Shown piece after piece: positions 1 through 64,000 of a stretch of DNA of 64,000 nucleotides. The notes below the pieces were generated by a model that had not been told where the DNA came from, did no database searches, and saw only the letters and a list, made by a program, of their open reading frames with translations. The stretch is from Saprospiraceae bacterium (lineage in GTDB: Bacteria; Bacteroidota; Bacteroidia; Chitinophagales; Saprospiraceae), in NCBI GenBank assembly GCA_020629515.1, contig JAHDDE010000017.1, positions 1 to 64,000 of the forward strand. The letters run 5' to 3'. Numbering within the stretch: position 1 is the stretch's first letter; the number at the start of each line of letters is the position of its first letter. The position numbers and the translations under genes were made by a program.

Positions 1-184
1 CCAGAAGTATAGTAAATCAATGCTTTAGTTACTTAAAATAAGCGAAAATGACGCTTAATTGACAAAAATATGTAGATATATTGTAGTGATCTATTGGAGC
101 AGTTTTGTCCTATAATTGAGTACAGCAATAATAGTTTTTAGTTAGTAAATAGTTAGCTTTTTTTATTAGAATTTCATACGACTT

Positions 185-209
185 AGCCCATCACTTTGAT
201 GGGCTTTTT
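185..209 (+). terminator. Rho-independent terminator
   Basis: A perfect 9-bp stem (AGCCCATCA at 185-193 with TGATGGGCT at 197-205) and a 3-nt loop are followed by a T run. It would end plus-strand transcription entering from left of the window. Confidence 0.75.
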
Positions 210-401
210 CATTTATTGGATCCCATGAAAGAAATATTAAATTCTGCCAAAAAGGACAATTGGTCATCTAACAATGTTACTTATTACGAAATCATATGTC
301 TAATTATTAACGATTGAACCGATGTTATATTTAATTTTCGGTTTTCGAGAGACTCTTTAATACCTAACTAGTTTAACGATACAATAGGAAAGGATGAACG
401 A

Positions 402-426
402 AGCCATTCAGTTTTTGAGTGGCTTT
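402..426 (+). terminator. Terminator-like hairpin
   Basis: A 9-bp stem (AGCCATTCA at 402-410 with TGAGTGGCT at 416-424, one G-T pair) is followed by TT and a T-rich tail. This second hairpin, about 200 nt after the first, suggests a separate short transcript ends here, or that the two act in series. Confidence 0.5.
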
Positions 427-594
427 AATTTTTATGTCTCCTTTCACCTCCGCTCGTAATCAGATAAATCATTTTTGTCGCAATAGTGATGTGATCTCCT
501 TAGTATAAAGAATATTTAAAGGAGTCGATTTACATTCAATCTTAGAAGTAATGCAGTTTTATTAATATTGTATCGAATCGCTGCATTATCCGAT

Positions 595-3500
595 ATGAAA
601 TCCAAGTTAATTCTCCTTTCTTTGTTAATATACATATGCCCCAAAATAGAATGCCAACAGGCAGAGTCTATGGATATGCTGCGATCAATATTTCTTGTTG
701 AAGTAGATAGCAAAGAATTAAACAAATTAAAGAGCAAATCGAAGTATGGACAATCTTTAATCAAACAAAAATTAACTAAAAAGAAAAATAGATTCTCGTT
801 AGGATATTTTGATTCAATTCTGGAAGCTCAAATTGTAATAGACGATCTATCCAAAAATGGAGTTGAAAATTGTTTTATAAAAGAAGTTTATATTGATAGG
901 ATAACTCCTCTGCAGATTATAGGAACTACTGAAGTTAATTATGAAATATTACCAGAAAAAGACTTAACAAAAAATAATGATGGAGATTCATTATCAGTTA
1001 ACCTTTTTATAACTGGAAAGAGTTTCGGTGTATTAGGCAATACTCGTTTTCAAAATGAGCATGAAATGATTACTGATTGGGCCAATGAAAAAGAGCTTGA
1101 ATTTAAATTGGTTAGTCATGCTTGTTGGAGCAGTAAAGGGATTACTGTATTTTTTCCTTCTGACGAACCTGTAGGAGATGAGTTAGACCATGTATTAAAT
1201 ACTAAAAATCATTGGGAGTATATACGAGATATTTCAGCATTAAGAACTAACGATGTATTACTCTTTCAAGATTTAGAACGAAATGATATTAATTTATTAG
1301 AAGTTATACGTTCTAACCCTTTGATTGCATCACAGTATCCAGAAGTGAGGGAGGTTTCACTTCAAGTATATCGTACAATTCTTGAGGGAGGAATAGAATG
1401 TTTAATTGTACTTGAAGAAGAATTTTATTTACCCCAAGGGCATCACCACTGGACAATTGGAGAATTCAATAGAGTTGATGTGGACAAACAAAGTAGGATT
1501 TATGAGATTCCATTGATTAAAGGAGGATTTGGAGAAAGGGCCACTATACTTAGATCATTAGAAGAAAATTATAATCAAAGTATCAAAATTGACTTAGGCC
1601 ATAGATACGCTGATCAGGATTTGTCAGATGATGAATTGTTCAATATTGATATTGCTGGGTTAGGGGCATTAGGATACGATATACTTGTGCCATATATTAA
1701 TGAACTCTTATTGGGCAATCAAAAATTGGATTCAGTCATAAGTAAAACTGATTTAGAGCTTTTGGCTTCTAACCTTACCGCTAAAAAGAACAAGAAGCTT
1801 TTTAAATCATTTTTGGTAAAAGAATTTGATCAACTAAAAATTGGTTTTTTAGGTCTTGTTGATCCAGAAATAACTTTAGACTTATCTGAAAAGTTATTAC
1901 AAGAGTTGAGTGTCCACGATCCTATAGATGAAGCCAAGAAAATGGTGGATAGTCTGCATAATTTGAATGTTGACCTTATTGTTGCCCTTTCTAACATGTC
2001 TAAAGCAAATAATGCTCGATTATCAGCAGAGGTATTAGGAATTGACATTATCACGTCTGATTTTAGCAATCAAGGTGAATTAAAAGGGTATACAAGTCAT
2101 ATTGCTATTGATACAGCAATAAATAGAGGATTTTCGCACCCATATATAATTAGTAATATTCCAGATTTCGGTGTTGGGGTTGGTCATATAAAAGTTGATT
2201 TTCATATAAATCATGATCAATATAGATTATCCTCTATCGAGGAAGATAATCACATTGTCGATTTATCAATTATTTCAGATTTCAGATTGATGGATTCATT
2301 GCTACATAAGGTAGAGTTAGGTTATAACGAAAAAGGTCCTTTGTTAATGCCCGCGTTCATAGATATAGTTGAACAAAGACCAGCGTTAAAATATTACGAT
2401 GAGACAACCCGAAATGGTAGGATATCCAAAGAATTGTGGGAGTCATTTGTGGCGAGAATTTTAGCTACTAAAGCACCTGCGGAGATTGCAATTATTAGAC
2501 CTTTAGGTAGTTTTTTGCCATTGGTTGGTAAATTGCACGAGAGAGAAGTGAAGTCTTGGTTGTGGTTTGAGGATGAAGTTGTTTTGATAGATATGAAGGG
2601 TAGAGATCTTAAGCGCTTATTGGATAGTCACATAGGTAGGAGATTGGCGACCTCAGGCCTTGAGGCTGTAAGATGGGAAGGTGGTGGATTTTATAAAGTA
2701 ATGGGAAGACCAATTATTGATGACGTCTATTATAAAGTAGCCACAACCAATATAATATGCAATGGTGCACTAAAGGAATATTTTCATTTGGGATTAAGGA
2801 AAGTTGATCGTTTTGATTATTTGGAATCTGGTGAGCTCAGAAGTAGCAGAAGTGGAGAAAAGATTGTACTCAAAGAGTACATTTTAGAAGAATTAAGAAA
2901 AATAAGAGCGCTCGGTAAGGGTAAAATTCATCATAAAAACGTGGCCAATTTACTATTACCCGAGACTCCGTATGAAAAGCTATTTTCTTTCAATTTTATT
3001 AAACCCACGCTTTGGACCACACTCAATAGGTCTTATAAAGGGAGCGGATACGATGCCATTCCCGAAAGTAGGATTATTTCGAACAATTCATTTGTTATAG
3101 GTGTGGCAGGAGGATTAAATACCACTATAGATACCGAAAAGAATCAATGGAATTTGGGGTTTTATTTTGCTTTCGCAGAACAAAGTGCAGAACTCGAAAA
3201 TGGGTTAACTCAGGTTACTGAGAATGCAGATGACGTTAATATTAACCTCAGCTATCAATTTAAAGGAAATAATCCTCGCAAGTTGCATCCTTATATTAGA
3301 ATGGAGTATGATTCAGAATTCACTCCAACTCTCAACACATCTCAAAATCTCATAAATCCTCGACAGAAGGTGCTGAGAAATATTTTTGGTTTCTCTAAGA
3401 GTCCATCTCCTAAGTGGCCAGTACTTGAGTTAGGTGCTAATGCAGAAAATGACCTAAGTAATGGAAATTATCAATATGGTATACAAGCTCGTAGCTTGGG

Positions 3501-3789
3501 TAGATTTCCTCTGGATCCGGCATGGAATATAGTTTATTCATTGACTAATAATTTTAATTACTACCTACCTAATAAAGACGACTCGGAAAGAGACCTTGCA
3601 TTCAAATATAATATGATACATGAAGTTCAGATTCCGCTATTTGGTGACATATCATTAAGTGTGGCTGCGGACTTATTTTTCTTTCAGGGAAAGACAGAGA
3701 TTAATGATAAGCCAGGCATGAGTATGTTGATGAAGTTGGGTCTAACTTATAATCGGCTATGGAAACCTCGATTTCAAAGTCTATTCTAG
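595..3789 (+). CDS. Exported SPOR / degenerate 5'-nucleotidase / beta-rich fusion protein
   Basis: I start at the ATG at 595, which opens directly with a signal peptide (MKSKLILLSLLIY...). An in-frame TTG at 568 gives nine more residues that spoil it. Of about 1064 residues, roughly 25-100 resemble a SPOR domain (peptidoglycan binding). About 300-770 follow the UshA/5'-nucleotidase plan: GGFGERATILRS near 310, GYD near 360, GIDII near 482, then the C-terminal substrate domain with PLGSFLPLVG near 638 and GGGFYKVMG near 696. About 800-1064 is beta-rich with alternating hydrophobics, like an outer-membrane or adhesive module. Metal-site motifs look lost: the GNHE position reads YINE and the GGHSH position reads SDFSN. 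It is therefore probably a pseudoenzyme or binding protein in the envelope. The domain order is inferred by eye; the 5'-nucleotidase C-terminal domain is the firmest part. Confidence 0.6.
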   Translation: MKSKLILLSLLIYICPKIECQQAESMDMLRSIFLVEVDSKELNKLKSKSKYGQSLIKQKLTKKKNRFSLGYFDSILEAQIVIDDLSKNGVENCFIKEVYIDRITPLQIIGTTEVNYEILPEKDLTKNNDGDSLSVNLFITGKSFGVLGNTRFQNEHEMITDWANEKELEFKLVSHACWSSKGITVFFPSDEPVGDELDHVLNTKNHWEYIRDISALRTNDVLLFQDLERNDINLLEVIRSNPLIASQYPEVREVSLQVYRTILEGGIECLIVLEEEFYLPQGHHHWTIGEFNRVDVDKQSRIYEIPLIKGGFGERATILRSLEENYNQSIKIDLGHRYADQDLSDDELFNIDIAGLGALGYDILVPYINELLLGNQKLDSVISKTDLELLASNLTAKKNKKLFKSFLVKEFDQLKIGFLGLVDPEITLDLSEKLLQELSVHDPIDEAKKMVDSLHNLNVDLIVALSNMSKANNARLSAEVLGIDIITSDFSNQGELKGYTSHIAIDTAINRGFSHPYIISNIPDFGVGVGHIKVDFHINHDQYRLSSIEEDNHIVDLSIISDFRLMDSLLHKVELGYNEKGPLLMPAFIDIVEQRPALKYYDETTRNGRISKELWESFVARILATKAPAEIAIIRPLGSFLPLVGKLHEREVKSWLWFEDEVVLIDMKGRDLKRLLDSHIGRRLATSGLEAVRWEGGGFYKVMGRPIIDDVYYKVATTNIICNGALKEYFHLGLRKVDRFDYLESGELRSSRSGEKIVLKEYILEELRKIRALGKGKIHHKNVANLLLPETPYEKLFSFNFIKPTLWTTLNRSYKGSGYDAIPESRIISNNSFVIGVAGGLNTTIDTEKNQWNLGFYFAFAEQSAELENGLTQVTENADDVNINLSYQFKGNNPRKLHPYIRMEYDSEFTPTLNTSQNLINPRQKVLRNIFGFSKSPSPKWPVLELGANAENDLSNGNYQYGIQARSLGRFPLDPAWNIVYSLTNNFNYYLPNKDDSERDLAFKYNMIHEVQIPLFGDISLSVAADLFFFQGKTEINDKPGMSMLMKLGLTYNRLWKPRFQSLF

Positions 3790-3827
3790 AGTAGAGGTTT
3801 AATTAGTCACATATCGTTTCACATATA

Positions 3828-3859
3828 TTGACAATACTCGTTAAATAAGAATAGTTTTG
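3828..3859 (+). promoter_or_regulatory. Bacteroidetes-type promoter of priA
   Basis: TTG at 3828-3830 (the -33 element) is separated by 21 nt from a perfect TAnnTTTG -7 box, TAGTTTTG at 3852-3859. The predicted start site would leave a 5' leader of about 20 nt before priA. Confidence 0.6.
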
Positions 3860-3885
3860 CTTTCCATTCTTGGAATCAATGATAT

Positions 3886-6342
3886 ATGCCCGTGATGTCT
3901 AATGATACTGGACTATATGCCGAAGTGATATTGCCTTTAGCGATACCACTTACATATTCATATGGCGTTCCTATTGAATATCATGAATCTATACAAGTGG
4001 GTCTGCGAGTTGAAGTACCGCTAAAGAATAAATTGTATAGCGGTATTGTCTTTTGCTTGTCTAAAGAAAAGCCGGTCACGAAGGTGCGAAATATAATTTC
4101 TTTAATTGATGCGCAACCAATTGTTACACAATTACAATTAGACTTGTGGACTTGGCTATCAGAGTATTATTGTTGTAGTATTGGTGAGGTGATGAATGTT
4201 GCCTTACCCAGTGGGCTCAAGCTATCCAGCGAAACCAGACTTCTTATCAATCAGGAATTAGATTATTTGGATTTAGACCTTACTAATGATGAGTACTTAA
4301 TAGCCGAAGCCTTAAGCATTCAAAACGAATTAACCATTAATGAAGTTCAAGATATTCTTAATAAGAAAACAGTCTATCCTATAATTAAAAGTCTTCTTCA
4401 GAAGTCTTGTGTTAGAATAAAGGAGGAACTCACTCATAAATTTAAAGCCAAGAAGGCAACCTATATTAAAAGTACTGATCAGTTCAAAAACAGTATTGAA
4501 GAGGCGTTAGCCTTGACGACGAGAAGTGAAAAACAGTCTCGAGCCTTACTTTCTTACTACAGCTTGAACCGAAAACAATCACATGTGCTTCGAAAAGATG
4601 TGGGAGATATGGCGGGTGTTGATTCTTCTGTTTTCAAAGCATTAGAGAAAAAAGGAATCATAGAAGTATATGAACGGGTAATAAGCAGAATTGACTTAGA
4701 CGGAGAATTGACGGAGCAGTCCATTCAACCTCTTTCAGTAGATCAGGAAAAAGCATTACAAAATATCGGAGTTGCTTTTAATAATAATAAAGTAGCCTTG
4801 TTACATGGTGTAACTGGTAGTGGAAAAACGAGAATATTCGTCGAACTCATCAAAAAAGTACTGAATAATGGGGGACAGGTACTATACTTATTACCTGAAA
4901 TTGCACTTACTACACAAATTGTACAAAGACTGAAATCTCAAATTGGAGACCAATTATATGTTTACCATAGTCAAATTAATGATCCCAAAAGAGTTGAAAT
5001 TTGGTCTGCGGCACTTCTGAAGAACAAATTATTCATCGGTGCAAGATCATCGCTTTTTCTGCCATTTTATAATTTGCAATTGATTATAGTCGATGAGGAG
5101 CACGACAATTCCTACAAGCAAGATAGTCCCAATCCTCGATATCAAGGAAGAGATGTTGCTGTTAAGTTAGCCACATTGTTCAAGGCGAATATCATCTTAG
5201 GAACTGCAACTCCATCGTTAGAGTCTTATCACAATGCTAGTATTGAAAAATATAGATACATCCCACTTTTGAATCGATTTGGAGATTCAGAATTGCCAGA
5301 TATAGATATCGTCAATCTAAAAGAGGCTTATAAGAAAGGATTAGTCAATAAAGGATTTTCAGAGAGTTTGTTAAATAGTATAAAAGATAATGTAGCTCAA
5401 GGCAAACAAGTAATTCTTTTTCAGAATAGGAGAGGGTATGCCCCTGTTGTTAAATGCAAAACTTGTGGATGGACTGCTGAATGTAGCAACTGTGATGTAA
5501 GTCTCACATATCATCAAAAGTTTAATGAATTAAAATGTCATTATTGTGGATACAGGACTTATAAAAAGGAATCTTGTCCTGCTTGCGGTATGCACGAATT
5601 GGATTTGCTCGGTACTGGAACAGAAAAAATTGAAGATGTTTTATTAGACTTGATACCCCATATCAGTGTAAATAGATTTGATCATGATACTACAAGATCA
5701 AAGAAAAATCAACATCAAATCCTTGAAGACTTTAAATATGGCAAAATTGATGTTTTGATCGGGACGCAAATGATCACAAAAGGGTTTGATTTTGAGAATA
5801 TAGGTTTAGTAGGAGTCCTCAATGCGGATAGTTTATTTTCGTTTCCTGATTTTAGATCATCTGAACGAAGTTTTAATCTGCTGATGCAGGTAAGTGGCCG
5901 CGCTGGAAGGCGAGCTGATAGAGGTAAAGTAATCATACAGGCGTTTCAAGTTGATCATCCTGTCCTTTCTGAGATTCTTTCCTCTAATTATGAGAAATAT
6001 TTTAAAAGAGAATTGGCAGAACGAAAAAACTTTATCTACCCTCCATATTATCACTTGATAACAGTTTGGTTTAAGCATAAAGATTTTCAAAAGACAAAAG
6101 GGGCTGCTCAATTTTTTTACGAAGCACTTTATCCTAAATTAGGGAATAGGTTATCAAAACCAGTAGACCCTGTGGTGATTAGAGTGCAGAATAGGTATCA
6201 ACAGATTATCAATGTGAAATTTGAGAAAGCTAATAGTGTGTCTGTTAGAATAAAATCACTTCTTCTGAAAACTAAAAGTTTGCTAAAGTCTCATACTGAA
6301 TACAAAGGTGTATCCGTGATTTTAGATGTAGACCCATTTTAA
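3886..6342 (+). CDS. priA: Primosomal protein N' (replication restart helicase PriA)
   Basis: PriA is a 3'-to-5' superfamily 2 helicase that recognises stalled or repaired forks and reloads the replicative helicase. At 818 aa it is slightly longer than E. coli PriA (732 aa). The N-terminal DNA-binding domain opens with YAEVILPLAIPLTYSYGVP, typical of the family. Walker A GVTGSGKT is near 308-315 and the DEEH box near 403-406. Cysteine pairs of the two zinc sites lie between about 524 and 566 (CKTCGW, CSNCD, CHYCG, CPACG). ITKGFDF and QVSGRAGR motifs follow. A second ATG three codons in (3895) is an alternative start. The stop codon overlaps that of the convergent threonine synthase gene. Confidence 0.96.
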   Translation: MPVMSNDTGLYAEVILPLAIPLTYSYGVPIEYHESIQVGLRVEVPLKNKLYSGIVFCLSKEKPVTKVRNIISLIDAQPIVTQLQLDLWTWLSEYYCCSIGEVMNVALPSGLKLSSETRLLINQELDYLDLDLTNDEYLIAEALSIQNELTINEVQDILNKKTVYPIIKSLLQKSCVRIKEELTHKFKAKKATYIKSTDQFKNSIEEALALTTRSEKQSRALLSYYSLNRKQSHVLRKDVGDMAGVDSSVFKALEKKGIIEVYERVISRIDLDGELTEQSIQPLSVDQEKALQNIGVAFNNNKVALLHGVTGSGKTRIFVELIKKVLNNGGQVLYLLPEIALTTQIVQRLKSQIGDQLYVYHSQINDPKRVEIWSAALLKNKLFIGARSSLFLPFYNLQLIIVDEEHDNSYKQDSPNPRYQGRDVAVKLATLFKANIILGTATPSLESYHNASIEKYRYIPLLNRFGDSELPDIDIVNLKEAYKKGLVNKGFSESLLNSIKDNVAQGKQVILFQNRRGYAPVVKCKTCGWTAECSNCDVSLTYHQKFNELKCHYCGYRTYKKESCPACGMHELDLLGTGTEKIEDVLLDLIPHISVNRFDHDTTRSKKNQHQILEDFKYGKIDVLIGTQMITKGFDFENIGLVGVLNADSLFSFPDFRSSERSFNLLMQVSGRAGRRADRGKVIIQAFQVDHPVLSEILSSNYEKYFKRELAERKNFIYPPYYHLITVWFKHKDFQKTKGAAQFFYEALYPKLGNRLSKPVDPVVIRVQNRYQQIINVKFEKANSVSVRIKSLLLKTKSLLKSHTEYKGVSVILDVDPF

Positions 6343-7523
6343 AGAAAATGAGAGTAAAGATTTTCAGCATATTTATAAGCACTTCCTGTATTAAGTAATA
6401 GGACTTTATCGTCCCTTTTAATCCATTCGGATGCTTTTAATATTTTAGCTGCCTCCCATACAGCTGCGCCTTCAGGCGATATAAATAATCCTTCTTTTTG
6501 AGATAACTCTGTCAATCCATTTAGGATATCATGTTCAGATACGGATAAAGCAATACCGTTGCTCTCTTTGAGAGTTTTTAGTATGAGTTTATGTCCAAAA
6601 GCATGTGGAACTCTAAGTCCATTAGCGATTGTGATTGCAGGGTCTTCATATGGCGTTGAGCTCATAAGTCCCTGGTTAAATGCCTGTACTATTGGGTTAC
6701 ATCCGTTCGTTTGTACAGCTACCATCCGACTGGGTATATGGTCTATCCATCCCAATTCCAACATCTCTTTAAAAGCTTTCCATATCCCTATAAGACCAGT
6801 ACCACCACCCGTAGGGTAAATGATCACATCGGGCAATTGCCATTGGTTTTGTTCTGCAATTTCGTAACCCATTGTTTTTTTACCTTCGAGTCTGAAAGGT
6901 TCTTTTAAGGTAGTTACGTCGAACCATTGATTCTCTTTATTTGCTTTACGCATGACCGCTCCAGCATCCGAAATGTTGCCATCAACTAAAGTGACATTGG
7001 CACCCATTATCTTGCAGTCCAGTTGAAATACTTGAGGAGTTTGTTTTGGCATAAATATATGAGCTTTAAGTCCTCCCTTGGCGCAGTAAGCACTCAAAGC
7101 GCTTCCAGCATTGCCAGCTGTCGGGATACAAAACTCTTTGATTCCAAGCTCATTTGCTTTGCTTACCGCCATTCCTAAGCCTCTTGCCTTAAATGACCCA
7201 GTTGGATTATGACTTTCGTCCTTCATATTTAGATGCATGAAGTCATACTTTTGTTGAAGCGCTAATAAATGATGTATTGGAGTATACCCTTCGTTTAAAC
7301 TTATGATATAATCACTATCTTTTATTGGTAACACTTCTTTATACCTCCACATATTTCTTGCTCGATCTGCGAGGTTAGCTTTATCAAGACCTTGTGATAA
7401 ATCATATTTTGCAATTAATGGTTCATGATTCTCATGACAATATGTATTTATTTCGTTTATATCAAAACTCTTACCATTTTCATGATTTTCTAATCTGTTA
7501 TATATACTATGAGTACTACTCAT
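6339..7523 (-). CDS. thrC: Threonine synthase (PLP-dependent, fold type II)
   Basis: It converts O-phospho-L-homoserine to L-threonine, the last step of threonine synthesis. It has 394 aa. The PLP-binding lysine is K112 in NPTGSFKARG, and a glycine-rich phosphate-binding loop (PTGGGTGLIG) lies near 235. The long N-terminal part before the PLP domain and the motif DESHNPTGSFK suit the thrC class found in archaea, plants and Bacteroidetes. Related fold-II enzymes (threonine dehydratase, cysteate synthase) are the main alternatives. No other threonine genes are adjacent. The 3' end overlaps priA by 4 nt tail to tail, with no room for a terminator between them. Confidence 0.85.
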   Translation of the reverse strand: MSSTHSIYNRLENHENGKSFDINEINTYCHENHEPLIAKYDLSQGLDKANLADRARNMWRYKEVLPIKDSDYIISLNEGYTPIHHLLALQQKYDFMHLNMKDESHNPTGSFKARGLGMAVSKANELGIKEFCIPTAGNAGSALSAYCAKGGLKAHIFMPKQTPQVFQLDCKIMGANVTLVDGNISDAGAVMRKANKENQWFDVTTLKEPFRLEGKKTMGYEIAEQNQWQLPDVIIYPTGGGTGLIGIWKAFKEMLELGWIDHIPSRMVAVQTNGCNPIVQAFNQGLMSSTPYEDPAITIANGLRVPHAFGHKLILKTLKESNGIALSVSEHDILNGLTELSQKEGLFISPEGAAVWEAAKILKASEWIKRDDKVLLLNTGSAYKYAENLYSHFL

Positions 7524-7607
7524 TTGATGACGTTTTTTCTACGATGAATTATGTCTAAATCTACTTACTTATTGTTTATTTCTTTATTTTCGAGCGAGAA
7601 ATTTGAA

Positions 7608-7681
7608 GGGGCCTTAGCTCAGCTGGCTAGAGCGTTTGACTGGCAGTCAAGAGGTCACGGGTTCGACTCCCGTAGGCTCCA
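7608..7681 (+). tRNA. tRNA-Ala (anticodon GGC)
   Basis: A full cloverleaf can be drawn: acceptor GGGGCCT pairs with AGGCTCC, the D arm is GCTC/GAGC, the anticodon loop is CTGGCAG with anticodon GGC reading GCC, and the T arm is ACGGG-TTCGACT-CCCGT. The acceptor stem carries the G3:U70 wobble pair that AlaRS recognises. The 3' CCA is not encoded: the discriminator A at 7681 is followed by CAAA. A terminator follows at once. Confidence 0.97.
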
Positions 7682-7685
7682 CAAA

Positions 7686-7715
7686 AAAAGCCATATCACT
7701 TCAGATATGGCTTTT
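7686..7715 (+). terminator. Terminator after tRNA-Ala
   Basis: A 12-bp stem (7686-7697 with 7704-7715) with a 6-nt loop and a T run starts 4 nt after the tRNA. It is flanked by A and T runs on both sides, so it may also end the convergent TonB-like gene whose stop is at 7738. Confidence 0.85.
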
Positions 7716-7737
7716 ATGTTTTGTTTTAGACTCCAGA

Positions 7738-8823
7738 TTAACCTCTTATTCCTTTATAATTATCCACTACAAGGCTAAAGCTGCCACATTGTTCTTTCGG
7801 GGCAGTGAAGTCCACCTCATATTTATATTTCTGCAGTGCCTCTAAGGCTTTTCTCAATAGTGCTCTATCATTAATGGTAGTGTTAAATTCATCGACTTCT
7901 ATATAGCTCACATTGCCACGTCTACCGATACATACCTTGAATGCGATTTTTCCTGATTTAGAGGATGCTAATGCAATCATGCTTGGGTCCCGATAGATTA
8001 CTTTTCTACCGAATATACCATCTCCACTTGCATCAAACTCTCCTTCACCATGATCTCCTGTTCCAATACCACTATCGTTATCATCACCTCCTTCACCATT
8101 TCCTTTTCCTGAACCCGTATCTCCTTTACCTGTTCCTCCCTCATCACCATCTTTGAGTGATGGATCTCCATCGGCATTTCCTTTACCATCAGTAGCTTCT
8201 TCAGAAGAATCTCCTTCTACTTCTGAAGGAAAGTTAGTCTCCTCTGCTACATCGATTGGTTCATCATCGATGTCTCCAATTATGTCTTCTATACTAGGCA
8301 ATTCTGGATTTAATACAACAGGTTCTGCAGAGGGTACTGGTTCGGGACTTTCTTCAGGAATATATTCGGGTTCTGGGTCTTCGACCGGAATTTCCTCTTC
8401 TACAGCTTGAATATCACTTTCTTCAGTTGTTGTTTCACTAAACACAGGATCAGTAGGTGTAGGTTTGGTAGCCGGAGGTGTGGGAACAGGCTTAGGTGGA
8501 GTAACCGTAGGAACTTCAACCTTTTTTGGTGTACTGGCTTCTATTTTTTTGGGTGTTTCTGATTTTGGCCTCTGACGGCCAGTACTTGCGCTGCTTTTTG
8601 TGCTGTTAGAACTTTTACTATCGTTAAAATCAATATTCTGAAAATTAATAGTAACGGCATATTGTGTTTCTATTGCCTTATCAGGATCATGAGGAAGCTT
8701 GAATAGCCATGCTATCAATAGAAGAAAAACATGAATCGCTATAGATTTACTCAGCGAATTATTCCATGTGGATTTATTTGATTCAGGAATATTCATAAAT
8801 TCTTTTTTCCATATTGAAGACAA
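7738..8823 (-). CDS. TonB-like energy transducer with long acidic/Gly-rich linker
   Basis: The 361-aa protein has the TonB plan: a short cytoplasmic N-terminus, one membrane helix near 30-43 (AIHVFLLLIAWLF), a Pro/Lys region near 75-120, a Pro/Glu region near 130-185, then a Gly/Asp/Asn-rich segment near 200-275. The C-terminal about 85 residues (GKIAFKVCIGRRGNVSYIEV...) resemble a TonB or AgmX/PglI-like C-terminal domain. TonB proteins pass ExbBD proton-motive energy to outer-membrane transporters. No exbB/exbD is adjacent, and the GD-rich linker is more typical of gliding or envelope proteins, so a strict iron-uptake role is not proven. Start could also be the Met at codon 10 (8796). Confidence 0.7.
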   Translation of the reverse strand: MSSIWKKEFMNIPESNKSTWNNSLSKSIAIHVFLLLIAWLFKLPHDPDKAIETQYAVTINFQNIDFNDSKSSNSTKSSASTGRQRPKSETPKKIEASTPKKVEVPTVTPPKPVPTPPATKPTPTDPVFSETTTEESDIQAVEEEIPVEDPEPEYIPEESPEPVPSAEPVVLNPELPSIEDIIGDIDDEPIDVAEETNFPSEVEGDSSEEATDGKGNADGDPSLKDGDEGGTGKGDTGSGKGNGEGGDDNDSGIGTGDHGEGEFDASGDGIFGRKVIYRDPSMIALASSKSGKIAFKVCIGRRGNVSYIEVDEFNTTINDRALLRKALEALQKYKYEVDFTAPKEQCGSFSLVVDNYKGIRG

Positions 8824-9028
8824 TCATTTTTAATCGTTACCCCAATGATCGTATCCCGTATTTCTATATAAGATGAAATTTGTTATCTCTTTTCACAAAG
8901 GTGCACTAAGTATTCCGAGAATATGCAATAAACGATCGTTATCCAATATAAATTATTCATTATATTTTTTATTGTTGAAATATAATGGAAGACTATAGTT
9001 CGTTTATAAATAGTAATCTCTAAATGGT

Positions 9029-11278
9029 ATGCGAATAACAGTACTCTTTTATTTATTAGGCTTACAGTTTATTCTATATTCTCAATCATTTGAATTGTCA
9101 GAAATTCCAGTTCATAATTCCACTGGGGAGTTGATTAACCCATATATCGGAGGACTTCGTGCAGGACAATTTAGTAATGCTGATCTGAATTTAGATGGAG
9201 AAATGGATTTGGTCATATTTGATAGAGTTGGTGCCGTCGTAACGCCACTTATAAGGGAGGGAGATAGATATAGATACGATCCTTCTTTTATTGGTTTATT
9301 CCCGCCTGCTTTGAATTGGTTATTAATGAAGGATTACAATGGAGATGGTATACAGGATATATTTTGTTCTCCAACTACTATTGGTATTCCAGGTATTGAA
9401 GTATGGAAAGGTAGTGTTGAAAATGGCAAGCTACAGTATAATTTGATGCGTTTCCCAGATCGTGATTTTGATATACTTTATATCCCATTAGGTAGAGGCT
9501 TCACTCAGCTATATGTCAGCGTAATAGACTTGCCAGATATAGTTGATATTGACAATGATGGAGATCTGGATATTGTTGCTTTTGAACCGTCTGGGTCTTT
9601 TGTTTTTTATTATAAGAATATTACCGTTGAGAATTCTTTAGAGGATACATTGATATTTGAATTGGGAGATCAATGTTTTGGCAAATTTTTAGAAAGCGGT
9701 TTTTCAGAAGAAATTGAATTGAGTAATAATGAGTTAGAGTGTGCCAGCTTTTTGAAGCCTGATGGGGACATTCTTGTGGCCAATCGTCATAGTGGTTCGA
9801 CCATAACCTTAATTGATCCTGATGGAGATGGATTAAAAGATGTACTGCTTGGAGATATCTCATATAATGGATTAGTCGAATTGATTAATACAGGGACTCC
9901 TCAATCAGCATGGATGACAGATCAGAATGTGCGATGGCCTAAGACAGATGATCCTTTGACAATGGAACTTTTTCTTTCAGCGTTTCAGGTAGACTATTTG
10001 GACCAAGAATCTTTAATAGTTACAACAAATGATAGAACAAATGGTCAAACAGTTGACTTTGTACGCAGATATGAGTTTGATGAACAATCATCAAATTATC
10101 AATTAGTGGAATCAGAATCAGTGGTGGATCAGATGATATTTCATGGACAGAATTCACGCCCTATATTTTTTGATTATAATGGAGATGGACTTATTGACAT
10201 ACTTGTGGGATCAAATGGCACTAACAATGATGGGGCATCGAATAATCCAAGACTGGTTCTGTATGAAAATAATGGTACAGAGAGTTCACCTCGTTATGTG
10301 GTAAAACAAGAAGATTTTCTGCAATTTTCTCAATTCTCTAACACTTCTCGTTGGTTTGCTCCGTCCATAGGAGACATTGATGGAGATAATGATATAGATC
10401 TTATAATTGGTGATGATACTGGTCAACTGTATTTTGTCGAGAATCAATCGGGTCTTGAAAATGTATTTAATTATAAAAATCCTGTTTATCCTGCTTTTGG
10501 TATCAAGTTAAGTGCATTTGCCACACCAACTATTTTTGATTTTAATGAAGATGGGTTGTCTGATTTGATTATAGGAGAGCAAAATTTTAATTCTGTTGAA
10601 GGTAGATTAGGTTCTTTGACCTATTATCAAAATATTGGAGAAACAGAATCAGCTATGTTTGATAATGACGAGACGGCAGGTGAGAATGATGGTGCTTTCG
10701 GCAATATTTATCTACGAGATGAAAATTTTGTGAGTAATTTTAGCTCTTTAGCATTTTATGAAAATGGAGAGCAGCTTAATTTGATTTTTGGTAATCAAGC
10801 CGGTAAACTCTGGTTTTATGAAGATGTGAAAGGCCTGTCTCCTCAAGATAGCTTTGAGCTAACATATGACTTAAGTGATGAGATTAATGTTGGCTACAGA
10901 GTTACTCCAGACTTACAAGATATTGATAATGATGGTTTCTTAGAGATAGTCTTGGGTAATATACGTGGAGGAATCAGTTTGTACGATAGCGATATCGTTT
11001 CTATAGAATCAGTAGATAGTGTTCCTCAGATACAGAATGATAATAGATTGCTTGTTGAGGGAAATCTTATCCAAAGTGATTTGAAGGCCTATTTGGTTGA
11101 GGCAGATAATTCTCGTGTGAATTGGGTCATTTACAATGTTGAAGGTCAAATTGTTAGATCCATTGAAAACGGAAATGATCAAATAAGCCTTGACATTTCT
11201 GAACTCTATCAGGGGATTTATATCATAACTGCCAATAACGGATCTAATATTTATTCGTCAAGATTTGTAAAAATTTAA
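9029..11278 (+). CDS. Secreted FG-GAP/VCBS repeat protein with T9SS sorting domain
   Basis: This 749-aa protein has an N-terminal signal peptide (MRITVLFYLLGLQFILYSQS). Its body is built of repeated calcium-binding-like loops of the FG-GAP/VCBS type, for example DLNLDGEMDLVIFD, DYNGDGIQDIF, DIDNDGDLDIVAF, DPDGDGLKDVLLGD, DYNGDGLIDILVG, DIDGDNDIDLIIGDD, DFNEDGLSDLIIG and DIDNDGFLEIVLGN, as in integrin-alpha beta-propellers. The last about 75 residues (VNWVIYNVEGQIVRS...GIYIITA...SSRFVKI) match the type A sorting domain recognised by the type IX secretion system. It is therefore probably exported and attached at or released from the cell surface. Its ligand is unknown. It stands alone between a divergent TonB-like gene and a small porin-like gene. 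Confidence 0.85.
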   Translation: MRITVLFYLLGLQFILYSQSFELSEIPVHNSTGELINPYIGGLRAGQFSNADLNLDGEMDLVIFDRVGAVVTPLIREGDRYRYDPSFIGLFPPALNWLLMKDYNGDGIQDIFCSPTTIGIPGIEVWKGSVENGKLQYNLMRFPDRDFDILYIPLGRGFTQLYVSVIDLPDIVDIDNDGDLDIVAFEPSGSFVFYYKNITVENSLEDTLIFELGDQCFGKFLESGFSEEIELSNNELECASFLKPDGDILVANRHSGSTITLIDPDGDGLKDVLLGDISYNGLVELINTGTPQSAWMTDQNVRWPKTDDPLTMELFLSAFQVDYLDQESLIVTTNDRTNGQTVDFVRRYEFDEQSSNYQLVESESVVDQMIFHGQNSRPIFFDYNGDGLIDILVGSNGTNNDGASNNPRLVLYENNGTESSPRYVVKQEDFLQFSQFSNTSRWFAPSIGDIDGDNDIDLIIGDDTGQLYFVENQSGLENVFNYKNPVYPAFGIKLSAFATPTIFDFNEDGLSDLIIGEQNFNSVEGRLGSLTYYQNIGETESAMFDNDETAGENDGAFGNIYLRDENFVSNFSSLAFYENGEQLNLIFGNQAGKLWFYEDVKGLSPQDSFELTYDLSDEINVGYRVTPDLQDIDNDGFLEIVLGNIRGGISLYDSDIVSIESVDSVPQIQNDNRLLVEGNLIQSDLKAYLVEADNSRVNWVIYNVEGQIVRSIENGNDQISLDISELYQGIYIITANNGSNIYSSRFVKI

Positions 11279-11321
11279 TGTAATACCCAAAAAAGGGGAT
11301 TCAGATTTACAACTCACCTGT

Positions 11322-11329
11322 TATATTTG
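11322..11329 (+). promoter_or_regulatory. Probable -7 promoter box
   Basis: TATATTTG is a perfect TAnnTTTG match, 27 nt before the ATG of the small outer-membrane protein gene. No clear TTG -33 element is visible. Confidence 0.45.
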
Positions 11330-11355
11330 ACTAATAAATTAACCAAAATTTAAAT

Positions 11356-11808
11356 ATGAAAAAAGTACTTACTCTAATCGTATGCATTTTTGCAATTTCA
11401 GCTTCTGGTTATGCTCAATTTAAATTTGGAGCAGGAGCCAATTTAATTTTTGATGGTTCTTCTTTTGGTCTTGGAGCTCGGGCTCACTATACCATTAATG
11501 AAGATTTCGCAGGGCAGGCGTCTTTTCACTATTATCTTAAAGAATCAGATTTATCTCTTACTACGATTGATTTGGATGTGCATTATAGTGGTTTTGATTT
11601 AGGGGACGTAGAGTCTTTTAGCCTTACGCCTTTTGCGGGGTTGAACATAGCTAGAGCTTCAGCTTTTGGAATTAGCGCCTCTACAACTAATATCAACGTT
11701 GGAATTAACGGTACTATGCCGTTGGGAGGACTTGATCTTTATGTTGAGCCCAAATTTATTATTGGTAATGGTGGTAGTTTTGCCATCGCCGCTGGAGTAT
11801 ATTTTTAA
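11356..11808 (+). CDS. Small outer-membrane beta-barrel-like protein
   Basis: A 150-aa protein with a clear signal peptide (MKKVLTLIVCIFAISASGYAQ, cleaved after AQ). The rest is a run of short amphipathic beta strands alternating glycine and hydrophobic or aromatic residues, ending in AIAAGVYF with a C-terminal phenylalanine as in outer-membrane barrels. It fits an eight-stranded OmpX/OmpW-like or Bacteroidetes porin-family fold. No catalytic motif is present and the function is unknown. It has its own promoter box upstream and a terminator 26 nt downstream, so it is probably monocistronic. Confidence 0.75.
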   Translation: MKKVLTLIVCIFAISASGYAQFKFGAGANLIFDGSSFGLGARAHYTINEDFAGQASFHYYLKESDLSLTTIDLDVHYSGFDLGDVESFSLTPFAGLNIARASAFGISASTTNINVGINGTMPLGGLDLYVEPKFIIGNGGSFAIAAGVYF

Positions 11809-11833
11809 AGAAAAAACATTGCATATAGCATTA

Positions 11834-11858
11834 AAAGGCCGATTTAGTCGGCCTTTAT
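11834..11858 (+). terminator. Bidirectional-looking terminator
   Basis: A 9-bp stem (AAAGGCCGA at 11834-11842 with TCGGCCTTT at 11848-11856) and T-rich flanks on both strands sit between two convergent genes. It partly overlaps the 3' end of the yggS gene. Confidence 0.8.
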
Positions 11859-12496
11859 CTTTTTCCAAATAAAAGGCTTCCTACTCTTATCATTGTTGAG
11901 CCGTTATTTAATGCTATTTGATAATCTCCAGACATACCCATAGATAATTCGTCAAGTTTTAAGTTGTATTTATTCGACCAGTCAGATTTTAGTTGTTTCA
12001 GAATTGAGAATTCTGCGCTGATTTGTTCTTTGTTATCGGTAAAAGTGGCCATTCCCATTAACCCTTTTAATGATATTGCTGGATAAAGACCATTTTTAAT
12101 TTCTTTGATTATGTCTTCAGCCTCAAATATCGATAATCCAAATTTAGAATCTTCTTTAGCGATTTTGATCTGTAAAAGGACGGGTATAGTCCTTTCATTT
12201 TTAAGGGCCTCCTTATTTATTGTTTTTAATAAAGATTGGCTGTCTACCGAATGAATTAAATGTATAAAAGGAGCAATGTATTTTACTTTGTTTTTCTGTA
12301 AATGACCTATGAGATGCCAACAAATATCTTTAGGCATTAACTCTTGTTTTTCAACTAATTCTTGTACCCTGTTCTCGCCAAAGTGTCTTTGCCCATGATT
12401 GTATAACTCTTTTATTTGAGATACGGGTTTAGTCTTTGAAACTGCAATCAACTTTGCATTATATCTTTGGCATAATTTAGTGAGCTGAGATAACAT
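11855..12496 (-). CDS. yggS: PLP homeostasis protein, YggS/PLPBP family
   Basis: It is a single-domain PLP carrier of the alanine-racemase fold type III with no known reaction, involved in vitamin B6 and amino-acid balance. It has 213 aa. The PLP lysine is K21 in LIAVSKTKP. The family motifs FGENRVQE, WHLIGHLQKNK, GLMGMATF, LSMGMSGDYQIA and STMIRVGSLLFG all appear in order. The N-terminus is about 10 residues shorter than in E. coli, but the ATG start leaves the motif intact. It follows the deoxynucleoside kinase gene with 16 nt between them, so the two are probably co-transcribed. Confidence 0.93.
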   Translation of the reverse strand: MLSQLTKLCQRYNAKLIAVSKTKPVSQIKELYNHGQRHFGENRVQELVEKQELMPKDICWHLIGHLQKNKVKYIAPFIHLIHSVDSQSLLKTINKEALKNERTIPVLLQIKIAKEDSKFGLSIFEAEDIIKEIKNGLYPAISLKGLMGMATFTDNKEQISAEFSILKQLKSDWSNKYNLKLDELSMGMSGDYQIALNNGSTMIRVGSLLFGKR

Positions 12497-12512
12497 ATTT
12501 TACTTGATAATA

Positions 12513-13142
12513 CTAATCAAATAATCCATGAATTTGGGCATCGATCATCTCAAGCACTTTTGAGAAGTCTTCAGGATTGTTTTTAATATCTAAGTCATCA
12601 ATATTAATGATTAGCTTATTTCCATCATCATAGTTTTTTATCCAGTTTTCATAACGTTCATTTAAATTGCGGAGATAATCTAAACTCATGCTCCCCTCAT
12701 AATCTCTACCTCTCTCTTGTATATGAGAAACTAACGTCGGAATGCTGGCACGTAGATAAATTAACAAATCTGGTGAGCTAATCTGGCTCATCATAGACTT
12801 GAATAATGAAAAGTAATTATTGAAGTCTCGCTGTTCCATCAGTCCCATCTCATACAAGTTAGGTGCAAATATGAATGCATCTTCATAAATAGTACGATCT
12901 TGGACCACAGTTTTATCACCATTTTGGATATTTAACAACTGGGAATATCGATCATTGAGGAAGTAAATTTGTAGATTAAATGACCATCTGCGCATATCAT
13001 GATAGAAGTCATTTAAATAAGGATTATCCTCGGCATCTTCATAATGAACATCCCATTTGTAGTGATCAGAAAGCCTTTCGCAAAGTGTGGTTTTACCAGC
13101 ACCTATATTTCCTGTTATGGCGATATGCTTTAATTTGCTCAA
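12513..13142 (-). CDS. Deoxynucleoside kinase (dNK/dGK family)
   Basis: It phosphorylates deoxynucleosides in the salvage pathway. At 209 aa it has Walker A GNIGAGKT at 11-18, the DRT substrate motif in VVQDRTIYEDAFIF, and the arginine-rich lid ERGRDYEG. The class is that of deoxyadenosine/deoxyguanosine kinases of Bacteroidetes and Firmicutes; substrate preference cannot be read by eye. The start must be TTG at 13142, because no in-frame ATG precedes the P-loop and a stop lies about 30 nt upstream. Upstream is a 157-nt divergent region shared with gatC, in which I recognise no clear promoter. Confidence 0.9.
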   Translation of the reverse strand: MSKLKHIAITGNIGAGKTTLCERLSDHYKWDVHYEDAEDNPYLNDFYHDMRRWSFNLQIYFLNDRYSQLLNIQNGDKTVVQDRTIYEDAFIFAPNLYEMGLMEQRDFNNYFSLFKSMMSQISSPDLLIYLRASIPTLVSHIQERGRDYEGSMSLDYLRNLNERYENWIKNYDDGNKLIINIDDLDIKNNPEDFSKVLEMIDAQIHGLFD

Positions 13143-13299
13143 GTCGTTTTGCTTTTGGTCCTTCTCTACAATAAGTTATCTTATGTTAGTTCGGATTCGT
13201 AAACTTAGTTAATTTTAAATCCAATATTAATCATTACTTAAAGTTTTATTCATTCTTATAAATTACAACAGGGATTAGCGTCCGTTTATCTAAAATTTT

Positions 13300-13596
13300 A
13301 TGACAAAAATCGATGATAATCTAATTTCAAAACTTGAACATTTAGCACGACTAAAGTTGGAGACTGAAGAAAAAAGAAAAATTAAAAATGATCTCAATTC
13401 TATTGTTGAGATGTTTGATAAGTTACAGGAAGTGAATACCGATAACATCGAACCAATAAGACATATGTCACTGAATGTAAATAGAAAAAGAGAAGACAAG
13501 GTTGACAATGAATTGTCTAATCATGAAGCATTGAAAAATGTGGAAAATACCTTGGATGGATTCATCGCAGTGCCTAAATTTTTAAACCCTAAATAA
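13300..13596 (+). CDS. gatC: Aspartyl/glutamyl-tRNA amidotransferase subunit C
   Basis: It is the small stabilising subunit of GatCAB, which converts Glu-tRNA(Gln) and Asp-tRNA(Asn) to the correct amide. At 98 aa it is the usual length. The N-terminal helix ([12 protein letters not shown]), the second helix ([25 protein letters not shown]) and a C-terminal strand ending in GFIAVPKFL are typical. gatA and gatB are not in the window, so the complex is encoded at split loci. An ABC ATPase gene follows after 4 nt, implying one transcript. Confidence 0.9.
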
Positions 13597-13600
13597 CATT

Positions 13601-14326
13601 ATGGTTATAGAAATCTCTGATTTGGCCAAGACATATATCATGGGTAGTGAAGAAGTACGTGCGCTTAAATCTATTACTACCAGCATAAATAAGAACGAAT
13701 ATGTAGCATTAATGGGGCCTTCTGGTTCTGGCAAATCTACTTTGATGAATCTGCTTGGATGTTTAGATACACCATCTTCGGGTTCTTATATACTCAATGG
13801 TTCAGACGTAAGTGATATGGATGATGATGAGTTGGCAGAGATTAGAAATAAAGAAATCGGATTTGTCTTTCAAACCTTCAATTTATTACCTCGCTTGTCT
13901 TCTTTGGAGAATGTTGCTTTGCCACTCATATATGGCGGTAAGAGCAGGGCGCAAAGAGAGTTAATGGCTGAGGAAGCATTAGTTAAAGTAGGGCTTGGAG
14001 ATCGTATGGACCATAAACCTAACGAGTTGTCAGGAGGGCAGAGGCAAAGAGTCGCAATAGCAAGAGCTATAGTAAATAACCCTGCTATAATATTAGCTGA
14101 TGAACCAACGGGCAATTTAGATACTAAAACCTCAATAGAGATTATGTCCATTTTTGAAAAAATACATGAAATGGGTAATACAATAATATTAGTAACTCAC
14201 GAGCCTGATATAGCAGAACACGCGTCCAGAATAATAAGATTACGTGATGGACTTGTAGAAAGTGATGAGCTTAATGAGAATATAATAAAAGCGGCTGATC
14301 CTACACATAAGTATAATATAAGTTAA
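13601..14326 (+). CDS. ABC transporter ATP-binding protein, LolD/MacB type
   Basis: A 241-aa ATPase with Walker [10 protein letters not shown] at 39-47, the Q-loop in [13 protein letters not shown], the signature [14 protein letters not shown] near 141, Walker [13 protein letters not shown] near 162, and the switch histidine in LVTHE. The ADEPTGNLD form is characteristic of the LolD/MacB/FtsE group, which energises lipoprotein release or mechanotransmission rather than substrate import. No permease gene lies beside it, so its partner is elsewhere. It sits 4 nt after gatC. Between it and pduO there is a separate promoter box. Confidence 0.88.
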
Positions 14327-14342
14327 AAGGGTTTTTTCTTTC

Positions 14343-14350
14343 TACATTTG
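14343..14350 (+). promoter_or_regulatory. Probable -7 promoter box for the pduO-pgpH pair
   Basis: TACATTTG is a perfect TAnnTTTG match, 40 nt before the TTG start of the cobalamin adenosyltransferase gene. No clear TTG -33 element is present at the expected distance. Confidence 0.45.
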
Positions 14351-14390
14351 TTAGGTCCTCAAGTTATCAACATTCAAAAAACGAACGAAG

Positions 14391-14933
14391 TTGAAAATTT
14401 ATACAAAGACGGGAGATAAAGGTACCACTTCCTTAGTCAGTGGTCGTAGGGTTAATAAGGCTGAGCTAATCCTTGAGGCATATGGAACAATCGACGAGTT
14501 AAATGCGTTTGTTGGATTACTGATTAATCAAATTTCCTCTGAAATAAAACCTGAACTACTATGGGTACAGAATGTGCTTTTCAATATTGGTTCTATTTTG
14601 GCAAAGGATGGAGCAAATTATCCTGATTATCCTTCTATTTCGACTCAACATATTACACAAGTCGAATTGATGATTGATCGGCTTAATGAAAATCTCGCAG
14701 AATTAAGGCAGTTTATTTTGCCCTCGGGCAATGAAGGGGTTTCTCGCGCTCATTTATGCAGAACTATTTGTAGAAGGGCTGAAAGAAGAGTGGTGGCATT
14801 AGAGATTGAATCGGAGGAGATGACGTTGATAGTGCAATATTTGAATCGTCTTTCAGACTATTTTTTCACTTTAGCACGCTGGATTGCTAACGATAACATT
14901 ATTGAAGAAATTTATTGGGATAAAAATGTTTGA
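14391..14933 (+). CDS. Cob(I)alamin adenosyltransferase, PduO type
   Basis: It transfers the adenosyl group of ATP to cob(I)alamin to make coenzyme B12. The 180-aa protein opens with KIYTKTGDKGTTSLVSGRRV, the family's ATP-binding N-terminus, and has the conserved YGTIDELNAFVG, LPSGNEGVSRAHLCRTICRRAER and YLNRLSDYFFTLARW segments. The start codon is TTG at 14391, since the protein begins exactly at the family N-terminus and no ATG is available. The presence of this enzyme suggests use of a B12-dependent enzyme, but none is encoded here. The HD-domain gene follows after 8 nt. Confidence 0.93.
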   Translation: MKIYTKTGDKGTTSLVSGRRVNKAELILEAYGTIDELNAFVGLLINQISSEIKPELLWVQNVLFNIGSILAKDGANYPDYPSISTQHITQVELMIDRLNENLAELRQFILPSGNEGVSRAHLCRTICRRAERRVVALEIESEEMTLIVQYLNRLSDYFFTLARWIANDNIIEEIYWDKNV

Positions 14934-14941
14934 TTATTTAG

Positions 14942-16945
14942 ATGTTTGAAACGATTAGAACCATATTAAAAAATCCAAAATCACTTGGCATAGGATTGAT
15001 AGTATTAAGCACTATTTTCCTAATAAGTTTGCTGTTTCCGACAGAAAAAATTTTCAATGATTCATTTGCTCAGGGTGAAGTATGGGACGGTGAAGAAATA
15101 AAAGCTAAGAATGACTTTTTTGTTTGGAAAACCAAGAGTGAATTAGCTGCAGAAAAAGAATCTGTTAAGATTGATTTTAGACCGATATTTTATAGAGTTA
15201 ATGATAAATCGGCCTATCACAGAAGATGGGTTAACTTGTTGCAAAGTAGCAAAGAATTGATGGCTGCACAGGATTTTGCAGCTATGCTGAAATATTTGAG
15301 ATCAATAAGTGACAAAGAAATACTTAGATCTGCTGACCTAACATTAGAAAAAAAGCTATACAGTAAGGTTAAGGTCGAATCATCGGGTGGTGATTTTGAA
15401 CTTCGGGGAGATGATTATATCACCATTGAAACTTTGGTAAGTGATATGGATAATCTCACCAAAATAGTTCCAGGACAGGATATCTACGAAATGATCACTG
15501 TAGAGTTGAACGAAGAAAAGTCGAAAAGCCAGTTATCAGGATTGATTGAAAATATTCAAACTTATAAAAGGAAAGTAAATGCCAACGATTTAATAATCTC
15601 GAATGGTGCAATCATTGATGCCAAAACATTTGAGACTCTAAATGCACTAAAGATGTCCACCGAGGAGGGTGGATTTAAAAGGTCGATTGTTTTTATTGGA
15701 TTTTTGCTTCTGACCTGTTTGATTATAGGTGTGTATGTGCTATATCTCTATTTTCATTATCCAGAAATACTTAGAAGTACAAGGAGAATTGGCTTTATAA
15801 TGTTATTGATATTGGTATTGAGTTTTTTAGTCTTTTCGATTGATAAGAATGCCAATATGAGCTCATACATGATTCCTTTTTGTATTGTACCTATCTTAAT
15901 GAAGAGTTTTTTTTCAGATCGACTCGCACTGTTTACGCATATCGTGGTTGTCTTAATCGCAAGCTTTCTATCTGTTTTAGATTATGAATTTACTTTTTTA
16001 GAAATTTTAGCGGGGATAGTTGCCGTCTTGGTCATCGAAGATACACGATCTTGGAATAAATTTTTTATATCAATATTATCCATTATGGGGGCCTATTTTA
16101 TAGGTTACTTAGGACTTATGTTGATCAAATATCAAGCTCAAGTTCCTATTGATTGGTCCATTTTTAAATGGCTAACCATTAGTGGGGTCTTGACCTTATT
16201 GGCTTACCCATTTATACCTTTGGTAGCCAAGGTTTTTGGATTTGTAAGTTCGATAACACTATCAGAGTTAGGAGACCTTAATGAGCCATTATTGAAAGAA
16301 TTGTCGATTAATGCTCCTGGGACATTACAGCATAGTTTGCAAGTCGCTAATTTATCAGAAGCAGCAGCTGAAGCCATAGGGGCAAATTCTTTACTTCTTA
16401 AAGTTGGCGCGTTATATCATGATGTAGGAAAGCTTCATAATCCAATGATTTTTATAGAAAATCAGCATGGAATGAACCCCCACGACAATATGACCAATTT
16501 TGAAAGTGCTCGTGCTATTATAGATCATGTAGTGGAGGGCGAAAAAATGGCTAAAAAAAGTGGACTACCTGAACCTATTGTTGATTTGATTAAAACTCAT
16601 CATGGGAATACCCGTGTAGAATACTTTTATAGAAATCAGAAAAATGATTTCCCTGACAAAGAATTTGATGAATCCTTGTTTAGATATCCAGGGCCAAAGC
16701 CTAAAACAAGAGAAGAAACTATTCTTATGATAGCAGATAGTTTAGAGGCTGCCAGTAAAAGTCTAAAGGATCCAACAGGACAGGATATTGATAACTTAGT
16801 AGATAAGATTGTAGCATACAAAATTAAAAATGATCAATTGTCGGAATCAGAATTGAGCTTCCAAGATTTGGAAAAGTGTTTAGATGTCTTCAAAAGTATG
16901 TTAAGAAACATCAATCATGTGAGAGTGGAGTATCCTGAAGAATAG
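14942..16945 (+). CDS. 7TM-HD membrane phosphohydrolase (PgpH family)
   Basis: A 667-aa protein with one N-terminal membrane helix (about 15-32), a periplasmic 7TMR-HDED domain (to about 245), a bundle of seven membrane helices (about 248-440), and a cytoplasmic HD domain. The metal-binding HD pair is in LYHDVGKLHNP near 492-495; a further H is in LIKTHHGNT, and D in IADSLEAASKS. Firmicute PgpH hydrolyses cyclic di-AMP, so a nucleotide second-messenger role is expected, but the substrate here is inferred. It probably shares a transcript with the adenosyltransferase, from which it is separated by 8 nt, and is convergent with coaE. Confidence 0.9.
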   Translation: MFETIRTILKNPKSLGIGLIVLSTIFLISLLFPTEKIFNDSFAQGEVWDGEEIKAKNDFFVWKTKSELAAEKESVKIDFRPIFYRVNDKSAYHRRWVNLLQSSKELMAAQDFAAMLKYLRSISDKEILRSADLTLEKKLYSKVKVESSGGDFELRGDDYITIETLVSDMDNLTKIVPGQDIYEMITVELNEEKSKSQLSGLIENIQTYKRKVNANDLIISNGAIIDAKTFETLNALKMSTEEGGFKRSIVFIGFLLLTCLIIGVYVLYLYFHYPEILRSTRRIGFIMLLILVLSFLVFSIDKNANMSSYMIPFCIVPILMKSFFSDRLALFTHIVVVLIASFLSVLDYEFTFLEILAGIVAVLVIEDTRSWNKFFISILSIMGAYFIGYLGLMLIKYQAQVPIDWSIFKWLTISGVLTLLAYPFIPLVAKVFGFVSSITLSELGDLNEPLLKELSINAPGTLQHSLQVANLSEAAAEAIGANSLLLKVGALYHDVGKLHNPMIFIENQHGMNPHDNMTNFESARAIIDHVVEGEKMAKKSGLPEPIVDLIKTHHGNTRVEYFYRNQKNDFPDKEFDESLFRYPGPKPKTREETILMIADSLEAASKSLKDPTGQDIDNLVDKIVAYKIKNDQLSESELSFQDLEKCLDVFKSMLRNINHVRVEYPEE

Positions 16946-16955
16946 TTCATTATAA

Positions 16956-17537
16956 TTATCTTAAAAGTTCAAAATGGATATTCAATATTGGCGTCACCAG
17001 TTGTGAACCATCATTATCAATTAAGTAATCCGCCTTTTTTCTTTTTTCTGCACTCGGAAGTTGTTTACTCATTCTATTTTGGACAGAACTTTTATCCACT
17101 TTGTCACGTGCCATAACACGGGCTAACCGAATTTCTACGGGAGCATCAACCAGAATAACTTTATTCATGATTTTATGAGATCCCGTCTCGAATATTAATG
17201 CACTTTCCTGCAGAACATATTTGTGTTTATTTAATTGAATTTCACCCCATTCTAAAAAGTCTTTTCTAACGGCAGGATGAACTATTTGATTCATCTGTTT
17301 TAACAACTCCTTATTATTAAATATTAAGTTGGAGAGATGTTTTCTATTTAAGGATTGATCAGAACGGTAGCTTTCATCCCCAAATAATTGAATGATCTGC
17401 GATTTTAAATCCTCATCTGATTTCATCAATTGTTTTGCTCTCGCATCCGAATAATAGATAGGAACGCCGAGTTTTTCGAATATTTTAGCACAATAACTTT
17501 TGCCAGATCCTATACCGCCTGTAAGTCCGATAATCAT
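16956..17537 (-). CDS. coaE: Dephospho-CoA kinase
   Basis: It catalyses the last step of coenzyme A synthesis, ATP-dependent phosphorylation of the ribose 3'-hydroxyl. It has 193 aa. Walker A is GLTGGIGSGKS at 4-14, followed by FEKLGVPIYYSDARAKQLM with the CoA-site aspartate, then HPAVRKDFLEW and the lid MARDKVDKSSVQNRMSKQ. The final IDNDGS is also typical. Its ATG overlaps the stop of the upstream YigZ-family gene by 4 nt, so the two are translationally coupled. Confidence 0.95.
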   Translation of the reverse strand: MIIGLTGGIGSGKSYCAKIFEKLGVPIYYSDARAKQLMKSDEDLKSQIIQLFGDESYRSDQSLNRKHLSNLIFNNKELLKQMNQIVHPAVRKDFLEWGEIQLNKHKYVLQESALIFETGSHKIMNKVILVDAPVEIRLARVMARDKVDKSSVQNRMSKQLPSAEKRKKADYLIDNDGSQLVTPILNIHFELLR

Positions 17538-18190
17538 GATTCCAACATTTTAAAAGTGATGTCAGTTGAAACAAAATCCTCTTTGATATCAGAGACTTCG
17601 TACCCATGATAGGAGGCTAATATTTTTTTAAGGTTAATGTCAAGTAGACTCTTTCTAATACTAATGATAAGTCGAACATTTGGCTCATAGAAACTTTCTA
17701 AAATATCTATTTTATGAGTTTTTAGGATATCATAGATAATTCCCATTTTGCTAAGTGGATAGTTGATTACTACTTTTTGAGTCTTGTAAATTCTTTTAAT
17801 GGATGCTTTTTGAAGACAATCTGCAGCGGACGCTTTATAAGCACGTATCAATCCTGTTGCTCCTAGTTTTGTGCCTCCAAAGTATCTAACAACAGCGACA
17901 ATAGTGTTATCTAATTTTCTGCTCAATAATTCTCCATAAATAGGTTTGGCTGCAGTGCCTGAAGGTTCGCCGTCGTCATTTAATCTAAATAAGTCTCGGG
18001 CTATACCAATGGAGTACGCATAACATATATGTCTCGCCTTCGGATGTTTTGTTTTGATTAAATCTAAAAATATATCAACATCTTTATCACTGTTAACTGA
18101 TGTAGCAAAGCTTATGAATTTGCTTCCTTTTTCTTTGTACAATCCTTCAGTCTGACTGTTAACCGTATCATAATAGTCTCGGATCTTCAT
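17534..18190 (-). CDS. YigZ/IMPACT family protein
   Basis: A 218-aa member of the UPF0029/IMPACT family, with the signature GEPSGTAAKPIYGELL near 76-91 and YFGGTKLGATGLIRAYKASA near 105-124. E. coli YigZ and yeast Yih1/IMPACT share this fold. The eukaryotic proteins regulate GCN2, while the bacterial role is not settled. A C-terminal ferredoxin-like domain (about 140-210) is present as in full-length members. It overlaps coaE by 4 nt. Upstream is a short region divergent from the DUF1599 gene. Confidence 0.88.
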   Translation of the reverse strand: MKIRDYYDTVNSQTEGLYKEKGSKFISFATSVNSDKDVDIFLDLIKTKHPKARHICYAYSIGIARDLFRLNDDGEPSGTAAKPIYGELLSRKLDNTIVAVVRYFGGTKLGATGLIRAYKASAADCLQKASIKRIYKTQKVVINYPLSKMGIIYDILKTHKIDILESFYEPNVRLIISIRKSLLDINLKKILASYHGYEVSDIKEDFVSTDITFKMLES

Positions 18191-18246
18191 AAAGACGATT
18201 AAAACATGAATATATTAGAGTTTTAATTAATTCATGTGTTGTATAC

Positions 18247-18254
18247 TATATTTG
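18247..18254 (+). promoter_or_regulatory. Probable -7 promoter box for the DUF1599 gene
   Basis: TATATTTG matches TAnnTTTG perfectly, 19 nt before the ATG at 18274. Confidence 0.5.
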
Positions 18255-18273
18255 TGAATTATTTAATAATAAT

Positions 18274-18816
18274 ATGAGCACAACCCAAAGTTCATTTGAT
18301 AGTATCTTGGCCCAATGTCTTGATGTTTTTCTAAAGAAGAACCAAGATTATGGCACATCATGGAGAGTTCTTAGACCTGCGTCGTTAACGGATCAAATTT
18401 TGATCAAGGCCTCACGCATTAGATCTGTAGATGAAAAAGGAATTCAGAAGGTAAATGACCCTTTGCATTTAGAGTTTTATGGATTGATTAATTATTCTGT
18501 GATGGCCTTAATACAGTTATTGGATATTGACTTAGATACAACTTTAGAGGCTTCAGAGTTAAAAAAAATGCATCAATCACAAGCGCAAAGAGCAAGAGAT
18601 TTATTGCTTAACAAAAATCATGATTACGGTGAAGTTTGGAGGATGATGAGATTGTCGAGTATTATTGACATTATACTAATGAAAGTGCATCGTATCATCA
18701 GCATCGAAGAAAATAAAGGAAAGACCATAATATCCGAAGGAATTGACGCGAACTACTTAGATATAATCAACTATTGTGTGTTTGCATTAATTAAATTAGA
18801 AGAATCTAAATCTTAA
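18274..18816 (+). CDS. DUF1599 protein with two tandem copies of the domain
   Basis: A 180-aa protein made of two similar halves. The first has KKNQDYGTSWRVLRPASLTDQILIKASRIRSVDE and the second LLNKNHDYGEVWRMMRLSSIIDIILMKVHRIISIEE. Each half carries an NxDYG motif, an arginine, and a downstream helix ending in INYxVxALIQL or INYCVFALIKL. DUF1599 is a helical family also called nucleotide modification associated domain 1; its biochemical role is not established. In Bacteroidetes it recurrently sits next to a DoxX-like membrane protein, as here (gap 7 nt), which suggests a joint function. Confidence 0.8.
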   Translation: MSTTQSSFDSILAQCLDVFLKKNQDYGTSWRVLRPASLTDQILIKASRIRSVDEKGIQKVNDPLHLEFYGLINYSVMALIQLLDIDLDTTLEASELKKMHQSQAQRARDLLLNKNHDYGEVWRMMRLSSIIDIILMKVHRIISIEENKGKTIISEGIDANYLDIINYCVFALIKLEESKS

Positions 18817-18823
18817 GATAAAA

Positions 18824-20308
18824 ATGACATTATCCACGTTATTACTTTACGTATTAGTAGCGGCTATCTTTTTGACATTGATCGTGGTATATCTTCTGAA
18901 AAAGCACAGAAGTATTCCTATGAGTTTCGCGCAGAACTATGTTGGGGCATTATTTTTATTTTCAGGTTGGGTCAAGGCAGTTGACCCTTTAGGGACTGCC
19001 TACAAAATGCAGGACTATTTTGCTGAATTCGAAGCTACTTTTGAGCCAACTTGGTTTGGTTTTATTGCACCCATCTTTCCTTTATTATCTCAATATGTTG
19101 TTGCTTTTTCTGTCTTTATGATTGTATTTGAAATAGCACTCGGTCTTATGTTAATTCTCGGGCATAAACCCAAGTTCACTTCATGGGCTTTTTTATTATT
19201 GGTTATATTCTTTACCGTCTTAACTGGATTTACCTTTTTAACTGGTTATGTCCCTGATGGTGTTAATTTCTTCCAGTTTAGCGATTGGGGAGCCTACAAG
19301 GACACAAATATGAAAGTAACTGACTGCGGCTGCTTCGGTGACTTTATAAAGTTAGAACCAAGAACATCTTTTTTAAAAGATGTCTTTCTATTGATTCCAG
19401 GCTTTTTCTTCTTATTCAAGAGTGAGGATATGCATATGCTCTTTGGACGAAACGTTAGGAATATCCTTGTCTCATTAGCTGTTGTTGGACTTTCTTATTA
19501 TTGCTTTAGCAATTATGTATGGGATATTCCTAAGAATGATTTTCGCCCATTTAAAAAATCAGCCAATATTTATGAGTTGAAGAATTTAGAAGAGGAAGCC
19601 CAGGCTAATGTTCAGATCACTCATTATGGCATAACAAATAAGGAAACGAATGAAAAAATAGTACTTCCGTATGCACAATATTTAAAAGAGTTTAAAAATT
19701 ACCCAGTTGAATTATATGATTTAGAACAGATTAAATCTGAGCCTCTTATCGCAAAAACTAAATTGAGCGATTTTGATATTTCTGATATGGATGGATATAA
19801 CATGAATGATGAGATATTGAATAATGAAAAGCCAGTAATTTATTTGGTGGCTTACAAATTATATGGTGACGGGGTACCTGCGACGAAAATTGTGAAGGAT
19901 ACGATATTCGCATTCGATACTATTAATATCAATAGATCAGATCAATATAAAATTGAGAAAAATATTAGAAAAATTGACGAAAGAACGGTCAATTACACAG
20001 ACTATAAATGGAAAGAATATTATGCGAAAAGATATACGGAAGTGGTAAAGCCATTTATAGAAGAAGCAAAAAGAAATGGAGTGGAAGTAATTATGTCTGT
20101 TGGGCAAGCAAGTCCGGAGCAAATCGCAGATTTTGAAACCGATATTAATCTTGGCGTGAAATATTCAACAGCCGATGATATTTTGCTTAAAACAATAGTT
20201 CGATCAAATCCAGGAATAGTGCTTTTAAATAAGGGGATACTCTTAGATAAATGGCATCATAAAAAACTTCCTTCTTTTAGCGAAGTAAAAGAACAATACT
20301 TGGACTAA
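18824..20308 (+). CDS. DoxX-like membrane protein (BT_3928 type)
   Basis: The 494-aa protein has an N-terminal helix at about 5-25, three to four further membrane helices up to about 210, a conserved DCGCFGDF motif near 167-174, and a soluble C-terminal half of about 250 residues. The layout matches the BT_3928 family of DoxX/MauE-related proteins of Bacteroidetes. The CxC pair suggests a role in thiol-redox chemistry at the membrane, but that is inference. The C-terminal region (about 240-490) has no fold I recognise. It follows the DUF1599 gene with a 7-nt gap. A separate promoter box precedes the next gene, nusB. Confidence 0.75.
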   Translation: MTLSTLLLYVLVAAIFLTLIVVYLLKKHRSIPMSFAQNYVGALFLFSGWVKAVDPLGTAYKMQDYFAEFEATFEPTWFGFIAPIFPLLSQYVVAFSVFMIVFEIALGLMLILGHKPKFTSWAFLLLVIFFTVLTGFTFLTGYVPDGVNFFQFSDWGAYKDTNMKVTDCGCFGDFIKLEPRTSFLKDVFLLIPGFFFLFKSEDMHMLFGRNVRNILVSLAVVGLSYYCFSNYVWDIPKNDFRPFKKSANIYELKNLEEEAQANVQITHYGITNKETNEKIVLPYAQYLKEFKNYPVELYDLEQIKSEPLIAKTKLSDFDISDMDGYNMNDEILNNEKPVIYLVAYKLYGDGVPATKIVKDTIFAFDTININRSDQYKIEKNIRKIDERTVNYTDYKWKEYYAKRYTEVVKPFIEEAKRNGVEVIMSVGQASPEQIADFETDINLGVKYSTADDILLKTIVRSNPGIVLLNKGILLDKWHHKKLPSFSEVKEQYLD

Positions 20309-20327
20309 CAATTGTCAGTTTTATTTA

Positions 20328-20335
20328 TACATTTG
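20328..20335 (+). promoter_or_regulatory. Probable -7 promoter box for nusB
   Basis: TACATTTG matches TAnnTTTG perfectly, followed by CCC, 30 nt before the nusB ATG. No TTG lies at the usual 19-22 nt spacing. Confidence 0.5.
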
Positions 20336-20364
20336 CCCTTATATTACATTTTTTAAAGATATAA

Positions 20365-21297
20365 ATGTTAAGTAGAAGAAGTGTTCGGGTAAAAGCCATG
20401 CAATTGCTTTTTTCAGTAAATAGAGATCAAGAGCTCTCACTGGAAGAGGCGAAAAAAAGGTATTGGCAATACATAGACGATACGTTCAGCCTGTACCTAT
20501 TGAATATTCATAGCTTAATTGAGGTAACAAGAGTTGCCGTAAAAGATCTGGAAAATCGGAGTAAAAAGCATCTACCGAGTGACTTAGATAAAATCTTTAC
20601 AGACAAACTGCATAATAATAGTTTGATCAAGAATATTGATCTCAATGTTCTATTTAAAAAAGATGTTAAAGCGTTAGGAATAGTGGATAGTATATCCTCT
20701 GATTATTTTGAATCCATTTACAATGAATTCGCTAAGACTGATGCTTATTTTCAATACATCAACAAAGCATCGAAAAATAAAGATCACTTAGAAATTTTAT
20801 TAGAGCTATATCGATTTTGTCGTCAAAATGATTTGTTCAATGAAATCATGGAGGATAATTTTGGGACATGGATCGACGATAAATCTGTTGTGGTGGGGGC
20901 TGTTAAGAAAACTCTTAAAGCTCTTCCTAATGATAAAGATGATTTCTATTTTGCCTATAAGGCTCCTGAAGAAACAGTAAAAGATTTTGGATATAATCTT
21001 TTTGAACAGACCATCAGTGGGGATGCAGAATTATTGAAATATATTGAGCCTAATTTAAAAAATTGGGAATCAGATAGGATCGCTATTATTGATATGATAC
21101 TGATGAAAATGGCACTTTGTGAAATGATGGGATTTAGTACTATACCGACTAAAGTAACTATTAATGAATATGTAGAGATTGCTAAAAATTATAGTACTGC
21201 CAAATCCAAAGAATTTATCAATGGCGTACTTGATAAAATAATGAAAGATTTCGAAGAAGGGGGAATTATTTCAAAGTCTGGTAGGGGATTAGAATAA
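20365..21297 (+). CDS. nusB: Transcription antitermination factor NusB (long form)
   Basis: It binds boxA RNA with NusE (S10) to allow rRNA antitermination. The 310 aa are more than twice the length of E. coli NusB (139 aa). The N-terminus [17 protein letters not shown] is the usual RNA-binding helix. The canonical C-terminal half sits near 220-300, with [21 protein letters not shown] and [31 protein letters not shown]. The extra central segment, about 60-210, is the Bacteroidetes-specific helical insertion. It is followed by guaA after 5 nt, so both are probably expressed together. Confidence 0.92.
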
Positions 21298-21302
21298 TTG
21301 TT

Positions 21303-22850
21303 ATGGATGCTAATGATATCAAAAAAGTAGTCATCCTTGATTTTGGTTCACAATACACCCAACTGATAGCAAGACGAGTTAGAGAGCTTAATATCTTTTG
21401 TGAGATATATCCGTACAATAAAGATTTGTCACAAGTTGATAACATTCAAGCGATTATATTATCGGGAAGTCCATGTTCTGTTAATGAAGTAGATAGGTTA
21501 AATATAGATATAGATAAGGTTGTCGAAATAGCTCCTACTTTAGGGGTTTGTTATGGAGCTCAGTATATAGCTGACTATTATGGCGGCCAAGTGGCTCGGT
21601 CGGCTAAGAGAGAATACGGCAAAGCCAATATCACTATTGCAGAAAGTGACAATGATCTTTTGAGAGGTGTAAATCAAAATTCTCAAGTTTGGATGTCACA
21701 CGCTGATACTATCTTAGAATTAGACGGTAATTTTAAAATCATAGCTAATACCGAAAGCATACCTATAGCTGCTTATGAGTATGTGGGTAAATCTAATGCT
21801 GTCTACGGTATACAATTTCATCCAGAAGTAACCCATTCACTTCAAGGACTGAAGATTTTATCAAATTTTTTGATTGACATCGCAGGGTGTAAAACCAATT
21901 GGAGCCCTCAATCCTTTATCGAACAAACCATTCAAGAGATTCGAAATAAGGTCGGAAATGATGAGGTCCTTTTAGGTATTTCGGGAGGAGTGGACTCGAC
22001 TGTCGCTGCTTTGTTAATACACAAAGCTATAGGTAGTCAGTTAACTTCATTTTTTATTAATAACGGCGTTCTTCGCAAGAATGAATATCGTGAAGTATTG
22101 GAGAAATATGAATCTTTAGGTCTCAATGTAAATGGTATTGATGCATCTAAAGAATTTATAAATGGACTTCATGGTGTATCGGATCCTGAGAGGAAAAGAA
22201 AGATTATTGGAAAGACATTTATCGATGTTTTTTTGAAAGAAGCCCAAAAATTAAATAATGTTAAATGGCTTGCTCAGGGAACGATTTATCCTGATGTCAT
22301 CGAATCAGTAAGTGTTAATGGACCTTCCGCAACTATTAAATCTCATCATAATGTGGGTGGATTACCTGATTATCTGAATTTAGATTTGTTAGAACCACTA
22401 CGCATGTTATTTAAAGATGAGGTGAGAAATGTGGGAGCGGAATTAGGATTGCCTGATGAATTTGTCAATAGACATCCTTTTCCTGGTCCTGGGTTGGCTA
22501 TCAGAGTGTTAGGCGAATTATCAGAAGAAAGGATTAGATTATGCCAAGAGGCTGATCATATATATATAAATCTGCTGAAAGAAAGAGGATGGTATGATAA
22601 AGTCTGGCAAGCTGGAGCTATATTACTTCCAGTAAAATCTGTAGGTGTGATGGGGGACGAGCGAACTTATGAATATACGGTAGCTTTAAGAGCTGTCAAT
22701 TCTAAAGATGGGATGACCGCTGAGTGGAGTAAATTGCCTTATGAACTTTTAGCCGATATTTCCAATGAAATAATTAATTCAGTGAAAGGAATAAATAGAG
22801 TAGTTTATGATATCAGCACAAAACCGCCTGCTACAATTGAATGGGAGTAA
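21303..22850 (+). CDS. guaA: GMP synthase (glutamine-hydrolysing)
   Basis: It converts XMP to GMP using glutamine and ATP. The 515-aa protein has an N-terminal class I glutamine amidotransferase domain with nucleophile C83 in GVCYGAQ and the His/Glu pair in QFHPEVTHS. The ATP pyrophosphatase P-loop is SGGVDST at 227-233, and the C-terminal dimerisation domain ends in the conserved [10 protein letters not shown]. All catalytic residues appear intact. Its 3' end overlaps the following lipoprotein gene. Confidence 0.97.
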
Positions 22851-24189
22851 AATCTTAATTGCACTTTTACTCAGTACATTTATCTTTTCATGTAGTTCTT
22901 CTAAAAGCGCTGTTGATCCTAACACGCCTCGTGTTCTTGCACCCAATGATGAGATTAAAGAAGTAATGGATTCAGAATTATCTGTTGACACTGTTCAGTG
23001 GACAATTATTTCAGAAGAAGTCTTTCCACCTATAACCTCGGAAATGGAAGAAGAGGTGTTGCCATTTGAGATGGAACGACAAGATTATTACGATATCGCA
23101 CTACTTTTGCCATTTCGAATATCTTCCCTCGAATTTGCTCCATTAGATGCAAATAATGAGAAATTCGCTCAATTCTACGCGGGCTTTAAAATGGCCATTG
23201 AAAAAATTGATAATCAAGATGTTTCAATACGTATCAGAACGTATCAGACAAATCGTGATGTCAATCATCTTAATCGTGTGGTTAGCTCTTTAGATGGTGA
23301 TAAGCCAGATGTGATAATTGGGCCTTTTGAGCGCAAAAATTTGGCTATAATGGCAGAATATGCTCGAGATAATAGAATTCCTGTTATATCCCCTTGGACT
23401 CAATCTTCAAGTGTCACAACGGATAACTTATTTTACCTACAATTACGTCCTAATATAAGCGCTTATTATAGTGCTATATTAAAACATATGACTTTTCATT
23501 TTGATAGGAATAACATACGTGTAATATCCAATGCTGATGGTAAGGATAAGAGTATGATTTCCTTTATTCAAAATTTAAACCTTGAGAAAAGTGAACTGCC
23601 ATTAGTGCAACCTCTTGAAGAGTATAGTATTTCGGAAGATTCTCTGTTGTATGGTGATTCTCTGGTTTTCGAAACTGCTTTTGAAGAAGGTGCCAACGTT
23701 TTCTTCATTCCTCATTATAATACGGCACGTCATCAAGATTTTGTTTATCAATGCTTAAGGAAAATCAATGCCGAGAAGGCTGGAAGAGAAATATATGTAT
23801 ATGCGATGCCTATTGCTTTGAATAGTGATAGAGTCGATTTAAATATCCTTAAGAATATCAATCTTCGTGTATGTGATTATCGATTTTTGGATCCGAGATC
23901 TCCTTTTATAACAAACTTTAAGAAAGTATATGTGAAACAATTTGGATGGATGCCTTCAGAGGATGCCTTTTATGGTTATGATGTGGCAAAATTCATTGAT
24001 TATGGACTTAAAGAATATGGCAAGTACTTTCATTACTACATGAAGGAACACAAATTTGTTCTGAATCAAATGAGTATAAATATAATTCCCTATTACGATA
24101 AAGATGAAAACTTTAAGTATCTGATGAATGATCATTTAGAGATTATTCAATTTGAAGACGATTATTTCGTCGATAAAAACGTTGATTAG
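22807..24189 (+). CDS. Lipoprotein with periplasmic-binding-protein-like domain
   Basis: A 460-aa exported lipoprotein: a hydrophobic stretch [14 protein letters not shown] ends in a lipobox cysteine at about residue 29. After a short linker (about 30-90), residues about 90-430 resemble type I periplasmic binding proteins of the branched-chain amino-acid receptor/LpoA kind, with [44 protein letters not shown] and [10 protein letters not shown]. The ligand is unknown, and no transporter genes are adjacent, so a cell-wall role like LpoA is as likely as transport. The ATG start overlaps guaA by 44 nt. A TTG at 22837 gives a 14-nt overlap and an equally good signal peptide. Confidence 0.72.
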
Positions 24190-24199
24190 ATCAGGCCAA

Positions 24200-24844
24200 A
24201 TGATTGATATTCTCCCCAGGCGCATCAAGCGAATGAAAGATGTAATTTCTAAAAGACAGTATGACCTTAGTGTTATATTGGAAAATGTTCATGATCCTCA
24301 TAATATTGGAGCTGTGATCAGAACTTGTGATTCTGTAGGAATAAGAGAAATATTTGTCATACAAACTGATCCAAGATTAAGCGAAAAAGGGTTAGAGATT
24401 GGATTGCAAAGTTCTTCAGGAGCTAAGCCATGGATTAGAGTGAATTATTTTACGAGTGTTCATGAATGTTTCACAGAAGTCAATGATCGGTACGAAAAAG
24501 TATATGGTACAAGTATTGGTGCCAACGCTGTTGGCTTATACGACCTTAATCTTGTAGATTCTTGCGCTTTATTATTTGGAAATGAGCATCAAGGACTTTC
24601 AGATGAGGCATTAAAACACGTAGACAAAAACTTTCTAATTCCACAAAGTGGATTTGTCCAAAGTCTAAATATCTCTGTGGCATGTGCGGTTAGCCTTTAT
24701 GAAGCCAGTAGACAACGACACCTTAACGGCAAATACGATCTGCAATTTGGCGAACACCAATTGCATCCTAAGACTTTAGATGAGTATATGGAAATACATC
24801 AACAAAAAAAATTTAACAAGATTAATAACAAGAAAGTTATTTAA
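24200..24844 (+). CDS. trmH: tRNA (guanosine-2'-O-)-methyltransferase, TrmH/SpoU family
   Basis: A SpoU (SPOUT) methyltransferase that 2'-O-methylates G18 of tRNA. I start at the ATG at 24200, 10 nt after the previous stop. The ATG at 24152 in the same frame adds 16 residues that overlap the previous gene, while E. coli TrmH begins at the position matching 24200. The 214-aa protein has motif 1 VHDPHNIGAVIRTCDSVG, motif 2 LLFGNEHQGLSDEAL and motif 3 IPQSGFVQSLNISVACAVSLYEA, the knotted SAM site. Paralogous RNA substrates are possible. Confidence 0.9.
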   Translation: MIDILPRRIKRMKDVISKRQYDLSVILENVHDPHNIGAVIRTCDSVGIREIFVIQTDPRLSEKGLEIGLQSSSGAKPWIRVNYFTSVHECFTEVNDRYEKVYGTSIGANAVGLYDLNLVDSCALLFGNEHQGLSDEALKHVDKNFLIPQSGFVQSLNISVACAVSLYEASRQRHLNGKYDLQFGEHQLHPKTLDEYMEIHQQKKFNKINNKKVI

Positions 24845-24856
24845 TCAAAATCCGTA

Positions 24857-26059
24857 TCAGACCATACGTTCAAAAAATTCTCTGATTCTTTGACATGCAT
24901 CTAAAAGAGCCTCTTCAGAAGCAGCATAGGAAAGTCTGATACATTTAGGTGCTCCAAAAGCAGCTCCACTTACCACTGCTACGTAAGACAACTTTAATAG
25001 ATATTCAGCAAGATCGTCAGAATTGTTAATTTTTATTCCATCAATTGACTTACCATAAAAGTTACTACAGTCAGGGAAAATATAAAATGCCCCATTAGGT
25101 ACATTTAACTTTAATCCAGAAATTTTCCCTAATTCTTGCAAAACTAAATCTCTTCTTTTTCTGAATATAGCGGTCATTTCTTTGGGTGCTGTAACAGGAG
25201 CTCTAAGTGCTTTTGCCGCGGCCATTTGTCCAAATGCTGTAGCTCCAGAAGTCACCTGACCTTGGATTTTTGCACAAGCTTTTGCTATAAAGTGCGGAGC
25301 TGCGATATAACCCAGTCTCCATCCTGTCATAGCATACCCTTTAGACATACCATTAACCACTACAGTTTGATTAAAAACATTCTCATTTTGAGCTATTGAA
25401 GCATGTGTCCCTTCAAAAATAATGTATTCATAAATCTCATCTGAAATAATGAATATATCAGGATGCGCTGAGATAACATCCGCAATTTCTTTTAGTTCTT
25501 GCTTGCTGTATACTGAGCCTGTTGGATTGCAAGGAGAAGAAAATAGGACTACCTTAGTTTTATCAGTTATGGCACTTTTAACCTGTTCTGCGGTTACTTT
25601 AAAATCATTTTCTACAGTTGCTTCAATCGGAACAGGAACCCCACCTGCTAATTTTACTATTTCAAAATATGAAACCCAATAAGGTGTGAAAATGATTACT
25701 TCATCATCTTTATTTAGCAAAGCTTGGCAGAGATTTGAGATTGATTGTTTTGCACCATTGCTAACTACGATATTATTTATTTCATAGTCTAAGCTATTGT
25801 CTCGTTTTAATTTATCAACGATTGCATGTCTATATTCTAATAGTCCTGCAACTGGAGTATAATGTGTGTAACCATCATCAAGGGCTTGCTTAGCTGCATC
25901 ATTGATAAACGATGGAGTATCAAAATCAGGCTCTCCGATACTCAGGCTAATAACATCTTTTCCTTCACCTTTTAAATCTCGAGCCATCTGCGCCATTTTT
26001 AATGTGGCAGATTCATTAAGATTTAACACATAATCAGAGAGAACATTTTTAAATGACAT
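24857..26059 (-). CDS. Aspartate/aromatic aminotransferase (class I, subgroup Ib)
   Basis: A PLP-dependent fold type I aminotransferase that interconverts aspartate and oxaloacetate, or related amino acids. It has 400 aa. The PLP lysine is K240 in GMSKGYAMTGWRLGY, the SSPCNPTGSVYS loop carries the conserved Asn/Pro, DEIYEYIIFEG follows, and the C-terminal substrate arginine is in CIRLSYAASEE. It is closest to the Thermus-type aspartate aminotransferases. Exact specificity cannot be read by eye. Its own promoter box lies just upstream. Confidence 0.9.
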   Translation of the reverse strand: MSFKNVLSDYVLNLNESATLKMAQMARDLKGEGKDVISLSIGEPDFDTPSFINDAAKQALDDGYTHYTPVAGLLEYRHAIVDKLKRDNSLDYEINNIVVSNGAKQSISNLCQALLNKDDEVIIFTPYWVSYFEIVKLAGGVPVPIEATVENDFKVTAEQVKSAITDKTKVVLFSSPCNPTGSVYSKQELKEIADVISAHPDIFIISDEIYEYIIFEGTHASIAQNENVFNQTVVVNGMSKGYAMTGWRLGYIAAPHFIAKACAKIQGQVTSGATAFGQMAAAKALRAPVTAPKEMTAIFRKRRDLVLQELGKISGLKLNVPNGAFYIFPDCSNFYGKSIDGIKINNSDDLAEYLLKLSYVAVVSGAAFGAPKCIRLSYAASEEALLDACQRIREFFERMV

Positions 26060-26079
26060 TTTTATTTATTTATACATCC

Positions 26080-26087
26080 CAAAAGTA
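26080..26087 (-). promoter_or_regulatory. Probable -7 promoter box for the aminotransferase gene
   Basis: On the minus strand this reads TACTTTTG, a perfect TAnnTTTG match, 20 nt before the ATG. Confidence 0.5.
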
Positions 26088-26155
26088 TATATACTGAAAT
26101 TATTTAATACTACATTTCGGTAGGATTTTATTAGGATGATCTGAAATAGTTTAGA

Positions 26156-26668
26156 ATGGCGAAAAAAAATGATACTGTACAGATATATGTTACAGGAGGT
26201 ACATTTGATAAGGATTACAATTTTATAACTGGAGAATTATACTTTAAGGATACTCACCTTCAAGATATGTTAGAACGTGGAAGATGTTCTGTACCTATAG
26301 ATATCAAGACTTTGATGATGATTGATAGTCTCGATATGAAAAAAGAAGAGCGTGAAATAATAGCATATCACTGTAAGAATTGTCCATATAATGATATTGT
26401 AATAACCCATGGCACAGATACTATGGCGGATACGGCATCATATTTAGCTGATATTGAATTAAATAATAAGACAATAGTTTTAACTGGTGCTATGATACCC
26501 TACGCTTTTGGTACATCATCTGATGGATTTTTTAATATGGGAAGTGCTTTAGCATTTGTTCAGGTTTTAGATCCGGGCGTTTATTTATGTATGAATGGGA
26601 GGTATTTTAAGGCGAAAGAGGTTGTTAAAAATAGAAGTACGGGCTACTTTGTTGATAAATTGGAATAA
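26156..26668 (+). CDS. Single-domain asparaginase-like protein
   Basis: The 170-aa protein matches only the N-terminal catalytic half of type I/II L-asparaginases (usually about 330 aa). It has the first active-site threonine motif VTGGTFDK near 13-20 and the second, ITHGTDTM near 83-90, followed by NKTIVLTGAMIPY, typical of the family. The C-terminal substrate-shaping domain is absent, with a normal stop and no residual sequence downstream. Single-domain homologues are known, so this may be a genuine short form rather than a broken gene. Its substrate is uncertain. Confidence 0.75.
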   Translation: MAKKNDTVQIYVTGGTFDKDYNFITGELYFKDTHLQDMLERGRCSVPIDIKTLMMIDSLDMKKEEREIIAYHCKNCPYNDIVITHGTDTMADTASYLADIELNNKTIVLTGAMIPYAFGTSSDGFFNMGSALAFVQVLDPGVYLCMNGRYFKAKEVVKNRSTGYFVDKLE

Positions 26669-26726
26669 TACCCTATTAATTCACTGCTGATTACATATTA
26701 AAATTTATTATATGCAATCAATTAAC

Positions 26727-26734
26727 TATTTTTG
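26727..26734 (+). promoter_or_regulatory. Probable -7 promoter box for the OmpA-family gene
   Basis: TATTTTTG matches TAnnTTTG perfectly, 20 nt before the ATG at 26755. Confidence 0.5.
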
Positions 26735-26754
26735 TTTATTAGATATTATAGATT

Positions 26755-28659
26755 ATGAAGAAGATTATTCTTTTAATATTTTTAGTAGGGTTGCTTTTTA
26801 ATAGTGATTTGTCAGGTCAGGCAAAAAATGATATTGGCTTGACAGTCAAAGCATTGGCATTAGATTATATATCTCAAAATGGTGGAGATTTTACCGCATA
26901 CAATCAATATCATACAGGATTGGAAATTGGTCTTTTAAAGAAAATCAATCCTAATATAAATGTCGCTGTTCCTATAAAAATTGCATCAATACAGAGTGTA
27001 GATCAAATTGAAGGATTACATAATGGCTTACTTAGTATTGATGGTATTGTTCAGTATCAGTTCAATAGGCCAGACGCTAAAGTATATCCTTATGTAATGG
27101 GAGGCGTCGGATATGTATATGAAAGATTAGGTCTGTCAAATATTCAGATTCCTGTAGGTATTGGATTTAATTTTAAGATTCATGATCGTGCCTTTGTAAC
27201 ATGGGAATCTCAATATAGATTAGCTCTTGAAGAAGGGCGGAATAATCTGAATCATGGCTTAGGTTTTACCTATTTCTTAGGGCCTAAAGATCCTCCAAAA
27301 ATGGATAAAGAAGAGGAAGAAAAAGAGATGGAAAAGGAAAAAAATACCTTAGACAGTGATATGGATGGTATCATAGATGAATTGGATTTGTGCCCACAAG
27401 AAAAGGGTACAGAAGAGTTAGATGGTTGTCCTGATAAGGATGGTGATGGTATCGCAGATTATAAAGATTTATGCCCAGATCAAGCTGGTGCAAAAGAAAT
27501 GAAAGGATGCCCTGATTCTGATGGCGATGGGGTTTCTGATAATATTGACGAATGTCCAAATATGGTAGGATCTGAACTAAATCGTGGATGTCCAGATAAC
27601 GATGCTGATGACGATGGTATACCTAATGATTTGGATAAATGCCCTACACAAGCTGGGCCAGCGACTAATGGAGGCTGTCCAGAGACGGATTCTGATGGTG
27701 ATGGGGTGCCAGATAGCATAGATAAATGCCCTAATCTGTCTGGAACTAAAAATACAATAGGTTGTCCTGATCGTGATAACGATGGAATACCTGATAATAA
27801 TGATAATTGTCCCGATATTAAAGGATCACCATTGAATAATGGTTGTCCTGATGTGAATGATCTTGATTCAGATAATGATGGAATCCCTAATAGCATAGAT
27901 CGATGCCCTACACAGCCAGGATTAGCTTTGTACAATGGATGTCCTGACACAGATGGAGATGGTATAGATGATAGCAATGATGGCTGCCCTGAAAAGGCTG
28001 GGCCAGCATCCAATAGCGGATGTCCTATTGGAACTAAGCCAACTCAGCAGACTTCTACTACGACGCCAAACAATAATACAACTATTTCTGAGCCAGTTGT
28101 TACTACGCCTATAAACAATGAAGTTGATACAGATGGTGATGGTATAATTGATAGTCAAGATAAGTGCCCTACACAACCAGGGTTAGCTGTATATGGTGGA
28201 TGTCCAGATACTGATGGCGACGGGATAGATGACAGTAGAGATAGATGCCCTAATGCTGCAGGACCTGTTGATACAGGAGGCTGCCCTGAAATACGTGCAA
28301 GTGATAGGAGGGTATTAGACATAGCTATGCGATCATTACAGTTTGAGTCTGCTAAGGCAGAGATAAAATCTGAATCATTTATTTATTTGACGCAATTAGC
28401 AGAGATTATGTTTAGATATCCTGATTTTAATCTATCAATCGAAGGACATACTGACAATCAAGGTGATGCTGTTGAAAATCAGATTTTATCTGAAAAGCGG
28501 GCCAGAGCATGTTACAATTTCTTAGCAAGTTCAGGTGTAGCTCGAGAGAGAATGTCCTATGTAGGATATGGAGAATCTAAACCAATAGCAACTAATCAGA
28601 CTCTTTCTGGTAGAATATTAAATAGACGCGTCGAATTCGCTTTAGTACCGAAAGAATAG
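26755..28659 (+). CDS. OmpA-family protein with thrombospondin type-3 repeats
   Basis: A 634-aa outer-membrane protein. It has a signal peptide (MKKIILLIFLVGLLFNSDLSGQ), then an N-terminal barrel of about 150 residues. A charged EEEEKEMEKEK linker leads to ten calcium-binding thrombospondin type-3 units with DxDGDGxxD loops, a Thr/Asn/Pro-rich spacer after the eighth unit, and a C-terminal OmpA domain at about 525-634. The OmpA domain has IEGHTDNQGD and LSEKRARACYNFL, with the Asp and Arg that bind meso-diaminopimelate. It anchors the envelope to peptidoglycan. It is followed by a strong terminator and has its own promoter box. Confidence 0.93.
   Translation: MKKIILLIFLVGLLFNSDLSGQAKNDIGLTVKALALDYISQNGGDFTAYNQYHTGLEIGLLKKINPNINVAVPIKIASIQSVDQIEGLHNGLLSIDGIVQYQFNRPDAKVYPYVMGGVGYVYERLGLSNIQIPVGIGFNFKIHDRAFVTWESQYRLALEEGRNNLNHGLGFTYFLGPKDPPKMDKEEEEKEMEKEKNTLDSDMDGIIDELDLCPQEKGTEELDGCPDKDGDGIADYKDLCPDQAGAKEMKGCPDSDGDGVSDNIDECPNMVGSELNRGCPDNDADDDGIPNDLDKCPTQAGPATNGGCPETDSDGDGVPDSIDKCPNLSGTKNTIGCPDRDNDGIPDNNDNCPDIKGSPLNNGCPDVNDLDSDNDGIPNSIDRCPTQPGLALYNGCPDTDGDGIDDSNDGCPEKAGPASNSGCPIGTKPTQQTSTTTPNNNTTISEPVVTTPINNEVDTDGDGIIDSQDKCPTQPGLAVYGGCPDTDGDGIDDSRDRCPNAAGPVDTGGCPEIRASDRRVLDIAMRSLQFESAKAEIKSESFIYLTQLAEIMFRYPDFNLSIEGHTDNQGDAVENQILSEKRARACYNFLASSGVARERMSYVGYGESKPIATNQTLSGRILNRRVEFALVPKE
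27352..28290 (+). repeat. Coding repeats: ten thrombospondin type-3 units
   Basis: Units of about 24 codons, each with a DxDxDG loop and ending in G-C-P, repeat eight times, are interrupted by a Thr/Asn/Pro-rich spacer (about 28024-28120), and repeat twice more. The units are diverged in DNA, so recent slippage is not obvious, although the units at about 27874 and 28123 share runs such as CPTQPGLA. Confidence 0.85.
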
Positions 28660-28690
28660 AAGTTATCTAACATAAATGAAAATAATAGAG

Positions 28691-28717
28691 AAGGGAGCGA
28701 TCGGGCTCCCTTTTTTT
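28691..28717 (+). terminator. Terminator between OmpA-family gene and purE
   Basis: An 8-bp GC-rich stem (AAGGGAGC at 28691-28698 with GCTCCCTT at 28705-28712), a 6-nt loop and a T run. It sits between convergent genes. The minus-strand side has only a short A/T tail, so it mainly serves the plus strand. Confidence 0.85.
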
Positions 28718-29219
28718 AGTCTTGCTCTTTTTGTTTTTTTAGTATTTCTACCTGTTGTAATACCTTACCAGTTTGAGACTCTCTGAATTCCTTCAATTTG
28801 GCTTTGAGAAGTTTGTCAGATAGTGCTAAAATCTCTGTAGCCAATATAGCCGCATTTTTGGCTCCATTAAGAGCTACTGTGGCAACAGGTATACCATTAG
28901 GCATTTGTAAAATACTTAACACTGAGTCCCATCCGTCAATAGAGTTTGATGACTTTATAGGAACTCCAATGACCGGCAAAGGAGTTAAAGATGCGACCAT
29001 CCCAGGCAAATGGGCAGCTCCACCAGCACCTGCTATTATCACATTAATACCACGCATTTCTGCATTTTCTGCAAACTCCATCATCCTATGTGGCGTTCTA
29101 TGGGCAGATACAACGGTGATTTCGTAATTCACCTCTAATTTGTCTAAGAATTCTGCGGCTTGTGACATTACAGGCAAGTCAGACGTAGAGCCCATAATTA
29201 TGCTAATCTTTGTTTTCAT
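28716..29219 (-). CDS. purE: N5-carboxyaminoimidazole ribonucleotide mutase
   Basis: It converts N5-CAIR to CAIR in purine synthesis. The 167-aa protein has the nucleotide-binding GSTSDLPVM near 10, the catalytic histidine in [13 protein letters not shown], and [15 protein letters not shown] and GVPIKSS motifs, all typical of the class I (PurK-dependent) enzyme. purK directly precedes it on the same strand with 1 nt between the genes, matching the two-step route. It is convergent with the OmpA-family gene. Confidence 0.96.
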
Positions 29220-29220
29220 A

Positions 29221-30381
29221 CTAACTTGTTGCTTTGAAGGTTGAAGATATCAGTTTATAATTTTCTTTTAGAGCTTCTATGTTTTTCCCAATTATGGTTA
29301 TATGTCCCATTTTTCGATTGGGTTTAGTGATTTTCTTTCCATAGAGATGTAAAGTGAGTCCTGGTGTTTTTAGACATTCATTAATACCTTCATATTTAAC
29401 AGGCCCAGTTTTACCTTCTATACCCAATACGTTAATTAATAAAGAGGGCATTATTGTCTGAGTTGATCCAAGGGGTAAATCGTATATGGCTCTTATGTGG
29501 TTTTCGTATTGAGAACAGTAGCAGGCCTCTATACTGTGATGTCCACTATTGTGAGGACGAGGAGCTATTTCGTTAATTAGTATTTGACCATTGATGTCAA
29601 TGAACATTTCTATGGCCAAAAGTCCTACTATTCCTAATTCTTGGGTTAATTTATATGCGATATCCTTAGCATTTGCTTTTTGCTCCTCAGTTATATCTGC
29701 TGGCCCCAATTGATACATCAAGATATTCGAGTTTGGGTCAAAAACCATTTCAACTGGATCATAACTAAGTGTAGTACCAGAAGTATCAGAACAAGTTATT
29801 ATTGATATTTCCTTTAAAATTTCAACTCTGTCTTCTACCAAAAAGTCCTTTTTAAATCCTTCGGTGACAAGTTGTTTTTCAGATTTTATAATCTGAACCC
29901 CACGTCCATCATATCCTCCTTTTCTTATCTTTTGTACAAATGGGTAACTCCAGCGTCCATTATTTATATCGTTTATTAAGTCTGCTTGATTGTCATATAA
30001 GCCAAATTGAGAAGTCGGTAGTTCGTTGTCTTTATAGTATGATTTTTGAAGTCCCTTGTCTTGTATTAGGCTAATTATCTTAGGTTGAGGATAAACCTTT
30101 TTACCCATGTTGGCTAATTCTTCAAGTGCGGCAACATTAATTTTTTCAATTTCAATTGTGATCACATCTACCTTAGATCCAAACCTTATCACATCTTCAT
30201 AATTTTCAAAATCACCCAATTCATATTCTTGTGCAATTTTCCCAACAGGCATTTCTCTATTCTTATCCATTAGTATGGTAGGTATCCCCATTTTGGAAGT
30301 TTCATAAAAAAGCATTTTACCTAATTGTCCACCACCTAATATTCCAATAGTTTTGTGCATATGATTATCTTGATCTTTCAT
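29221..30381 (-). CDS. purK: N5-carboxyaminoimidazole ribonucleotide synthase
   Basis: An ATP-grasp enzyme that carboxylates AIR to N5-CAIR with bicarbonate. I start at the ATG at 30381 (about 387 aa). The core begins at [15 protein letters not shown], so the ATG at 30360 is equally possible; an upstream ATG at 30486 in the same frame would add a hydrophobic stretch unlike the family and overlap pyrC. The glycine-rich [17 protein letters not shown] and [14 protein letters not shown] segments carry the ATP and metal sites. It is divergent from pyrC with only a few nucleotides between the two starts. Confidence 0.93.
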
Positions 30382-30385
30382 AAAA

Positions 30386-31729
30386 ATGAAACCGATGACG
30401 AAAATATTAATAAAGAATGGCTTAGTAATCAATAGAGGTAAATCAAGTGAAAGAGATTTATTAATTGATGGAGAAAGAATAGTCAAAGTAGATACTGATA
30501 TAAGCCATCCCGATGCAAAAGTTATCGATGCTACAGATAAATGGGTTATACCTGGAATTATTGATGATCAAGTTCATTTCCGGCAGCCTGGACTTACACA
30601 TAAAGCTTCTATTTACACAGAGTCAAGAGCAGCCCTAGCAGGAGGTGTCACTTGTTTTATGGAGATGCCGAATACCAAACCTACAGCTACTACAGTTGAA
30701 AGATTGGAAGAGAAATATACAATAGCAAAAGCATCATCTATTACTAATTATTCATTTTTTATGGGTGCGACCAATGATAACATAGATGAGGTATTAAAAA
30801 CTGATTCAAGCAAAGTCTGTGGTCTTAAGATATTCATGGGTAGTAGCACTGGGAATATGTTAGTCGATAATATGTCAACTTTAGAAAAAATCTTTGCCAA
30901 TGCTCATATGCTTATTGCAACTCATTGTGAAGATGAAGCTACTATAAGAACTAACATGAGACACTATGAAAACAAAGTTGAAGAGTTAGATGCAACATAT
31001 CACCCTATAATTAGATCAAGAGAAGGATGTTATAAATCTTCATCTCTGGCTATTGAATTAGCCAAAAAGAATGATGCGAGATTACATATTCTACATATAA
31101 GCACAAAAGAAGAATTAGATTTATTTGATAACACCATTCCTTTAGAAGACAAAAAAATCACATCTGAAGCATGTGTACATCATCTGTTTTTTAATGATTC
31201 GCAATATCTGGCTTTAGGAAATAAAATAAAGTGTAATCCAGCTATAAAATCAGTGGAAGATCAGAAGGCTATATTTCAAGCCGTTTTGGATAATAGAATA
31301 GATGTTATTGCTACAGATCATGCTCCACATACAATTCAAGAAAAAAATAGGAAATATATTAATGCCCCAAGTGGTTTGCCTTTGGTTCAACATAGTCTAT
31401 CTATCATGTTAGATTTTTATCATAAAGGATTAATCTCTAAAGAAATGTTGGTAGAAAAGATGTGCCACTCTCCAGCTCGATTATTTAGAATTGTAGATCG
31501 CGGATATCTTGATGAAGGGAAATTTGCTGATTTATCAATTGTTGACCCTAATAGATCTTATGTCGTTGAATCAAAAGATCTGTTTTATAAGTGTCAATGG
31601 TCACCCTTAGAAGGAATGACATTCAAGGGGGGAGTGGATGAAGTATTTATAAATGGAATAAGGAAATTTAAGAAAGGAAGAATTCTTAATCAATCTTCTG
31701 GGCAAAGAATCACGTTTGATTGGAATTAA
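30386..31729 (+). CDS. pyrC: Dihydroorotase
   Basis: It closes carbamoyl-aspartate to dihydroorotate, step three of pyrimidine synthesis. It has 447 aa, with an alternative ATG at codon 4 (30395). The amidohydrolase fold is evident from IDDQVHFRQPGLTHK, MPNTKPT, LKIFMGSSTGNML with the carbamylated lysine, HILHIST, and ATDHAPHT with the catalytic Asp. In the metal motif the usual HxH reads QVH, so the first metal-binding His is Gln at about residue 62; I recall this form from other Bacteroidetes dihydroorotases. It converges on ribH with 1 nt between stops. Confidence 0.9.
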   Translation: MKPMTKILIKNGLVINRGKSSERDLLIDGERIVKVDTDISHPDAKVIDATDKWVIPGIIDDQVHFRQPGLTHKASIYTESRAALAGGVTCFMEMPNTKPTATTVERLEEKYTIAKASSITNYSFFMGATNDNIDEVLKTDSSKVCGLKIFMGSSTGNMLVDNMSTLEKIFANAHMLIATHCEDEATIRTNMRHYENKVEELDATYHPIIRSREGCYKSSSLAIELAKKNDARLHILHISTKEELDLFDNTIPLEDKKITSEACVHHLFFNDSQYLALGNKIKCNPAIKSVEDQKAIFQAVLDNRIDVIATDHAPHTIQEKNRKYINAPSGLPLVQHSLSIMLDFYHKGLISKEMLVEKMCHSPARLFRIVDRGYLDEGKFADLSIVDPNRSYVVESKDLFYKCQWSPLEGMTFKGGVDEVFINGIRKFKKGRILNQSSGQRITFDWN

Positions 31730-31730
31730 A

Positions 31731-32249
31731 TCAAAAACTGATTTTATTGGATTGAGAAGATAGTTTTTCTTTTAAGCTTATCATTTTAAGAGCTGTAAGT
31801 GCAGATTCTTCACCTTTATTTCCATGTTCGCCCCCAGCTCGCTCGATAGCTTGCTGTGTAGTGTTTGTAGTAAGAACTCCAAAAATCACAGGGATCCCAG
31901 AAACAACACTTAATTGAGAGATATTCTTAGAAATTGCGTGGTTTATATAGTCATCATGTTTAGTGGCTCCCTTAATCACACAACCTAAACAAATTATGGC
32001 ATCTGGTTTATTGGAACTATTTAACATGTATTTAGCACCTAACGGTAGCTCATATGATCCGGGAACGGTATTGAGAAGTATATTATCAGGTTGGATTCCT
32101 AACTCCTTTAAGGTGTCAATACAAGATGTAGTCATACTGGTAATAATCTCAGGGTTCCACTCCGTATTGAGTATACCAATTCTTGTATTTCCTATATCCT
32201 TAATCGGATATTCATCTGCAGAGAATTTTTTGTAGCTCGGTATGGCCAT
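31731..32249 (-). CDS. ribH: 6,7-dimethyl-8-ribityllumazine synthase
   Basis: It condenses 5-amino-6-ribitylaminouracil with dihydroxybutanone phosphate to make the riboflavin precursor lumazine. The 172-aa protein has WNPEIITSM, VPGSYELPLGAKYML, CLGCVIKGATKHDDYI with the catalytic His, and IPVIFGVLTTNTTQQAIERAGGEHGNKGEE. It has a 10-nt gap to the upstream TPR gene and probably shares its transcript. No other riboflavin gene is nearby and no FMN riboswitch was noticed. Confidence 0.95.
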   Translation of the reverse strand: MAIPSYKKFSADEYPIKDIGNTRIGILNTEWNPEIITSMTTSCIDTLKELGIQPDNILLNTVPGSYELPLGAKYMLNSSNKPDAIICLGCVIKGATKHDDYINHAISKNISQLSVVSGIPVIFGVLTTNTTQQAIERAGGEHGNKGEESALTALKMISLKEKLSSQSNKISF

Positions 32250-32258
32250 CTAAAATTC

Positions 32259-32930
32259 TTATTTAAGCATGCCTATGTATTTGGCAGCTTCAATTGCTTC
32301 GTTCGATTTTGGAAAATCTTCGCTGATTTTTTTGAAAGCCTTCAGGGCTCTGCTTTTATCACCTTCTTTTTGAGCTAGTATCCCTAATTTGTATAAGTAA
32401 TAAGGAGTGAGTGCATCATTAATGGTAGAAGTGGCTTTCTCATATGAATTGATAGCTTTGCTCATTTCACCTAATTCTGAATAAGCATCGCCCATTGCAC
32501 CATACTTAGTAATGGTTGTAATATTTCCTTTAGGACTATATGAGTCAAGATACGAAACAGCGTCATCAAATCGTCCTAAATTTAGATAAGAAATACCAGC
32601 GTAATATTTCGCTAAATTAGCAGTCTTGGTTCCTCCATAATTATCTACGATATCCAAAAGACCATCATAACCTCCTCCAGGTGCCTCTAAAGCTAACGCA
32701 AAGGAATCTCTTAAAAATTGTTGTTCCGCTTTAAATATCTGCTCTGCAGCTGCCTTTTCTCTTGGAGCTTTATATAAATATTGATATGCCAAGAAGGCAC
32801 CAATTATCAAGAGTATTATTGCGGCAGCAGTAATAACTGACATTTGATTGGCTTCAAAGAAACCTTTATTTTCTTTGTTCCTTGTATCAACTAAACCACC
32901 TTCTATTTGATCTTTTCTGCCTTTAGCCAT
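32259..32930 (-). CDS. Single-pass membrane protein with TPR domain (YfgM-like)
   Basis: The 223-aa protein has a cytoplasmic N-terminus of about 30 residues, one membrane helix near 32-52 (VITAAAIILLIIGAFLAYQYLY) and a C-terminal TPR solenoid (about 70-220) in the form seen in YfgM/ancillary SecYEG-translocon proteins, with helical pairs such as AKYYAGISYLNLGRFDDAVSYLDSY. It is likely periplasmic and may help protein traffic or assembly, but the partner is unknown. The gene has its own promoter box and is co-transcribed with ribH. Confidence 0.75.
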   Translation of the reverse strand: MAKGRKDQIEGGLVDTRNKENKGFFEANQMSVITAAAIILLIIGAFLAYQYLYKAPREKAAAEQIFKAEQQFLRDSFALALEAPGGGYDGLLDIVDNYGGTKTANLAKYYAGISYLNLGRFDDAVSYLDSYSPKGNITTITKYGAMGDAYSELGEMSKAINSYEKATSTINDALTPYYLYKLGILAQKEGDKSRALKAFKKISEDFPKSNEAIEAAKYIGMLK

Positions 32931-32945
32931 TCCTCAAAATTTTCG

Positions 32946-32953
32946 CAAAAATA
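32946..32953 (-). promoter_or_regulatory. Probable -7 promoter box for the TPR-ribH pair
   Basis: On the minus strand this reads TATTTTTG, a perfect TAnnTTTG match, 15 nt before the ATG. Confidence 0.5.
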
Positions 32954-32976
32954 GATAAATATTCAATTCCAGATAA

Positions 32977-33007
32977 TTTAAATATGCCTGTTGCCAACAT
33001 ATTTAAA
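32977..33007 (-). terminator. Inverted repeat, possible end of the pdhA transcript
   Basis: A perfect 10-bp inverted repeat (TTTAAATATG at 32977-32986, CATATTTAAA at 32998-33007) has an 11-nt loop. It lies just downstream of pdhA and upstream of the next promoter. It is AT-rich and lacks a clean U run on the minus strand, so termination is only suggested. Confidence 0.35.
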
Positions 33008-33040
33008 AAATCAACTATTTAATCTATCAACTTTACATTA

Positions 33041-34096
33041 CTAATCTCTTATATAAGGATAGTCTTCTTGGACATAATTATCAGTATAAAGTTCTGAAGC
33101 TTCAGGTAACGGAGAATTCTCCGCAAATTCGGCCGCTTCGGCTATTTCGGCCTTTATATTGGCCTTAATATCATCAATTTCCTTTTGCGTAGCGATTTTA
33201 TTCTTGATAATTTTTTCTTCCGTAACCAATATTGGATCAAGCTCCTTATAATGTTCTAACTCTTCCTTTGTTCTATATTTTGCAGGGTCAGAAACCGAAT
33301 GCCCACGGTATCTATAAGTCTTAATCTCTAAGAAATATGGCCCATTGCCGGATCTGATATGAGATACAGCCTCCTCCAATGCCTCGTGAACACTTTCGGG
33401 TGACATTCCATCTACAGCTTTATTTGGCATGTTAAATGCATCACCCACTTGATGAATTTCGGTCACGTTACTTGTTCTCTTAACAGAGGTTCCCATAGCA
33501 TAGCCATTATTCTCGCAAATATATAGAACCGGAAGATTCCAACTCATAGCCATATTAAATGATTCATATAGGGCTCCTTGTCTTGAGGCACCATCACCAA
33601 ACATACATACACATACATTTTTAGTACCTCTATATTTTTCGGCAAAGGCAATTCCCGTACCTATAGGAATCTGAGCTCCAACTATACCATTACCACCAAA
33701 ATAATTCAATTCCTTAGAAAAGAAGTGCATGCTTCCTCCTTTACCGTTAACACAGCCATCTGCTCGTCCGTATAATTCCGCCATACATGAATTGGAGCTT
33801 AATCCTCTACTTAAAGCTATACCATGTTGCCGATATGCCGTAACTACCTTATCCTCTTGTGTTAGAGCCGAAGTCATCCCAGCTGTTATAGCTTCTTGTC
33901 CGATATATACATGACAAAATCCTCTTATCTTCTGTTGGGAATATGCCATTAAAGCTCTCTCTTCAAATTTCCGAACTCTTAACATTATTTCATACCACTT
34001 AAGGTAAGTGTCTTTTGAGTATTTCGTTTTCTTAGTGGAACTTTTCCGTTTTTTCGCAGGTGCTTTCTTAGTTGCTACGGCCATATCCTTTTTCAT
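33041..34096 (-). CDS. pdhA: Pyruvate dehydrogenase E1 component, alpha subunit
   Basis: The alpha chain of the two-chain E1 that decarboxylates pyruvate with thiamine diphosphate and feeds acetyl-CoA. It has 351 aa. The ThDP motif spans GDGASRQGAL to YICENNGYAMGTSV, and TYRYRGHSVSDPAKYRT carries the regulatory-loop sequence. A Lys/Ala-rich tail of about 25 residues precedes the family start. An alternative ATG is at 34084. The beta subunit is not adjacent, so E1 genes are split. The branched-chain 2-oxoacid enzyme is a less likely reading. Confidence 0.93.
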   Translation of the reverse strand: MKKDMAVATKKAPAKKRKSSTKKTKYSKDTYLKWYEIMLRVRKFEERALMAYSQQKIRGFCHVYIGQEAITAGMTSALTQEDKVVTAYRQHGIALSRGLSSNSCMAELYGRADGCVNGKGGSMHFFSKELNYFGGNGIVGAQIPIGTGIAFAEKYRGTKNVCVCMFGDGASRQGALYESFNMAMSWNLPVLYICENNGYAMGTSVKRTSNVTEIHQVGDAFNMPNKAVDGMSPESVHEALEEAVSHIRSGNGPYFLEIKTYRYRGHSVSDPAKYRTKEELEHYKELDPILVTEEKIIKNKIATQKEIDDIKANIKAEIAEAAEFAENSPLPEASELYTDNYVQEDYPYIRD

Positions 34097-34107
34097 TTAT
34101 TGAGCAA

Positions 34108-34115
34108 CAAAAATA
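34108..34115 (-). promoter_or_regulatory. Probable -7 promoter box for pdhA
   Basis: On the minus strand this reads TATTTTTG, a perfect TAnnTTTG match, 11 nt before the ATG at 34096, which implies a very short leader. Confidence 0.5.
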
Positions 34116-34229
34116 TAAATATTATAAACCTTTTACACGGATCTATTCAATTATTAATGGGCCGTCTTCATTGTTTAAACAAACGTTGAATTGTAGCTCT
34201 TTCTCAGTTATTTATCTGATTTTTGTTTT

Positions 34230-35327
34230 ATGAGATTAACTCAATTACAGATTACTAACTTTAAAAACTATACACAACAATTGCTCGATATTGATCAAAC
34301 TGTCAATCTCATTTATGGGCAAAATGGAAGTGGCAAAACAAATTTGTTGGATGCCATTTATTTTATAAGCGTAGCCAAGAGTTATTTCAATCTCACAGAT
34401 AAACAGATTATAAAAGAGAGCAATCAATTTTACAGAGTTGTGGGGAAATTGGATAGTAATGGACAAGCTGTTGAAATAATTGTGAAATATGAATTAAATG
34501 GAAAGAAGTCTATCGAACTTCAGAAGAAGAAATTAAAAAAGGTTTCTGATTTAGTTGGTGCTATTTCTGTAGTATTAGTGGCTCCCAATGATATCAAAAT
34601 AGTAAACCAAGGTAGCATTGAAAGAAGGAAGTTTATTGATAGAATCTTGTGTCAATGCGATAGTGCTTATCTCAATAATTTAATTGCATACAACCGTATA
34701 TTGAATCAAAAAAATGCACTCTTAAAAGGTGGGTATCGACCAGATCCATTACTCTTAAAAGGCTATAATGAAAAACTGGTTTTCTTTGGACAGGAGATTT
34801 ATACTGCCCGTAAGGAGTTTGTACACTCTTTTTTACCATTATTACAGTCTTTATATAAAGATATTTCTAGTGCTAAAGAACGAGTAGGTGCTGAATATAT
34901 CTCTCAGTTTGACACTTCTGATTTAGTTGAGTTATATGAACACTCTTTAGTGGACGAGATAAGATTTAAAAGGATTCTTATAGGTACGCACAAAGACGAT
35001 TTAAGCTTTATGATTGATAATAAAAGCTTACGTAAGTTTGGTTCACAAGGCCAGATTAAGACATTTTTATACGCTTTGAGAATTGCTGAATTCAAATATT
35101 TAGAATCTATGTTAAACCAAAAGCCAATTTTGATTTTAGATGACTATTTTGAAAAACTTGATAACAATAGACTCTCATCCCTGATTAAGCTTATTAATAA
35201 TGGTACATTTGATCAAGTTTTTTTGAGTGATACAGAATTACTTAGGACTCAATTATTGTTTGAAAAGAACGATATCATTTTTGATTCATTCAAAGTGAAT
35301 GATGGAAAAGTCATCAAAACATTATAA
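34230..35327 (+). CDS. recF: DNA replication and repair protein RecF
   Basis: An SMC/ABC-type ATPase of the RecFOR pathway that loads RecA at ssDNA gaps. It has 365 aa. The N-terminus LTQLQITNFKNYTQQ is typical, Walker A is GQNGSGKT at 30-37, the signature region SQGQIKTFLYALRIAEF is near 270, and Walker B is PILILDDYFEKLD. It is paired with a DUF721/DciA-like gene 3 nt downstream, as in many bacteria where recF sits near replication genes. Confidence 0.95.
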   Translation: MRLTQLQITNFKNYTQQLLDIDQTVNLIYGQNGSGKTNLLDAIYFISVAKSYFNLTDKQIIKESNQFYRVVGKLDSNGQAVEIIVKYELNGKKSIELQKKKLKKVSDLVGAISVVLVAPNDIKIVNQGSIERRKFIDRILCQCDSAYLNNLIAYNRILNQKNALLKGGYRPDPLLLKGYNEKLVFFGQEIYTARKEFVHSFLPLLQSLYKDISSAKERVGAEYISQFDTSDLVELYEHSLVDEIRFKRILIGTHKDDLSFMIDNKSLRKFGSQGQIKTFLYALRIAEFKYLESMLNQKPILILDDYFEKLDNNRLSSLIKLINNGTFDQVFLSDTELLRTQLLFEKNDIIFDSFKVNDGKVIKTL

Positions 35328-35330
35328 AGT

Positions 35331-35609
35331 GTGGACCAACATATCAAAGATGTATTAAATAGCTATGTGTCAGATAGCAAAATCACTAAGGGATATTATC
35401 GTGTAAAAATCGAAGAATATTGGAAATCCAATATGTCCCAAGGTATTGTAGATTTGACTGAATATGTGTTATATCGGAATGGCATTGTAACCATTCGTAT
35501 AAATTCAGCTCCTCTTAAAAACGAACTATTCAATAGTAGGGCAAGAATTCAACAACTTCTTAATGAATTCTTCAATAAAGAAATTGTCAAGGAAGTGATT
35601 ATAAAGTGA
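35331..35609 (+). CDS. DciA-like DUF721 protein
   Basis: This 92-aa protein is short, with the DUF721 pattern: an N-terminal helix (IKDVLNSYVSDSKI), a VKIEEYWKSNM segment, strands LTEYVLYRNGIVTIRINSAPLKNELFNSRARIQQLLNEFF, and a final basic strand. DUF721 proteins (DciA) help load DnaB helicase at the origin in many bacteria, and the location after recF fits. The start is GTG, 3 nt after the recF stop. It ends exactly where the convergent subtilase gene ends, with no gap. Confidence 0.82.
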   Translation: MDQHIKDVLNSYVSDSKITKGYYRVKIEEYWKSNMSQGIVDLTEYVLYRNGIVTIRINSAPLKNELFNSRARIQQLLNEFFNKEIVKEVIIK

Positions 35610-37271
35610 TTAGGTTTTAGTTGTTTTATTTTTCTTTTTGCCTTTCATTTTGCCCGACATCTCTAATGCTTTTTTGATATCTAAGATCCCTCCACTAACA
35701 GAAAGTTTGTCAAAAGAAATTAATTTTTCTTCGCCAGGCTGATTGACTAAAGTAGTTAGTGGCTGAGTAGAACTAATCAATATTTCTTTTACTTGTTTTG
35801 CGCTTAAATCAGGAAAATATGATCTTATCAAAGCTGCAGCACCTGATACCACAGGGGCGGCCATACTGGTTCCCTGTGAAACTTGATAATTATCGTTTGG
35901 AACTGTTGATAAAATAAATTCCCCAGGCGCAAAAATATCTACCTCTTCTTGTCCGTAATTAGAAAATGAAGCTACCATGTTTTCATTATCAAATTTTGAG
36001 GAAGCTCCTATCATAAGCCAATTCTTAGCTTTTTTCTTTTTCCAAAATAAAAATCCTTTTGGCTTGATATAAATGTCATTTGGAAAGGTTTCATTTTTAT
36101 CAATGTCTTCACCCGAGTTGCCTGCCGCACAAACGATTAAAACATCGTTTTTTTCAGCAAATCGAACAGCATCATCAACATAAGATTTATTTGGAGAGAT
36201 CCCTTTGCCAAAGCTCATATTGATAATATCAGCACCATTTTCAACAGCATATCTTATGGCGTTTGCTACATCTTTGTCTCTTTCATCTCCATTGGGCACT
36301 GCTCTAATAACCATTATTTTAGCATTATTAGCCACGCCATTAATCCCCATATTATTATTTCTTTCGGCTGCTATGATTCCAGATACATGAGTGCCATGCA
36401 TAGCATCGGGGCCTTCAACTAAATTGTTGCCGTAATACCGATTAGAGAGGTCTTCATAGTCGTCACCAACAATTTCTCTTGTATCATAATTGATGTTATA
36501 GTGATATTTAAATTTGCTACCATAATAATCTTGCATTTCGGCAAACTCAGGAGGTAATAGAATAAGTTCTATTTCTTCCAAAGAAGGTATGTAACCTAAA
36601 TCTTGTCTTAATACAGATACTACATTGTTAGCCATCTGACCACCTCTATCCAACTTGGTACTAAGAGAATCTGCTAAAGTCGCATTTAGCTGTTCATCTC
36701 CCAGATATTCCTTTAAATAGTCAATTATCTCTTGATATATGACCCTTGTGCTCTCTAATTGATTGAACTGATTTTCTGCGCTAGCAATCTCTTTTTCAAT
36801 TTTTTTACCGTACTCGTTATATTTATTATATTCTTCAATTTCCTTTTCACTTAAGGTCGAAGGATCGACATTTTCATATTTTCTATTCAGTTTAATATAT
36901 GAACGTGTCATTTCGTAGGTATCTCCTGCTACTTGACGACCGTCTTGACCACCAATAAAATTCCATCCATTTATGTCATCGATATACCCATTATTATCAT
37001 CATCTATACCATTGTTAGGTATTTCATCTGTATTGATCCATATCACATCATCAAGATCTTCATGCTCTATATCGACTCCAGAATCTATGACAGCAACCAC
37101 AACAGTTTTACCTTTTTTATTTTTAAGTACATTTTCATATACCCAGTCAGTATTTATGTTGTAAGGTTTTGCTTTTGTTTTTTCACCATGATACCAATTG
37201 TTATCTTGAGCAAAAAATACAGAGGTTAATAAGGTTGATAGAGTTATAAGAAATATTGATTTTAATGACAT
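35610..37271 (-). CDS. Exported subtilisin-like serine protease (S8) with large insertion
   Basis: The 553-aa protein has a signal peptide (MSLKSIFLITLSTLLTSVFFAQ) and the S8 triad: D63 in VIDSGVDIEHEDL, H295 in MHGTHVSGI and S469 in GTSMAAPVVSG; the oxyanion Asn is in CAAGNSGED. Between D63 and H295 lie about 230 residues, whereas subtilisin has about 30. The insertion is charged and helical, with a likely coiled coil near 110-160. A C-terminal basic tail follows. No type IX sorting domain is seen, so it may stay in the periplasm or be lipid-free on the outside. Confidence 0.9.
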   Translation of the reverse strand: MSLKSIFLITLSTLLTSVFFAQDNNWYHGEKTKAKPYNINTDWVYENVLKNKKGKTVVVAVIDSGVDIEHEDLDDVIWINTDEIPNNGIDDDNNGYIDDINGWNFIGGQDGRQVAGDTYEMTRSYIKLNRKYENVDPSTLSEKEIEEYNKYNEYGKKIEKEIASAENQFNQLESTRVIYQEIIDYLKEYLGDEQLNATLADSLSTKLDRGGQMANNVVSVLRQDLGYIPSLEEIELILLPPEFAEMQDYYGSKFKYHYNINYDTREIVGDDYEDLSNRYYGNNLVEGPDAMHGTHVSGIIAAERNNNMGINGVANNAKIMVIRAVPNGDERDKDVANAIRYAVENGADIINMSFGKGISPNKSYVDDAVRFAEKNDVLIVCAAGNSGEDIDKNETFPNDIYIKPKGFLFWKKKKAKNWLMIGASSKFDNENMVASFSNYGQEEVDIFAPGEFILSTVPNDNYQVSQGTSMAAPVVSGAAALIRSYFPDLSAKQVKEILISSTQPLTTLVNQPGEEKLISFDKLSVSGGILDIKKALEMSGKMKGKKKNKTTKT

Positions 37272-37365
37272 GTAATGTTTTGTTTTTGCCTCTTAGATAA
37301 AGAAATTTAAAAGGCGATTGTTTTAATTGGAATTGGCATATCATAAGGTAATCCGCCTAAAGGGG

Positions 37366-37373
37366 CAAAAGTA
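37366..37373 (-). promoter_or_regulatory. Probable -7 promoter box for the subtilase
   Basis: On the minus strand this reads TACTTTTG, a perfect TAnnTTTG match, giving a 5' leader of about 90 nt before the ATG at 37271. Confidence 0.45.
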
Positions 37374-37393
37374 TATAAAATTATATTGCTGAA

Positions 37394-39280
37394 GTGTTAG
37401 AGATATCTCAAACAAAAGCTATTAAGCTACTAAATAATATCTGGGGGTACGATCAATTTCGTTCTCCACAGTGGGAGGTTATAGCATCTTTAGTTTCTCA
37501 TAATCATGTTTTAGCCTTATTACCGACAGGTGGGGGGAAGTCTATATGTTATCAAGTGCCGGCATTGTTAGCTCAAGGAGTGACTATAGTGGTTTCTCCA
37601 CTCATTTCACTCATGGAGGATCAAGTCGAAGATTTAAAACACAGAGGAATAAGGGCAGAGTGTATTCATTCAGGAAAGTCACTTTTATCTATTGATAGGA
37701 TTTTGGACAACTGTGTTTATGGCCACATTAAATTGTTGTACGTATCACCAGAAAGATTAAAGACCGATTTATTTTTATCCAGGGCGGATCGGATGAATAT
37801 TGATTTATTTGTTATAGATGAAGCACACTGTATCTCCCAATGGGGCCATGACTTTAGGCCATCCTATTTATTAATCAAGAATTTTATCTCAGCTCTCTCT
37901 GTAAAGAAAATTATAGCTTTAACAGCTACAGCTACTGAGAATACCATTGATGAGATATGCACAGAACTAAACTTTGTTGACCATAAAATTATCCGAAAAA
38001 GCTATGAACGTAGGAATATCTCGATATCCATCCATAAAAGTGATGACAAAATAAATGACGTAGTACGCCTTATTAGTGATCGAAAAGGACAGAAGGTTTT
38101 ACTCTATTGTAGAAGTCGTAGACAAGTCGAGATGCTCTCTTCGACATTAAATACACATATCCCATCGGCATACTATCATGCAGGTTTGTCCTTTAAAGAA
38201 AAGAAGCAAATACAAGAGGATTTTAAAAGGGGAGGGTTAAATCTCGTCGTAGCCACCAATGCATTCGGAATGGGAATTGATGTGTCAAATATTAGAACCA
38301 TAGTGCACTTTGGTATACCTCCGTCAATAGAGGATTATTATCAAGAAATAGGAAGGGCGGGTAGAGATGGTCATGAATCAGAAGCGATTATGATATACGA
38401 CTACTCAGATATATCTCGGATGCAAGAATTTATAAAATATCAATTTGTCGATATATCAATCCTTTATCAGTATTACAAGAAGATTTGTATCTTCTACAAA
38501 TTAGAACTTAACACGGGTGAAGGGATAAATGTGCCATTTGATATTCAATTTTTATCTAAACGATTTAAGATTAAAACGATAGAATTAAATGGAATAATTG
38601 AAGGCCTTAGATCAATTGGATTGATAGCAACTGATATCAATCCTAAGAAGCAGTATTTCATTAAATTAAAAGTCGCAGCAAGATTTATCCGTGATAATTT
38701 CTATCGAAAAAATGAGAAGGATTTATTATATCATTTCATGCGCACGTATAATAATATATGGGAGACCTGGACAGAAATTGATGTCGAGAAAATCGCATTA
38801 AAAATAGATGAGAGCGTTGATGAAATTGAAAAATTATTAAAAAAACTTAGAGAAAAAAATGCTATTAACCTCAAGGTTATAGAAGAGGGGCCCCGATTAA
38901 TATTTCTAACAAATAGAATGGTGCAATATGATTTCAATTTAAAGTCAAAAAAGTATCACTTCTTAAAAAATCAAAAGACTAAACAATTAAACAGCATGTT
39001 GCAGTACATATCGGCTGGAAGATGTAGGTCTAAATCCTTGATGAACTATTTTGATGAAGACTATCCACATAACTGTAGTAAATGTGATTCTTGCAAAATG
39101 TCAGAGAATGTAATCTCTCGGTCTTCTAATCTTAAAGAATATATATTGACATTAGATCCACCAAATCTCAAAGAATTTGTTCGAAATGCTTTTGTTAATA
39201 GATTAAATGATGAATTAGAAGTTATTCAAATGTTGGATGTCGAGGGGCTCATATCAATTGATAAGGAATTATGGAGTTAA
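37394..39280 (+). CDS. ATP-dependent DNA helicase, RecQ family
   Basis: A superfamily 2 helicase with Walker A LPTGGGKSICYQ near 43-54, DEAH at 142-145, and SAYYHAGLS, VATNAFGMGID and QEIGRAGRDG in the second motor domain. The start is GTG. Residues about 345-540 are an unusual helical/winged-helix-like segment, and the zinc motif (CRSKSLMNYF...CSKCDSC, near 544-565) lies close to the C-terminus instead of straight after the motor as in E. coli RecQ. No HRDC domain is seen. This is a rearranged or second-type RecQ common in Bacteroidetes. It overlaps the glycosyltransferase gene by 10 nt. Confidence 0.9.
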   Translation: MLEISQTKAIKLLNNIWGYDQFRSPQWEVIASLVSHNHVLALLPTGGGKSICYQVPALLAQGVTIVVSPLISLMEDQVEDLKHRGIRAECIHSGKSLLSIDRILDNCVYGHIKLLYVSPERLKTDLFLSRADRMNIDLFVIDEAHCISQWGHDFRPSYLLIKNFISALSVKKIIALTATATENTIDEICTELNFVDHKIIRKSYERRNISISIHKSDDKINDVVRLISDRKGQKVLLYCRSRRQVEMLSSTLNTHIPSAYYHAGLSFKEKKQIQEDFKRGGLNLVVATNAFGMGIDVSNIRTIVHFGIPPSIEDYYQEIGRAGRDGHESEAIMIYDYSDISRMQEFIKYQFVDISILYQYYKKICIFYKLELNTGEGINVPFDIQFLSKRFKIKTIELNGIIEGLRSIGLIATDINPKKQYFIKLKVAARFIRDNFYRKNEKDLLYHFMRTYNNIWETWTEIDVEKIALKIDESVDEIEKLLKKLREKNAINLKVIEEGPRLIFLTNRMVQYDFNLKSKKYHFLKNQKTKQLNSMLQYISAGRCRSKSLMNYFDEDYPHNCSKCDSCKMSENVISRSSNLKEYILTLDPPNLKEFVRNAFVNRLNDELEVIQMLDVEGLISIDKELWS

Positions 39281-40377
39281 GAGGGGCCTATGATCATATA
39301 CTTTTAGTAACAAATGATTTGGTCAATGATCGTCGAATGATCAAAATATGTGATTTCTTAGCTTCTTCTGAAAAGAAAAAAGTCTTATTAATTGGACGGC
39401 AATTGAAAGATTCAATATCCTTAAAACATAAATCATTTGATCAATATAGATTGAAATGTTGGTTTAAGGGTGGGCCACTATTTTATTTAGAGATTAATAT
39501 TCGGTTTTTAGTAATGTTGAAACAGTTACAGTTTACAACTTTAACCGCTAATGATATTGATACTGTATTGTCTGGTTTACTTTTAAGAAGAATTAGAAAA
39601 TTTCAATTTTTCATTGATTGCCATGAGTACTTTAGCGAAGTACCTGAATTGACTGGTCGTCCGATTAAAAAGTGGTTATGGCGAAAATTGGCGTATAAAG
39701 CTATTGGGGTTTCTGATAAAAGATATACTGTTAATGCTCAATTGGCCGAACAGTTGATGTTGAGATATAGACGAAAATTTAAAATAGTAAGAAACGTCCC
39801 AAATGATTGGGATAAATATTTGCCAAGGAGAACAGAAGATAATTTCACAATTGTGTATTTAGGTGTGCTAAATCAGGGAAGAGGCTTAATTGAGATGATA
39901 GAGGCGATGCTGCAACTGACTTTCGCGAAATTAAAAATAATAGGGGATGGTGTCTTGAAAGATAATTTGAAAAAGCTGGTTGCAAAGTATGGATTGCATG
40001 AAAGGGTAGAGTTATTAGGAAGTCTTTCTGAGGCGGAATTTGGCGAACATCTCATCAATTCAGATATGGGAATTAATTTGCTCGATAATTCATCCCAAAA
40101 TTACTTTTATTCTTCTGCTAATAAGTTTTATGATTATCTATCTTATGGATTGCCAGTATTGACTATGAGGTTCCCCGTTTATGAGGCTTTTGTAAATCAA
40201 CACCCAGTGGCTTTTTTGATTGACGATTTAACAATGGATAGTATAGTAAAAGGAGTTAATGAGATACATTCTAATAAAATCAAAGAAAGACTTGTAAATC
40301 TCCTACCACAGATCAAAAAAACACATGCTTGGTCAATGGACCAAGAAGTACTCAAAGAGATATATGACGTTACCTGA
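39271..40377 (+). CDS. Glycosyltransferase, group 1 (GT4-like)
   Basis: The 368-aa protein has a two-domain GT-B shape: an N-terminal half with HILLVTNDLVNDRRMIK and a C-terminal nucleotide-sugar domain with FTIVYLGVLNQGRGLIEMIEAM, KLKIIGDG and SANKFYDYLSYGLPVLTM, the last matching the family's E-x7-E-like acceptor region loosely. It could glycosylate a lipid or surface polymer; acceptor and donor are unknown. The start codon overlaps the end of recQ, and its end overlaps the convergent DUF2147 gene by 8 nt. Confidence 0.8.
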   Translation: MELRGAYDHILLVTNDLVNDRRMIKICDFLASSEKKKVLLIGRQLKDSISLKHKSFDQYRLKCWFKGGPLFYLEINIRFLVMLKQLQFTTLTANDIDTVLSGLLLRRIRKFQFFIDCHEYFSEVPELTGRPIKKWLWRKLAYKAIGVSDKRYTVNAQLAEQLMLRYRRKFKIVRNVPNDWDKYLPRRTEDNFTIVYLGVLNQGRGLIEMIEAMLQLTFAKLKIIGDGVLKDNLKKLVAKYGLHERVELLGSLSEAEFGEHLINSDMGINLLDNSSQNYFYSSANKFYDYLSYGLPVLTMRFPVYEAFVNQHPVAFLIDDLTMDSIVKGVNEIHSNKIKERLVNLLPQIKKTHAWSMDQEVLKEIYDVT

Positions 40378-40795
40378 CTCGGTGCCAAGTTTGGGTTCTA
40401 CCTAATGCGGGAATGCCTATATATCCTCTTACATTTAATGTATTCTTATCTGGCATTGTAATTTTACATTTATAGTCTTTTCCAACTTCTGGATCAAGAA
40501 TACGCCCGCCTTGCCAGACATTACCATTTTTTGACATGTCATATATTATTTCCATACCTAAGACTGGTTTGTCTTTTTTATCACCTTTACATAACTCACA
40601 TACCACAGTTTCTTCCACATCAAAAATCTTAATTATTTTGGCGGATATTTCGCCATTTACTTCCTGAATTTGTATGTGAGAGGAAGGTTTTCCATCTTTG
40701 TCGTCTATCGCCTCCCAAATGCCATCAATACTATACTGACCAAAAACGCAGGTCGATAAAACTAAGGTAAAACCAAAGGTAAAGAGGTATTGCAT
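40370..40795 (-). CDS. Exported DUF2147 protein
   Basis: A 141-aa protein with a signal peptide (MQYLFTFGFTLVLSTCVFGQ) followed by the DUF2147 pattern: IDGIWEA, ETVVCELCKGDKKDKPVLGMEIIYDM, NVWQGGRILDPEVGKDYKC and GYIGIPALGRTQTWHR. DUF2147 is a lipocalin-like beta-rich family of unknown function that is usually periplasmic. It carries a CxxC pair in CELC. It shares an 8-nt tail overlap with the glycosyltransferase gene and lies 46 nt downstream of the ABC permease gene on the same strand. Confidence 0.85.
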   Translation of the reverse strand: MQYLFTFGFTLVLSTCVFGQYSIDGIWEAIDDKDGKPSSHIQIQEVNGEISAKIIKIFDVEETVVCELCKGDKKDKPVLGMEIIYDMSKNGNVWQGGRILDPEVGKDYKCKITMPDKNTLNVRGYIGIPALGRTQTWHRVR

Positions 40796-40841
40796 TGTTA
40801 TTTTTTAGGAATAATAACGTCCTCTATAATTTGTCTATTGT

Positions 40842-41657
40842 TTACATATCACGTCTCATAAAACTGTAATAGGAAAAACCTAAGAAAACAGTTATCCAAA
40901 ATGAAGTACCCATTGCAGCATGACTATATTCTAATAAAAAGTTGAAGTCAATGTCTTTCTTTGGAATTAAATCTGCAAATCTATAAAGTGGAAGAGGCAT
41001 TAGGTCCTCAATACAATTAGAGGGGTAGAAGTTGATCGATTCATTATTGAAAAATCTAAAATGTACGGCCCACTTTAAGATCGCTTCTAACATGAGAATG
41101 TAACATAAGTAGAATAAGACAGCTACACCTGATCGCCTGATCAAAAAACCAGAGAATAATCCAAAACTCATATAGCCCAAACTCATTAAAAAGAATCGTG
41201 AGATGGCCCAACTGTTATCAAAAGCCTGACTCATTGACCAATCTTCTGTATGGGTTATTCCTATTAGAAACGCGATTACACCATAATACAAGGCAGCACA
41301 AAAGCTAATGGCTATTATACTATACACCTTGCCAAGAAAGTAATCCTTTCTTGTCATGCCTATGATAATATTTTGTCGAAAAGTTTTATATCCTATTTCA
41401 TTGACAACGATAAAAACAGAGATAAGCCCTAAGAAGAAAAAAACTAACCAATTGCCAGCATATCCTAAATAATCCCATACCATTGGAAAAGTGAAAAAGA
41501 CTTCATTATTTGGTAATGGGGGAGGTACATTCTCAAACTCTTTACCTATAAAGATTACTGTAGGTAGCATTATCACAAACATCAATGAAAGAAGACTTAC
41601 GACTGCATTCTTTTTGAATTTTGTATACTCAAGAAATAGTAAACTCAGAATAGACAT
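40842..41657 (-). CDS. ABC-2 type transporter permease
   Basis: I start at the ATG at 41657, 10 nt after the ATPase gene; an ATG at 41723 in the same frame would overlap the ATPase end. The 271-aa product has about six hydrophobic helices (VSLLSLMFVIMLPTVIFIG, WLVFFFLGLISVFIVV, IIAISFCAALYYGVIAFLIGI and others) and the ABC-2 pattern RKDYFLGKVYS after the second helix pair. It is an exporter or bacitracin/lantibiotic-immunity-like permease working with the ATPase next to it. Substrate unknown. Confidence 0.82.
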   Translation of the reverse strand: MSILSLLFLEYTKFKKNAVVSLLSLMFVIMLPTVIFIGKEFENVPPPLPNNEVFFTFPMVWDYLGYAGNWLVFFFLGLISVFIVVNEIGYKTFRQNIIIGMTRKDYFLGKVYSIIAISFCAALYYGVIAFLIGITHTEDWSMSQAFDNSWAISRFFLMSLGYMSFGLFSGFLIRRSGVAVLFYLCYILMLEAILKWAVHFRFFNNESINFYPSNCIEDLMPLPLYRFADLIPKKDIDFNFLLEYSHAAMGTSFWITVFLGFSYYSFMRRDM

Positions 41658-41667
41658 AATTGGGTTT

Positions 41668-42558
41668 TTAGGCGTTTTTAGTGATTTCAAGAAACTCTTC
41701 TTCAAGGCGTTTTTTACGCGCAACTAATCTGGTAGGAATAATACCCATTTCATAAATATCTTTACTCAATACCTTGATATCAGTTGATTCGTCAATTAAT
41801 AATTCTACCCAATCTTTTTTGGGTACTATGCTGTTTATATATTGTCGATCACTAAGTGCAGATATCAATTGTTCTTGATTATCTGAGTTGATTTCTACTG
41901 TGATATCATTACTAAGAATTGCACCTACAGGACCAGTAGCGAGAAGTTTCCCTTTTTTGATAATTGTGACGTGACTACAGATTTTTTCGACTTCATCAAG
42001 GATATGAGATGCCATAATCACAGTATTACCCAAAGAAGCAATACGGCTTAAGATGTTTCTGACTTCAGCTATACCTTCAGGATCTAGCCCGTTAGTGGGT
42101 TCATCAAAAATTAATACTTGTGGATCTCCTATCATAGTAGCTGCTATAGCAAGTCTCTGTTTCATACCTAAAGAGTAGGTCCTAAAAGCAGACTTCTTTC
42201 TATGAGCTAAATTGACTAAATCAAGCAATTCGTCTATGTTGACTGATGAAGCACCTTTAATTTGTCTAACTATTTCAAGATTTTCACCAGCGGTGAGATA
42301 GGGATAGAAATTAGGGGTTTCTAAAATTGCACCTATATGCACTCTTGCTCGTTCACCGTATTGTCCATCAAACCATTCATAAGTTCCCGAGTCTTGCCTT
42401 AAAATATCGAGAATGATACCTAAAGTAGTGGTTTTCCCACTTCCATTTGGGCCCAATAAGCCGTAAACATTACCCTTCTCTATGACAAGATTTAGATTGT
42501 CCACGGCATTTATTTTGCCATAGCTCTTAGTCAATTGTTCTATCCGAAGTACTGGCAT
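41668..42558 (-). CDS. ABC transporter ATP-binding protein (CcmA/DrrA-like)
   Basis: The 296-aa ATPase has Walker A GPNGSGKTT near 38-46, a Q-loop, signature YSLGMKQRLAIA near 137, Walker B VLIFDEPTNGLDPEG and the H-loop in MASHILDEVEK. The extended C-terminus (about 210-296) is typical of the DrrA/BcrA/CcmA group. It pairs with the ABC-2 permease downstream in an exporter. Its start is divergent from the his leader region, with 118 nt between. Confidence 0.9.
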   Translation of the reverse strand: MPVLRIEQLTKSYGKINAVDNLNLVIEKGNVYGLLGPNGSGKTTTLGIILDILRQDSGTYEWFDGQYGERARVHIGAILETPNFYPYLTAGENLEIVRQIKGASSVNIDELLDLVNLAHRKKSAFRTYSLGMKQRLAIAATMIGDPQVLIFDEPTNGLDPEGIAEVRNILSRIASLGNTVIMASHILDEVEKICSHVTIIKKGKLLATGPVGAILSNDITVEINSDNQEQLISALSDRQYINSIVPKKDWVELLIDESTDIKVLSKDIYEMGIIPTRLVARKKRLEEEFLEITKNA

Positions 42559-42676
42559 TAATAATATTTTTTTACAAGATAAGCGTTCAACGCATTGTAG
42601 AAGTTAGAATTAGATGAAAACAAGAAATTTCCCGATAAGAGTGATTTTTAGAAATATCATTAGTCATTTTTATAAA

Positions 42677-42763
42677 ATGAAAAATAAAACATATACTTGC
42701 ATTGTGAAATTAACAATCCATATACACGTACATCATACACATAGAGTCCATCTCTTATGGTGA
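42677..42763 (+). CDS. His operon leader peptide (hisL-like)
   Basis: A 28-codon ORF reads MKNKTYTCIVKL then TIHIHVHHTHRVH and LLW, stop. It holds six histidine codons (CAT/CAC) within 11 residues (15-25). It ends 80 nt before hisG and is followed by a strong terminator. The density of His codons in front of a his operon is the hallmark of a leader peptide that senses charged His-tRNA. The start is uncertain: an ATG at 42677 is used here, but a promoter-like box inside the ORF (42692-42699) would make a GTG at 42704 (19 codons, all six His kept) the real, nearly leaderless start. No Shine-Dalgarno sequence is seen. Confidence 0.75.
   Translation: MKNKTYTCIVKLTIHIHVHHTHRVHLLW
42692..42699 (+). 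promoter_or_regulatory. Possible -7 promoter box of the his operon
   Basis: TATACTTG matches TAnnTTTG with one mismatch and is followed by CATT. It lies inside the longer version of the leader ORF. No TTG is found at -33. An alternative promoter could lie between 42559 and 42676. Confidence 0.35.
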
Positions 42764-42830
42764 GCGTATAGGATTTATAAATAAATAATATAGAAAACCC
42801 GCTTGCTATTGAACGTAAGCGGGTTTTTTT
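42757..42830 (+). promoter_or_regulatory. His operon attenuator (antiterminator and terminator)
   Basis: The terminator is a 13-bp stem (42794-42806 with 42815-42827, one G-T pair, 8-nt loop) with seven Ts at 42824-42830. The segment ATGGTGAGCG (42757-42766), which spans the leader stop codon, can instead pair with CGCTTGCTAT (42800-42809), a 10-bp competing stem that takes in the 5' arm of the terminator. If a ribosome stalls at His codons this pairing is freed and hisG is transcribed. The pairings were done by eye. A stem that protects the His codons themselves is only weakly visible (TATAC at 42721-42725 with GTATA at 42766-42770). Confidence 0.75.
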
Positions 42831-42842
42831 GTTTAATCAATT

Positions 42843-43700
42843 ATGATGTCTTTAAATATTGCAATACAAAAGTCTGGTCGATTATTTGATGATTCTGTTA
42901 AGTTGTTAAAAGAAGCAGGATTGAAAATTGATAACTCCAAAGGTCAATTAAAAGCTACCATAGCTAATTTTGATGCAGAAGTATACTTTCTTCGTAACTC
43001 TGATATACCTAAATATTTAGAAGATGGGGTTGTAGATTTAGCTATCATTGGCGAGAATACTTTACTGGAGAAGCAAGCTTCAGTTGATATACTTAGTCAA
43101 CTTGGCTTTAGTAAATGCCGATTGTCTATCGCAACTCCTAAAGATGTAGTCTATAACGGTATCAACGATTTAAATGGAAAAAAAATAGCTACTTCATATC
43201 CCAATACTTTAAAATCATTTTTAAAAGAACATAAGATAGATGCTGAGATACATTTAATAAGTGGTTCAGTAGAAATAGCTCCTAATATTGGATTAGCTGA
43301 CGCAATATGTGATTTAGTAAGTTCTGGAAGCACCTTATTTAAAAACGGACTCCAAGAACAAGAGATTATTTTAAAATCGCAAGCCTGTATTGCTGTAAAT
43401 AAAGATTTATCAAAAGAAAAACATGATATCATTGACCAACTTTTGTTTAGAGTTAATTCTGTCATGAAAGGTCGGAATCACAAATACATTCTTATGAATG
43501 TACCCAATGAGAATATTGCTGCGGTAAGTGATATTCTACCAGTGCTAAAAAGTCCGACAGTCTTACCTTTAGTCGAAGAAGGGTGGAGTTCTTTGCATTC
43601 CGTTATTGCCGAGCACGACTTTTGGAGTGTGATCAATGAATTGAAGTCTTTAGGCGCCGAAGGAATTCTAGTTGTGCCAATAGAAAAAATGGTTGTATGA
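42843..43700 (+). CDS. hisG: ATP phosphoribosyltransferase (long form)
   Basis: It catalyses the first, feedback-regulated step of histidine synthesis. The 285-aa protein is the long form with a C-terminal ACT-like regulatory domain (about 215-285, ending in HDFWSVINELKSLGAEGILVVPIEKM). The catalytic part has LNIAIQKSGRLFDDSVKLL, the PRPP-loop GLADAICDLVSSGSTLF, and IATSYPNTLKSFLKEH. A second ATG follows at once at 42846. It opens the his operon, immediately downstream of the attenuator, and overlaps hisD by 4 nt. Confidence 0.95.
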   Translation: MMSLNIAIQKSGRLFDDSVKLLKEAGLKIDNSKGQLKATIANFDAEVYFLRNSDIPKYLEDGVVDLAIIGENTLLEKQASVDILSQLGFSKCRLSIATPKDVVYNGINDLNGKKIATSYPNTLKSFLKEHKIDAEIHLISGSVEIAPNIGLADAICDLVSSGSTLFKNGLQEQEIILKSQACIAVNKDLSKEKHDIIDQLLFRVNSVMKGRNHKYILMNVPNENIAAVSDILPVLKSPTVLPLVEEGWSSLHSVIAEHDFWSVINELKSLGAEGILVVPIEKMVV

Positions 43701-45001
43701 ATACGAGATTGAATATCAAAAAACACATGAATCCAGAACGGGCTGAACAGCTCGTTATTACTAAAAGACCTCATATCGAGACAAAGTCTTTGGCATCTTC
43801 TATCGAAGATATATTCGATGCGGTCAGCACTGATGGAGACGAAGCAATTAAGAGATTAACAACCCTGTATGACAAAGTTAACCTCGATAGTCTACAAGTT
43901 TCGAAAATTGACATTATCAATGCCTCTCAACATATTAAACCAAAATTAAAAGAATCTATTCAGAGGGCTTATGACAACATATTTAAGTTTCACAACTCTC
44001 AGCGATTAGCATCTAAAAAAATCGAAACCTCTACAGGCGTAACATGCTGGCAAGAGAGTAGAGGCATAGATTCTGTTGGATTATATATCCCTGGAGGGTC
44101 AGCACCTCTTTTTAGTACCGTTTTAATGTTGGGGGTTCCTGCTCAGATCGCCGAATGCCAAGAGATTATTTTATGCACACCGCCTAATAAGAATGGATCT
44201 GTTCATCCTGCTATACTATTTGCTGCAGAATTATGTGGAATTTCCAAGATATTTAAAATTGGAGGAGCACAGGCTATAGCTTCCTTAGTAATCGGAACAG
44301 AAAGCGTACCTAAAGTAACAAAGATATTTGGCCCTGGAAATCAGTATGTGACAGCCGCTAAATTAAAAGCTATAGAGTATGGAGTGGCCATTGATCTCCC
44401 AGCTGGACCATCAGAGGTTTTAGTTTTTGCCGACTCTGAGTGCTATCCAGAGTTTATCGCTGCAGATCTTATTTCACAGGCTGAACACGGCCCAGACAGT
44501 CAAGTGATCTTTGTTACAATCAGTGAGAAAATCATTGCTTCAGTTGAAGAGTGTTTACATGAACAACTCAATAGATTACCTCGTCGTAGTATTGCTGAAC
44601 AGGCATTAGAAAATGCTCATATTATCTATTTTGAGTCTTTAGATCGTGCATTTGAATTTATAAACGAGTATGCACCAGAACACTTGATTATTGCCAGCAA
44701 TCGAGCGTCAGATTACATTGGTAAAATTAATAACGCTGGTTCAGTATTTTTAGGAAATATGACTCCTGAGAGTGCAGGAGATTATGCATCTGGCACTAAT
44801 CATACCTTACCAACTTCAGGATTCGCTAAATCATATAGCGGCGTTTCATTGGATTCATTTATAAAGAAAATTACATTTCAAACTATTTCTATTGAAGGGA
44901 TTAAAGATCTCGGTCCTTCCATCATTAATATGGCAGAAGAGGAAGAATTAGAAGGTCATGCTAATGCTGTGCGTGTAAGACTTCAAAGCATAACATCATG
45001 A
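43697..45001 (+). CDS. hisD: Histidinol dehydrogenase
   Basis: It makes two NAD-dependent oxidations of L-histidinol to L-histidine. It has 434 aa. Typical motifs are ESRGIDSVGLYIPGGSAPLFSTVLM, KIFGPGNQYVTAAK, DLPAGPSEVLVFAD, SQAEHGPDSQVIF, the catalytic YAPEHLIIA and SGTNHTLPTSGFAKSYSGVS. It overlaps hisG and hisC by 4 nt each, so translation is coupled. The Glu/His pair of the active site is intact. Confidence 0.97.
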   Translation: MNTRLNIKKHMNPERAEQLVITKRPHIETKSLASSIEDIFDAVSTDGDEAIKRLTTLYDKVNLDSLQVSKIDIINASQHIKPKLKESIQRAYDNIFKFHNSQRLASKKIETSTGVTCWQESRGIDSVGLYIPGGSAPLFSTVLMLGVPAQIAECQEIILCTPPNKNGSVHPAILFAAELCGISKIFKIGGAQAIASLVIGTESVPKVTKIFGPGNQYVTAAKLKAIEYGVAIDLPAGPSEVLVFADSECYPEFIAADLISQAEHGPDSQVIFVTISEKIIASVEECLHEQLNRLPRRSIAEQALENAHIIYFESLDRAFEFINEYAPEHLIIASNRASDYIGKINNAGSVFLGNMTPESAGDYASGTNHTLPTSGFAKSYSGVSLDSFIKKITFQTISIEGIKDLGPSIINMAEEEELEGHANAVRVRLQSITS

Positions 45002-46029
45002 TAGATAAATTAGTAAGAGAAAATATCGTTTCTCTTAGACCATTTAGTTCTGCACGAGCAGAATATGAAGGTGATGCGGACATCCTTTTAGATGCTAATG
45101 AAAATCCATTTCCAACTGCATATAACAGATACCCTGATCCTTATCAAAAAAAATTAAAAAAAGAGATAAGTAAATGGAGAAATGTAGATCCTGAAAATAT
45201 CTTTTTGGGTAATGGAAGTGATGAGATCATCGATATATTGGTAAGGACTTTTTGCGAACCTAAGGCTGATAGGATAAGATATGTATATCCCAGCTTTGGA
45301 ATGTATGAGGTGGTGGCTGATATTAATGATGTTGAGAAATGGCCAATTCATCTAAACAAACAATTTGATATAGACGTAGAGCATGCTTTACGTGATATTG
45401 ACAAAAGTGATAAAATTTTGTTTCTATGCTCTCCCAATAACCCTACTGGAAATTGTTTGAACTATGATAGTATTCATACAATCATAGAAAATTTTCCAGG
45501 GATAGTTGTTATAGATGAGGCCTATATAGATTTTGCAGAGTCTCCTTCTTTAATAGGTAGTATCACAGAAAGAGAAAATTTGGTTATTCTACAGACTTTT
45601 TCTAAAGCATTAGGAGCTGCGGGTTTACGGGTGGGTATGTCTTTTGCTAATGAAAATATCGTGAGATATCTTAATAAAGTGAAACCACCTTATAACATTG
45701 GATCAATAGTGCAGAATAACGCTTTAGAGGTATTACAACAAATTAAACAGCTGAATCAACAGATCCAGTTAATAAAATCTGAAAGAGACGAATTAAAAAA
45801 TAGTCTGTTGGATTTAGAGATTATAGAACACGTTTTTCCATCCGATGCAAATTTCCTATTAGTAAGGTTTAAAGGCAATCCTACAGTCATACTGGAGTAT
45901 TTACGAGATAAAGGAATTGTAGTTAGAAATCGGAGTAAATTGCCAGGATGTGATAGATGTTTGAGGCTGACAATAGGTACTCCATTAGAGAATAAAAGTT
46001 TAGTTCAAGCAATAAGAGAATATTCATGA
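44998..46029 (+). CDS. hisC: Histidinol-phosphate aminotransferase
   Basis: A PLP-dependent class II-type aminotransferase that makes L-histidinol phosphate from imidazole-acetol phosphate. It has 343 aa. [37 protein letters not shown], the PLP lysine in [14 protein letters not shown] and RLTIGTP with the arginine match the family. It overlaps hisD and hisB by 4 nt each. Given its place, HisC activity is well supported; other aminotransferases of the group are the only alternative. Confidence 0.95.
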
Positions 46030-47150
46030 AGAAGGTCCTTTTTATAGATCGAGATGGCACTTTGATAAGAGAACCCCAATCAGATTATCAAGTAGATTCT
46101 TTATCTAAATTTTCATTTTATCCGGGTGTATTTACGTATTTAGGGAAAATCGTCAAAGAGCTTGATTATGAATTGGTGATGGTTACTAATCAAGATGGTT
46201 TAGGAACCGATTCATATCCAGAAGCGACCTTTTGGCCTTATCAAGAATTGATGGTTGAGGCATTAAGAGGAGAGGGTATACATTTTGAAGCAATACATAT
46301 TGATAGAAGTTTCGAAAAGGATCGATCCCCCTATCGCAAACCTGGTGTAGGTATGCTTAAGAAGTATTTATCAGGAGAGTATGATCTGTCTCATTCATTC
46401 GTTATTGGTGACAGGTGGAGTGATACTGAATTAGCTAAAAATTTAGGAGCAAAAGGAATTTATTTGAATGAGTATAATGGTTTAAATGAGCAACCCCCTA
46501 ATAATTTAATTGCTGATACGGCTCTTTCCACTGATAATTGGAAATCTATCTATCGCTTTTTGAAAACAAGAAATCGAGTTAATACAATCAATAGAACTAC
46601 CGCAGAGACTTCCATTCAGGTGCAATTAGATTTAGATGGTAGTGGTATCTCAGAGATTTCAACTGGTTTGGATTTTTTTGATCATATGCTCGAACAAATT
46701 GCTAAGCATGGTCAGCTCGATCTAATGATCGAATGTAAAGGGGATTTAGAGATAGACGAACATCACACTATTGAAGACACCGCCATTACGCTGGGAAAAG
46801 CATTCAAAGCTGCGTTAGCTAAAAAAGTGGGTATTCAGCGTTATGGGTTTGCACTACCTATGGATGATTGTCAAGCACAAGTATTGTTAGATTTTAGTGG
46901 AAGAGCTTGGTTAGAGTGGTCTGTAGATTTTAAAAGAGAAAAAATAGGAGATGTGCCTACAGAGATGTTCTATCATTTTTTTAAGTCCTTTTCTGACCAT
47001 GCAGAATGTAATTTGAATATCACGAGTTTAGGTGATAATGAACATCACAAAATTGAAGCTGTATTTAAGGCTTTTGCAAGAGCTATAAGACACGGGAAGT
47101 CAATAGATCAATACAGTGAAGAATTACCTTCAACCAAAGACGCTTTATGA
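46026..47150 (+). CDS. hisB: Bifunctional histidinol-phosphatase / imidazoleglycerol-phosphate dehydratase
   Basis: The 374-aa fusion carries two steps. The N-terminal HAD domain (about 1-165) has the DxD nucleophile D8 in FIDRDGT and D10, MVTNQDGLG, and [12 protein letters not shown]; it is the histidinol phosphatase. The C-terminal IGPD domain (about 185-374) has [38 protein letters not shown] and [23 protein letters not shown], the two metal-binding histidine repeats. The same two-domain arrangement exists in E. coli. It overlaps hisC and hisH by 4 nt each. Confidence 0.97.
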
Positions 47151-47743
47151 TAGTAATTATTGATTATGATGCCGGCAATATTTGCAGCGTTTCCAATGCA
47201 TTAAATAGGTTAGGTGTAGATTTTGTCCTCTCAGATGACAAAGAAGTAATAAAGTCAGCAGAAAAAGTCATATTCCCCGGAGTTGGACACGCTTTCGCTG
47301 CCATGGAGAAATTAAGGGCAAAAAAGTTGGTGTCTACCATTCAGCAGTTGAAACAGCCTGTATTGGGTATTTGTGTTGGCATGCAATTACTATGCGATTA
47401 TTCTCACGAAGGCAATACAGAAGGACTGGGTGTTGTACACACTGATGTTCAGAAGTTTGATAGTAGTAAGGATATTAAAGTGCCACATATGGGGTGGAAT
47501 AGGTTAAGAATAGATGACGATTCATCAAACCTCTTTAATGGAGTCCTGACAGAAGATTATGTTTATTTTGTGCATAGTTATTATGTTCCATTAAATCAGA
47601 ATAGCATAGCGTCTTGTGCTTATAGTTTAGAGTTCTCTGCTGCTATAAAGCATGAGAATTTTTACGGGATACAGTTTCATGCAGAAAAAAGTGGCAAGGT
47701 AGGAGAAAGGATATTAAATAATTTTATGAATATAGATTTATGA
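47147..47743 (+). CDS. hisH: Imidazole glycerol phosphate synthase, glutaminase subunit
   Basis: A class I glutamine amidotransferase that channels ammonia to HisF. The 198-aa protein has the nucleophile loop GICVGMQLL and the His/Glu pair in [37 protein letters not shown] at the N-terminus is typical. It lies two genes upstream of its partner hisF, separated by hisA, and overlaps hisB and hisA by 4 nt each. Confidence 0.96.
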
Positions 47744-48471
47744 AAATCATACCAGCCATCGATATAATTGAAGGTAAGAGTGTGCGTTTAAGACAGGGTG
47801 ATTATCAACAAAAAAAAGTGTATGATCAAAGCCCGGTTGATATCGCCATAGAGTTATACCACAAAGGCGTTAAATATCTACATTTGGTAGACTTGGATGG
47901 GGCTAAGTCCAGTGCTCCTAAAAACTTATATTCATTAAACAGAATAGCATTAGAAACTAATCTGCAAATTGATTTTGGGGGTGGTATAAAAAGTGAAGAT
48001 TCTTTGATTCAATCATTTCGTTCCGGCGCTTCTCAGGTCAATATCGGTAGTTTAGCTGTTAGAAATCCAATATTGGTGAAGTTTTGGATTATGAAGTATG
48101 GTGCCGAAAAAATAATTCTTGGTGCAGATGTCAAAGATGGCAAATTAGCGGTGCACGGTTGGCAAGAAACAACTGATGTGGATATATTAGAATTTATTGA
48201 TGATTTTTCTGATGATGGTGCTGTGAATTTTGTATGTACAGATATATCTAAAGATGGTATGATGCAAGGATCGTCTATCGAACTTTATGATCGAATTTTA
48301 GACAATTTTCCAAGAATTAATCTTATCGCGAGTGGTGGTGTATCGAGCATTGAAGAGATTAAACAGTTAGAAGAATTAGGAGTTCATGGTGTGATTATAG
48401 GGAAGGCTCTCTACGAAGGTCTCATTGATATAGAAGAATTGATGTCTGAATATGGATCATCTCAAATTTAG
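47740..48471 (+). CDS. hisA: ProFAR isomerase (phosphoribosylformimino-5-aminoimidazole carboxamide ribotide isomerase)
   Basis: A TIM-barrel isomerase acting just before the HisFH step. The 243-aa protein has [19 protein letters not shown] with the first catalytic Asp, [20 protein letters not shown], and [14 protein letters not shown] with the second Asp, plus phosphate-binding loops GSLAVRNP and ASGGVSS. The Asp pair and loop glycines are intact. It ends 5 nt before hisF. Confidence 0.96.
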
Positions 48472-48476
48472 ACAAT

Positions 48477-49232
48477 ATGTTGACTAAAAGAATCATTCCG
48501 TGCTTAGATATTAAAAATGGTCGAACTGTAAAAGGCGTTAATTTTTTAAATTTAGTAGATGCAGGGGATCCTATTGAATTAGCTAGAAAGTATGCCGAAG
48601 ATGGCGCTGATGAATTGGTATTTCTTGATATCTCTGCTACTCAAGAAGAACGAGAAACTATATATGATTTAGTGCATAAGGTAGCCGCAGAAATTAATAT
48701 TCCTTTTACCGTAGGAGGAGGTATAGCCTCTGCAGACAAAGTTGAAAAAATTTTGAAAAACGGCGCTGATAAAATAAGTGTCAATAGTGCTGCAATATAT
48801 AATCCTTTATTAGTTAGGGAAATATCCTCTCTTTTTGGAGCACAATGTATGGTGGTGGCGATCGATGCTAAAAGAATACATGACAAATGGATAGTTCATA
48901 CTCATGGGGGAAAAAAGGCGACTGAAATCGAGTTATTTCATTGGGCACAGAAGATGGAAGAATTAGGAGCTGGTGAAATTTTGTTTACCTCTATGGATCA
49001 TGATGGTACTAAAAGTGGCTTTGCTTGTGAGGCTTTATCATATATGAGCGACTTGTTAACTATTCCCATTATAGCCTCAGGAGGGGCAGGTTCAGAAATT
49101 GATTTTTTAAATGTATTCAATGAAGGAAAGGCCGATGCAGGATTGGCAGCAAGTATATTTCATTTCAATGAAATTCCTATTCCAGAATTAAAGAGTTTTC
49201 TCAAAGAAAATGGTGTAAATGTAAGATTATGA
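48477..49232 (+). CDS. hisF: Imidazole glycerol phosphate synthase, cyclase subunit
   Basis: A TIM barrel that makes imidazole glycerol phosphate and AICAR using ammonia from HisH. The 251-aa protein has [47 protein letters not shown] and [13 protein letters not shown] with the catalytic Asp, and IASGGAGS. It overlaps hisIE by 4 nt. Confidence 0.97.
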
Positions 49233-49816
49233 AGTTTGACGATAATGGTTTAATACCTGCTATTATACAAGATGTGATTTCACATAAAGTACTTATGATG
49301 GGATACATGAATAAAGAAGCTTTTGATAAGACCTTGTCCACTGGGCTGGTCACGTTTTGGAGTAGATCACGTAATGAACTATGGGTGAAAGGTGCAACCA
49401 GCGGAAACTATTTAATGCTTAAGAATTGGAAACTGGACTGTGATAAGGATGCTTTGCTCATCAAAGCCAAACCAGAGGGGCCAATATGCCATACTGGCGC
49501 AGATACTTGTTGGAACGAAAATAATTGCACAAATAATGGCTCTTTTTTGGACTATTTAGAATCAATAATTGATGAGCGTTACTCGAATAGATCTGAAAAT
49601 TCTTATACATCTTCACTTTTTGAAAAAGGAACGAATAAAATAGCTCAGAAAGTAGGAGAAGAGGCTGTAGAATTGGTGATAGAATCGAAAGATGAAAATG
49701 ACGACCTATTTTTAGGTGAAGCGGCAGATTTGCTCTACCATTATCTGATACTCCTGCGTGATAGAGATATGAGCTTAAAGGATGTAATAAGTGTTTTGAA
49801 ATCCAGACACAAATAA
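49229..49816 (+). CDS. hisIE: Bifunctional phosphoribosyl-AMP cyclohydrolase / phosphoribosyl-ATP pyrophosphatase
   Basis: A 195-aa fusion that performs steps two and three of the pathway. The N-terminal HisI domain (about 1-105) has [18 protein letters not shown], the metal ligands in [11 protein letters not shown] and [12 protein letters not shown]. The C-terminal HisE domain (about 110-195) has [26 protein letters not shown] and [22 protein letters not shown]. It closes the his operon and is followed by a gene-poor stretch of about 400 nt. Confidence 0.96.
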
Positions 49817-49832
49817 GAATCAGATCGTGTGA

Positions 49833-49976
49833 ATGACCCCAACTGAATTGGAAGGTTTGTTCAACCATATTAATTCTATAACTCATGCTTTGTATCGCGA
49901 ACAAATTTTAAGAAAAAAGGGCCAAACTTTACAGCTTGACCCCATCAATCAAATCAAATCAAATACTTTTTACTAA
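49833..49976 (+). CDS. Possible small ORF (47 aa)
   Basis: An ATG ORF of 47 codons begins 17 nt after the hisIE stop: it starts MTPTELEGLFNHINSITHAL and has an amphipathic helical pattern. It has no clear Shine-Dalgarno sequence, no recognisable domain and no promoter box. It may be a short peptide gene, a remnant of a longer gene, or chance. Confidence 0.25.
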   Translation: MTPTELEGLFNHINSITHALYREQILRKKGQTLQLDPINQIKSNTFY

Positions 49977-50222
49977 ATCATATACTATATTCTTTGGTTC
50001 ATCAACTTTGATCATTCTGATACAAAATTGACTTTTATGGTTATTTTCTGATGCTTATGAAAGGAAGTAAGTTTAATTGGTTTTCTGATTTTAATATGTT
50101 TTGATTAATTATACTGTAAATATCGATATGTAATTGGTGCCTTTTAGGTGAGATTAGATAAATGACTGAATACTTAAGATGTTTGGTAGGAATGATGGAT
50201 TTTTTGGAAAACACAGATACAT
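49977..50222. other. Intergenic stretch before pxpA
   Basis: This AT-rich stretch contains several short T runs but no hairpin of note, no protein-like ORF and no certain promoter. TATGTTTT near 50094 has one mismatch to TAnnTTTG. Confidence 0.5.
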
Positions 50223-50981
50223 ATGACCAAGTATATAGATGTAAATTGTGATCTGGGAGAAAGTTTTGGCAATTTTAAAATAGGTCAAGATGAGTTGCTA
50301 ATGCCTCATATAACATCTTGTAATATCGCTTGCGGTTTTCATGCTGGAGATCCTTATCACATTGAGCAAACCATAGATAATGCCTTGTCGTATGAACTTA
50401 ATATTGGAGCCCATCCAGGATATCCAGATTTAGCAGGATTTGGAAGACGTTTCATTGATTTGACTCCGGAAGTACTATCATCATCAATCAAATATCAAGT
50501 TGGAGCTTTACAAAGATTGGTAGATTCCAAAGGAGGGAAGCTAACTTATGTCAAACCGCATGGTGCCCTTTATCATCGAATTATTCAGAATGAGGAAGAC
50601 GCTATGATAGTATTAAAGGCAGTTAAGTCGATGGGGGAAGACCTTAAATTTATGGGGATGGCTGGCAGCCGTATTTCGTCCTTATCAGCAGATCTCAATA
50701 TTGAGTTTATTAATGAAGGTTTTGCAGATAGATTATATCAAAACTCAACTAAACTTTTATCAAGAAAAATTAAAAATGCACTAATAATTAATGCTGAAAA
50801 ATCCGCTCAACAAGTTAAAGAACTTGTCTTAGAAGGAAAAATTAAAGATCATCAAGGTAGTATAGTCGCTATAGATGTGCAAAGTATTTGTATTCATGGG
50901 GATAATCCAGCGGCCAAAACTATTCTTGAAACGATTGATGAAATGATGTCGAATCACGATATCCAAAAAAGGGCATTTTGA
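50223..50981 (+). CDS. pxpA: 5-oxoprolinase subunit A (LamB/YcsF family)
   Basis: The catalytic subunit of the ATP-dependent PxpABC 5-oxoprolinase, which opens pyroglutamate to glutamate. The 252-aa protein has the family start YIDVNCDLGESFG, ITSCNIACGFHAGDPYHIEQTI, the catalytic region GAHPGYPDLAGFGRR, YVKPHGALYHRII and EGFADRLYQNS. It overlaps pxpB by 4 nt. The three genes and a D-Ala-D-Ala carboxypeptidase form one operon. Confidence 0.95.
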   Translation: MTKYIDVNCDLGESFGNFKIGQDELLMPHITSCNIACGFHAGDPYHIEQTIDNALSYELNIGAHPGYPDLAGFGRRFIDLTPEVLSSSIKYQVGALQRLVDSKGGKLTYVKPHGALYHRIIQNEEDAMIVLKAVKSMGEDLKFMGMAGSRISSLSADLNIEFINEGFADRLYQNSTKLLSRKIKNALIINAEKSAQQVKELVLEGKIKDHQGSIVAIDVQSICIHGDNPAAKTILETIDEMMSNHDIQKRAF

Positions 50982-51715
50982 TTAATTATGAGATCAAGTC
51001 ATATGGGCCCAACGCAATTTTAATTGAATTAGAACAAAAGATTTCTGAAGAAATTTCATTAAAAGTAAACACACTCTATGATGCATTACAAACTTCAGAG
51101 CTAAGGAGAAATATAAAATTTATTATTCCTGCTTATGCATCAATTACAATTGGCGTTGATATTTCTATAGATAAATTGTCTGATTTCATAAATGAAGTAA
51201 AGCTTCTAATTGAACATATAAGTATAAGTCAGAATCAAAAGAACATCAGGACTTGGACTCTACCGGTCTGCTATGATGAAGAGTTTGCTTTAGATGCGTA
51301 TAGATGCGTTTCAAATTTAGAATTAACCTTTCAAGAAATAATAGAATTACATAGTCAAGGGAAATATATGGTTTATATGATGGGTTTTCTACCAGGCTTT
51401 CCTTATTTAGGAATCCTTCCTGAAAGACTTAATTTAACTCGTTTGGATAAACCTAGAAAAATAGTACCTAAAGGTTCTGTTGGAATAGCAGGATTGCAAA
51501 CCGGTATTTATCCCGTTCAATCTCCGGGAGGTTGGAATATTATAGGAAATTGTCCTATTCCTTTATTTGATTATTATGCAAAGAGTCCGGTATTGTTGGA
51601 GAGAGGGGATAAGGTAAAGTTTAGCCCCGTTGATAAAAAGAGATATCATGAGTTAAAGAAAGAATTCAATAATAATCAATTGAATTTATTAGATCTGTTG
51701 GAAGATGATAATTAA
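50978..51715 (+). CDS. pxpB: 5-oxoprolinase subunit B (KipI family)
   Basis: One of the two carboxyltransferase-like subunits that supply ATP-derived energy to PxpA. The start is the TTG at 50978 (TTGATTAATTAT). The 245-aa protein has IKFIIPAYASITIGVD, LPVCYDEEFALD, YMMGFLPGFPYLGILPERL, PRKIVPKGSVGIAGLQTGIYPVQSPGGWNIIG, all conserved in KipI/PxpB proteins. It overlaps pxpA by 4 nt and pxpC by 11 nt. In B. subtilis KipI inhibits the KinA sensor, but the gene context here supports the 5-oxoprolinase role. Confidence 0.93.
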   Translation: MINYEIKSYGPNAILIELEQKISEEISLKVNTLYDALQTSELRRNIKFIIPAYASITIGVDISIDKLSDFINEVKLLIEHISISQNQKNIRTWTLPVCYDEEFALDAYRCVSNLELTFQEIIELHSQGKYMVYMMGFLPGFPYLGILPERLNLTRLDKPRKIVPKGSVGIAGLQTGIYPVQSPGGWNIIGNCPIPLFDYYAKSPVLLERGDKVKFSPVDKKRYHELKKEFNNNQLNLLDLLEDDN

Positions 51716-52565
51716 GGTAATAAAACCGGGAATGTTTTCGACCATACAAGATTATGGTAGGTCGGGGTGGCAGCATAAAGGAATTCCTGTTGGTGGAGCG
51801 TTAGATAGAAATACATTTGATCAAGTAAATACTATTTTAGGAAATGATCTAAATACTCCGGTCATTGAAGCTACGATTATAGGGCCTACATTGTATTTTG
51901 ATAGTGCTTGCAGAATTGCAGTTAGTGGTTCATTAATGAGGCCTAAAATTGATAACGAGGTTTTTGAAATGAATCATGTAATTCAAATAGAGGGTGGGCA
52001 AACATTATCCTTCGAAAGAATGAGTATGGGTTGTCGTACTTATATAGGTATAGGAGGAGAATGGCATATTAAACGATGGTTGGGGAGTGTCAGTCCTATG
52101 ATTTATGGGGTGAATTACGACTTACAAAGCAGCATTTTAAAAAAAGGCCAAACTATCCACATTACTACTAATCAGAATGAATTAGATATCAAACTAAAAG
52201 TTAAGAGTGATAAGGCCCTAAAAGATATATATTGTCACAAAGGTCCAGAATTTAACCTTTTTGGCCAATCTACTATTGATCTATTACTACAAGCCGAATA
52301 TAAAATCCATCAGAATTCTAATAGAATGGGCTATCGACTAACAGGCAATCATATTAGAACGCCCGATAAAAAGATGATATCGAGTGCCGTATTACCAGGG
52401 ACTGTGCAAATTACCAATGAGGGAGCCCCGATTATTCTTCTTAATGATGCTCAGACTACTGGGGGGTATCCAAGAATTTTTCAATTGGATCAACATTCAA
52501 TTAATTTATTGGCTCATAAAAAACCAGGAGACGTTATCACGTTTAAACTATTGAAAAATGGATAG
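51705..52565 (+). CDS. pxpC: 5-oxoprolinase subunit C (KipA family)
   Basis: The third subunit of PxpABC, related to biotin-dependent carboxyltransferases. The 286-aa protein has IKVIKPGMFSTIQDYGRSGWQHKGIPVGGALD, GPTLYFDSACRIAVSG, YIGIGGEWHIKRWLGS, NRMGYRLTG and PGTVQITNEGAPIILLNDAQTTGGYPRI. It overlaps pxpB by 11 nt and the D-Ala-D-Ala carboxypeptidase gene by 8 nt. Confidence 0.95.
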   Translation: MIIKVIKPGMFSTIQDYGRSGWQHKGIPVGGALDRNTFDQVNTILGNDLNTPVIEATIIGPTLYFDSACRIAVSGSLMRPKIDNEVFEMNHVIQIEGGQTLSFERMSMGCRTYIGIGGEWHIKRWLGSVSPMIYGVNYDLQSSILKKGQTIHITTNQNELDIKLKVKSDKALKDIYCHKGPEFNLFGQSTIDLLLQAEYKIHQNSNRMGYRLTGNHIRTPDKKMISSAVLPGTVQITNEGAPIILLNDAQTTGGYPRIFQLDQHSINLLAHKKPGDVITFKLLKNG

Positions 52566-53874
52566 ATGGCTATTAGTGCTTCTTGTATTATTATGTTACG
52601 CCTGTACATCGACTAAGCATATTCTTAAATCAGATCGAACGGCTCCAAATGAAGTATTAAATGAAATTGCTGAAAGTGGTTTGAGCGATCATTTTTTTGG
52701 TTTTGTCTTATATGATCCGATTAAAGACAGAAAGTTGATAGATATAAATGGAGATCATTTGTTCACACCAGCGTCCAATGCTAAAATATTGACTTACTAT
52801 GTATCAAGGAAAATTTTAGGTGATTCTATTCCTGCATTTGATTATGCCAAGATGGGTGATTCCATAATTGTAAGAGGTTCAGGCGACCACTACTTATTTG
52901 GGCAAAAAGATCATAACCTTATAATGAAGGACTTTATAAAAAATGAAATGGATAAGGTTTTTTGGTCGCCTTCGCCGGGAAACATAATTAGGTTTGGATC
53001 TGGTTGGGCCTGGGATGATTACCAATATTCTTATCAAAAGGAGATCAGTATGATGTCGCTTTATGATAATGAAATAATCATTGAAAAACATAATGACAGC
53101 ATTATCATCAGTCCTACTCTTTTTTATAATGAGATGAAATTTGACTTTACACTTCCATTGCCGATTAGTAAACAAGAAAATACTAATACAGTCCTTATTA
53201 ATCCTTATCAACTAAAAGATAGTATGGTATACCGAGTGCCAATGTCTCTCGATCAGGATTTAATCAAAAATTTGCTTTCAAGTGGTATCCAAAGGCAAGT
53301 TCATATAATCGACACTGTTAATCATATGTCATTTGATACATATTATAGATATGATATTGATTCTACTTATCATGGGTTGATGGTTGATAGTGATAATTAT
53401 ATCGCCGAACAATTAATGTTATGTGTGGCTCATGAAAAGGACTCTATTCATACAGTTGAAAGAGGAATTGCGATTGGCAAAACAATTATAGGTAACGAAA
53501 AAATTAGATGGGTTGATGGATCTGGGCTTTCTCGATACAATTTGATAAGTCCTACTATCCTTGCTGAGACATTAGACCTAATTCTATCGGAATTTGGTGA
53601 AAATGAAATTAAAAAGTTGTTCCCTTCAGGACATAAGGGAAGTACTTTGGATTCAATATTCATTAGGCCATATGGAGAAACAAATAAAGGGGAAGGCTTC
53701 ATCTATGCCAAAACAGGTACACTTAGTAACAACCATAACTTGAGTGGGTATATATACTGTAAATCTGGACGAGTTTTAATATTTAGTATGATGAATAATC
53801 ATTTCCTTGACCCCAAAAAAATAATAGTTAATAAGATGCATAAGGTTTTATCTGAAGTTTACCGGTACTATTAA
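52558..53874 (+). CDS. D-alanyl-D-alanine carboxypeptidase / endopeptidase (PBP4, S13 family)
   Basis: A 438-aa penicillin-binding protein of the S13 type. A lipobox-like N-terminus (MDRWLLVLLVLLCYAC, Cys16) suggests a lipoprotein. The SxxK motif is S73-N-A-K76 in PASNAKILTYY, the SxN motif is SDNYIAEQL and the KTG motif is in AKTGTLSNNHNLSGY near 385. It probably cleaves D-Ala-D-Ala or cross-links in peptidoglycan. The 8-nt overlap with pxpC and the shared operon hint at coordination of cell-wall recycling with pyroglutamate turnover, which is inference. Confidence 0.85.
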   Translation: MDRWLLVLLVLLCYACTSTKHILKSDRTAPNEVLNEIAESGLSDHFFGFVLYDPIKDRKLIDINGDHLFTPASNAKILTYYVSRKILGDSIPAFDYAKMGDSIIVRGSGDHYLFGQKDHNLIMKDFIKNEMDKVFWSPSPGNIIRFGSGWAWDDYQYSYQKEISMMSLYDNEIIIEKHNDSIIISPTLFYNEMKFDFTLPLPISKQENTNTVLINPYQLKDSMVYRVPMSLDQDLIKNLLSSGIQRQVHIIDTVNHMSFDTYYRYDIDSTYHGLMVDSDNYIAEQLMLCVAHEKDSIHTVERGIAIGKTIIGNEKIRWVDGSGLSRYNLISPTILAETLDLILSEFGENEIKKLFPSGHKGSTLDSIFIRPYGETNKGEGFIYAKTGTLSNNHNLSGYIYCKSGRVLIFSMMNNHFLDPKKIIVNKMHKVLSEVYRYY

Positions 53875-53879
53875 TAATT

Positions 53880-54650
53880 TTATCGTATCCGGTTTATAAA
53901 CTCAGAAATAGTTTTTGAAATATCGGATGAGCCATTCAGTGTACGAATAAAAGCACTTCCAATTATGGCACCTTGACTATGATTGCAGGCAGTTTGATAG
54001 GTCTTTTTATCATGAATACCAAAACCAATAAGTCTTGGAGTATTAAGTTTCATTTTTTCTATTCTTTCAAAATAATGTTTTTGAGCATCGTCAATATTAC
54101 TTGATGTACCCGTAATACTTGACTTAGAAACAACATAGATAAATCCATTACTTAGTTCATCCGCTAATCGGATTCTTTCGTCACTGGTTTCAGGTGTGAT
54201 CAAAAATGAAATCTTGACATCGTATTTGTCAAACAAGTCTATATATTCATTCTTATATATGGACATTGGCAGATCTGGGATAATCAGTCCGTCTACTCCA
54301 GATAGCTGACATTGTTTTAAGAATTTTTCAATTCCAAATTGTAACATTTGATTGTAATATCCCATAAGAACTATGGGGACGTTGGATCGTCTTCTCGAGT
54401 CTTTGACTTGTTGAAATAGTAATGATAAGTTCATCCCATTAGAGAGAGCTATAGCACTACTTTTTTGAATAGTCTCACCATCAGCCATTGGATCAGAGTA
54501 GGGGATACCCACTTCTATTAAGTCCACTCCATTTTGTTCTAAGGCATATATTATATCCTGAGTGGCATCTTTTGTAGGATGTCCAGCTGTAAAGTATACA
54601 TTAAGTATTTCTTTGTATTTATTGGAAAAAAGAGATTCTAATCTATTCAT
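53880..54650 (-). CDS. trpA: Tryptophan synthase, alpha subunit
   Basis: It splits indole-3-glycerol phosphate to indole and glyceraldehyde 3-phosphate. I start at the ATG at 54650, which begins MNRLESLF as in the family and lies 4 nt after trpB; a GTG at 54665 overlaps trpB. It has 256 aa. YFTAGHPTKDATQDIIYALEQNGVDLIEVGIPYSDPMADGETIQKSS carries the catalytic Glu and Asp, and VDGLIIPDLP and VSKSSITGTSS follow. It is the last gene of the trp operon and converges on the carboxypeptidase gene with 5 nt between stops. Confidence 0.95.
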   Translation of the reverse strand: MNRLESLFSNKYKEILNVYFTAGHPTKDATQDIIYALEQNGVDLIEVGIPYSDPMADGETIQKSSAIALSNGMNLSLLFQQVKDSRRRSNVPIVLMGYYNQMLQFGIEKFLKQCQLSGVDGLIIPDLPMSIYKNEYIDLFDKYDVKISFLITPETSDERIRLADELSNGFIYVVSKSSITGTSSNIDDAQKHYFERIEKMKLNTPRLIGFGIHDKKTYQTACNHSQGAIIGSAFIRTLNGSSDISKTISEFINRIR

Positions 54651-54654
54651 TTTC

Positions 54655-55863
54655 TTAATGATCACTTTTGTGTTGTCCAGGATTTTTATCTAAATAGGCC
54701 GTAAAGGTTGAAAGATCTTTATCTCCTCTTCCAGATAGGCACATAATTGTGATGTCTTCTTTTTTGAGATGCATTTTATTGAGAGCAGCAAAAGCATGAG
54801 CTGTTTCTAATGCAGGAATAATTCCCTCAATTCTTGAAAGTTCCAATGCCGCTGCCAAAGCTTCTTCATCAGAAGCGTGATAGACTATAGCACGTCCCGA
54901 ACTTATCAGATGCGCGTGCTGTGGCCCAATGCCTGGGTAGTCTAATCCTGCGCTTATCGAGTAGGGCTCAATAATTTGGCCGTCTTCGGTTTGCATTAAT
55001 AATGTTTTACTACCGTGGATTATTCCTATAGTTCCTAAAACTGACGTTGCAGCAGATTCTCCAGAATTGACCCCTTTGCCTGCAGCCTCCACAGCGACAA
55101 TTTTTACATCCAAATCATCGAGGTAGTGATAAAAAGCACCGGCAGCATTACTACCTCCACCAACACATGCTACTATATAATTTGGATTTTCTCTCCCTTC
55201 GTGCTCTTTTAATTGCCATTTCATCTCTTCACTAATCACGGACTGAAATCGAGCTACCATATCTGGATATGGATGTGGACCTACTACTGAACCTATGATA
55301 TAATGGGTATTACTTGGATTATTTATCCAGTCTCGGATTGCCTCGTTTGTTGCATCTTTTAAGGTTTGACTACCGCTCAAGGCAGGTCTGACTTCAGCAC
55401 CTAACATTTTCATCCTTGCGACATTTGGCGCTTGACGACCTATATCGACTTTACCCATATATACGATGCATTCAAGTCCCATAAGTGCGCATACCGTGGC
55501 AGTGGCAACACCATGTTGTCCAGCACCAGTTTCTGCTATTATTCTTTTCTTTCCAAGGCGTTTGGCAAGAAGTATTTGTCCTATGGTATTATTAATTTTA
55601 TGAGCGCCTGTATGATTCAGATCTTCGCGCTTTAGATATATTTTAGTGTTATATTTTTCAGAAAGACGTTTAGCAAAATATAAAGGACTCGGCCTGCCTA
55701 CATAATCTTTAAGAAGTGAGTTAAACTCTTCTTTGAATGAAGCTTCAGCAATTATCTTTTTATATTCTGATTTGAGAGTTTCGATATTACTATGAAGCAT
55801 TTCGGGAATGAAGGCTCCACCAAAGTCGCCATAAAACCCTAGTTCATCTACTTGATATTTCAT
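54655..55863 (-). CDS. trpB: Tryptophan synthase, beta subunit
   Basis: A PLP enzyme that condenses indole and serine. The 402-aa protein has the N-terminal [18 protein letters not shown] lysine K89 in [37 protein letters not shown] for the phosphate loop and LSGRGDKD near the C-terminus. It matches the TrpB1 form that pairs with TrpA. It follows trpF with a 2-nt gap. Confidence 0.97.
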
Positions 55864-55865
55864 GT

Positions 55866-56486
55866 TTAGTTTTGTTTGAATTGGGTGATAAAAGAATCTA
55901 CTAACTTCACATTTTTAAGTCCAGGTTCAATTTCAAATTTGCTATTGATATCTACTCCTATAAATTGTGGATGATTTATTTTTTGTAGGCGATCTGCATC
56001 TTCGGGTCCAATACCACCTGCTAATAAGAATGGCACTTCACCTTCGTACTCAAGTAGTTTATGCCAATCAAATTTTTTACCCGTTCCTCCATGAAAAATG
56101 CTTTTGGTATCAAAAAGGAAATATTCAGAAAATGAATAAGGCAGTGTATCGATAAAATCAAAATCTTTATCAATTCCAAAAGCTTTAATTATTGGCTTGA
56201 TTTTCATAGCTTCTTCGCAAAACTCAATTGACTCGTTGCCATGTAACTGCAGATAGTCCAAATTGCAGTCGTATACATACTGTTGTAGTTCGCCAATACT
56301 TGGATTTACGAATACACCTACCCGCTTAATATTAGGTTTTATATTAATTGATATGTTATTAATAAATCTCTTTGAACCTAAATAGAAGTTTAACCCTATC
56401 ATATCTACAGATAGTCTACATATTTGATTAAGGTTATTCTGTCGATTTATACCACAAACTTTGACTATTCTATCTGTTTTATTCAC
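55866..56486 (-). CDS. trpF: Phosphoribosylanthranilate isomerase
   Basis: A TIM-barrel isomerase that converts phosphoribosylanthranilate to the CdRP intermediate. The 206-aa protein has the N-terminal [13 protein letters not shown] with catalytic Cys, [37 protein letters not shown] and [15 protein letters not shown] hairpin-bearing gap of 56 nt separates it from trpC upstream; the other trp genes are nearly contiguous. Confidence 0.94.
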
Positions 56487-56515
56487 TTAATGAATGAGTT
56501 TTTGTATTGTATTTC

Positions 56516-56543
56516 ATATATCAATAATCTATTATTGATATAT
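56516..56543. repeat. Perfect AT-rich palindrome between trpC and trpF
   Basis: Twelve perfect pairs (56516-56527 with 56532-56543), plus an outer loop of four bases, lie straight after the trpC stop codon. There is no U run after it on the minus strand, so it is not a standard terminator. It could be an RNA processing site, a stability element or a weak protein-binding palindrome. Confidence 0.7.
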
Positions 56544-57340
56544 TAATTAATCTGATTTATAAATTCATTTATTAACTGCTCACACTCTTTCTCAGGAGAA
56601 GCGTGTTTCATGAATCTTTCACCAATCAGAAATCCTTTGAATCCGTATTGGTGCAACATAACTAAAGTTTCTACTTCACTCAAACCACTCTCAGCGATTT
56701 TTGGCAATTCTTGAGGGAGCTTGTCAAACAGTTTTTTGGATCGATTATAGTCAACTTCAAAGGTTGTCAAATCTCTATTATTAACTCCAATTAGACTAAC
56801 ATGTTGACTAAGTTTCTTCAATTGACTCTCACTATGCAATTCTAATAAAACATCCATTCCGAGTTCTTTAGCTATTTGGGCTAATTGGTTTACTTGATGA
56901 GGTTCTAATATCTCTGCGATAAGCAAGATGATATCCGCACCTAATGACTTCGCTTCTAATACCTGATATTCATCAATGATAAATTCTTTTCTTAATAGAG
57001 GAGTGTCTGGTAGATTTTTTCTTACTGTTGATAAGTACTGATTATGCCCCCCAAAGAAAAACTCATCAGTAAGTATCGAGATAGCAGAGGCTCCTGCGTT
57101 TATATAGCCAGTAGTGACTTTGTCTAAGTCTGCATTGAGATTAATATCTTGTTTAGAGGGAGATTTGCGCTTGAACTCCGCTATTATACCGCACTCGTTT
57201 TCTAATTGAAGTCTATTGCTCAGCTTATTGCAAGCCCTATTAAAATAAATAGTTTTTTCGAGGTCTGATGTACTCTTTTGAGCTTTAGCGATTGCTACCT
57301 CCTTTTTTTTATGGGAGACAATTTTATCTAAAATATGCAT
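56543..57340 (-). CDS. trpC: Indole-3-glycerol-phosphate synthase
   Basis: It closes the indole ring from CdRP. The 265-aa protein has the TIM-barrel signature IIAEFKRKSPSKQDIN with the catalytic Lys, ISILTDEFFFGGHNQYL, LLRKEFIIDEYQVLEAKSLGAD, VNNRDLTTFEVD and AESGLSEVETL. It is separate from TrpF, unlike in E. coli. trpG lies immediately upstream with 5 nt between them, where trpD would be expected. Confidence 0.95.
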   Translation of the reverse strand: MHILDKIVSHKKKEVAIAKAQKSTSDLEKTIYFNRACNKLSNRLQLENECGIIAEFKRKSPSKQDINLNADLDKVTTGYINAGASAISILTDEFFFGGHNQYLSTVRKNLPDTPLLRKEFIIDEYQVLEAKSLGADIILLIAEILEPHQVNQLAQIAKELGMDVLLELHSESQLKKLSQHVSLIGVNNRDLTTFEVDYNRSKKLFDKLPQELPKIAESGLSEVETLVMLHQYGFKGFLIGERFMKHASPEKECEQLINEFINQIN

Positions 57341-57345
57341 ATGTA

Positions 57346-57921
57346 CTAATTCGTGATATTTAGAAAATTGCTTAACATGGTGTCTCCATCTGGAGTCAAT
57401 ATTGACTCTGGATGAAATTGTACTCCAAATACATCATATTGTTCATGGCGGATACCCATGATCTCTCCATCTTGATCAGTGCAGGTTATAATTAATTCTT
57501 TGGGTAATGTCTCTTTATCGATTACCCACGAGTGATACCTTCCAGCTTTAAAATTTGAATCAATGTTGCTAAATATTGGGCATGACTTTGATTGGATAAA
57601 ATCCGTTTGTACCCCATGGTACACTTCTGTTAGATTTCTAAGTTTAGCTCCAAATACTTCTCCTATTGCTTGAAGTCCAAGACAAACACCTAATATTTTT
57701 TTTGATTTATAAAAGGTATTTATCACTTTTTTTAGATCACCTGCTTCATCAGGTATACCTGGCCCAGGAGATAAAACCAAATAATCAAATTTGTCCAAAT
57801 GATCAAAATCCAATTCATCATTCCTCTTAACTTCTATAGGTTGATTTAACAATTCCTGAATCGAATGGACGAGGTTGTATGTAAAGGAATCGTAATTATC
57901 AATTATTAAAACTCGATGCAT
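57346..57921 (-). CDS. trpG: Anthranilate synthase component II (glutamine amidotransferase)
   Basis: It provides ammonia from glutamine to TrpE. The 191-aa protein has the nucleophile loop LGVCLGLQAIGEVFG, VLSPGPGIPDEAG, AGRYHSWVID, and the His/Glu pair in VFGVQFHPESILTPDG. It is a stand-alone gene, not fused to TrpD, and follows trpE with a 4-nt gap. PabA (for folate) is the usual alternative, but the operon context supports TrpG; it may also serve folate synthesis. Confidence 0.94.
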   Translation of the reverse strand: MHRVLIIDNYDSFTYNLVHSIQELLNQPIEVKRNDELDFDHLDKFDYLVLSPGPGIPDEAGDLKKVINTFYKSKKILGVCLGLQAIGEVFGAKLRNLTEVYHGVQTDFIQSKSCPIFSNIDSNFKAGRYHSWVIDKETLPKELIITCTDQDGEIMGIRHEQYDVFGVQFHPESILTPDGDTMLSNFLNITN

Positions 57922-57925
57922 TGTA

Positions 57926-59299
57926 TTAAATTTTTTCTGCTAAAGAAATGGCCTTTTTAAGTGCCGCTAATTTATTGTTGACTTCTTGCAGTTCGCTTTG
58001 CTCGTCTGATTTTATCACAATTCCCGCTCCTGCTTGCCTTGTTAGAATACCATTTTGACTTAAAAAGGATCGAATAATTATGGCATGGTTCAGATCCCCA
58101 TTAAAATGAATTAATCCAATACCCCCACCATAAAATGTTCTACCATGTGGTTCGTACTTATCGATTAATTCCATTGCTCTGATCTTTGGAGCACCTGATA
58201 ATGTACCTGCTGGGAATGTATCAGCAAATATTTGATAGTTTTTTGAGTCTTTGCGGAGCTGCCCTGTAACCTTAGAGACAAGATGTATGACATGACTGAA
58301 ATATTGTACTTCTTTGTACTTATCTACTTTGACTTTTTCGGTATTCCTACTAAGATCATTTCTGGCCAAATCAACCAGCATGACATGTTCTGAATTTTCT
58401 TTAGGATCTTTAGTCAGTTTTTCTGCTAATGCCGCATCACCTATTTTATTTCCAGTTCTTCTGAAAGTGCCAGCGATAGGATGTATTTCTGCCATACCTT
58501 CTTTTACGACTAATTGTGCTTCAGGACTTGAGCCGAATATTTTGAAGGTGCCATAGTCAAAGTAAAATAGATAGGGACTTGGGTTGACACTTCTTAAAGC
58601 TCGATATAAGTTGAGTTCATCTCCATCAAATTTAGTATGAAATTTTCTTGACAAAACGATTTGAAAGACATCACCTCGTTGACAGTGTTCTTTGCCTTTT
58701 CTTACCATGTGCAGATAATCATTGTCACTCATATTTGAGTATTCGTCACCGATAGTTTTAAATGGGGCTATGGTGTCATGGGGAGATCGAATGAATTCTA
58801 AAATTTCATCCAAATTGTCATTTTCCCCTTTAGGGACATGGTCTATGATTTTAAGGGTGTCATGAAAATGATCGATCAATATCATATTCCGATAGAAGTC
58901 ATATCTTAAGTCTGGGATATTGTCAATTCTTTTTTGAGCATCCAGTTCTATTTTTTCAAAATATTGAACACTATTATATCCAGAATATCCCACTATAGCG
59001 GACTGCCTCAATATTTCGGTGCTATCTCCTTGGATGTTGATATCGGACATGAAAGACTTGATTTCGTTCGCAATATCAAAATTTGTTTTTTCAGTGCCAT
59101 TAACATTTAGCTGTCCATCCTTAGCTGAAAGAGTGGTTAATGGGTTAAAGCATATATATGATTTGCTATCACGTTTACTGTTGTAGGCTGAACTTTCCAA
59201 CAAAACTACTTGATTATACTTCTGTCTCAACTTAATTAATAAGCTTACGGGGGTATGCAAATCTCCAACTAATTCTACCTCTTTATAATTTACTATCAT
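57926..59299 (-). CDS. trpE: Anthranilate synthase component I
   Basis: It makes anthranilate from chorismate and ammonia. The 457-aa protein has LVELVGD-type N-terminal Trp-binding features, FQIVLSRKFHTKFDGDELNLYRALRSVNPSPYLFYFDYG, IFGSSPEAQLVV, HPIAGTFRRTGN and the chorismate-binding FADTFPAGTLSGAPKIRAMELID and GGGIGLIHFNGDLNHAIIIRSF. It is the first gene of the trp operon, 13 nt after the attenuator U run. Confidence 0.96.
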   Translation of the reverse strand: MIVNYKEVELVGDLHTPVSLLIKLRQKYNQVVLLESSAYNSKRDSKSYICFNPLTTLSAKDGQLNVNGTEKTNFDIANEIKSFMSDINIQGDSTEILRQSAIVGYSGYNSVQYFEKIELDAQKRIDNIPDLRYDFYRNMILIDHFHDTLKIIDHVPKGENDNLDEILEFIRSPHDTIAPFKTIGDEYSNMSDNDYLHMVRKGKEHCQRGDVFQIVLSRKFHTKFDGDELNLYRALRSVNPSPYLFYFDYGTFKIFGSSPEAQLVVKEGMAEIHPIAGTFRRTGNKIGDAALAEKLTKDPKENSEHVMLVDLARNDLSRNTEKVKVDKYKEVQYFSHVIHLVSKVTGQLRKDSKNYQIFADTFPAGTLSGAPKIRAMELIDKYEPHGRTFYGGGIGLIHFNGDLNHAIIIRSFLSQNGILTRQAGAGIVIKSDEQSELQEVNNKLAALKKAISLAEKI

Positions 59300-59311
59300 C
59301 TACGGTTATTC

Positions 59312-59347
59312 AAAAAAAAACGGCTTGTCGGGAAATCGACAAGCCGT
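59312..59347 (-). terminator. Attenuator terminator of the trp operon
   Basis: Read on the minus strand, an 11-bp perfect stem (59337-59347 with 59320-59330) and a 6-nt loop are followed by nine U residues (59312-59320). It lies 13 nt before trpE. Bases 59339-59344 (GCTTGT on the minus strand) in the 5' arm can pair with ATAAGC at 59370-59375 in a competing stem. Confidence 0.85.
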
Positions 59348-59365
59348 ATTATATTTTAATCAATA

Positions 59366-59413
59366 TGGTGCTTATTAAAATCCCTTTAATTTAGAATTTT
59401 CATAAAGCCACCA
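59366..59413 (-). promoter_or_regulatory. Trp attenuator, protective stem (segments 1 and 2)
   Basis: The segment containing both Trp codons and the next leucine (TGGTGGCTT on the minus strand, 59405-59413) can pair with AAGCACCA (59366-59373) with one bulged G. Segment 2 overlaps ATAAGC (59370-59375), which competes for GCTTGT in the terminator. A ribosome stalled at Trp codons would mask segment 1 and free segment 2. All pairing is by eye and the antiterminator is only 6 bp. Confidence 0.6.
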
Positions 59414-59434
59414 ATTTGTTGTTAATCTATTCAT
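59375..59434 (-). CDS. Trp operon leader peptide (trpL-like)
   Basis: A 19-codon ORF on the minus strand starts MNRLTTNWWLYENSK and ends KLKGF, stop. Trp codons 8 and 9 are adjacent. It is followed by a U-tailed terminator and then trpE. An in-frame ATG ten codons upstream would lie at or before the promoter box, so the ATG at 59434 is the more likely start, giving a 5' leader of about 12 nt. The tandem Trp codons in a short ORF before trpE are the classic leader-peptide arrangement. Confidence 0.8.
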   Translation of the reverse strand: MNRLTTNWWLYENSKLKGF

Positions 59435-59450
59435 CTTCGTTAATCTACCA

Positions 59451-59481
59451 CAAATAAAATTCATTTTGATTAATATACCAA
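59451..59481 (-). promoter_or_regulatory. Promoter of the trp operon
   Basis: On the minus strand, TTG (59481-59479) is separated by 20 nt from TTTATTTG (59458-59451), one mismatch from TAnnTTTG. Transcription would start near 59446, about 12 nt before the leader ATG. The -33 element touches the 3' end of the AsmA-like gene. Confidence 0.6.
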
Positions 59482-62400
59482 TTAATTTTCTTTCTTCTTT
59501 TTAAACGGGTTTAGCTTGATCTTTCCTTTGAGAGCATCAATTTTATCTTTCTGGTCTTTAAATATGTCTTCAATATTCTTTTTTAAAGAGTCTGTCTTAC
59601 CTGCTTTAAGGCTATCCAGTATCATTTGACTTTCTTTTGACAATTCTTTTTTCGATGAGTCTATTTGTGTTTTAAGAATTTGTTCTATTGAATCTTTTGT
59701 CTCGTTCACTTCATTTTTCAAAATATTTAAAGAATCCTTGATCTTGTCTTCATAATAGTCCAAAGTATCTTCGACAGTTGATATAATCTCTTGAGTTTTG
59801 TCTGTTATTTCTTGCACAGCACTTTCTTTGATACTTTCAACTACATCACCCTTCCTAATAGCTATATCTTTAATTTTGACTTTGGGTTTAAACATTTTAC
59901 CCTGTAGAGTTAAAAATAATTCTAGCTTGACATCGCCAGGAATTGAAGCTATTTTTTTAGTGATTCCAGATTTATCCTGAATCAGGTTGAGTAAGTTTTG
60001 AGCGTCCAACTTACTTTTGGGGATACTCAATATCACATCGTAGTCTATCTCCTGATCGAAGCTATGAGATCCAGAGTATCTTATATCGATATCATTTTTA
60101 TGAAGTGTTATTTCTTGGACTATTACTTTGCCATCTTCAACTAAAAAGTACTTTTCAGTATCGTCTATACTCCATGATTTACTTAATACTTTTGAACTCC
60201 CTATAAAATTTAATAAAGAATCTATAGGAGCAAAACTTGTTATAGCACCATTATAAGTAGCTATTTCACCATATGAACTCAACGTATTCAAGATAGGAAA
60301 ATATTGAGCATCTAAAGCTGAACCCCATTTAAGTGCTCCACTATATTCGCCTTCTAAAAATGATGCGAAAGGGAGAAGTTTTTCAAAAAACAATAATTGT
60401 TTAGCCGTTTCTTCAAAAGAGATATTTTCAATGATAATATCAAAATCCACCTTTGGTGAAGTAGGTATTTGGGAATTAAAAGAACCAATTAGTCCTATTT
60501 TGCCACCAAATAGATTGGCCTTATTTTCCAGTTTAATAACCTGATTATCTAATGACATGTCGCCTAATAGTTTAGACAAGTTAATACCTTGATAGCTTAT
60601 TTTTTCTATGTTATAATCTACGTCTATTTTGATATTGCCAGGAATGTTGGAGCTGGCTTGCTCGCCTTCAGATTCACTGCCTTGTACAAATCTATCTAAT
60701 TCTATTTTATCTGAAAGGACTGAGACCCTTCCCCGCAGAGTATCATTATTAAGACCATATTGGATTAAATTTTTCAGCTCAGCGGTCCCCTTTAATTTAT
60801 TATTATTAATTGACTGGATCTCGTATTCTATCAAAGTGTTACTATCTGATAAGTAACCTATGGATTGTATCTGCGATATATCGTAATTATCATAATTGAT
60901 TTGGTCAATAGTAACGTCAGTTTTGATATTAAACTTCGGGATTTGATAGACTGTCATAGAAGTATCTGTATCTCCAGATAGAAGATCTAAATCGATCTGA
61001 GCTATAGATGTATTATTTGTGCCTTTGATATTTTGGGTGGAATTTAAGATGCTTACAATATCCTCTAAAGTACCACTCGTGAATAGTGCCTTTATACCAG
61101 GATAATTCAAATCTTCAATATTATATTCTACAGATTGATCTTTATTCTTGATATCTAACTGATCCATCCTTATCTCAATAAGGCCCTTTTTCGAATATAT
61201 ATCTGATGCTAAGAAGTCGATTTTGAAATTCTCATCATTTAAGACAATTTTATTCTTTTCCGCTAAAAATGAGGTATTCAAGGATACTTCTCCCTGTAGA
61301 ATACCTGACATCTCCTGCTCTTGTAAGGATAGAACCTCTCTGATGTCGCTTAAATCAATATATGTATTAAGTCTACTTGAAGAACTAATACCTATAGAAT
61401 TACTTGTCAAATTTATATCCCCACCTATAAAATTACTTCCACTTTTGATATCTATGTGAGAGAGTAGTATTTGATCAAAAGCATTGTTCGGATTAGAATT
61501 GTGTGCTTTGATATTTATTCCTATTTGTTCTATTTCTTTTGTTAAACCAGAATATGACAACATTCCATCCTTAATTTCTACTTCTACTTCGTAATCAGGA
61601 TATTCATTCAGTGTGCTACCGTCTATGCTTCCTTTTATATCAAATTGGCCATCGGTTTCTAATGATTGATAATTGTGTTTATATAAATCAGGTATGATCG
61701 AGAAAAGTGATTTAATGGGGGCTTCAGGAGCAGAGAAATCCGATTGATAGTTAATGGCTTCTTCGCCGATATCGATAGAGACATTAAAATTAAGTAACAG
61801 ATCATTAGCATACAATGAAGCATTGTTTATGGCTACATGATCAAAATCCCCATTTATGTTCAGAATATGTTCAGTTTTAATGTCAATTGGAAGATCTGAT
61901 AGATAAGTGTTAATATCTGCCGTTAAATTATTCTTCAATGATAAATCACCATTGCTGTAAAATAGGGTTGATGTCCCAACCAGATTATCCAAATTATAAA
62001 AGGAATTGGACTTCTGATCCTCCCAACTCAATGATATATTGTCAAGACTAATCTTATTGAAAATAAGGTTAATATCAATTTCTGATTGATCACCTTTTGT
62101 TTCTTGAGTTATTGTATAATTGTCATCGTTGTGCCAGCTTACTAAAGATAGTTGTCCATCTTTGAGTATTATCTCTTCTATTGTAATAGGAGTTGTATTG
62201 CGAAGAGCCTGAAGTAAATTTACCTTTATCCCAAACTCTTTTAATTCCAATAGTTTAGGAGCTTGTTCTTCTTTTACAACAATATCAAATAATGAAATTC
62301 TAAGATTAGGTAAACTTCTTAAAAGTGATACATCAGCATCCTCATAGGATAATTCTGCAGTGATATTCTTATTTATTTCTAATACTACCTTTTGGATAAT

Positions 62401-62490
62401 TTTTTCTTTATTGAATTCTACATAGGCCAATAGTCCAATTAAAAGAAATACAATAAATCCCAAAAGCCGAAAAATCCATTTTTTCATCAC
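59482..62490 (-). CDS. AsmA-like envelope protein with C-terminal coiled coil
   Basis: A 1002-aa protein with one N-terminal membrane helix (WIFRLLGFIVFLLIGLLAYVEF) followed by an AsmA/DUF748-like beta-rich repeated body: PNLRISLFDIVVKEE, IEEIILKDGQLSLVSW, NLFGGKIGLIGSFNS, EYSGALKWGSALDAQYFPILNTLSSYGEIATYNG. About 890-1002 form a long charged helical tail rich in KD and ES heptads ending KKKKEN. AsmA-family proteins are thought to be bridge-like lipid transporters between membranes. The usual AsmA C-terminal AsmA-2 segment (VEDGKVIVQEITLHKNDIDIRYSGSH) is present. An ATG follows immediately at the second codon. Confidence 0.82.
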   Translation of the reverse strand: MMKKWIFRLLGFIVFLLIGLLAYVEFNKEKIIQKVVLEINKNITAELSYEDADVSLLRSLPNLRISLFDIVVKEEQAPKLLELKEFGIKVNLLQALRNTTPITIEEIILKDGQLSLVSWHNDDNYTITQETKGDQSEIDINLIFNKISLDNISLSWEDQKSNSFYNLDNLVGTSTLFYSNGDLSLKNNLTADINTYLSDLPIDIKTEHILNINGDFDHVAINNASLYANDLLLNFNVSIDIGEEAINYQSDFSAPEAPIKSLFSIIPDLYKHNYQSLETDGQFDIKGSIDGSTLNEYPDYEVEVEIKDGMLSYSGLTKEIEQIGINIKAHNSNPNNAFDQILLSHIDIKSGSNFIGGDINLTSNSIGISSSSRLNTYIDLSDIREVLSLQEQEMSGILQGEVSLNTSFLAEKNKIVLNDENFKIDFLASDIYSKKGLIEIRMDQLDIKNKDQSVEYNIEDLNYPGIKALFTSGTLEDIVSILNSTQNIKGTNNTSIAQIDLDLLSGDTDTSMTVYQIPKFNIKTDVTIDQINYDNYDISQIQSIGYLSDSNTLIEYEIQSINNNKLKGTAELKNLIQYGLNNDTLRGRVSVLSDKIELDRFVQGSESEGEQASSNIPGNIKIDVDYNIEKISYQGINLSKLLGDMSLDNQVIKLENKANLFGGKIGLIGSFNSQIPTSPKVDFDIIIENISFEETAKQLLFFEKLLPFASFLEGEYSGALKWGSALDAQYFPILNTLSSYGEIATYNGAITSFAPIDSLLNFIGSSKVLSKSWSIDDTEKYFLVEDGKVIVQEITLHKNDIDIRYSGSHSFDQEIDYDVILSIPKSKLDAQNLLNLIQDKSGITKKIASIPGDVKLELFLTLQGKMFKPKVKIKDIAIRKGDVVESIKESAVQEITDKTQEIISTVEDTLDYYEDKIKDSLNILKNEVNETKDSIEQILKTQIDSSKKELSKESQMILDSLKAGKTDSLKKNIEDIFKDQKDKIDALKGKIKLNPFKKKKEN

Positions 62491-62598
62491 TTCTATTTAT
62501 TATAAGACGTGTATTGAGTGGTACAAGTATTGATTAAAAATAGTATTAACGATTTGGTAAGAAAATATCTTTTTCATCAAATAGACTATTTTTAGGCT

Positions 62599-64000
62599 AT
62601 GTCTAATAAACTATTGTCAGTTGACGATCTAATAGTGCGTTTTGAACAAAAGAATGAGAGTTCCACTGCTGTTAGTGGCATTAGCTTTACCCTCTTGAAA
62701 AATGAGATATTAGGTATTGTTGGGGAGTCAGGTTCAGGCAAATCTGTAACCAGTTTATCTATTCTTAATTTACTCAATGGATATAGTTCATCAGTCACTT
62801 CAGGATCCATTAGGTTTTATGATGAACATCAAATTATTAATATACTGGATGCTAAAGATCAGGATCTAAATGCACTGCGTGGTAAAAAGATCGCTATGGT
62901 ATTCCAAGAGCCTATGAGCTCTTTGAATCCAGTAAAGAAATGTGGATGGCAAATAGAAGAAGTACTAAAAATTCATAATATAACCAGTCCAGCCAATAGA
63001 AGAGAAAGGGTTAAGACGTTACTCAAAAGTGTACAACTCCATGATACTGAACGAATCATAGATTCTTATCCACATGAACTAAGCGGTGGACAACTTCAGC
63101 GAGTAAACATTGCAATGGCTTTGGCTGGAGAGCCAAAATTATTAATATGTGATGAACCAACAACAGCATTAGATGTGACGGTTCAAAAAGAGATAATTGA
63201 ATTGTTGAAAAGATTGACTTCAGAGCTTGACTTATCTATGATCTTTGTAAGTCATGATTTAGATCTTGTTGCACAATTGTGCAAGTCAATCGCAGTAATG
63301 TACCAAGGACAGATAGTCGAATATGGTAAAACAGAGACTTTATTTTCAAACCCGCAACATCCGTATACTAAGGCTTTGTTGAATTGTAGGCCTAATCGAT
63401 CTAATCATAATTATGTGCTACCTACCGTGGATTCGATATTGAATGGAACATACAAGAGAGAAAAAAGAGAGGAAAGAGAGGTTGATTCAACAGCAAAAGT
63501 GATACTCGAGGTTAAGAATCTATCAGTTCAGTTTCGTTTGAATCCATTAAGCATCTTTGGTAGAAAGAAATATTTTAAGGCGGTAGATGATGTTTCATTT
63601 CAAATCAAGAAAGGAGAAATATTAGGTATAGTAGGTGAGTCTGGCTCTGGGAAAAGTACCATTGCTAATTGTATATCAGGAATTGTTGATTACCATAATG
63701 GAAAGATCTTATTTGACAATCAATTGATAACTCAAAAGATTTTTCGTCGAAATCCAAAACTTAGAAAGGCAATTCAAATCGTTTTTCAAGATCCATATAG
63801 TTCACTAAATCCAAAAATGTCTATCGGACGCTGCTTGATGGAACCCACTATTTATCACAGGATTAAGCCCAAAGAAGAAGCAAAAGAGTTTGTTTATAAT
63901 TTATTAGAACAGGTTGGACTAAATTCTACCTATTTTGATCGACTTCCTCATGAACTTTCTGGTGGTCAGAGGCAACGGGTTTGCATTGCTCGTGCGCTAT
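62599..64000 (+). CDS. Two-domain peptide/nickel-type ABC transporter ATPase, truncated by window end
   Basis: The gene starts with ATG at 62599 and remains open to the window's end (467 codons seen). It carries two ABC domains in one chain. The first has GESGSGKSVTS, SYPHELSGGQLQRVNIAMAL and LLICDEPTTALDV. The second has GESGSGKSTIANC and [18 protein letters not shown] at the cut. The linker has the oligopeptide/dipeptide motif HPYTKALLNC. This is the fused DppD-DppF/YejF form that drives import of oligopeptides or nickel; its permeases are not seen here. The gene is divergent from the AsmA-like gene. Confidence 0.92.
   Translation, partial: MSNKLLSVDDLIVRFEQKNESSTAVSGISFTLLKNEILGIVGESGSGKSVTSLSILNLLNGYSSSVTSGSIRFYDEHQIINILDAKDQDLNALRGKKIAMVFQEPMSSLNPVKKCGWQIEEVLKIHNITSPANRRERVKTLLKSVQLHDTERIIDSYPHELSGGQLQRVNIAMALAGEPKLLICDEPTTALDVTVQKEIIELLKRLTSELDLSMIFVSHDLDLVAQLCKSIAVMYQGQIVEYGKTETLFSNPQHPYTKALLNCRPNRSNHNYVLPTVDSILNGTYKREKREEREVDSTAKVILEVKNLSVQFRLNPLSIFGRKKYFKAVDDVSFQIKKGEILGIVGESGSGKSTIANCISGIVDYHNGKILFDNQLITQKIFRRNPKLRKAIQIVFQDPYSSLNPKMSIGRCLMEPTIYHRIKPKEEAKEFVYNLLEQVGLNSTYFDRLPHELSGGQRQRVCIARAL

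Follow-up and report, generated by a model that had tools for sequence, protein, structure and literature searches.

The trpL leader of E. coli combines tandem Trp codons with a protector stem, an antiterminator and a terminator. In Bacteroidetes the described counterpart is Bacteroid-trp (RF01692), listed in Rfam as 'Bacteroidete tryptophan peptide leader RNA', which stands before trpE and has a short ORF with Trp codons, a long protector stem and a terminal GGCUUGUC (PMC2864571). Table 1 of that publication marks the motif "y" for RNA, "y" for cis-regulatory and "n" for switch. The motif has been compared with the E. coli Trp leader and noted before the trp operon of Flavobacterium psychrophilum (PMC6414381). 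Strong clues for leader-peptide attenuation before amino-acid operons of that species are likewise reported (PMC9723704), and in Bacteroides thetaiotaomicron short ORFs that recall leader peptides have been noted (PMC7366714). The Rfam structure of RF01692 consists of the protector stem only, ends within the 5' arm of the terminator and includes no antiterminator. We found no published description of an antiterminator in the Bacteroid-trp leader, which the supplements of PMC2864571 may show. A further Trp attenuator, trpL (rnTrpL) of Sinorhizobium meliloti, has a transcript that begins at the ATG of the leader (PMC7298713).

The region upstream of trpE in the window (the whole stretch of 64,000 nt of Saprospiraceae DNA analysed here) very probably holds a ribosome-mediated transcription attenuator of the trp genes and a divergent relative of the Bacteroid-trp leader, as its sequence and modelled folding suggest. 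The leader is compact, lies on the minus strand, as do all features given below, and occupies the 182 nt gap between the large upstream ORF (59482-62490), which ends at 59482, and the ATG of trpE at 59299. The leader peptide ORF (59375-59434) has 19 codons, encodes MNRLTTNWWLYENSKLKGF followed by a stop codon, and is kept in relatives. Its two adjacent Trp codons (59408-59413) would act as the sensor. In the MFE fold of 59446-59311, segment 1 (59405-59413) forms the 5' strand of a protector stem of 8 bp with one bulged G, the 3' strand being AAGCACCA (59366-59373); a second hairpin inside this stem pairs 59400-59393 with 59384-59377. An intrinsic terminator hairpin of 11 bp with a 6-nt loop (59320-59347) is found in the MFE fold as well as along the fold path, and is followed by a run of eight unpaired T (59312-59319), a ninth T (59320) being paired. 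The energy of 59446-59311 is -35 versus -18.9 (sd 3.4) in shuffled sequences (z -4.8), which beats all 200 dinucleotide shuffles. The ORF, adjacent Trp codons, stems, terminator and promoter-like boxes of the original prediction are thus all present; its terminator of 11 bp with a T run before trpE likewise stands, and only the spacing to the trpE ATG has to be corrected from 13 to 12 nt.

Similarity to E. coli trpL is one of layout and concerns the tandem Trp codons, the three stems and their logic. By contrast, the last codons and the stop codon of the window's leader belong to the antiterminator strand, this candidate antiterminator extends past the 5' arm of the terminator into its loop and 3' arm, and the leader has no Shine-Dalgarno sequence. 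The organism's distance from E. coli is no anomaly, since the leader already constitutes an Rfam family of Bacteroidetes. The window differs from S. meliloti trpL in its predicted leader of 11-12 nt, its phylum and its promoter type.

Comparison with RF01692 indicates a divergent relative of this known family. The window aligns to all 131 positions of the model, at 24.3 bits versus a cut-off of 49 (E 1.6), so that a search at the gathering cut-off gives no match in the window; ATGAA, GGTGG, AGCAC and GGCUUGUC are in place, and several stem pairs are not standard. The low score and the presence of two Trp codons distinguish the window from RF01692 members; three or more Trp codons are found in 117 of the 146 leaders compared, its own included. 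With filters so strict that weak matches are lost, no RF01692 match at E<=0.01 appears in the window's genome. Those filters leave such matches in 25 of 199 genomes of its family, four of these above the cut-off, and in 34 of 296 genomes across the phylum, 27 above the cut-off. It is through the 25 matches in the family, with four above the cut-off, that relatives link the window's leader to RF01692 members. By coordinates, 21 of the 25 lie within 200 nt upstream of a trpE match, and for two others a trpE start following the match was identified on the DNA itself. Among the matches seemingly away from trpE, one precedes another trpE start that runs off the contig and one runs out of its contig; in a third (G146) another ORF lies between leader and trpE. 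This ORF (L104, G146:C168:136700-137932) is of unknown family and would share the control of the attenuator. The window's own leader is directly upstream of trpE, and the named relatives are Saprospirales, Saprospiraceae, Chitinophaga and an uncultured Bacteroidetes bacterium. The leader looks like the same switch as the RF01692 leaders, and it is ordinary for its group. Other Rfam matches at the locus (GibS, PyrR, greA, MicC and others) are far below their cut-offs and were discarded.

The arrangement before trpE is widely kept among relatives. Of 199 genomes of its family, 154 have a trpE match at E<=1e-60. We analysed 156 upstream regions, 149 from those genomes including the window (29 loci returned by the trpE search and 120 fetched separately) and seven from named genomes (uncultured Saprospiraceae, uncultured Bacteroidetes bacterium, Chitinophaga). 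Three further loci from named genomes were contigs already in the set and were not recounted, and L018 was replaced by L038 from the same contig. A short ORF with adjacent Trp codons (WW) precedes trpE in 146 of the 156 regions, the window included, and 117 of these ORFs have WWW; a terminator by the strict rule follows the ORF in 113 of the 146. Ten regions are without WW. Two of them are shortened by the contig end (L028, L143), four have W-X-W in its place (L068, L088, L108, L126), in L116 a WW leader lies about 600 nt upstream of trpE (read in L214), and in three (L067, L085, L165) no WW leader was seen in the upstream region. The four W-X-W leaders read W-R-W or W-C-W and keep the terminator and the position; L108 and L126 are near-identical. 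In genome G091 (L213, G091:C64:19000-22700) trpE and trpG are separated by a gene that by eye resembles one for an outer-membrane protein, and a separate, complete Trp attenuator, its leader containing WCWW and followed by a terminator, precedes trpG. This second copy before a displaced trpG is good evidence that the element serves trp genes.

The leader's position in a 182-nt gap directly behind a large ORF could also mean that the terminator belongs to this upstream gene (59482-62490) and that the WW ORF arose by chance. We consider this hardly credible. When the window's 400-nt upstream region was dinucleotide-shuffled 20,000 times, a short ORF with two adjacent Trp codons arose in 26 of the shuffles, and in none was it accompanied by a terminator behind it. 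Among 152 sufficiently long regions a WW ORF was present in 139 and was combined with a terminator in 106, versus 34 and 0 of 3040 shuffles, the stretch allowed for the terminator being 30 nt longer in the real regions. Moreover, the arrangement accompanies trpE across the family and recurs before the displaced trpG.

A trp leader controlled independently of translation, through a tryptophan-binding RNA or a protein such as TRAP, would contain a terminator and an alternative helix of the same appearance, and the short ORF would be incidental. Such a switch is very improbable here. The WW ORF is kept in 146 of 156 regions, and four of the exceptions retain an in-frame W-X-W despite a mean column identity of 46% in alignment A1. 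The only invariant columns of A1 are those of one Trp codon and one T of the T run, and a conserved ligand pocket is not apparent. We therefore retain leader-peptide attenuation before trpE, for which conservation, covariation and the Rfam family all argue.

Downstream of trpE (57926-59299), the first gene of the presumably regulated cluster, trpG, trpC, trpF, trpB and trpA follow down to 53880. For each of these six ORFs the best NCBIfam family is the named trp family or a fusion containing it. The matches of trpG, trpC, trpB and trpA are above a curated cut-off; trpE (416 versus 518 bits) and trpF are below theirs, with no better name for either. The cluster (53880-59299) is without trpD between trpG and trpC, and the genome's single trpD match lies by itself on a different contig (L187, G000:C18:22194-23165). 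In the approximately 200 nt before this lone trpD neither adjacent Trp codons nor an obvious terminator were seen by eye, and it may escape attenuation.

The promoter is a consensus match only. TTG (59479-59481), a possible -33 element, adjoins the stop codon of the upstream ORF; 20 nt past it lies the -7-like element TTTATTTG (59451-59458), which agrees with TAnnTTTG at five of the six fixed positions. An overlapping TATTTGTG, 2 nt further on, scores equally against TAnnTTTG. In Flavobacterium johnsoniae the -33 motif is much less evident than the -7 element, and 4-5 nt separate the -7 box from the start site (PMC6847099). By this spacing rule transcription is predicted to start at 59445-59446, and the window's leader of about 12 nt fits the reported distance. 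The best box upstream of the Trp codons is a full TAnnTTTG in 66 of 143 scored regions (window included) versus 179 of 2860 shuffles. Bacteroidetes are naturally without Shine-Dalgarno sequences, and initiation benefits from A at -3 and -6 (PMC6847099; PMC3155529). The window has ACGAAG before the leader ATG, with A at both positions. The suggestion that ribosome entry would have to be unusual for want of a Shine-Dalgarno sequence thus finds no support for this gene, the absence of such a sequence being normal in the phylum. The description "leaderless-like" does not suit the window with its predicted leader of 11-12 nt, and may fit some of the relatives instead.

The distance from an exact TAnnTTTG to the first in-frame ATG is bimodal over 64 regions: it is 0-8 nt in 23, 9-15 nt in none and at least 16 nt in 41. 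In 13 of the 64 it is exactly 4-5 nt, which places the predicted start site on the A of the ATG. Leaders with TAnnTTTG 4-5 nt before the ATG include L022, L023, L024, L025, L027, L036 and L070, among others. A looser -7 box blurs the gap, with 6 of 121 at 9-15 nt. The control is thin, as 121 long ORFs yielded only 10 exact boxes, none of them within 8 nt; 3 of 146 leaders gave no in-frame ATG. Judged by these spacings, some relatives may have leaderless leader messages, a predicted likeness of this subset to S. meliloti trpL (PMC7298713). Published maps of Bacteroidetes transcripts show few leaderless messages: 5.5% are reported in PMC9723704, approximately 3.7% of 5' UTRs are <10 nt according to PMC7366714, and 87% of leaders are >10 nt according to PMC6847099.

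At p<=0.05, the protector pairing (segment 1 with segment 2) is better than in shuffles for 43% of 113 regions; for the window p is 0.16. A first test of the antiterminator, with the terminator 5' arm alone as the target, gave a weak signal (10% of the 113 at p<=0.05). Relatives viewed side by side suggest the reason, namely that the pairing is longer than the 5' arm: the end of the leader, its stop codon and the following AGC match the 5' arm, the loop and the first bases of the 3' arm in one register. In the window, GGGATTTTAATAAGC (59370-59384), which comprises the last leader codons, the stop codon and AAGC, is the candidate antiterminator strand according to the fold path with a stalled ribosome and the covariation in the family. 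Read from 59384 to 59370, it forms 12 pairs in the terminator region, at 59344-59330 as judged by eye. The competing stem of the original prediction accordingly exists, and calling it weak understated the pairing, of which that stem is a part.

The later target (5' arm, loop and 5 nt) was picked after this reading by eye, and the hypothesis was formed on part of the same data. With it, 58% of the 113 regions beat shuffles at p<=0.05, and 47% do so for the tip. Each leader prefers its own terminator tip: the pairing energy summed over the 113 regions is -1173.9 versus -742.4 (sd 25.4) with tips exchanged, and the lowest of 5000 permutations reached -842.3. Alignment A1 comprises 91 of 110 non-redundant regions with a terminator, with the paired columns chosen by eye; 19 regions with terminators unlike GGCTTG or poor alignment were left out by eye and kept in the tests on 113 regions. 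The terminator hairpin of A1 is paired in 99.2% of cells, a circular figure as the set was selected for terminators. In the tip helix 77.1% of cells are paired, compared to 68.0% in shuffles and 31.3-46.3% for slid partners, and 72 cells are changed on both sides versus 32.6 in shuffles. The covariation score of the tip is 0.331 versus at most 0.113 for slid partners, which are the sole control for relatedness. The inner half of the helix is poorly supported (59.1% paired versus 56.7% in one slid register). Taken singly, the window gives p 0.02 for the longer pairing and 0.165 for the tip, and its congener L003 gives 0.115 and 0.10. The case for the proposed antiterminator is therefore one made by the family, not by a single sequence.

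The same pairing between leader end and terminator loop is common to the window's leader and RF01692 members of other families, which come nearest to an independent check. The check took the best 20 RF01692 matches of the phylum, which belong to other families of the class (19 to f5, one to f11) and are much alike. Three of them had no terminator by the rule and were unscored; of the remaining 17, 16 gave a pairing superior to that of shuffles at p<=0.05. Most of the best 20 leaders end in GTCGTGA and have terminator tips reading TCACGAC, i.e., the same pairing with the stop codon included. Exchange tests on these loci are modest, both for the apex (-196.6 versus a mean of -184.7, sd 3.1; lowest permutation -198.7) and for the longer target (-276.7 versus -269.7, sd 3.4; lowest permutation -283.2), at least one permutation having beaten the true pairing.

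Columns 146-150 of A1, the partners of the columns with the best covariation, lie in the loop and are unpaired in the hairpin; the inner helix, which would exclude the hairpin, is the poorly supported part. Both observations would also suit a pseudoknot that coexists with the terminator or stabilises it. We regard a pseudoknot in place of an antiterminator as unlikely, as the pairing continues into stem columns 151-152 and into 5'-arm column 139, where the inner column pair 80:139 has 13 cells changed on both sides, and a helix of that length should exclude the hairpin. Furthermore, if the terminator were stabilised in this way and its partner masked by a ribosome at the stop codon, the response would have the wrong sense for control by tryptophan.

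In our preferred reading as an antiterminator, the switch would operate as follows. With no ribosome on the leader, the Trp-codon segment would pair with AAGCACCA and the terminator would form. With ample charged tRNA-Trp, a ribosome at the leader stop codon would cover the antiterminator strand and the terminator would form as well. A ribosome stalled at the Trp codons would break the protector stem, upon which the leader end, the stop codon and AAGC would pair with the 5' arm, the loop and the first 3'-arm bases of the terminator, and RNA polymerase would continue into trpE.

The modelled folding order has the sense that is right for control by tryptophan. When a ribosome at the first or second Trp codon defines the 5' boundary, the pairing of the antiterminator strand is the MFE structure from 8 of the 28 terminator bases onwards, all 12 pairs are present at 16-24 bases, and the terminator takes over only once its hairpin is nearly complete. 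With a ribosome at the stop codon, the terminator alone forms. In the ribosome-free case the protector is the sole structure until 10 terminator bases are out, after which mixed structures appear; at 20 bases the MFE passes briefly to the 12-pair antiterminator, and terminator and protector together win from 22. As the finished terminator is more stable than the antiterminator at equilibrium, the choice between them must be kinetic. Tip covariation and fold path, both computational, point to antiterminator and terminator as mutually exclusive structures, the inner helix being the weak part of this argument. Anatomy, conservation, covariation of the helix tip and folding order were obtained by computation; ribosome stalling, the response to tryptophan and the site of transcription start are what we infer.

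We give roughly even chances to a fuller reading, in which the leader end and stop codon would form one long helix with the terminator 5' arm, loop and first 3'-arm bases. RNA pairing would therefore set the last residues of the peptide, and the switch would directly read where the terminating ribosome stands. The same reading takes a subset of relatives to be leaderless, packing transcription start, translation start and attenuation together.

A search with R1 in the window's genome returned 24 places at E<=1, the first being the leader itself and the second the opposite strand of its terminator. The other 22 places have no ATG-started ORF with WW or W-X-W in a script scan, one of them having been read further, and most carry hairpins with T runs. 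A WWW string at one of the places is out of frame in an apparent coding region. R1 matches in the genomes of relatives are partly so by construction. Several of these genomes have weaker matches (approximately 43-53 bits) away from trpE, e.g., G122:C8:8818-8949 and G009:C172:16964-17097, which may be attenuators of other amino acids or plain terminators with a GGCTTGTC-like arm.

That leader-peptide attenuation occurs in the phylum is already inferred in the literature; what the locus and its relatives add is a fuller candidate mechanism than the family record holds. A curated leader family is extended into the window's own family, with Saprospiraceae among the named relatives. The Rfam model finds only 4 of 199 genomes of this family above its cut-off under strict filters, although 146 of 156 upstream regions of trpE have a WW leader. 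The pairing described here may be the half of the switch that has been missing, a candidate antiterminator in which the leader stop codon would take part and which is testable by point mutations. The relatives with a promoter box close to the leader ATG likewise form a limited group in which leaderless leader peptides may occur, within a phylum without Shine-Dalgarno sequences.
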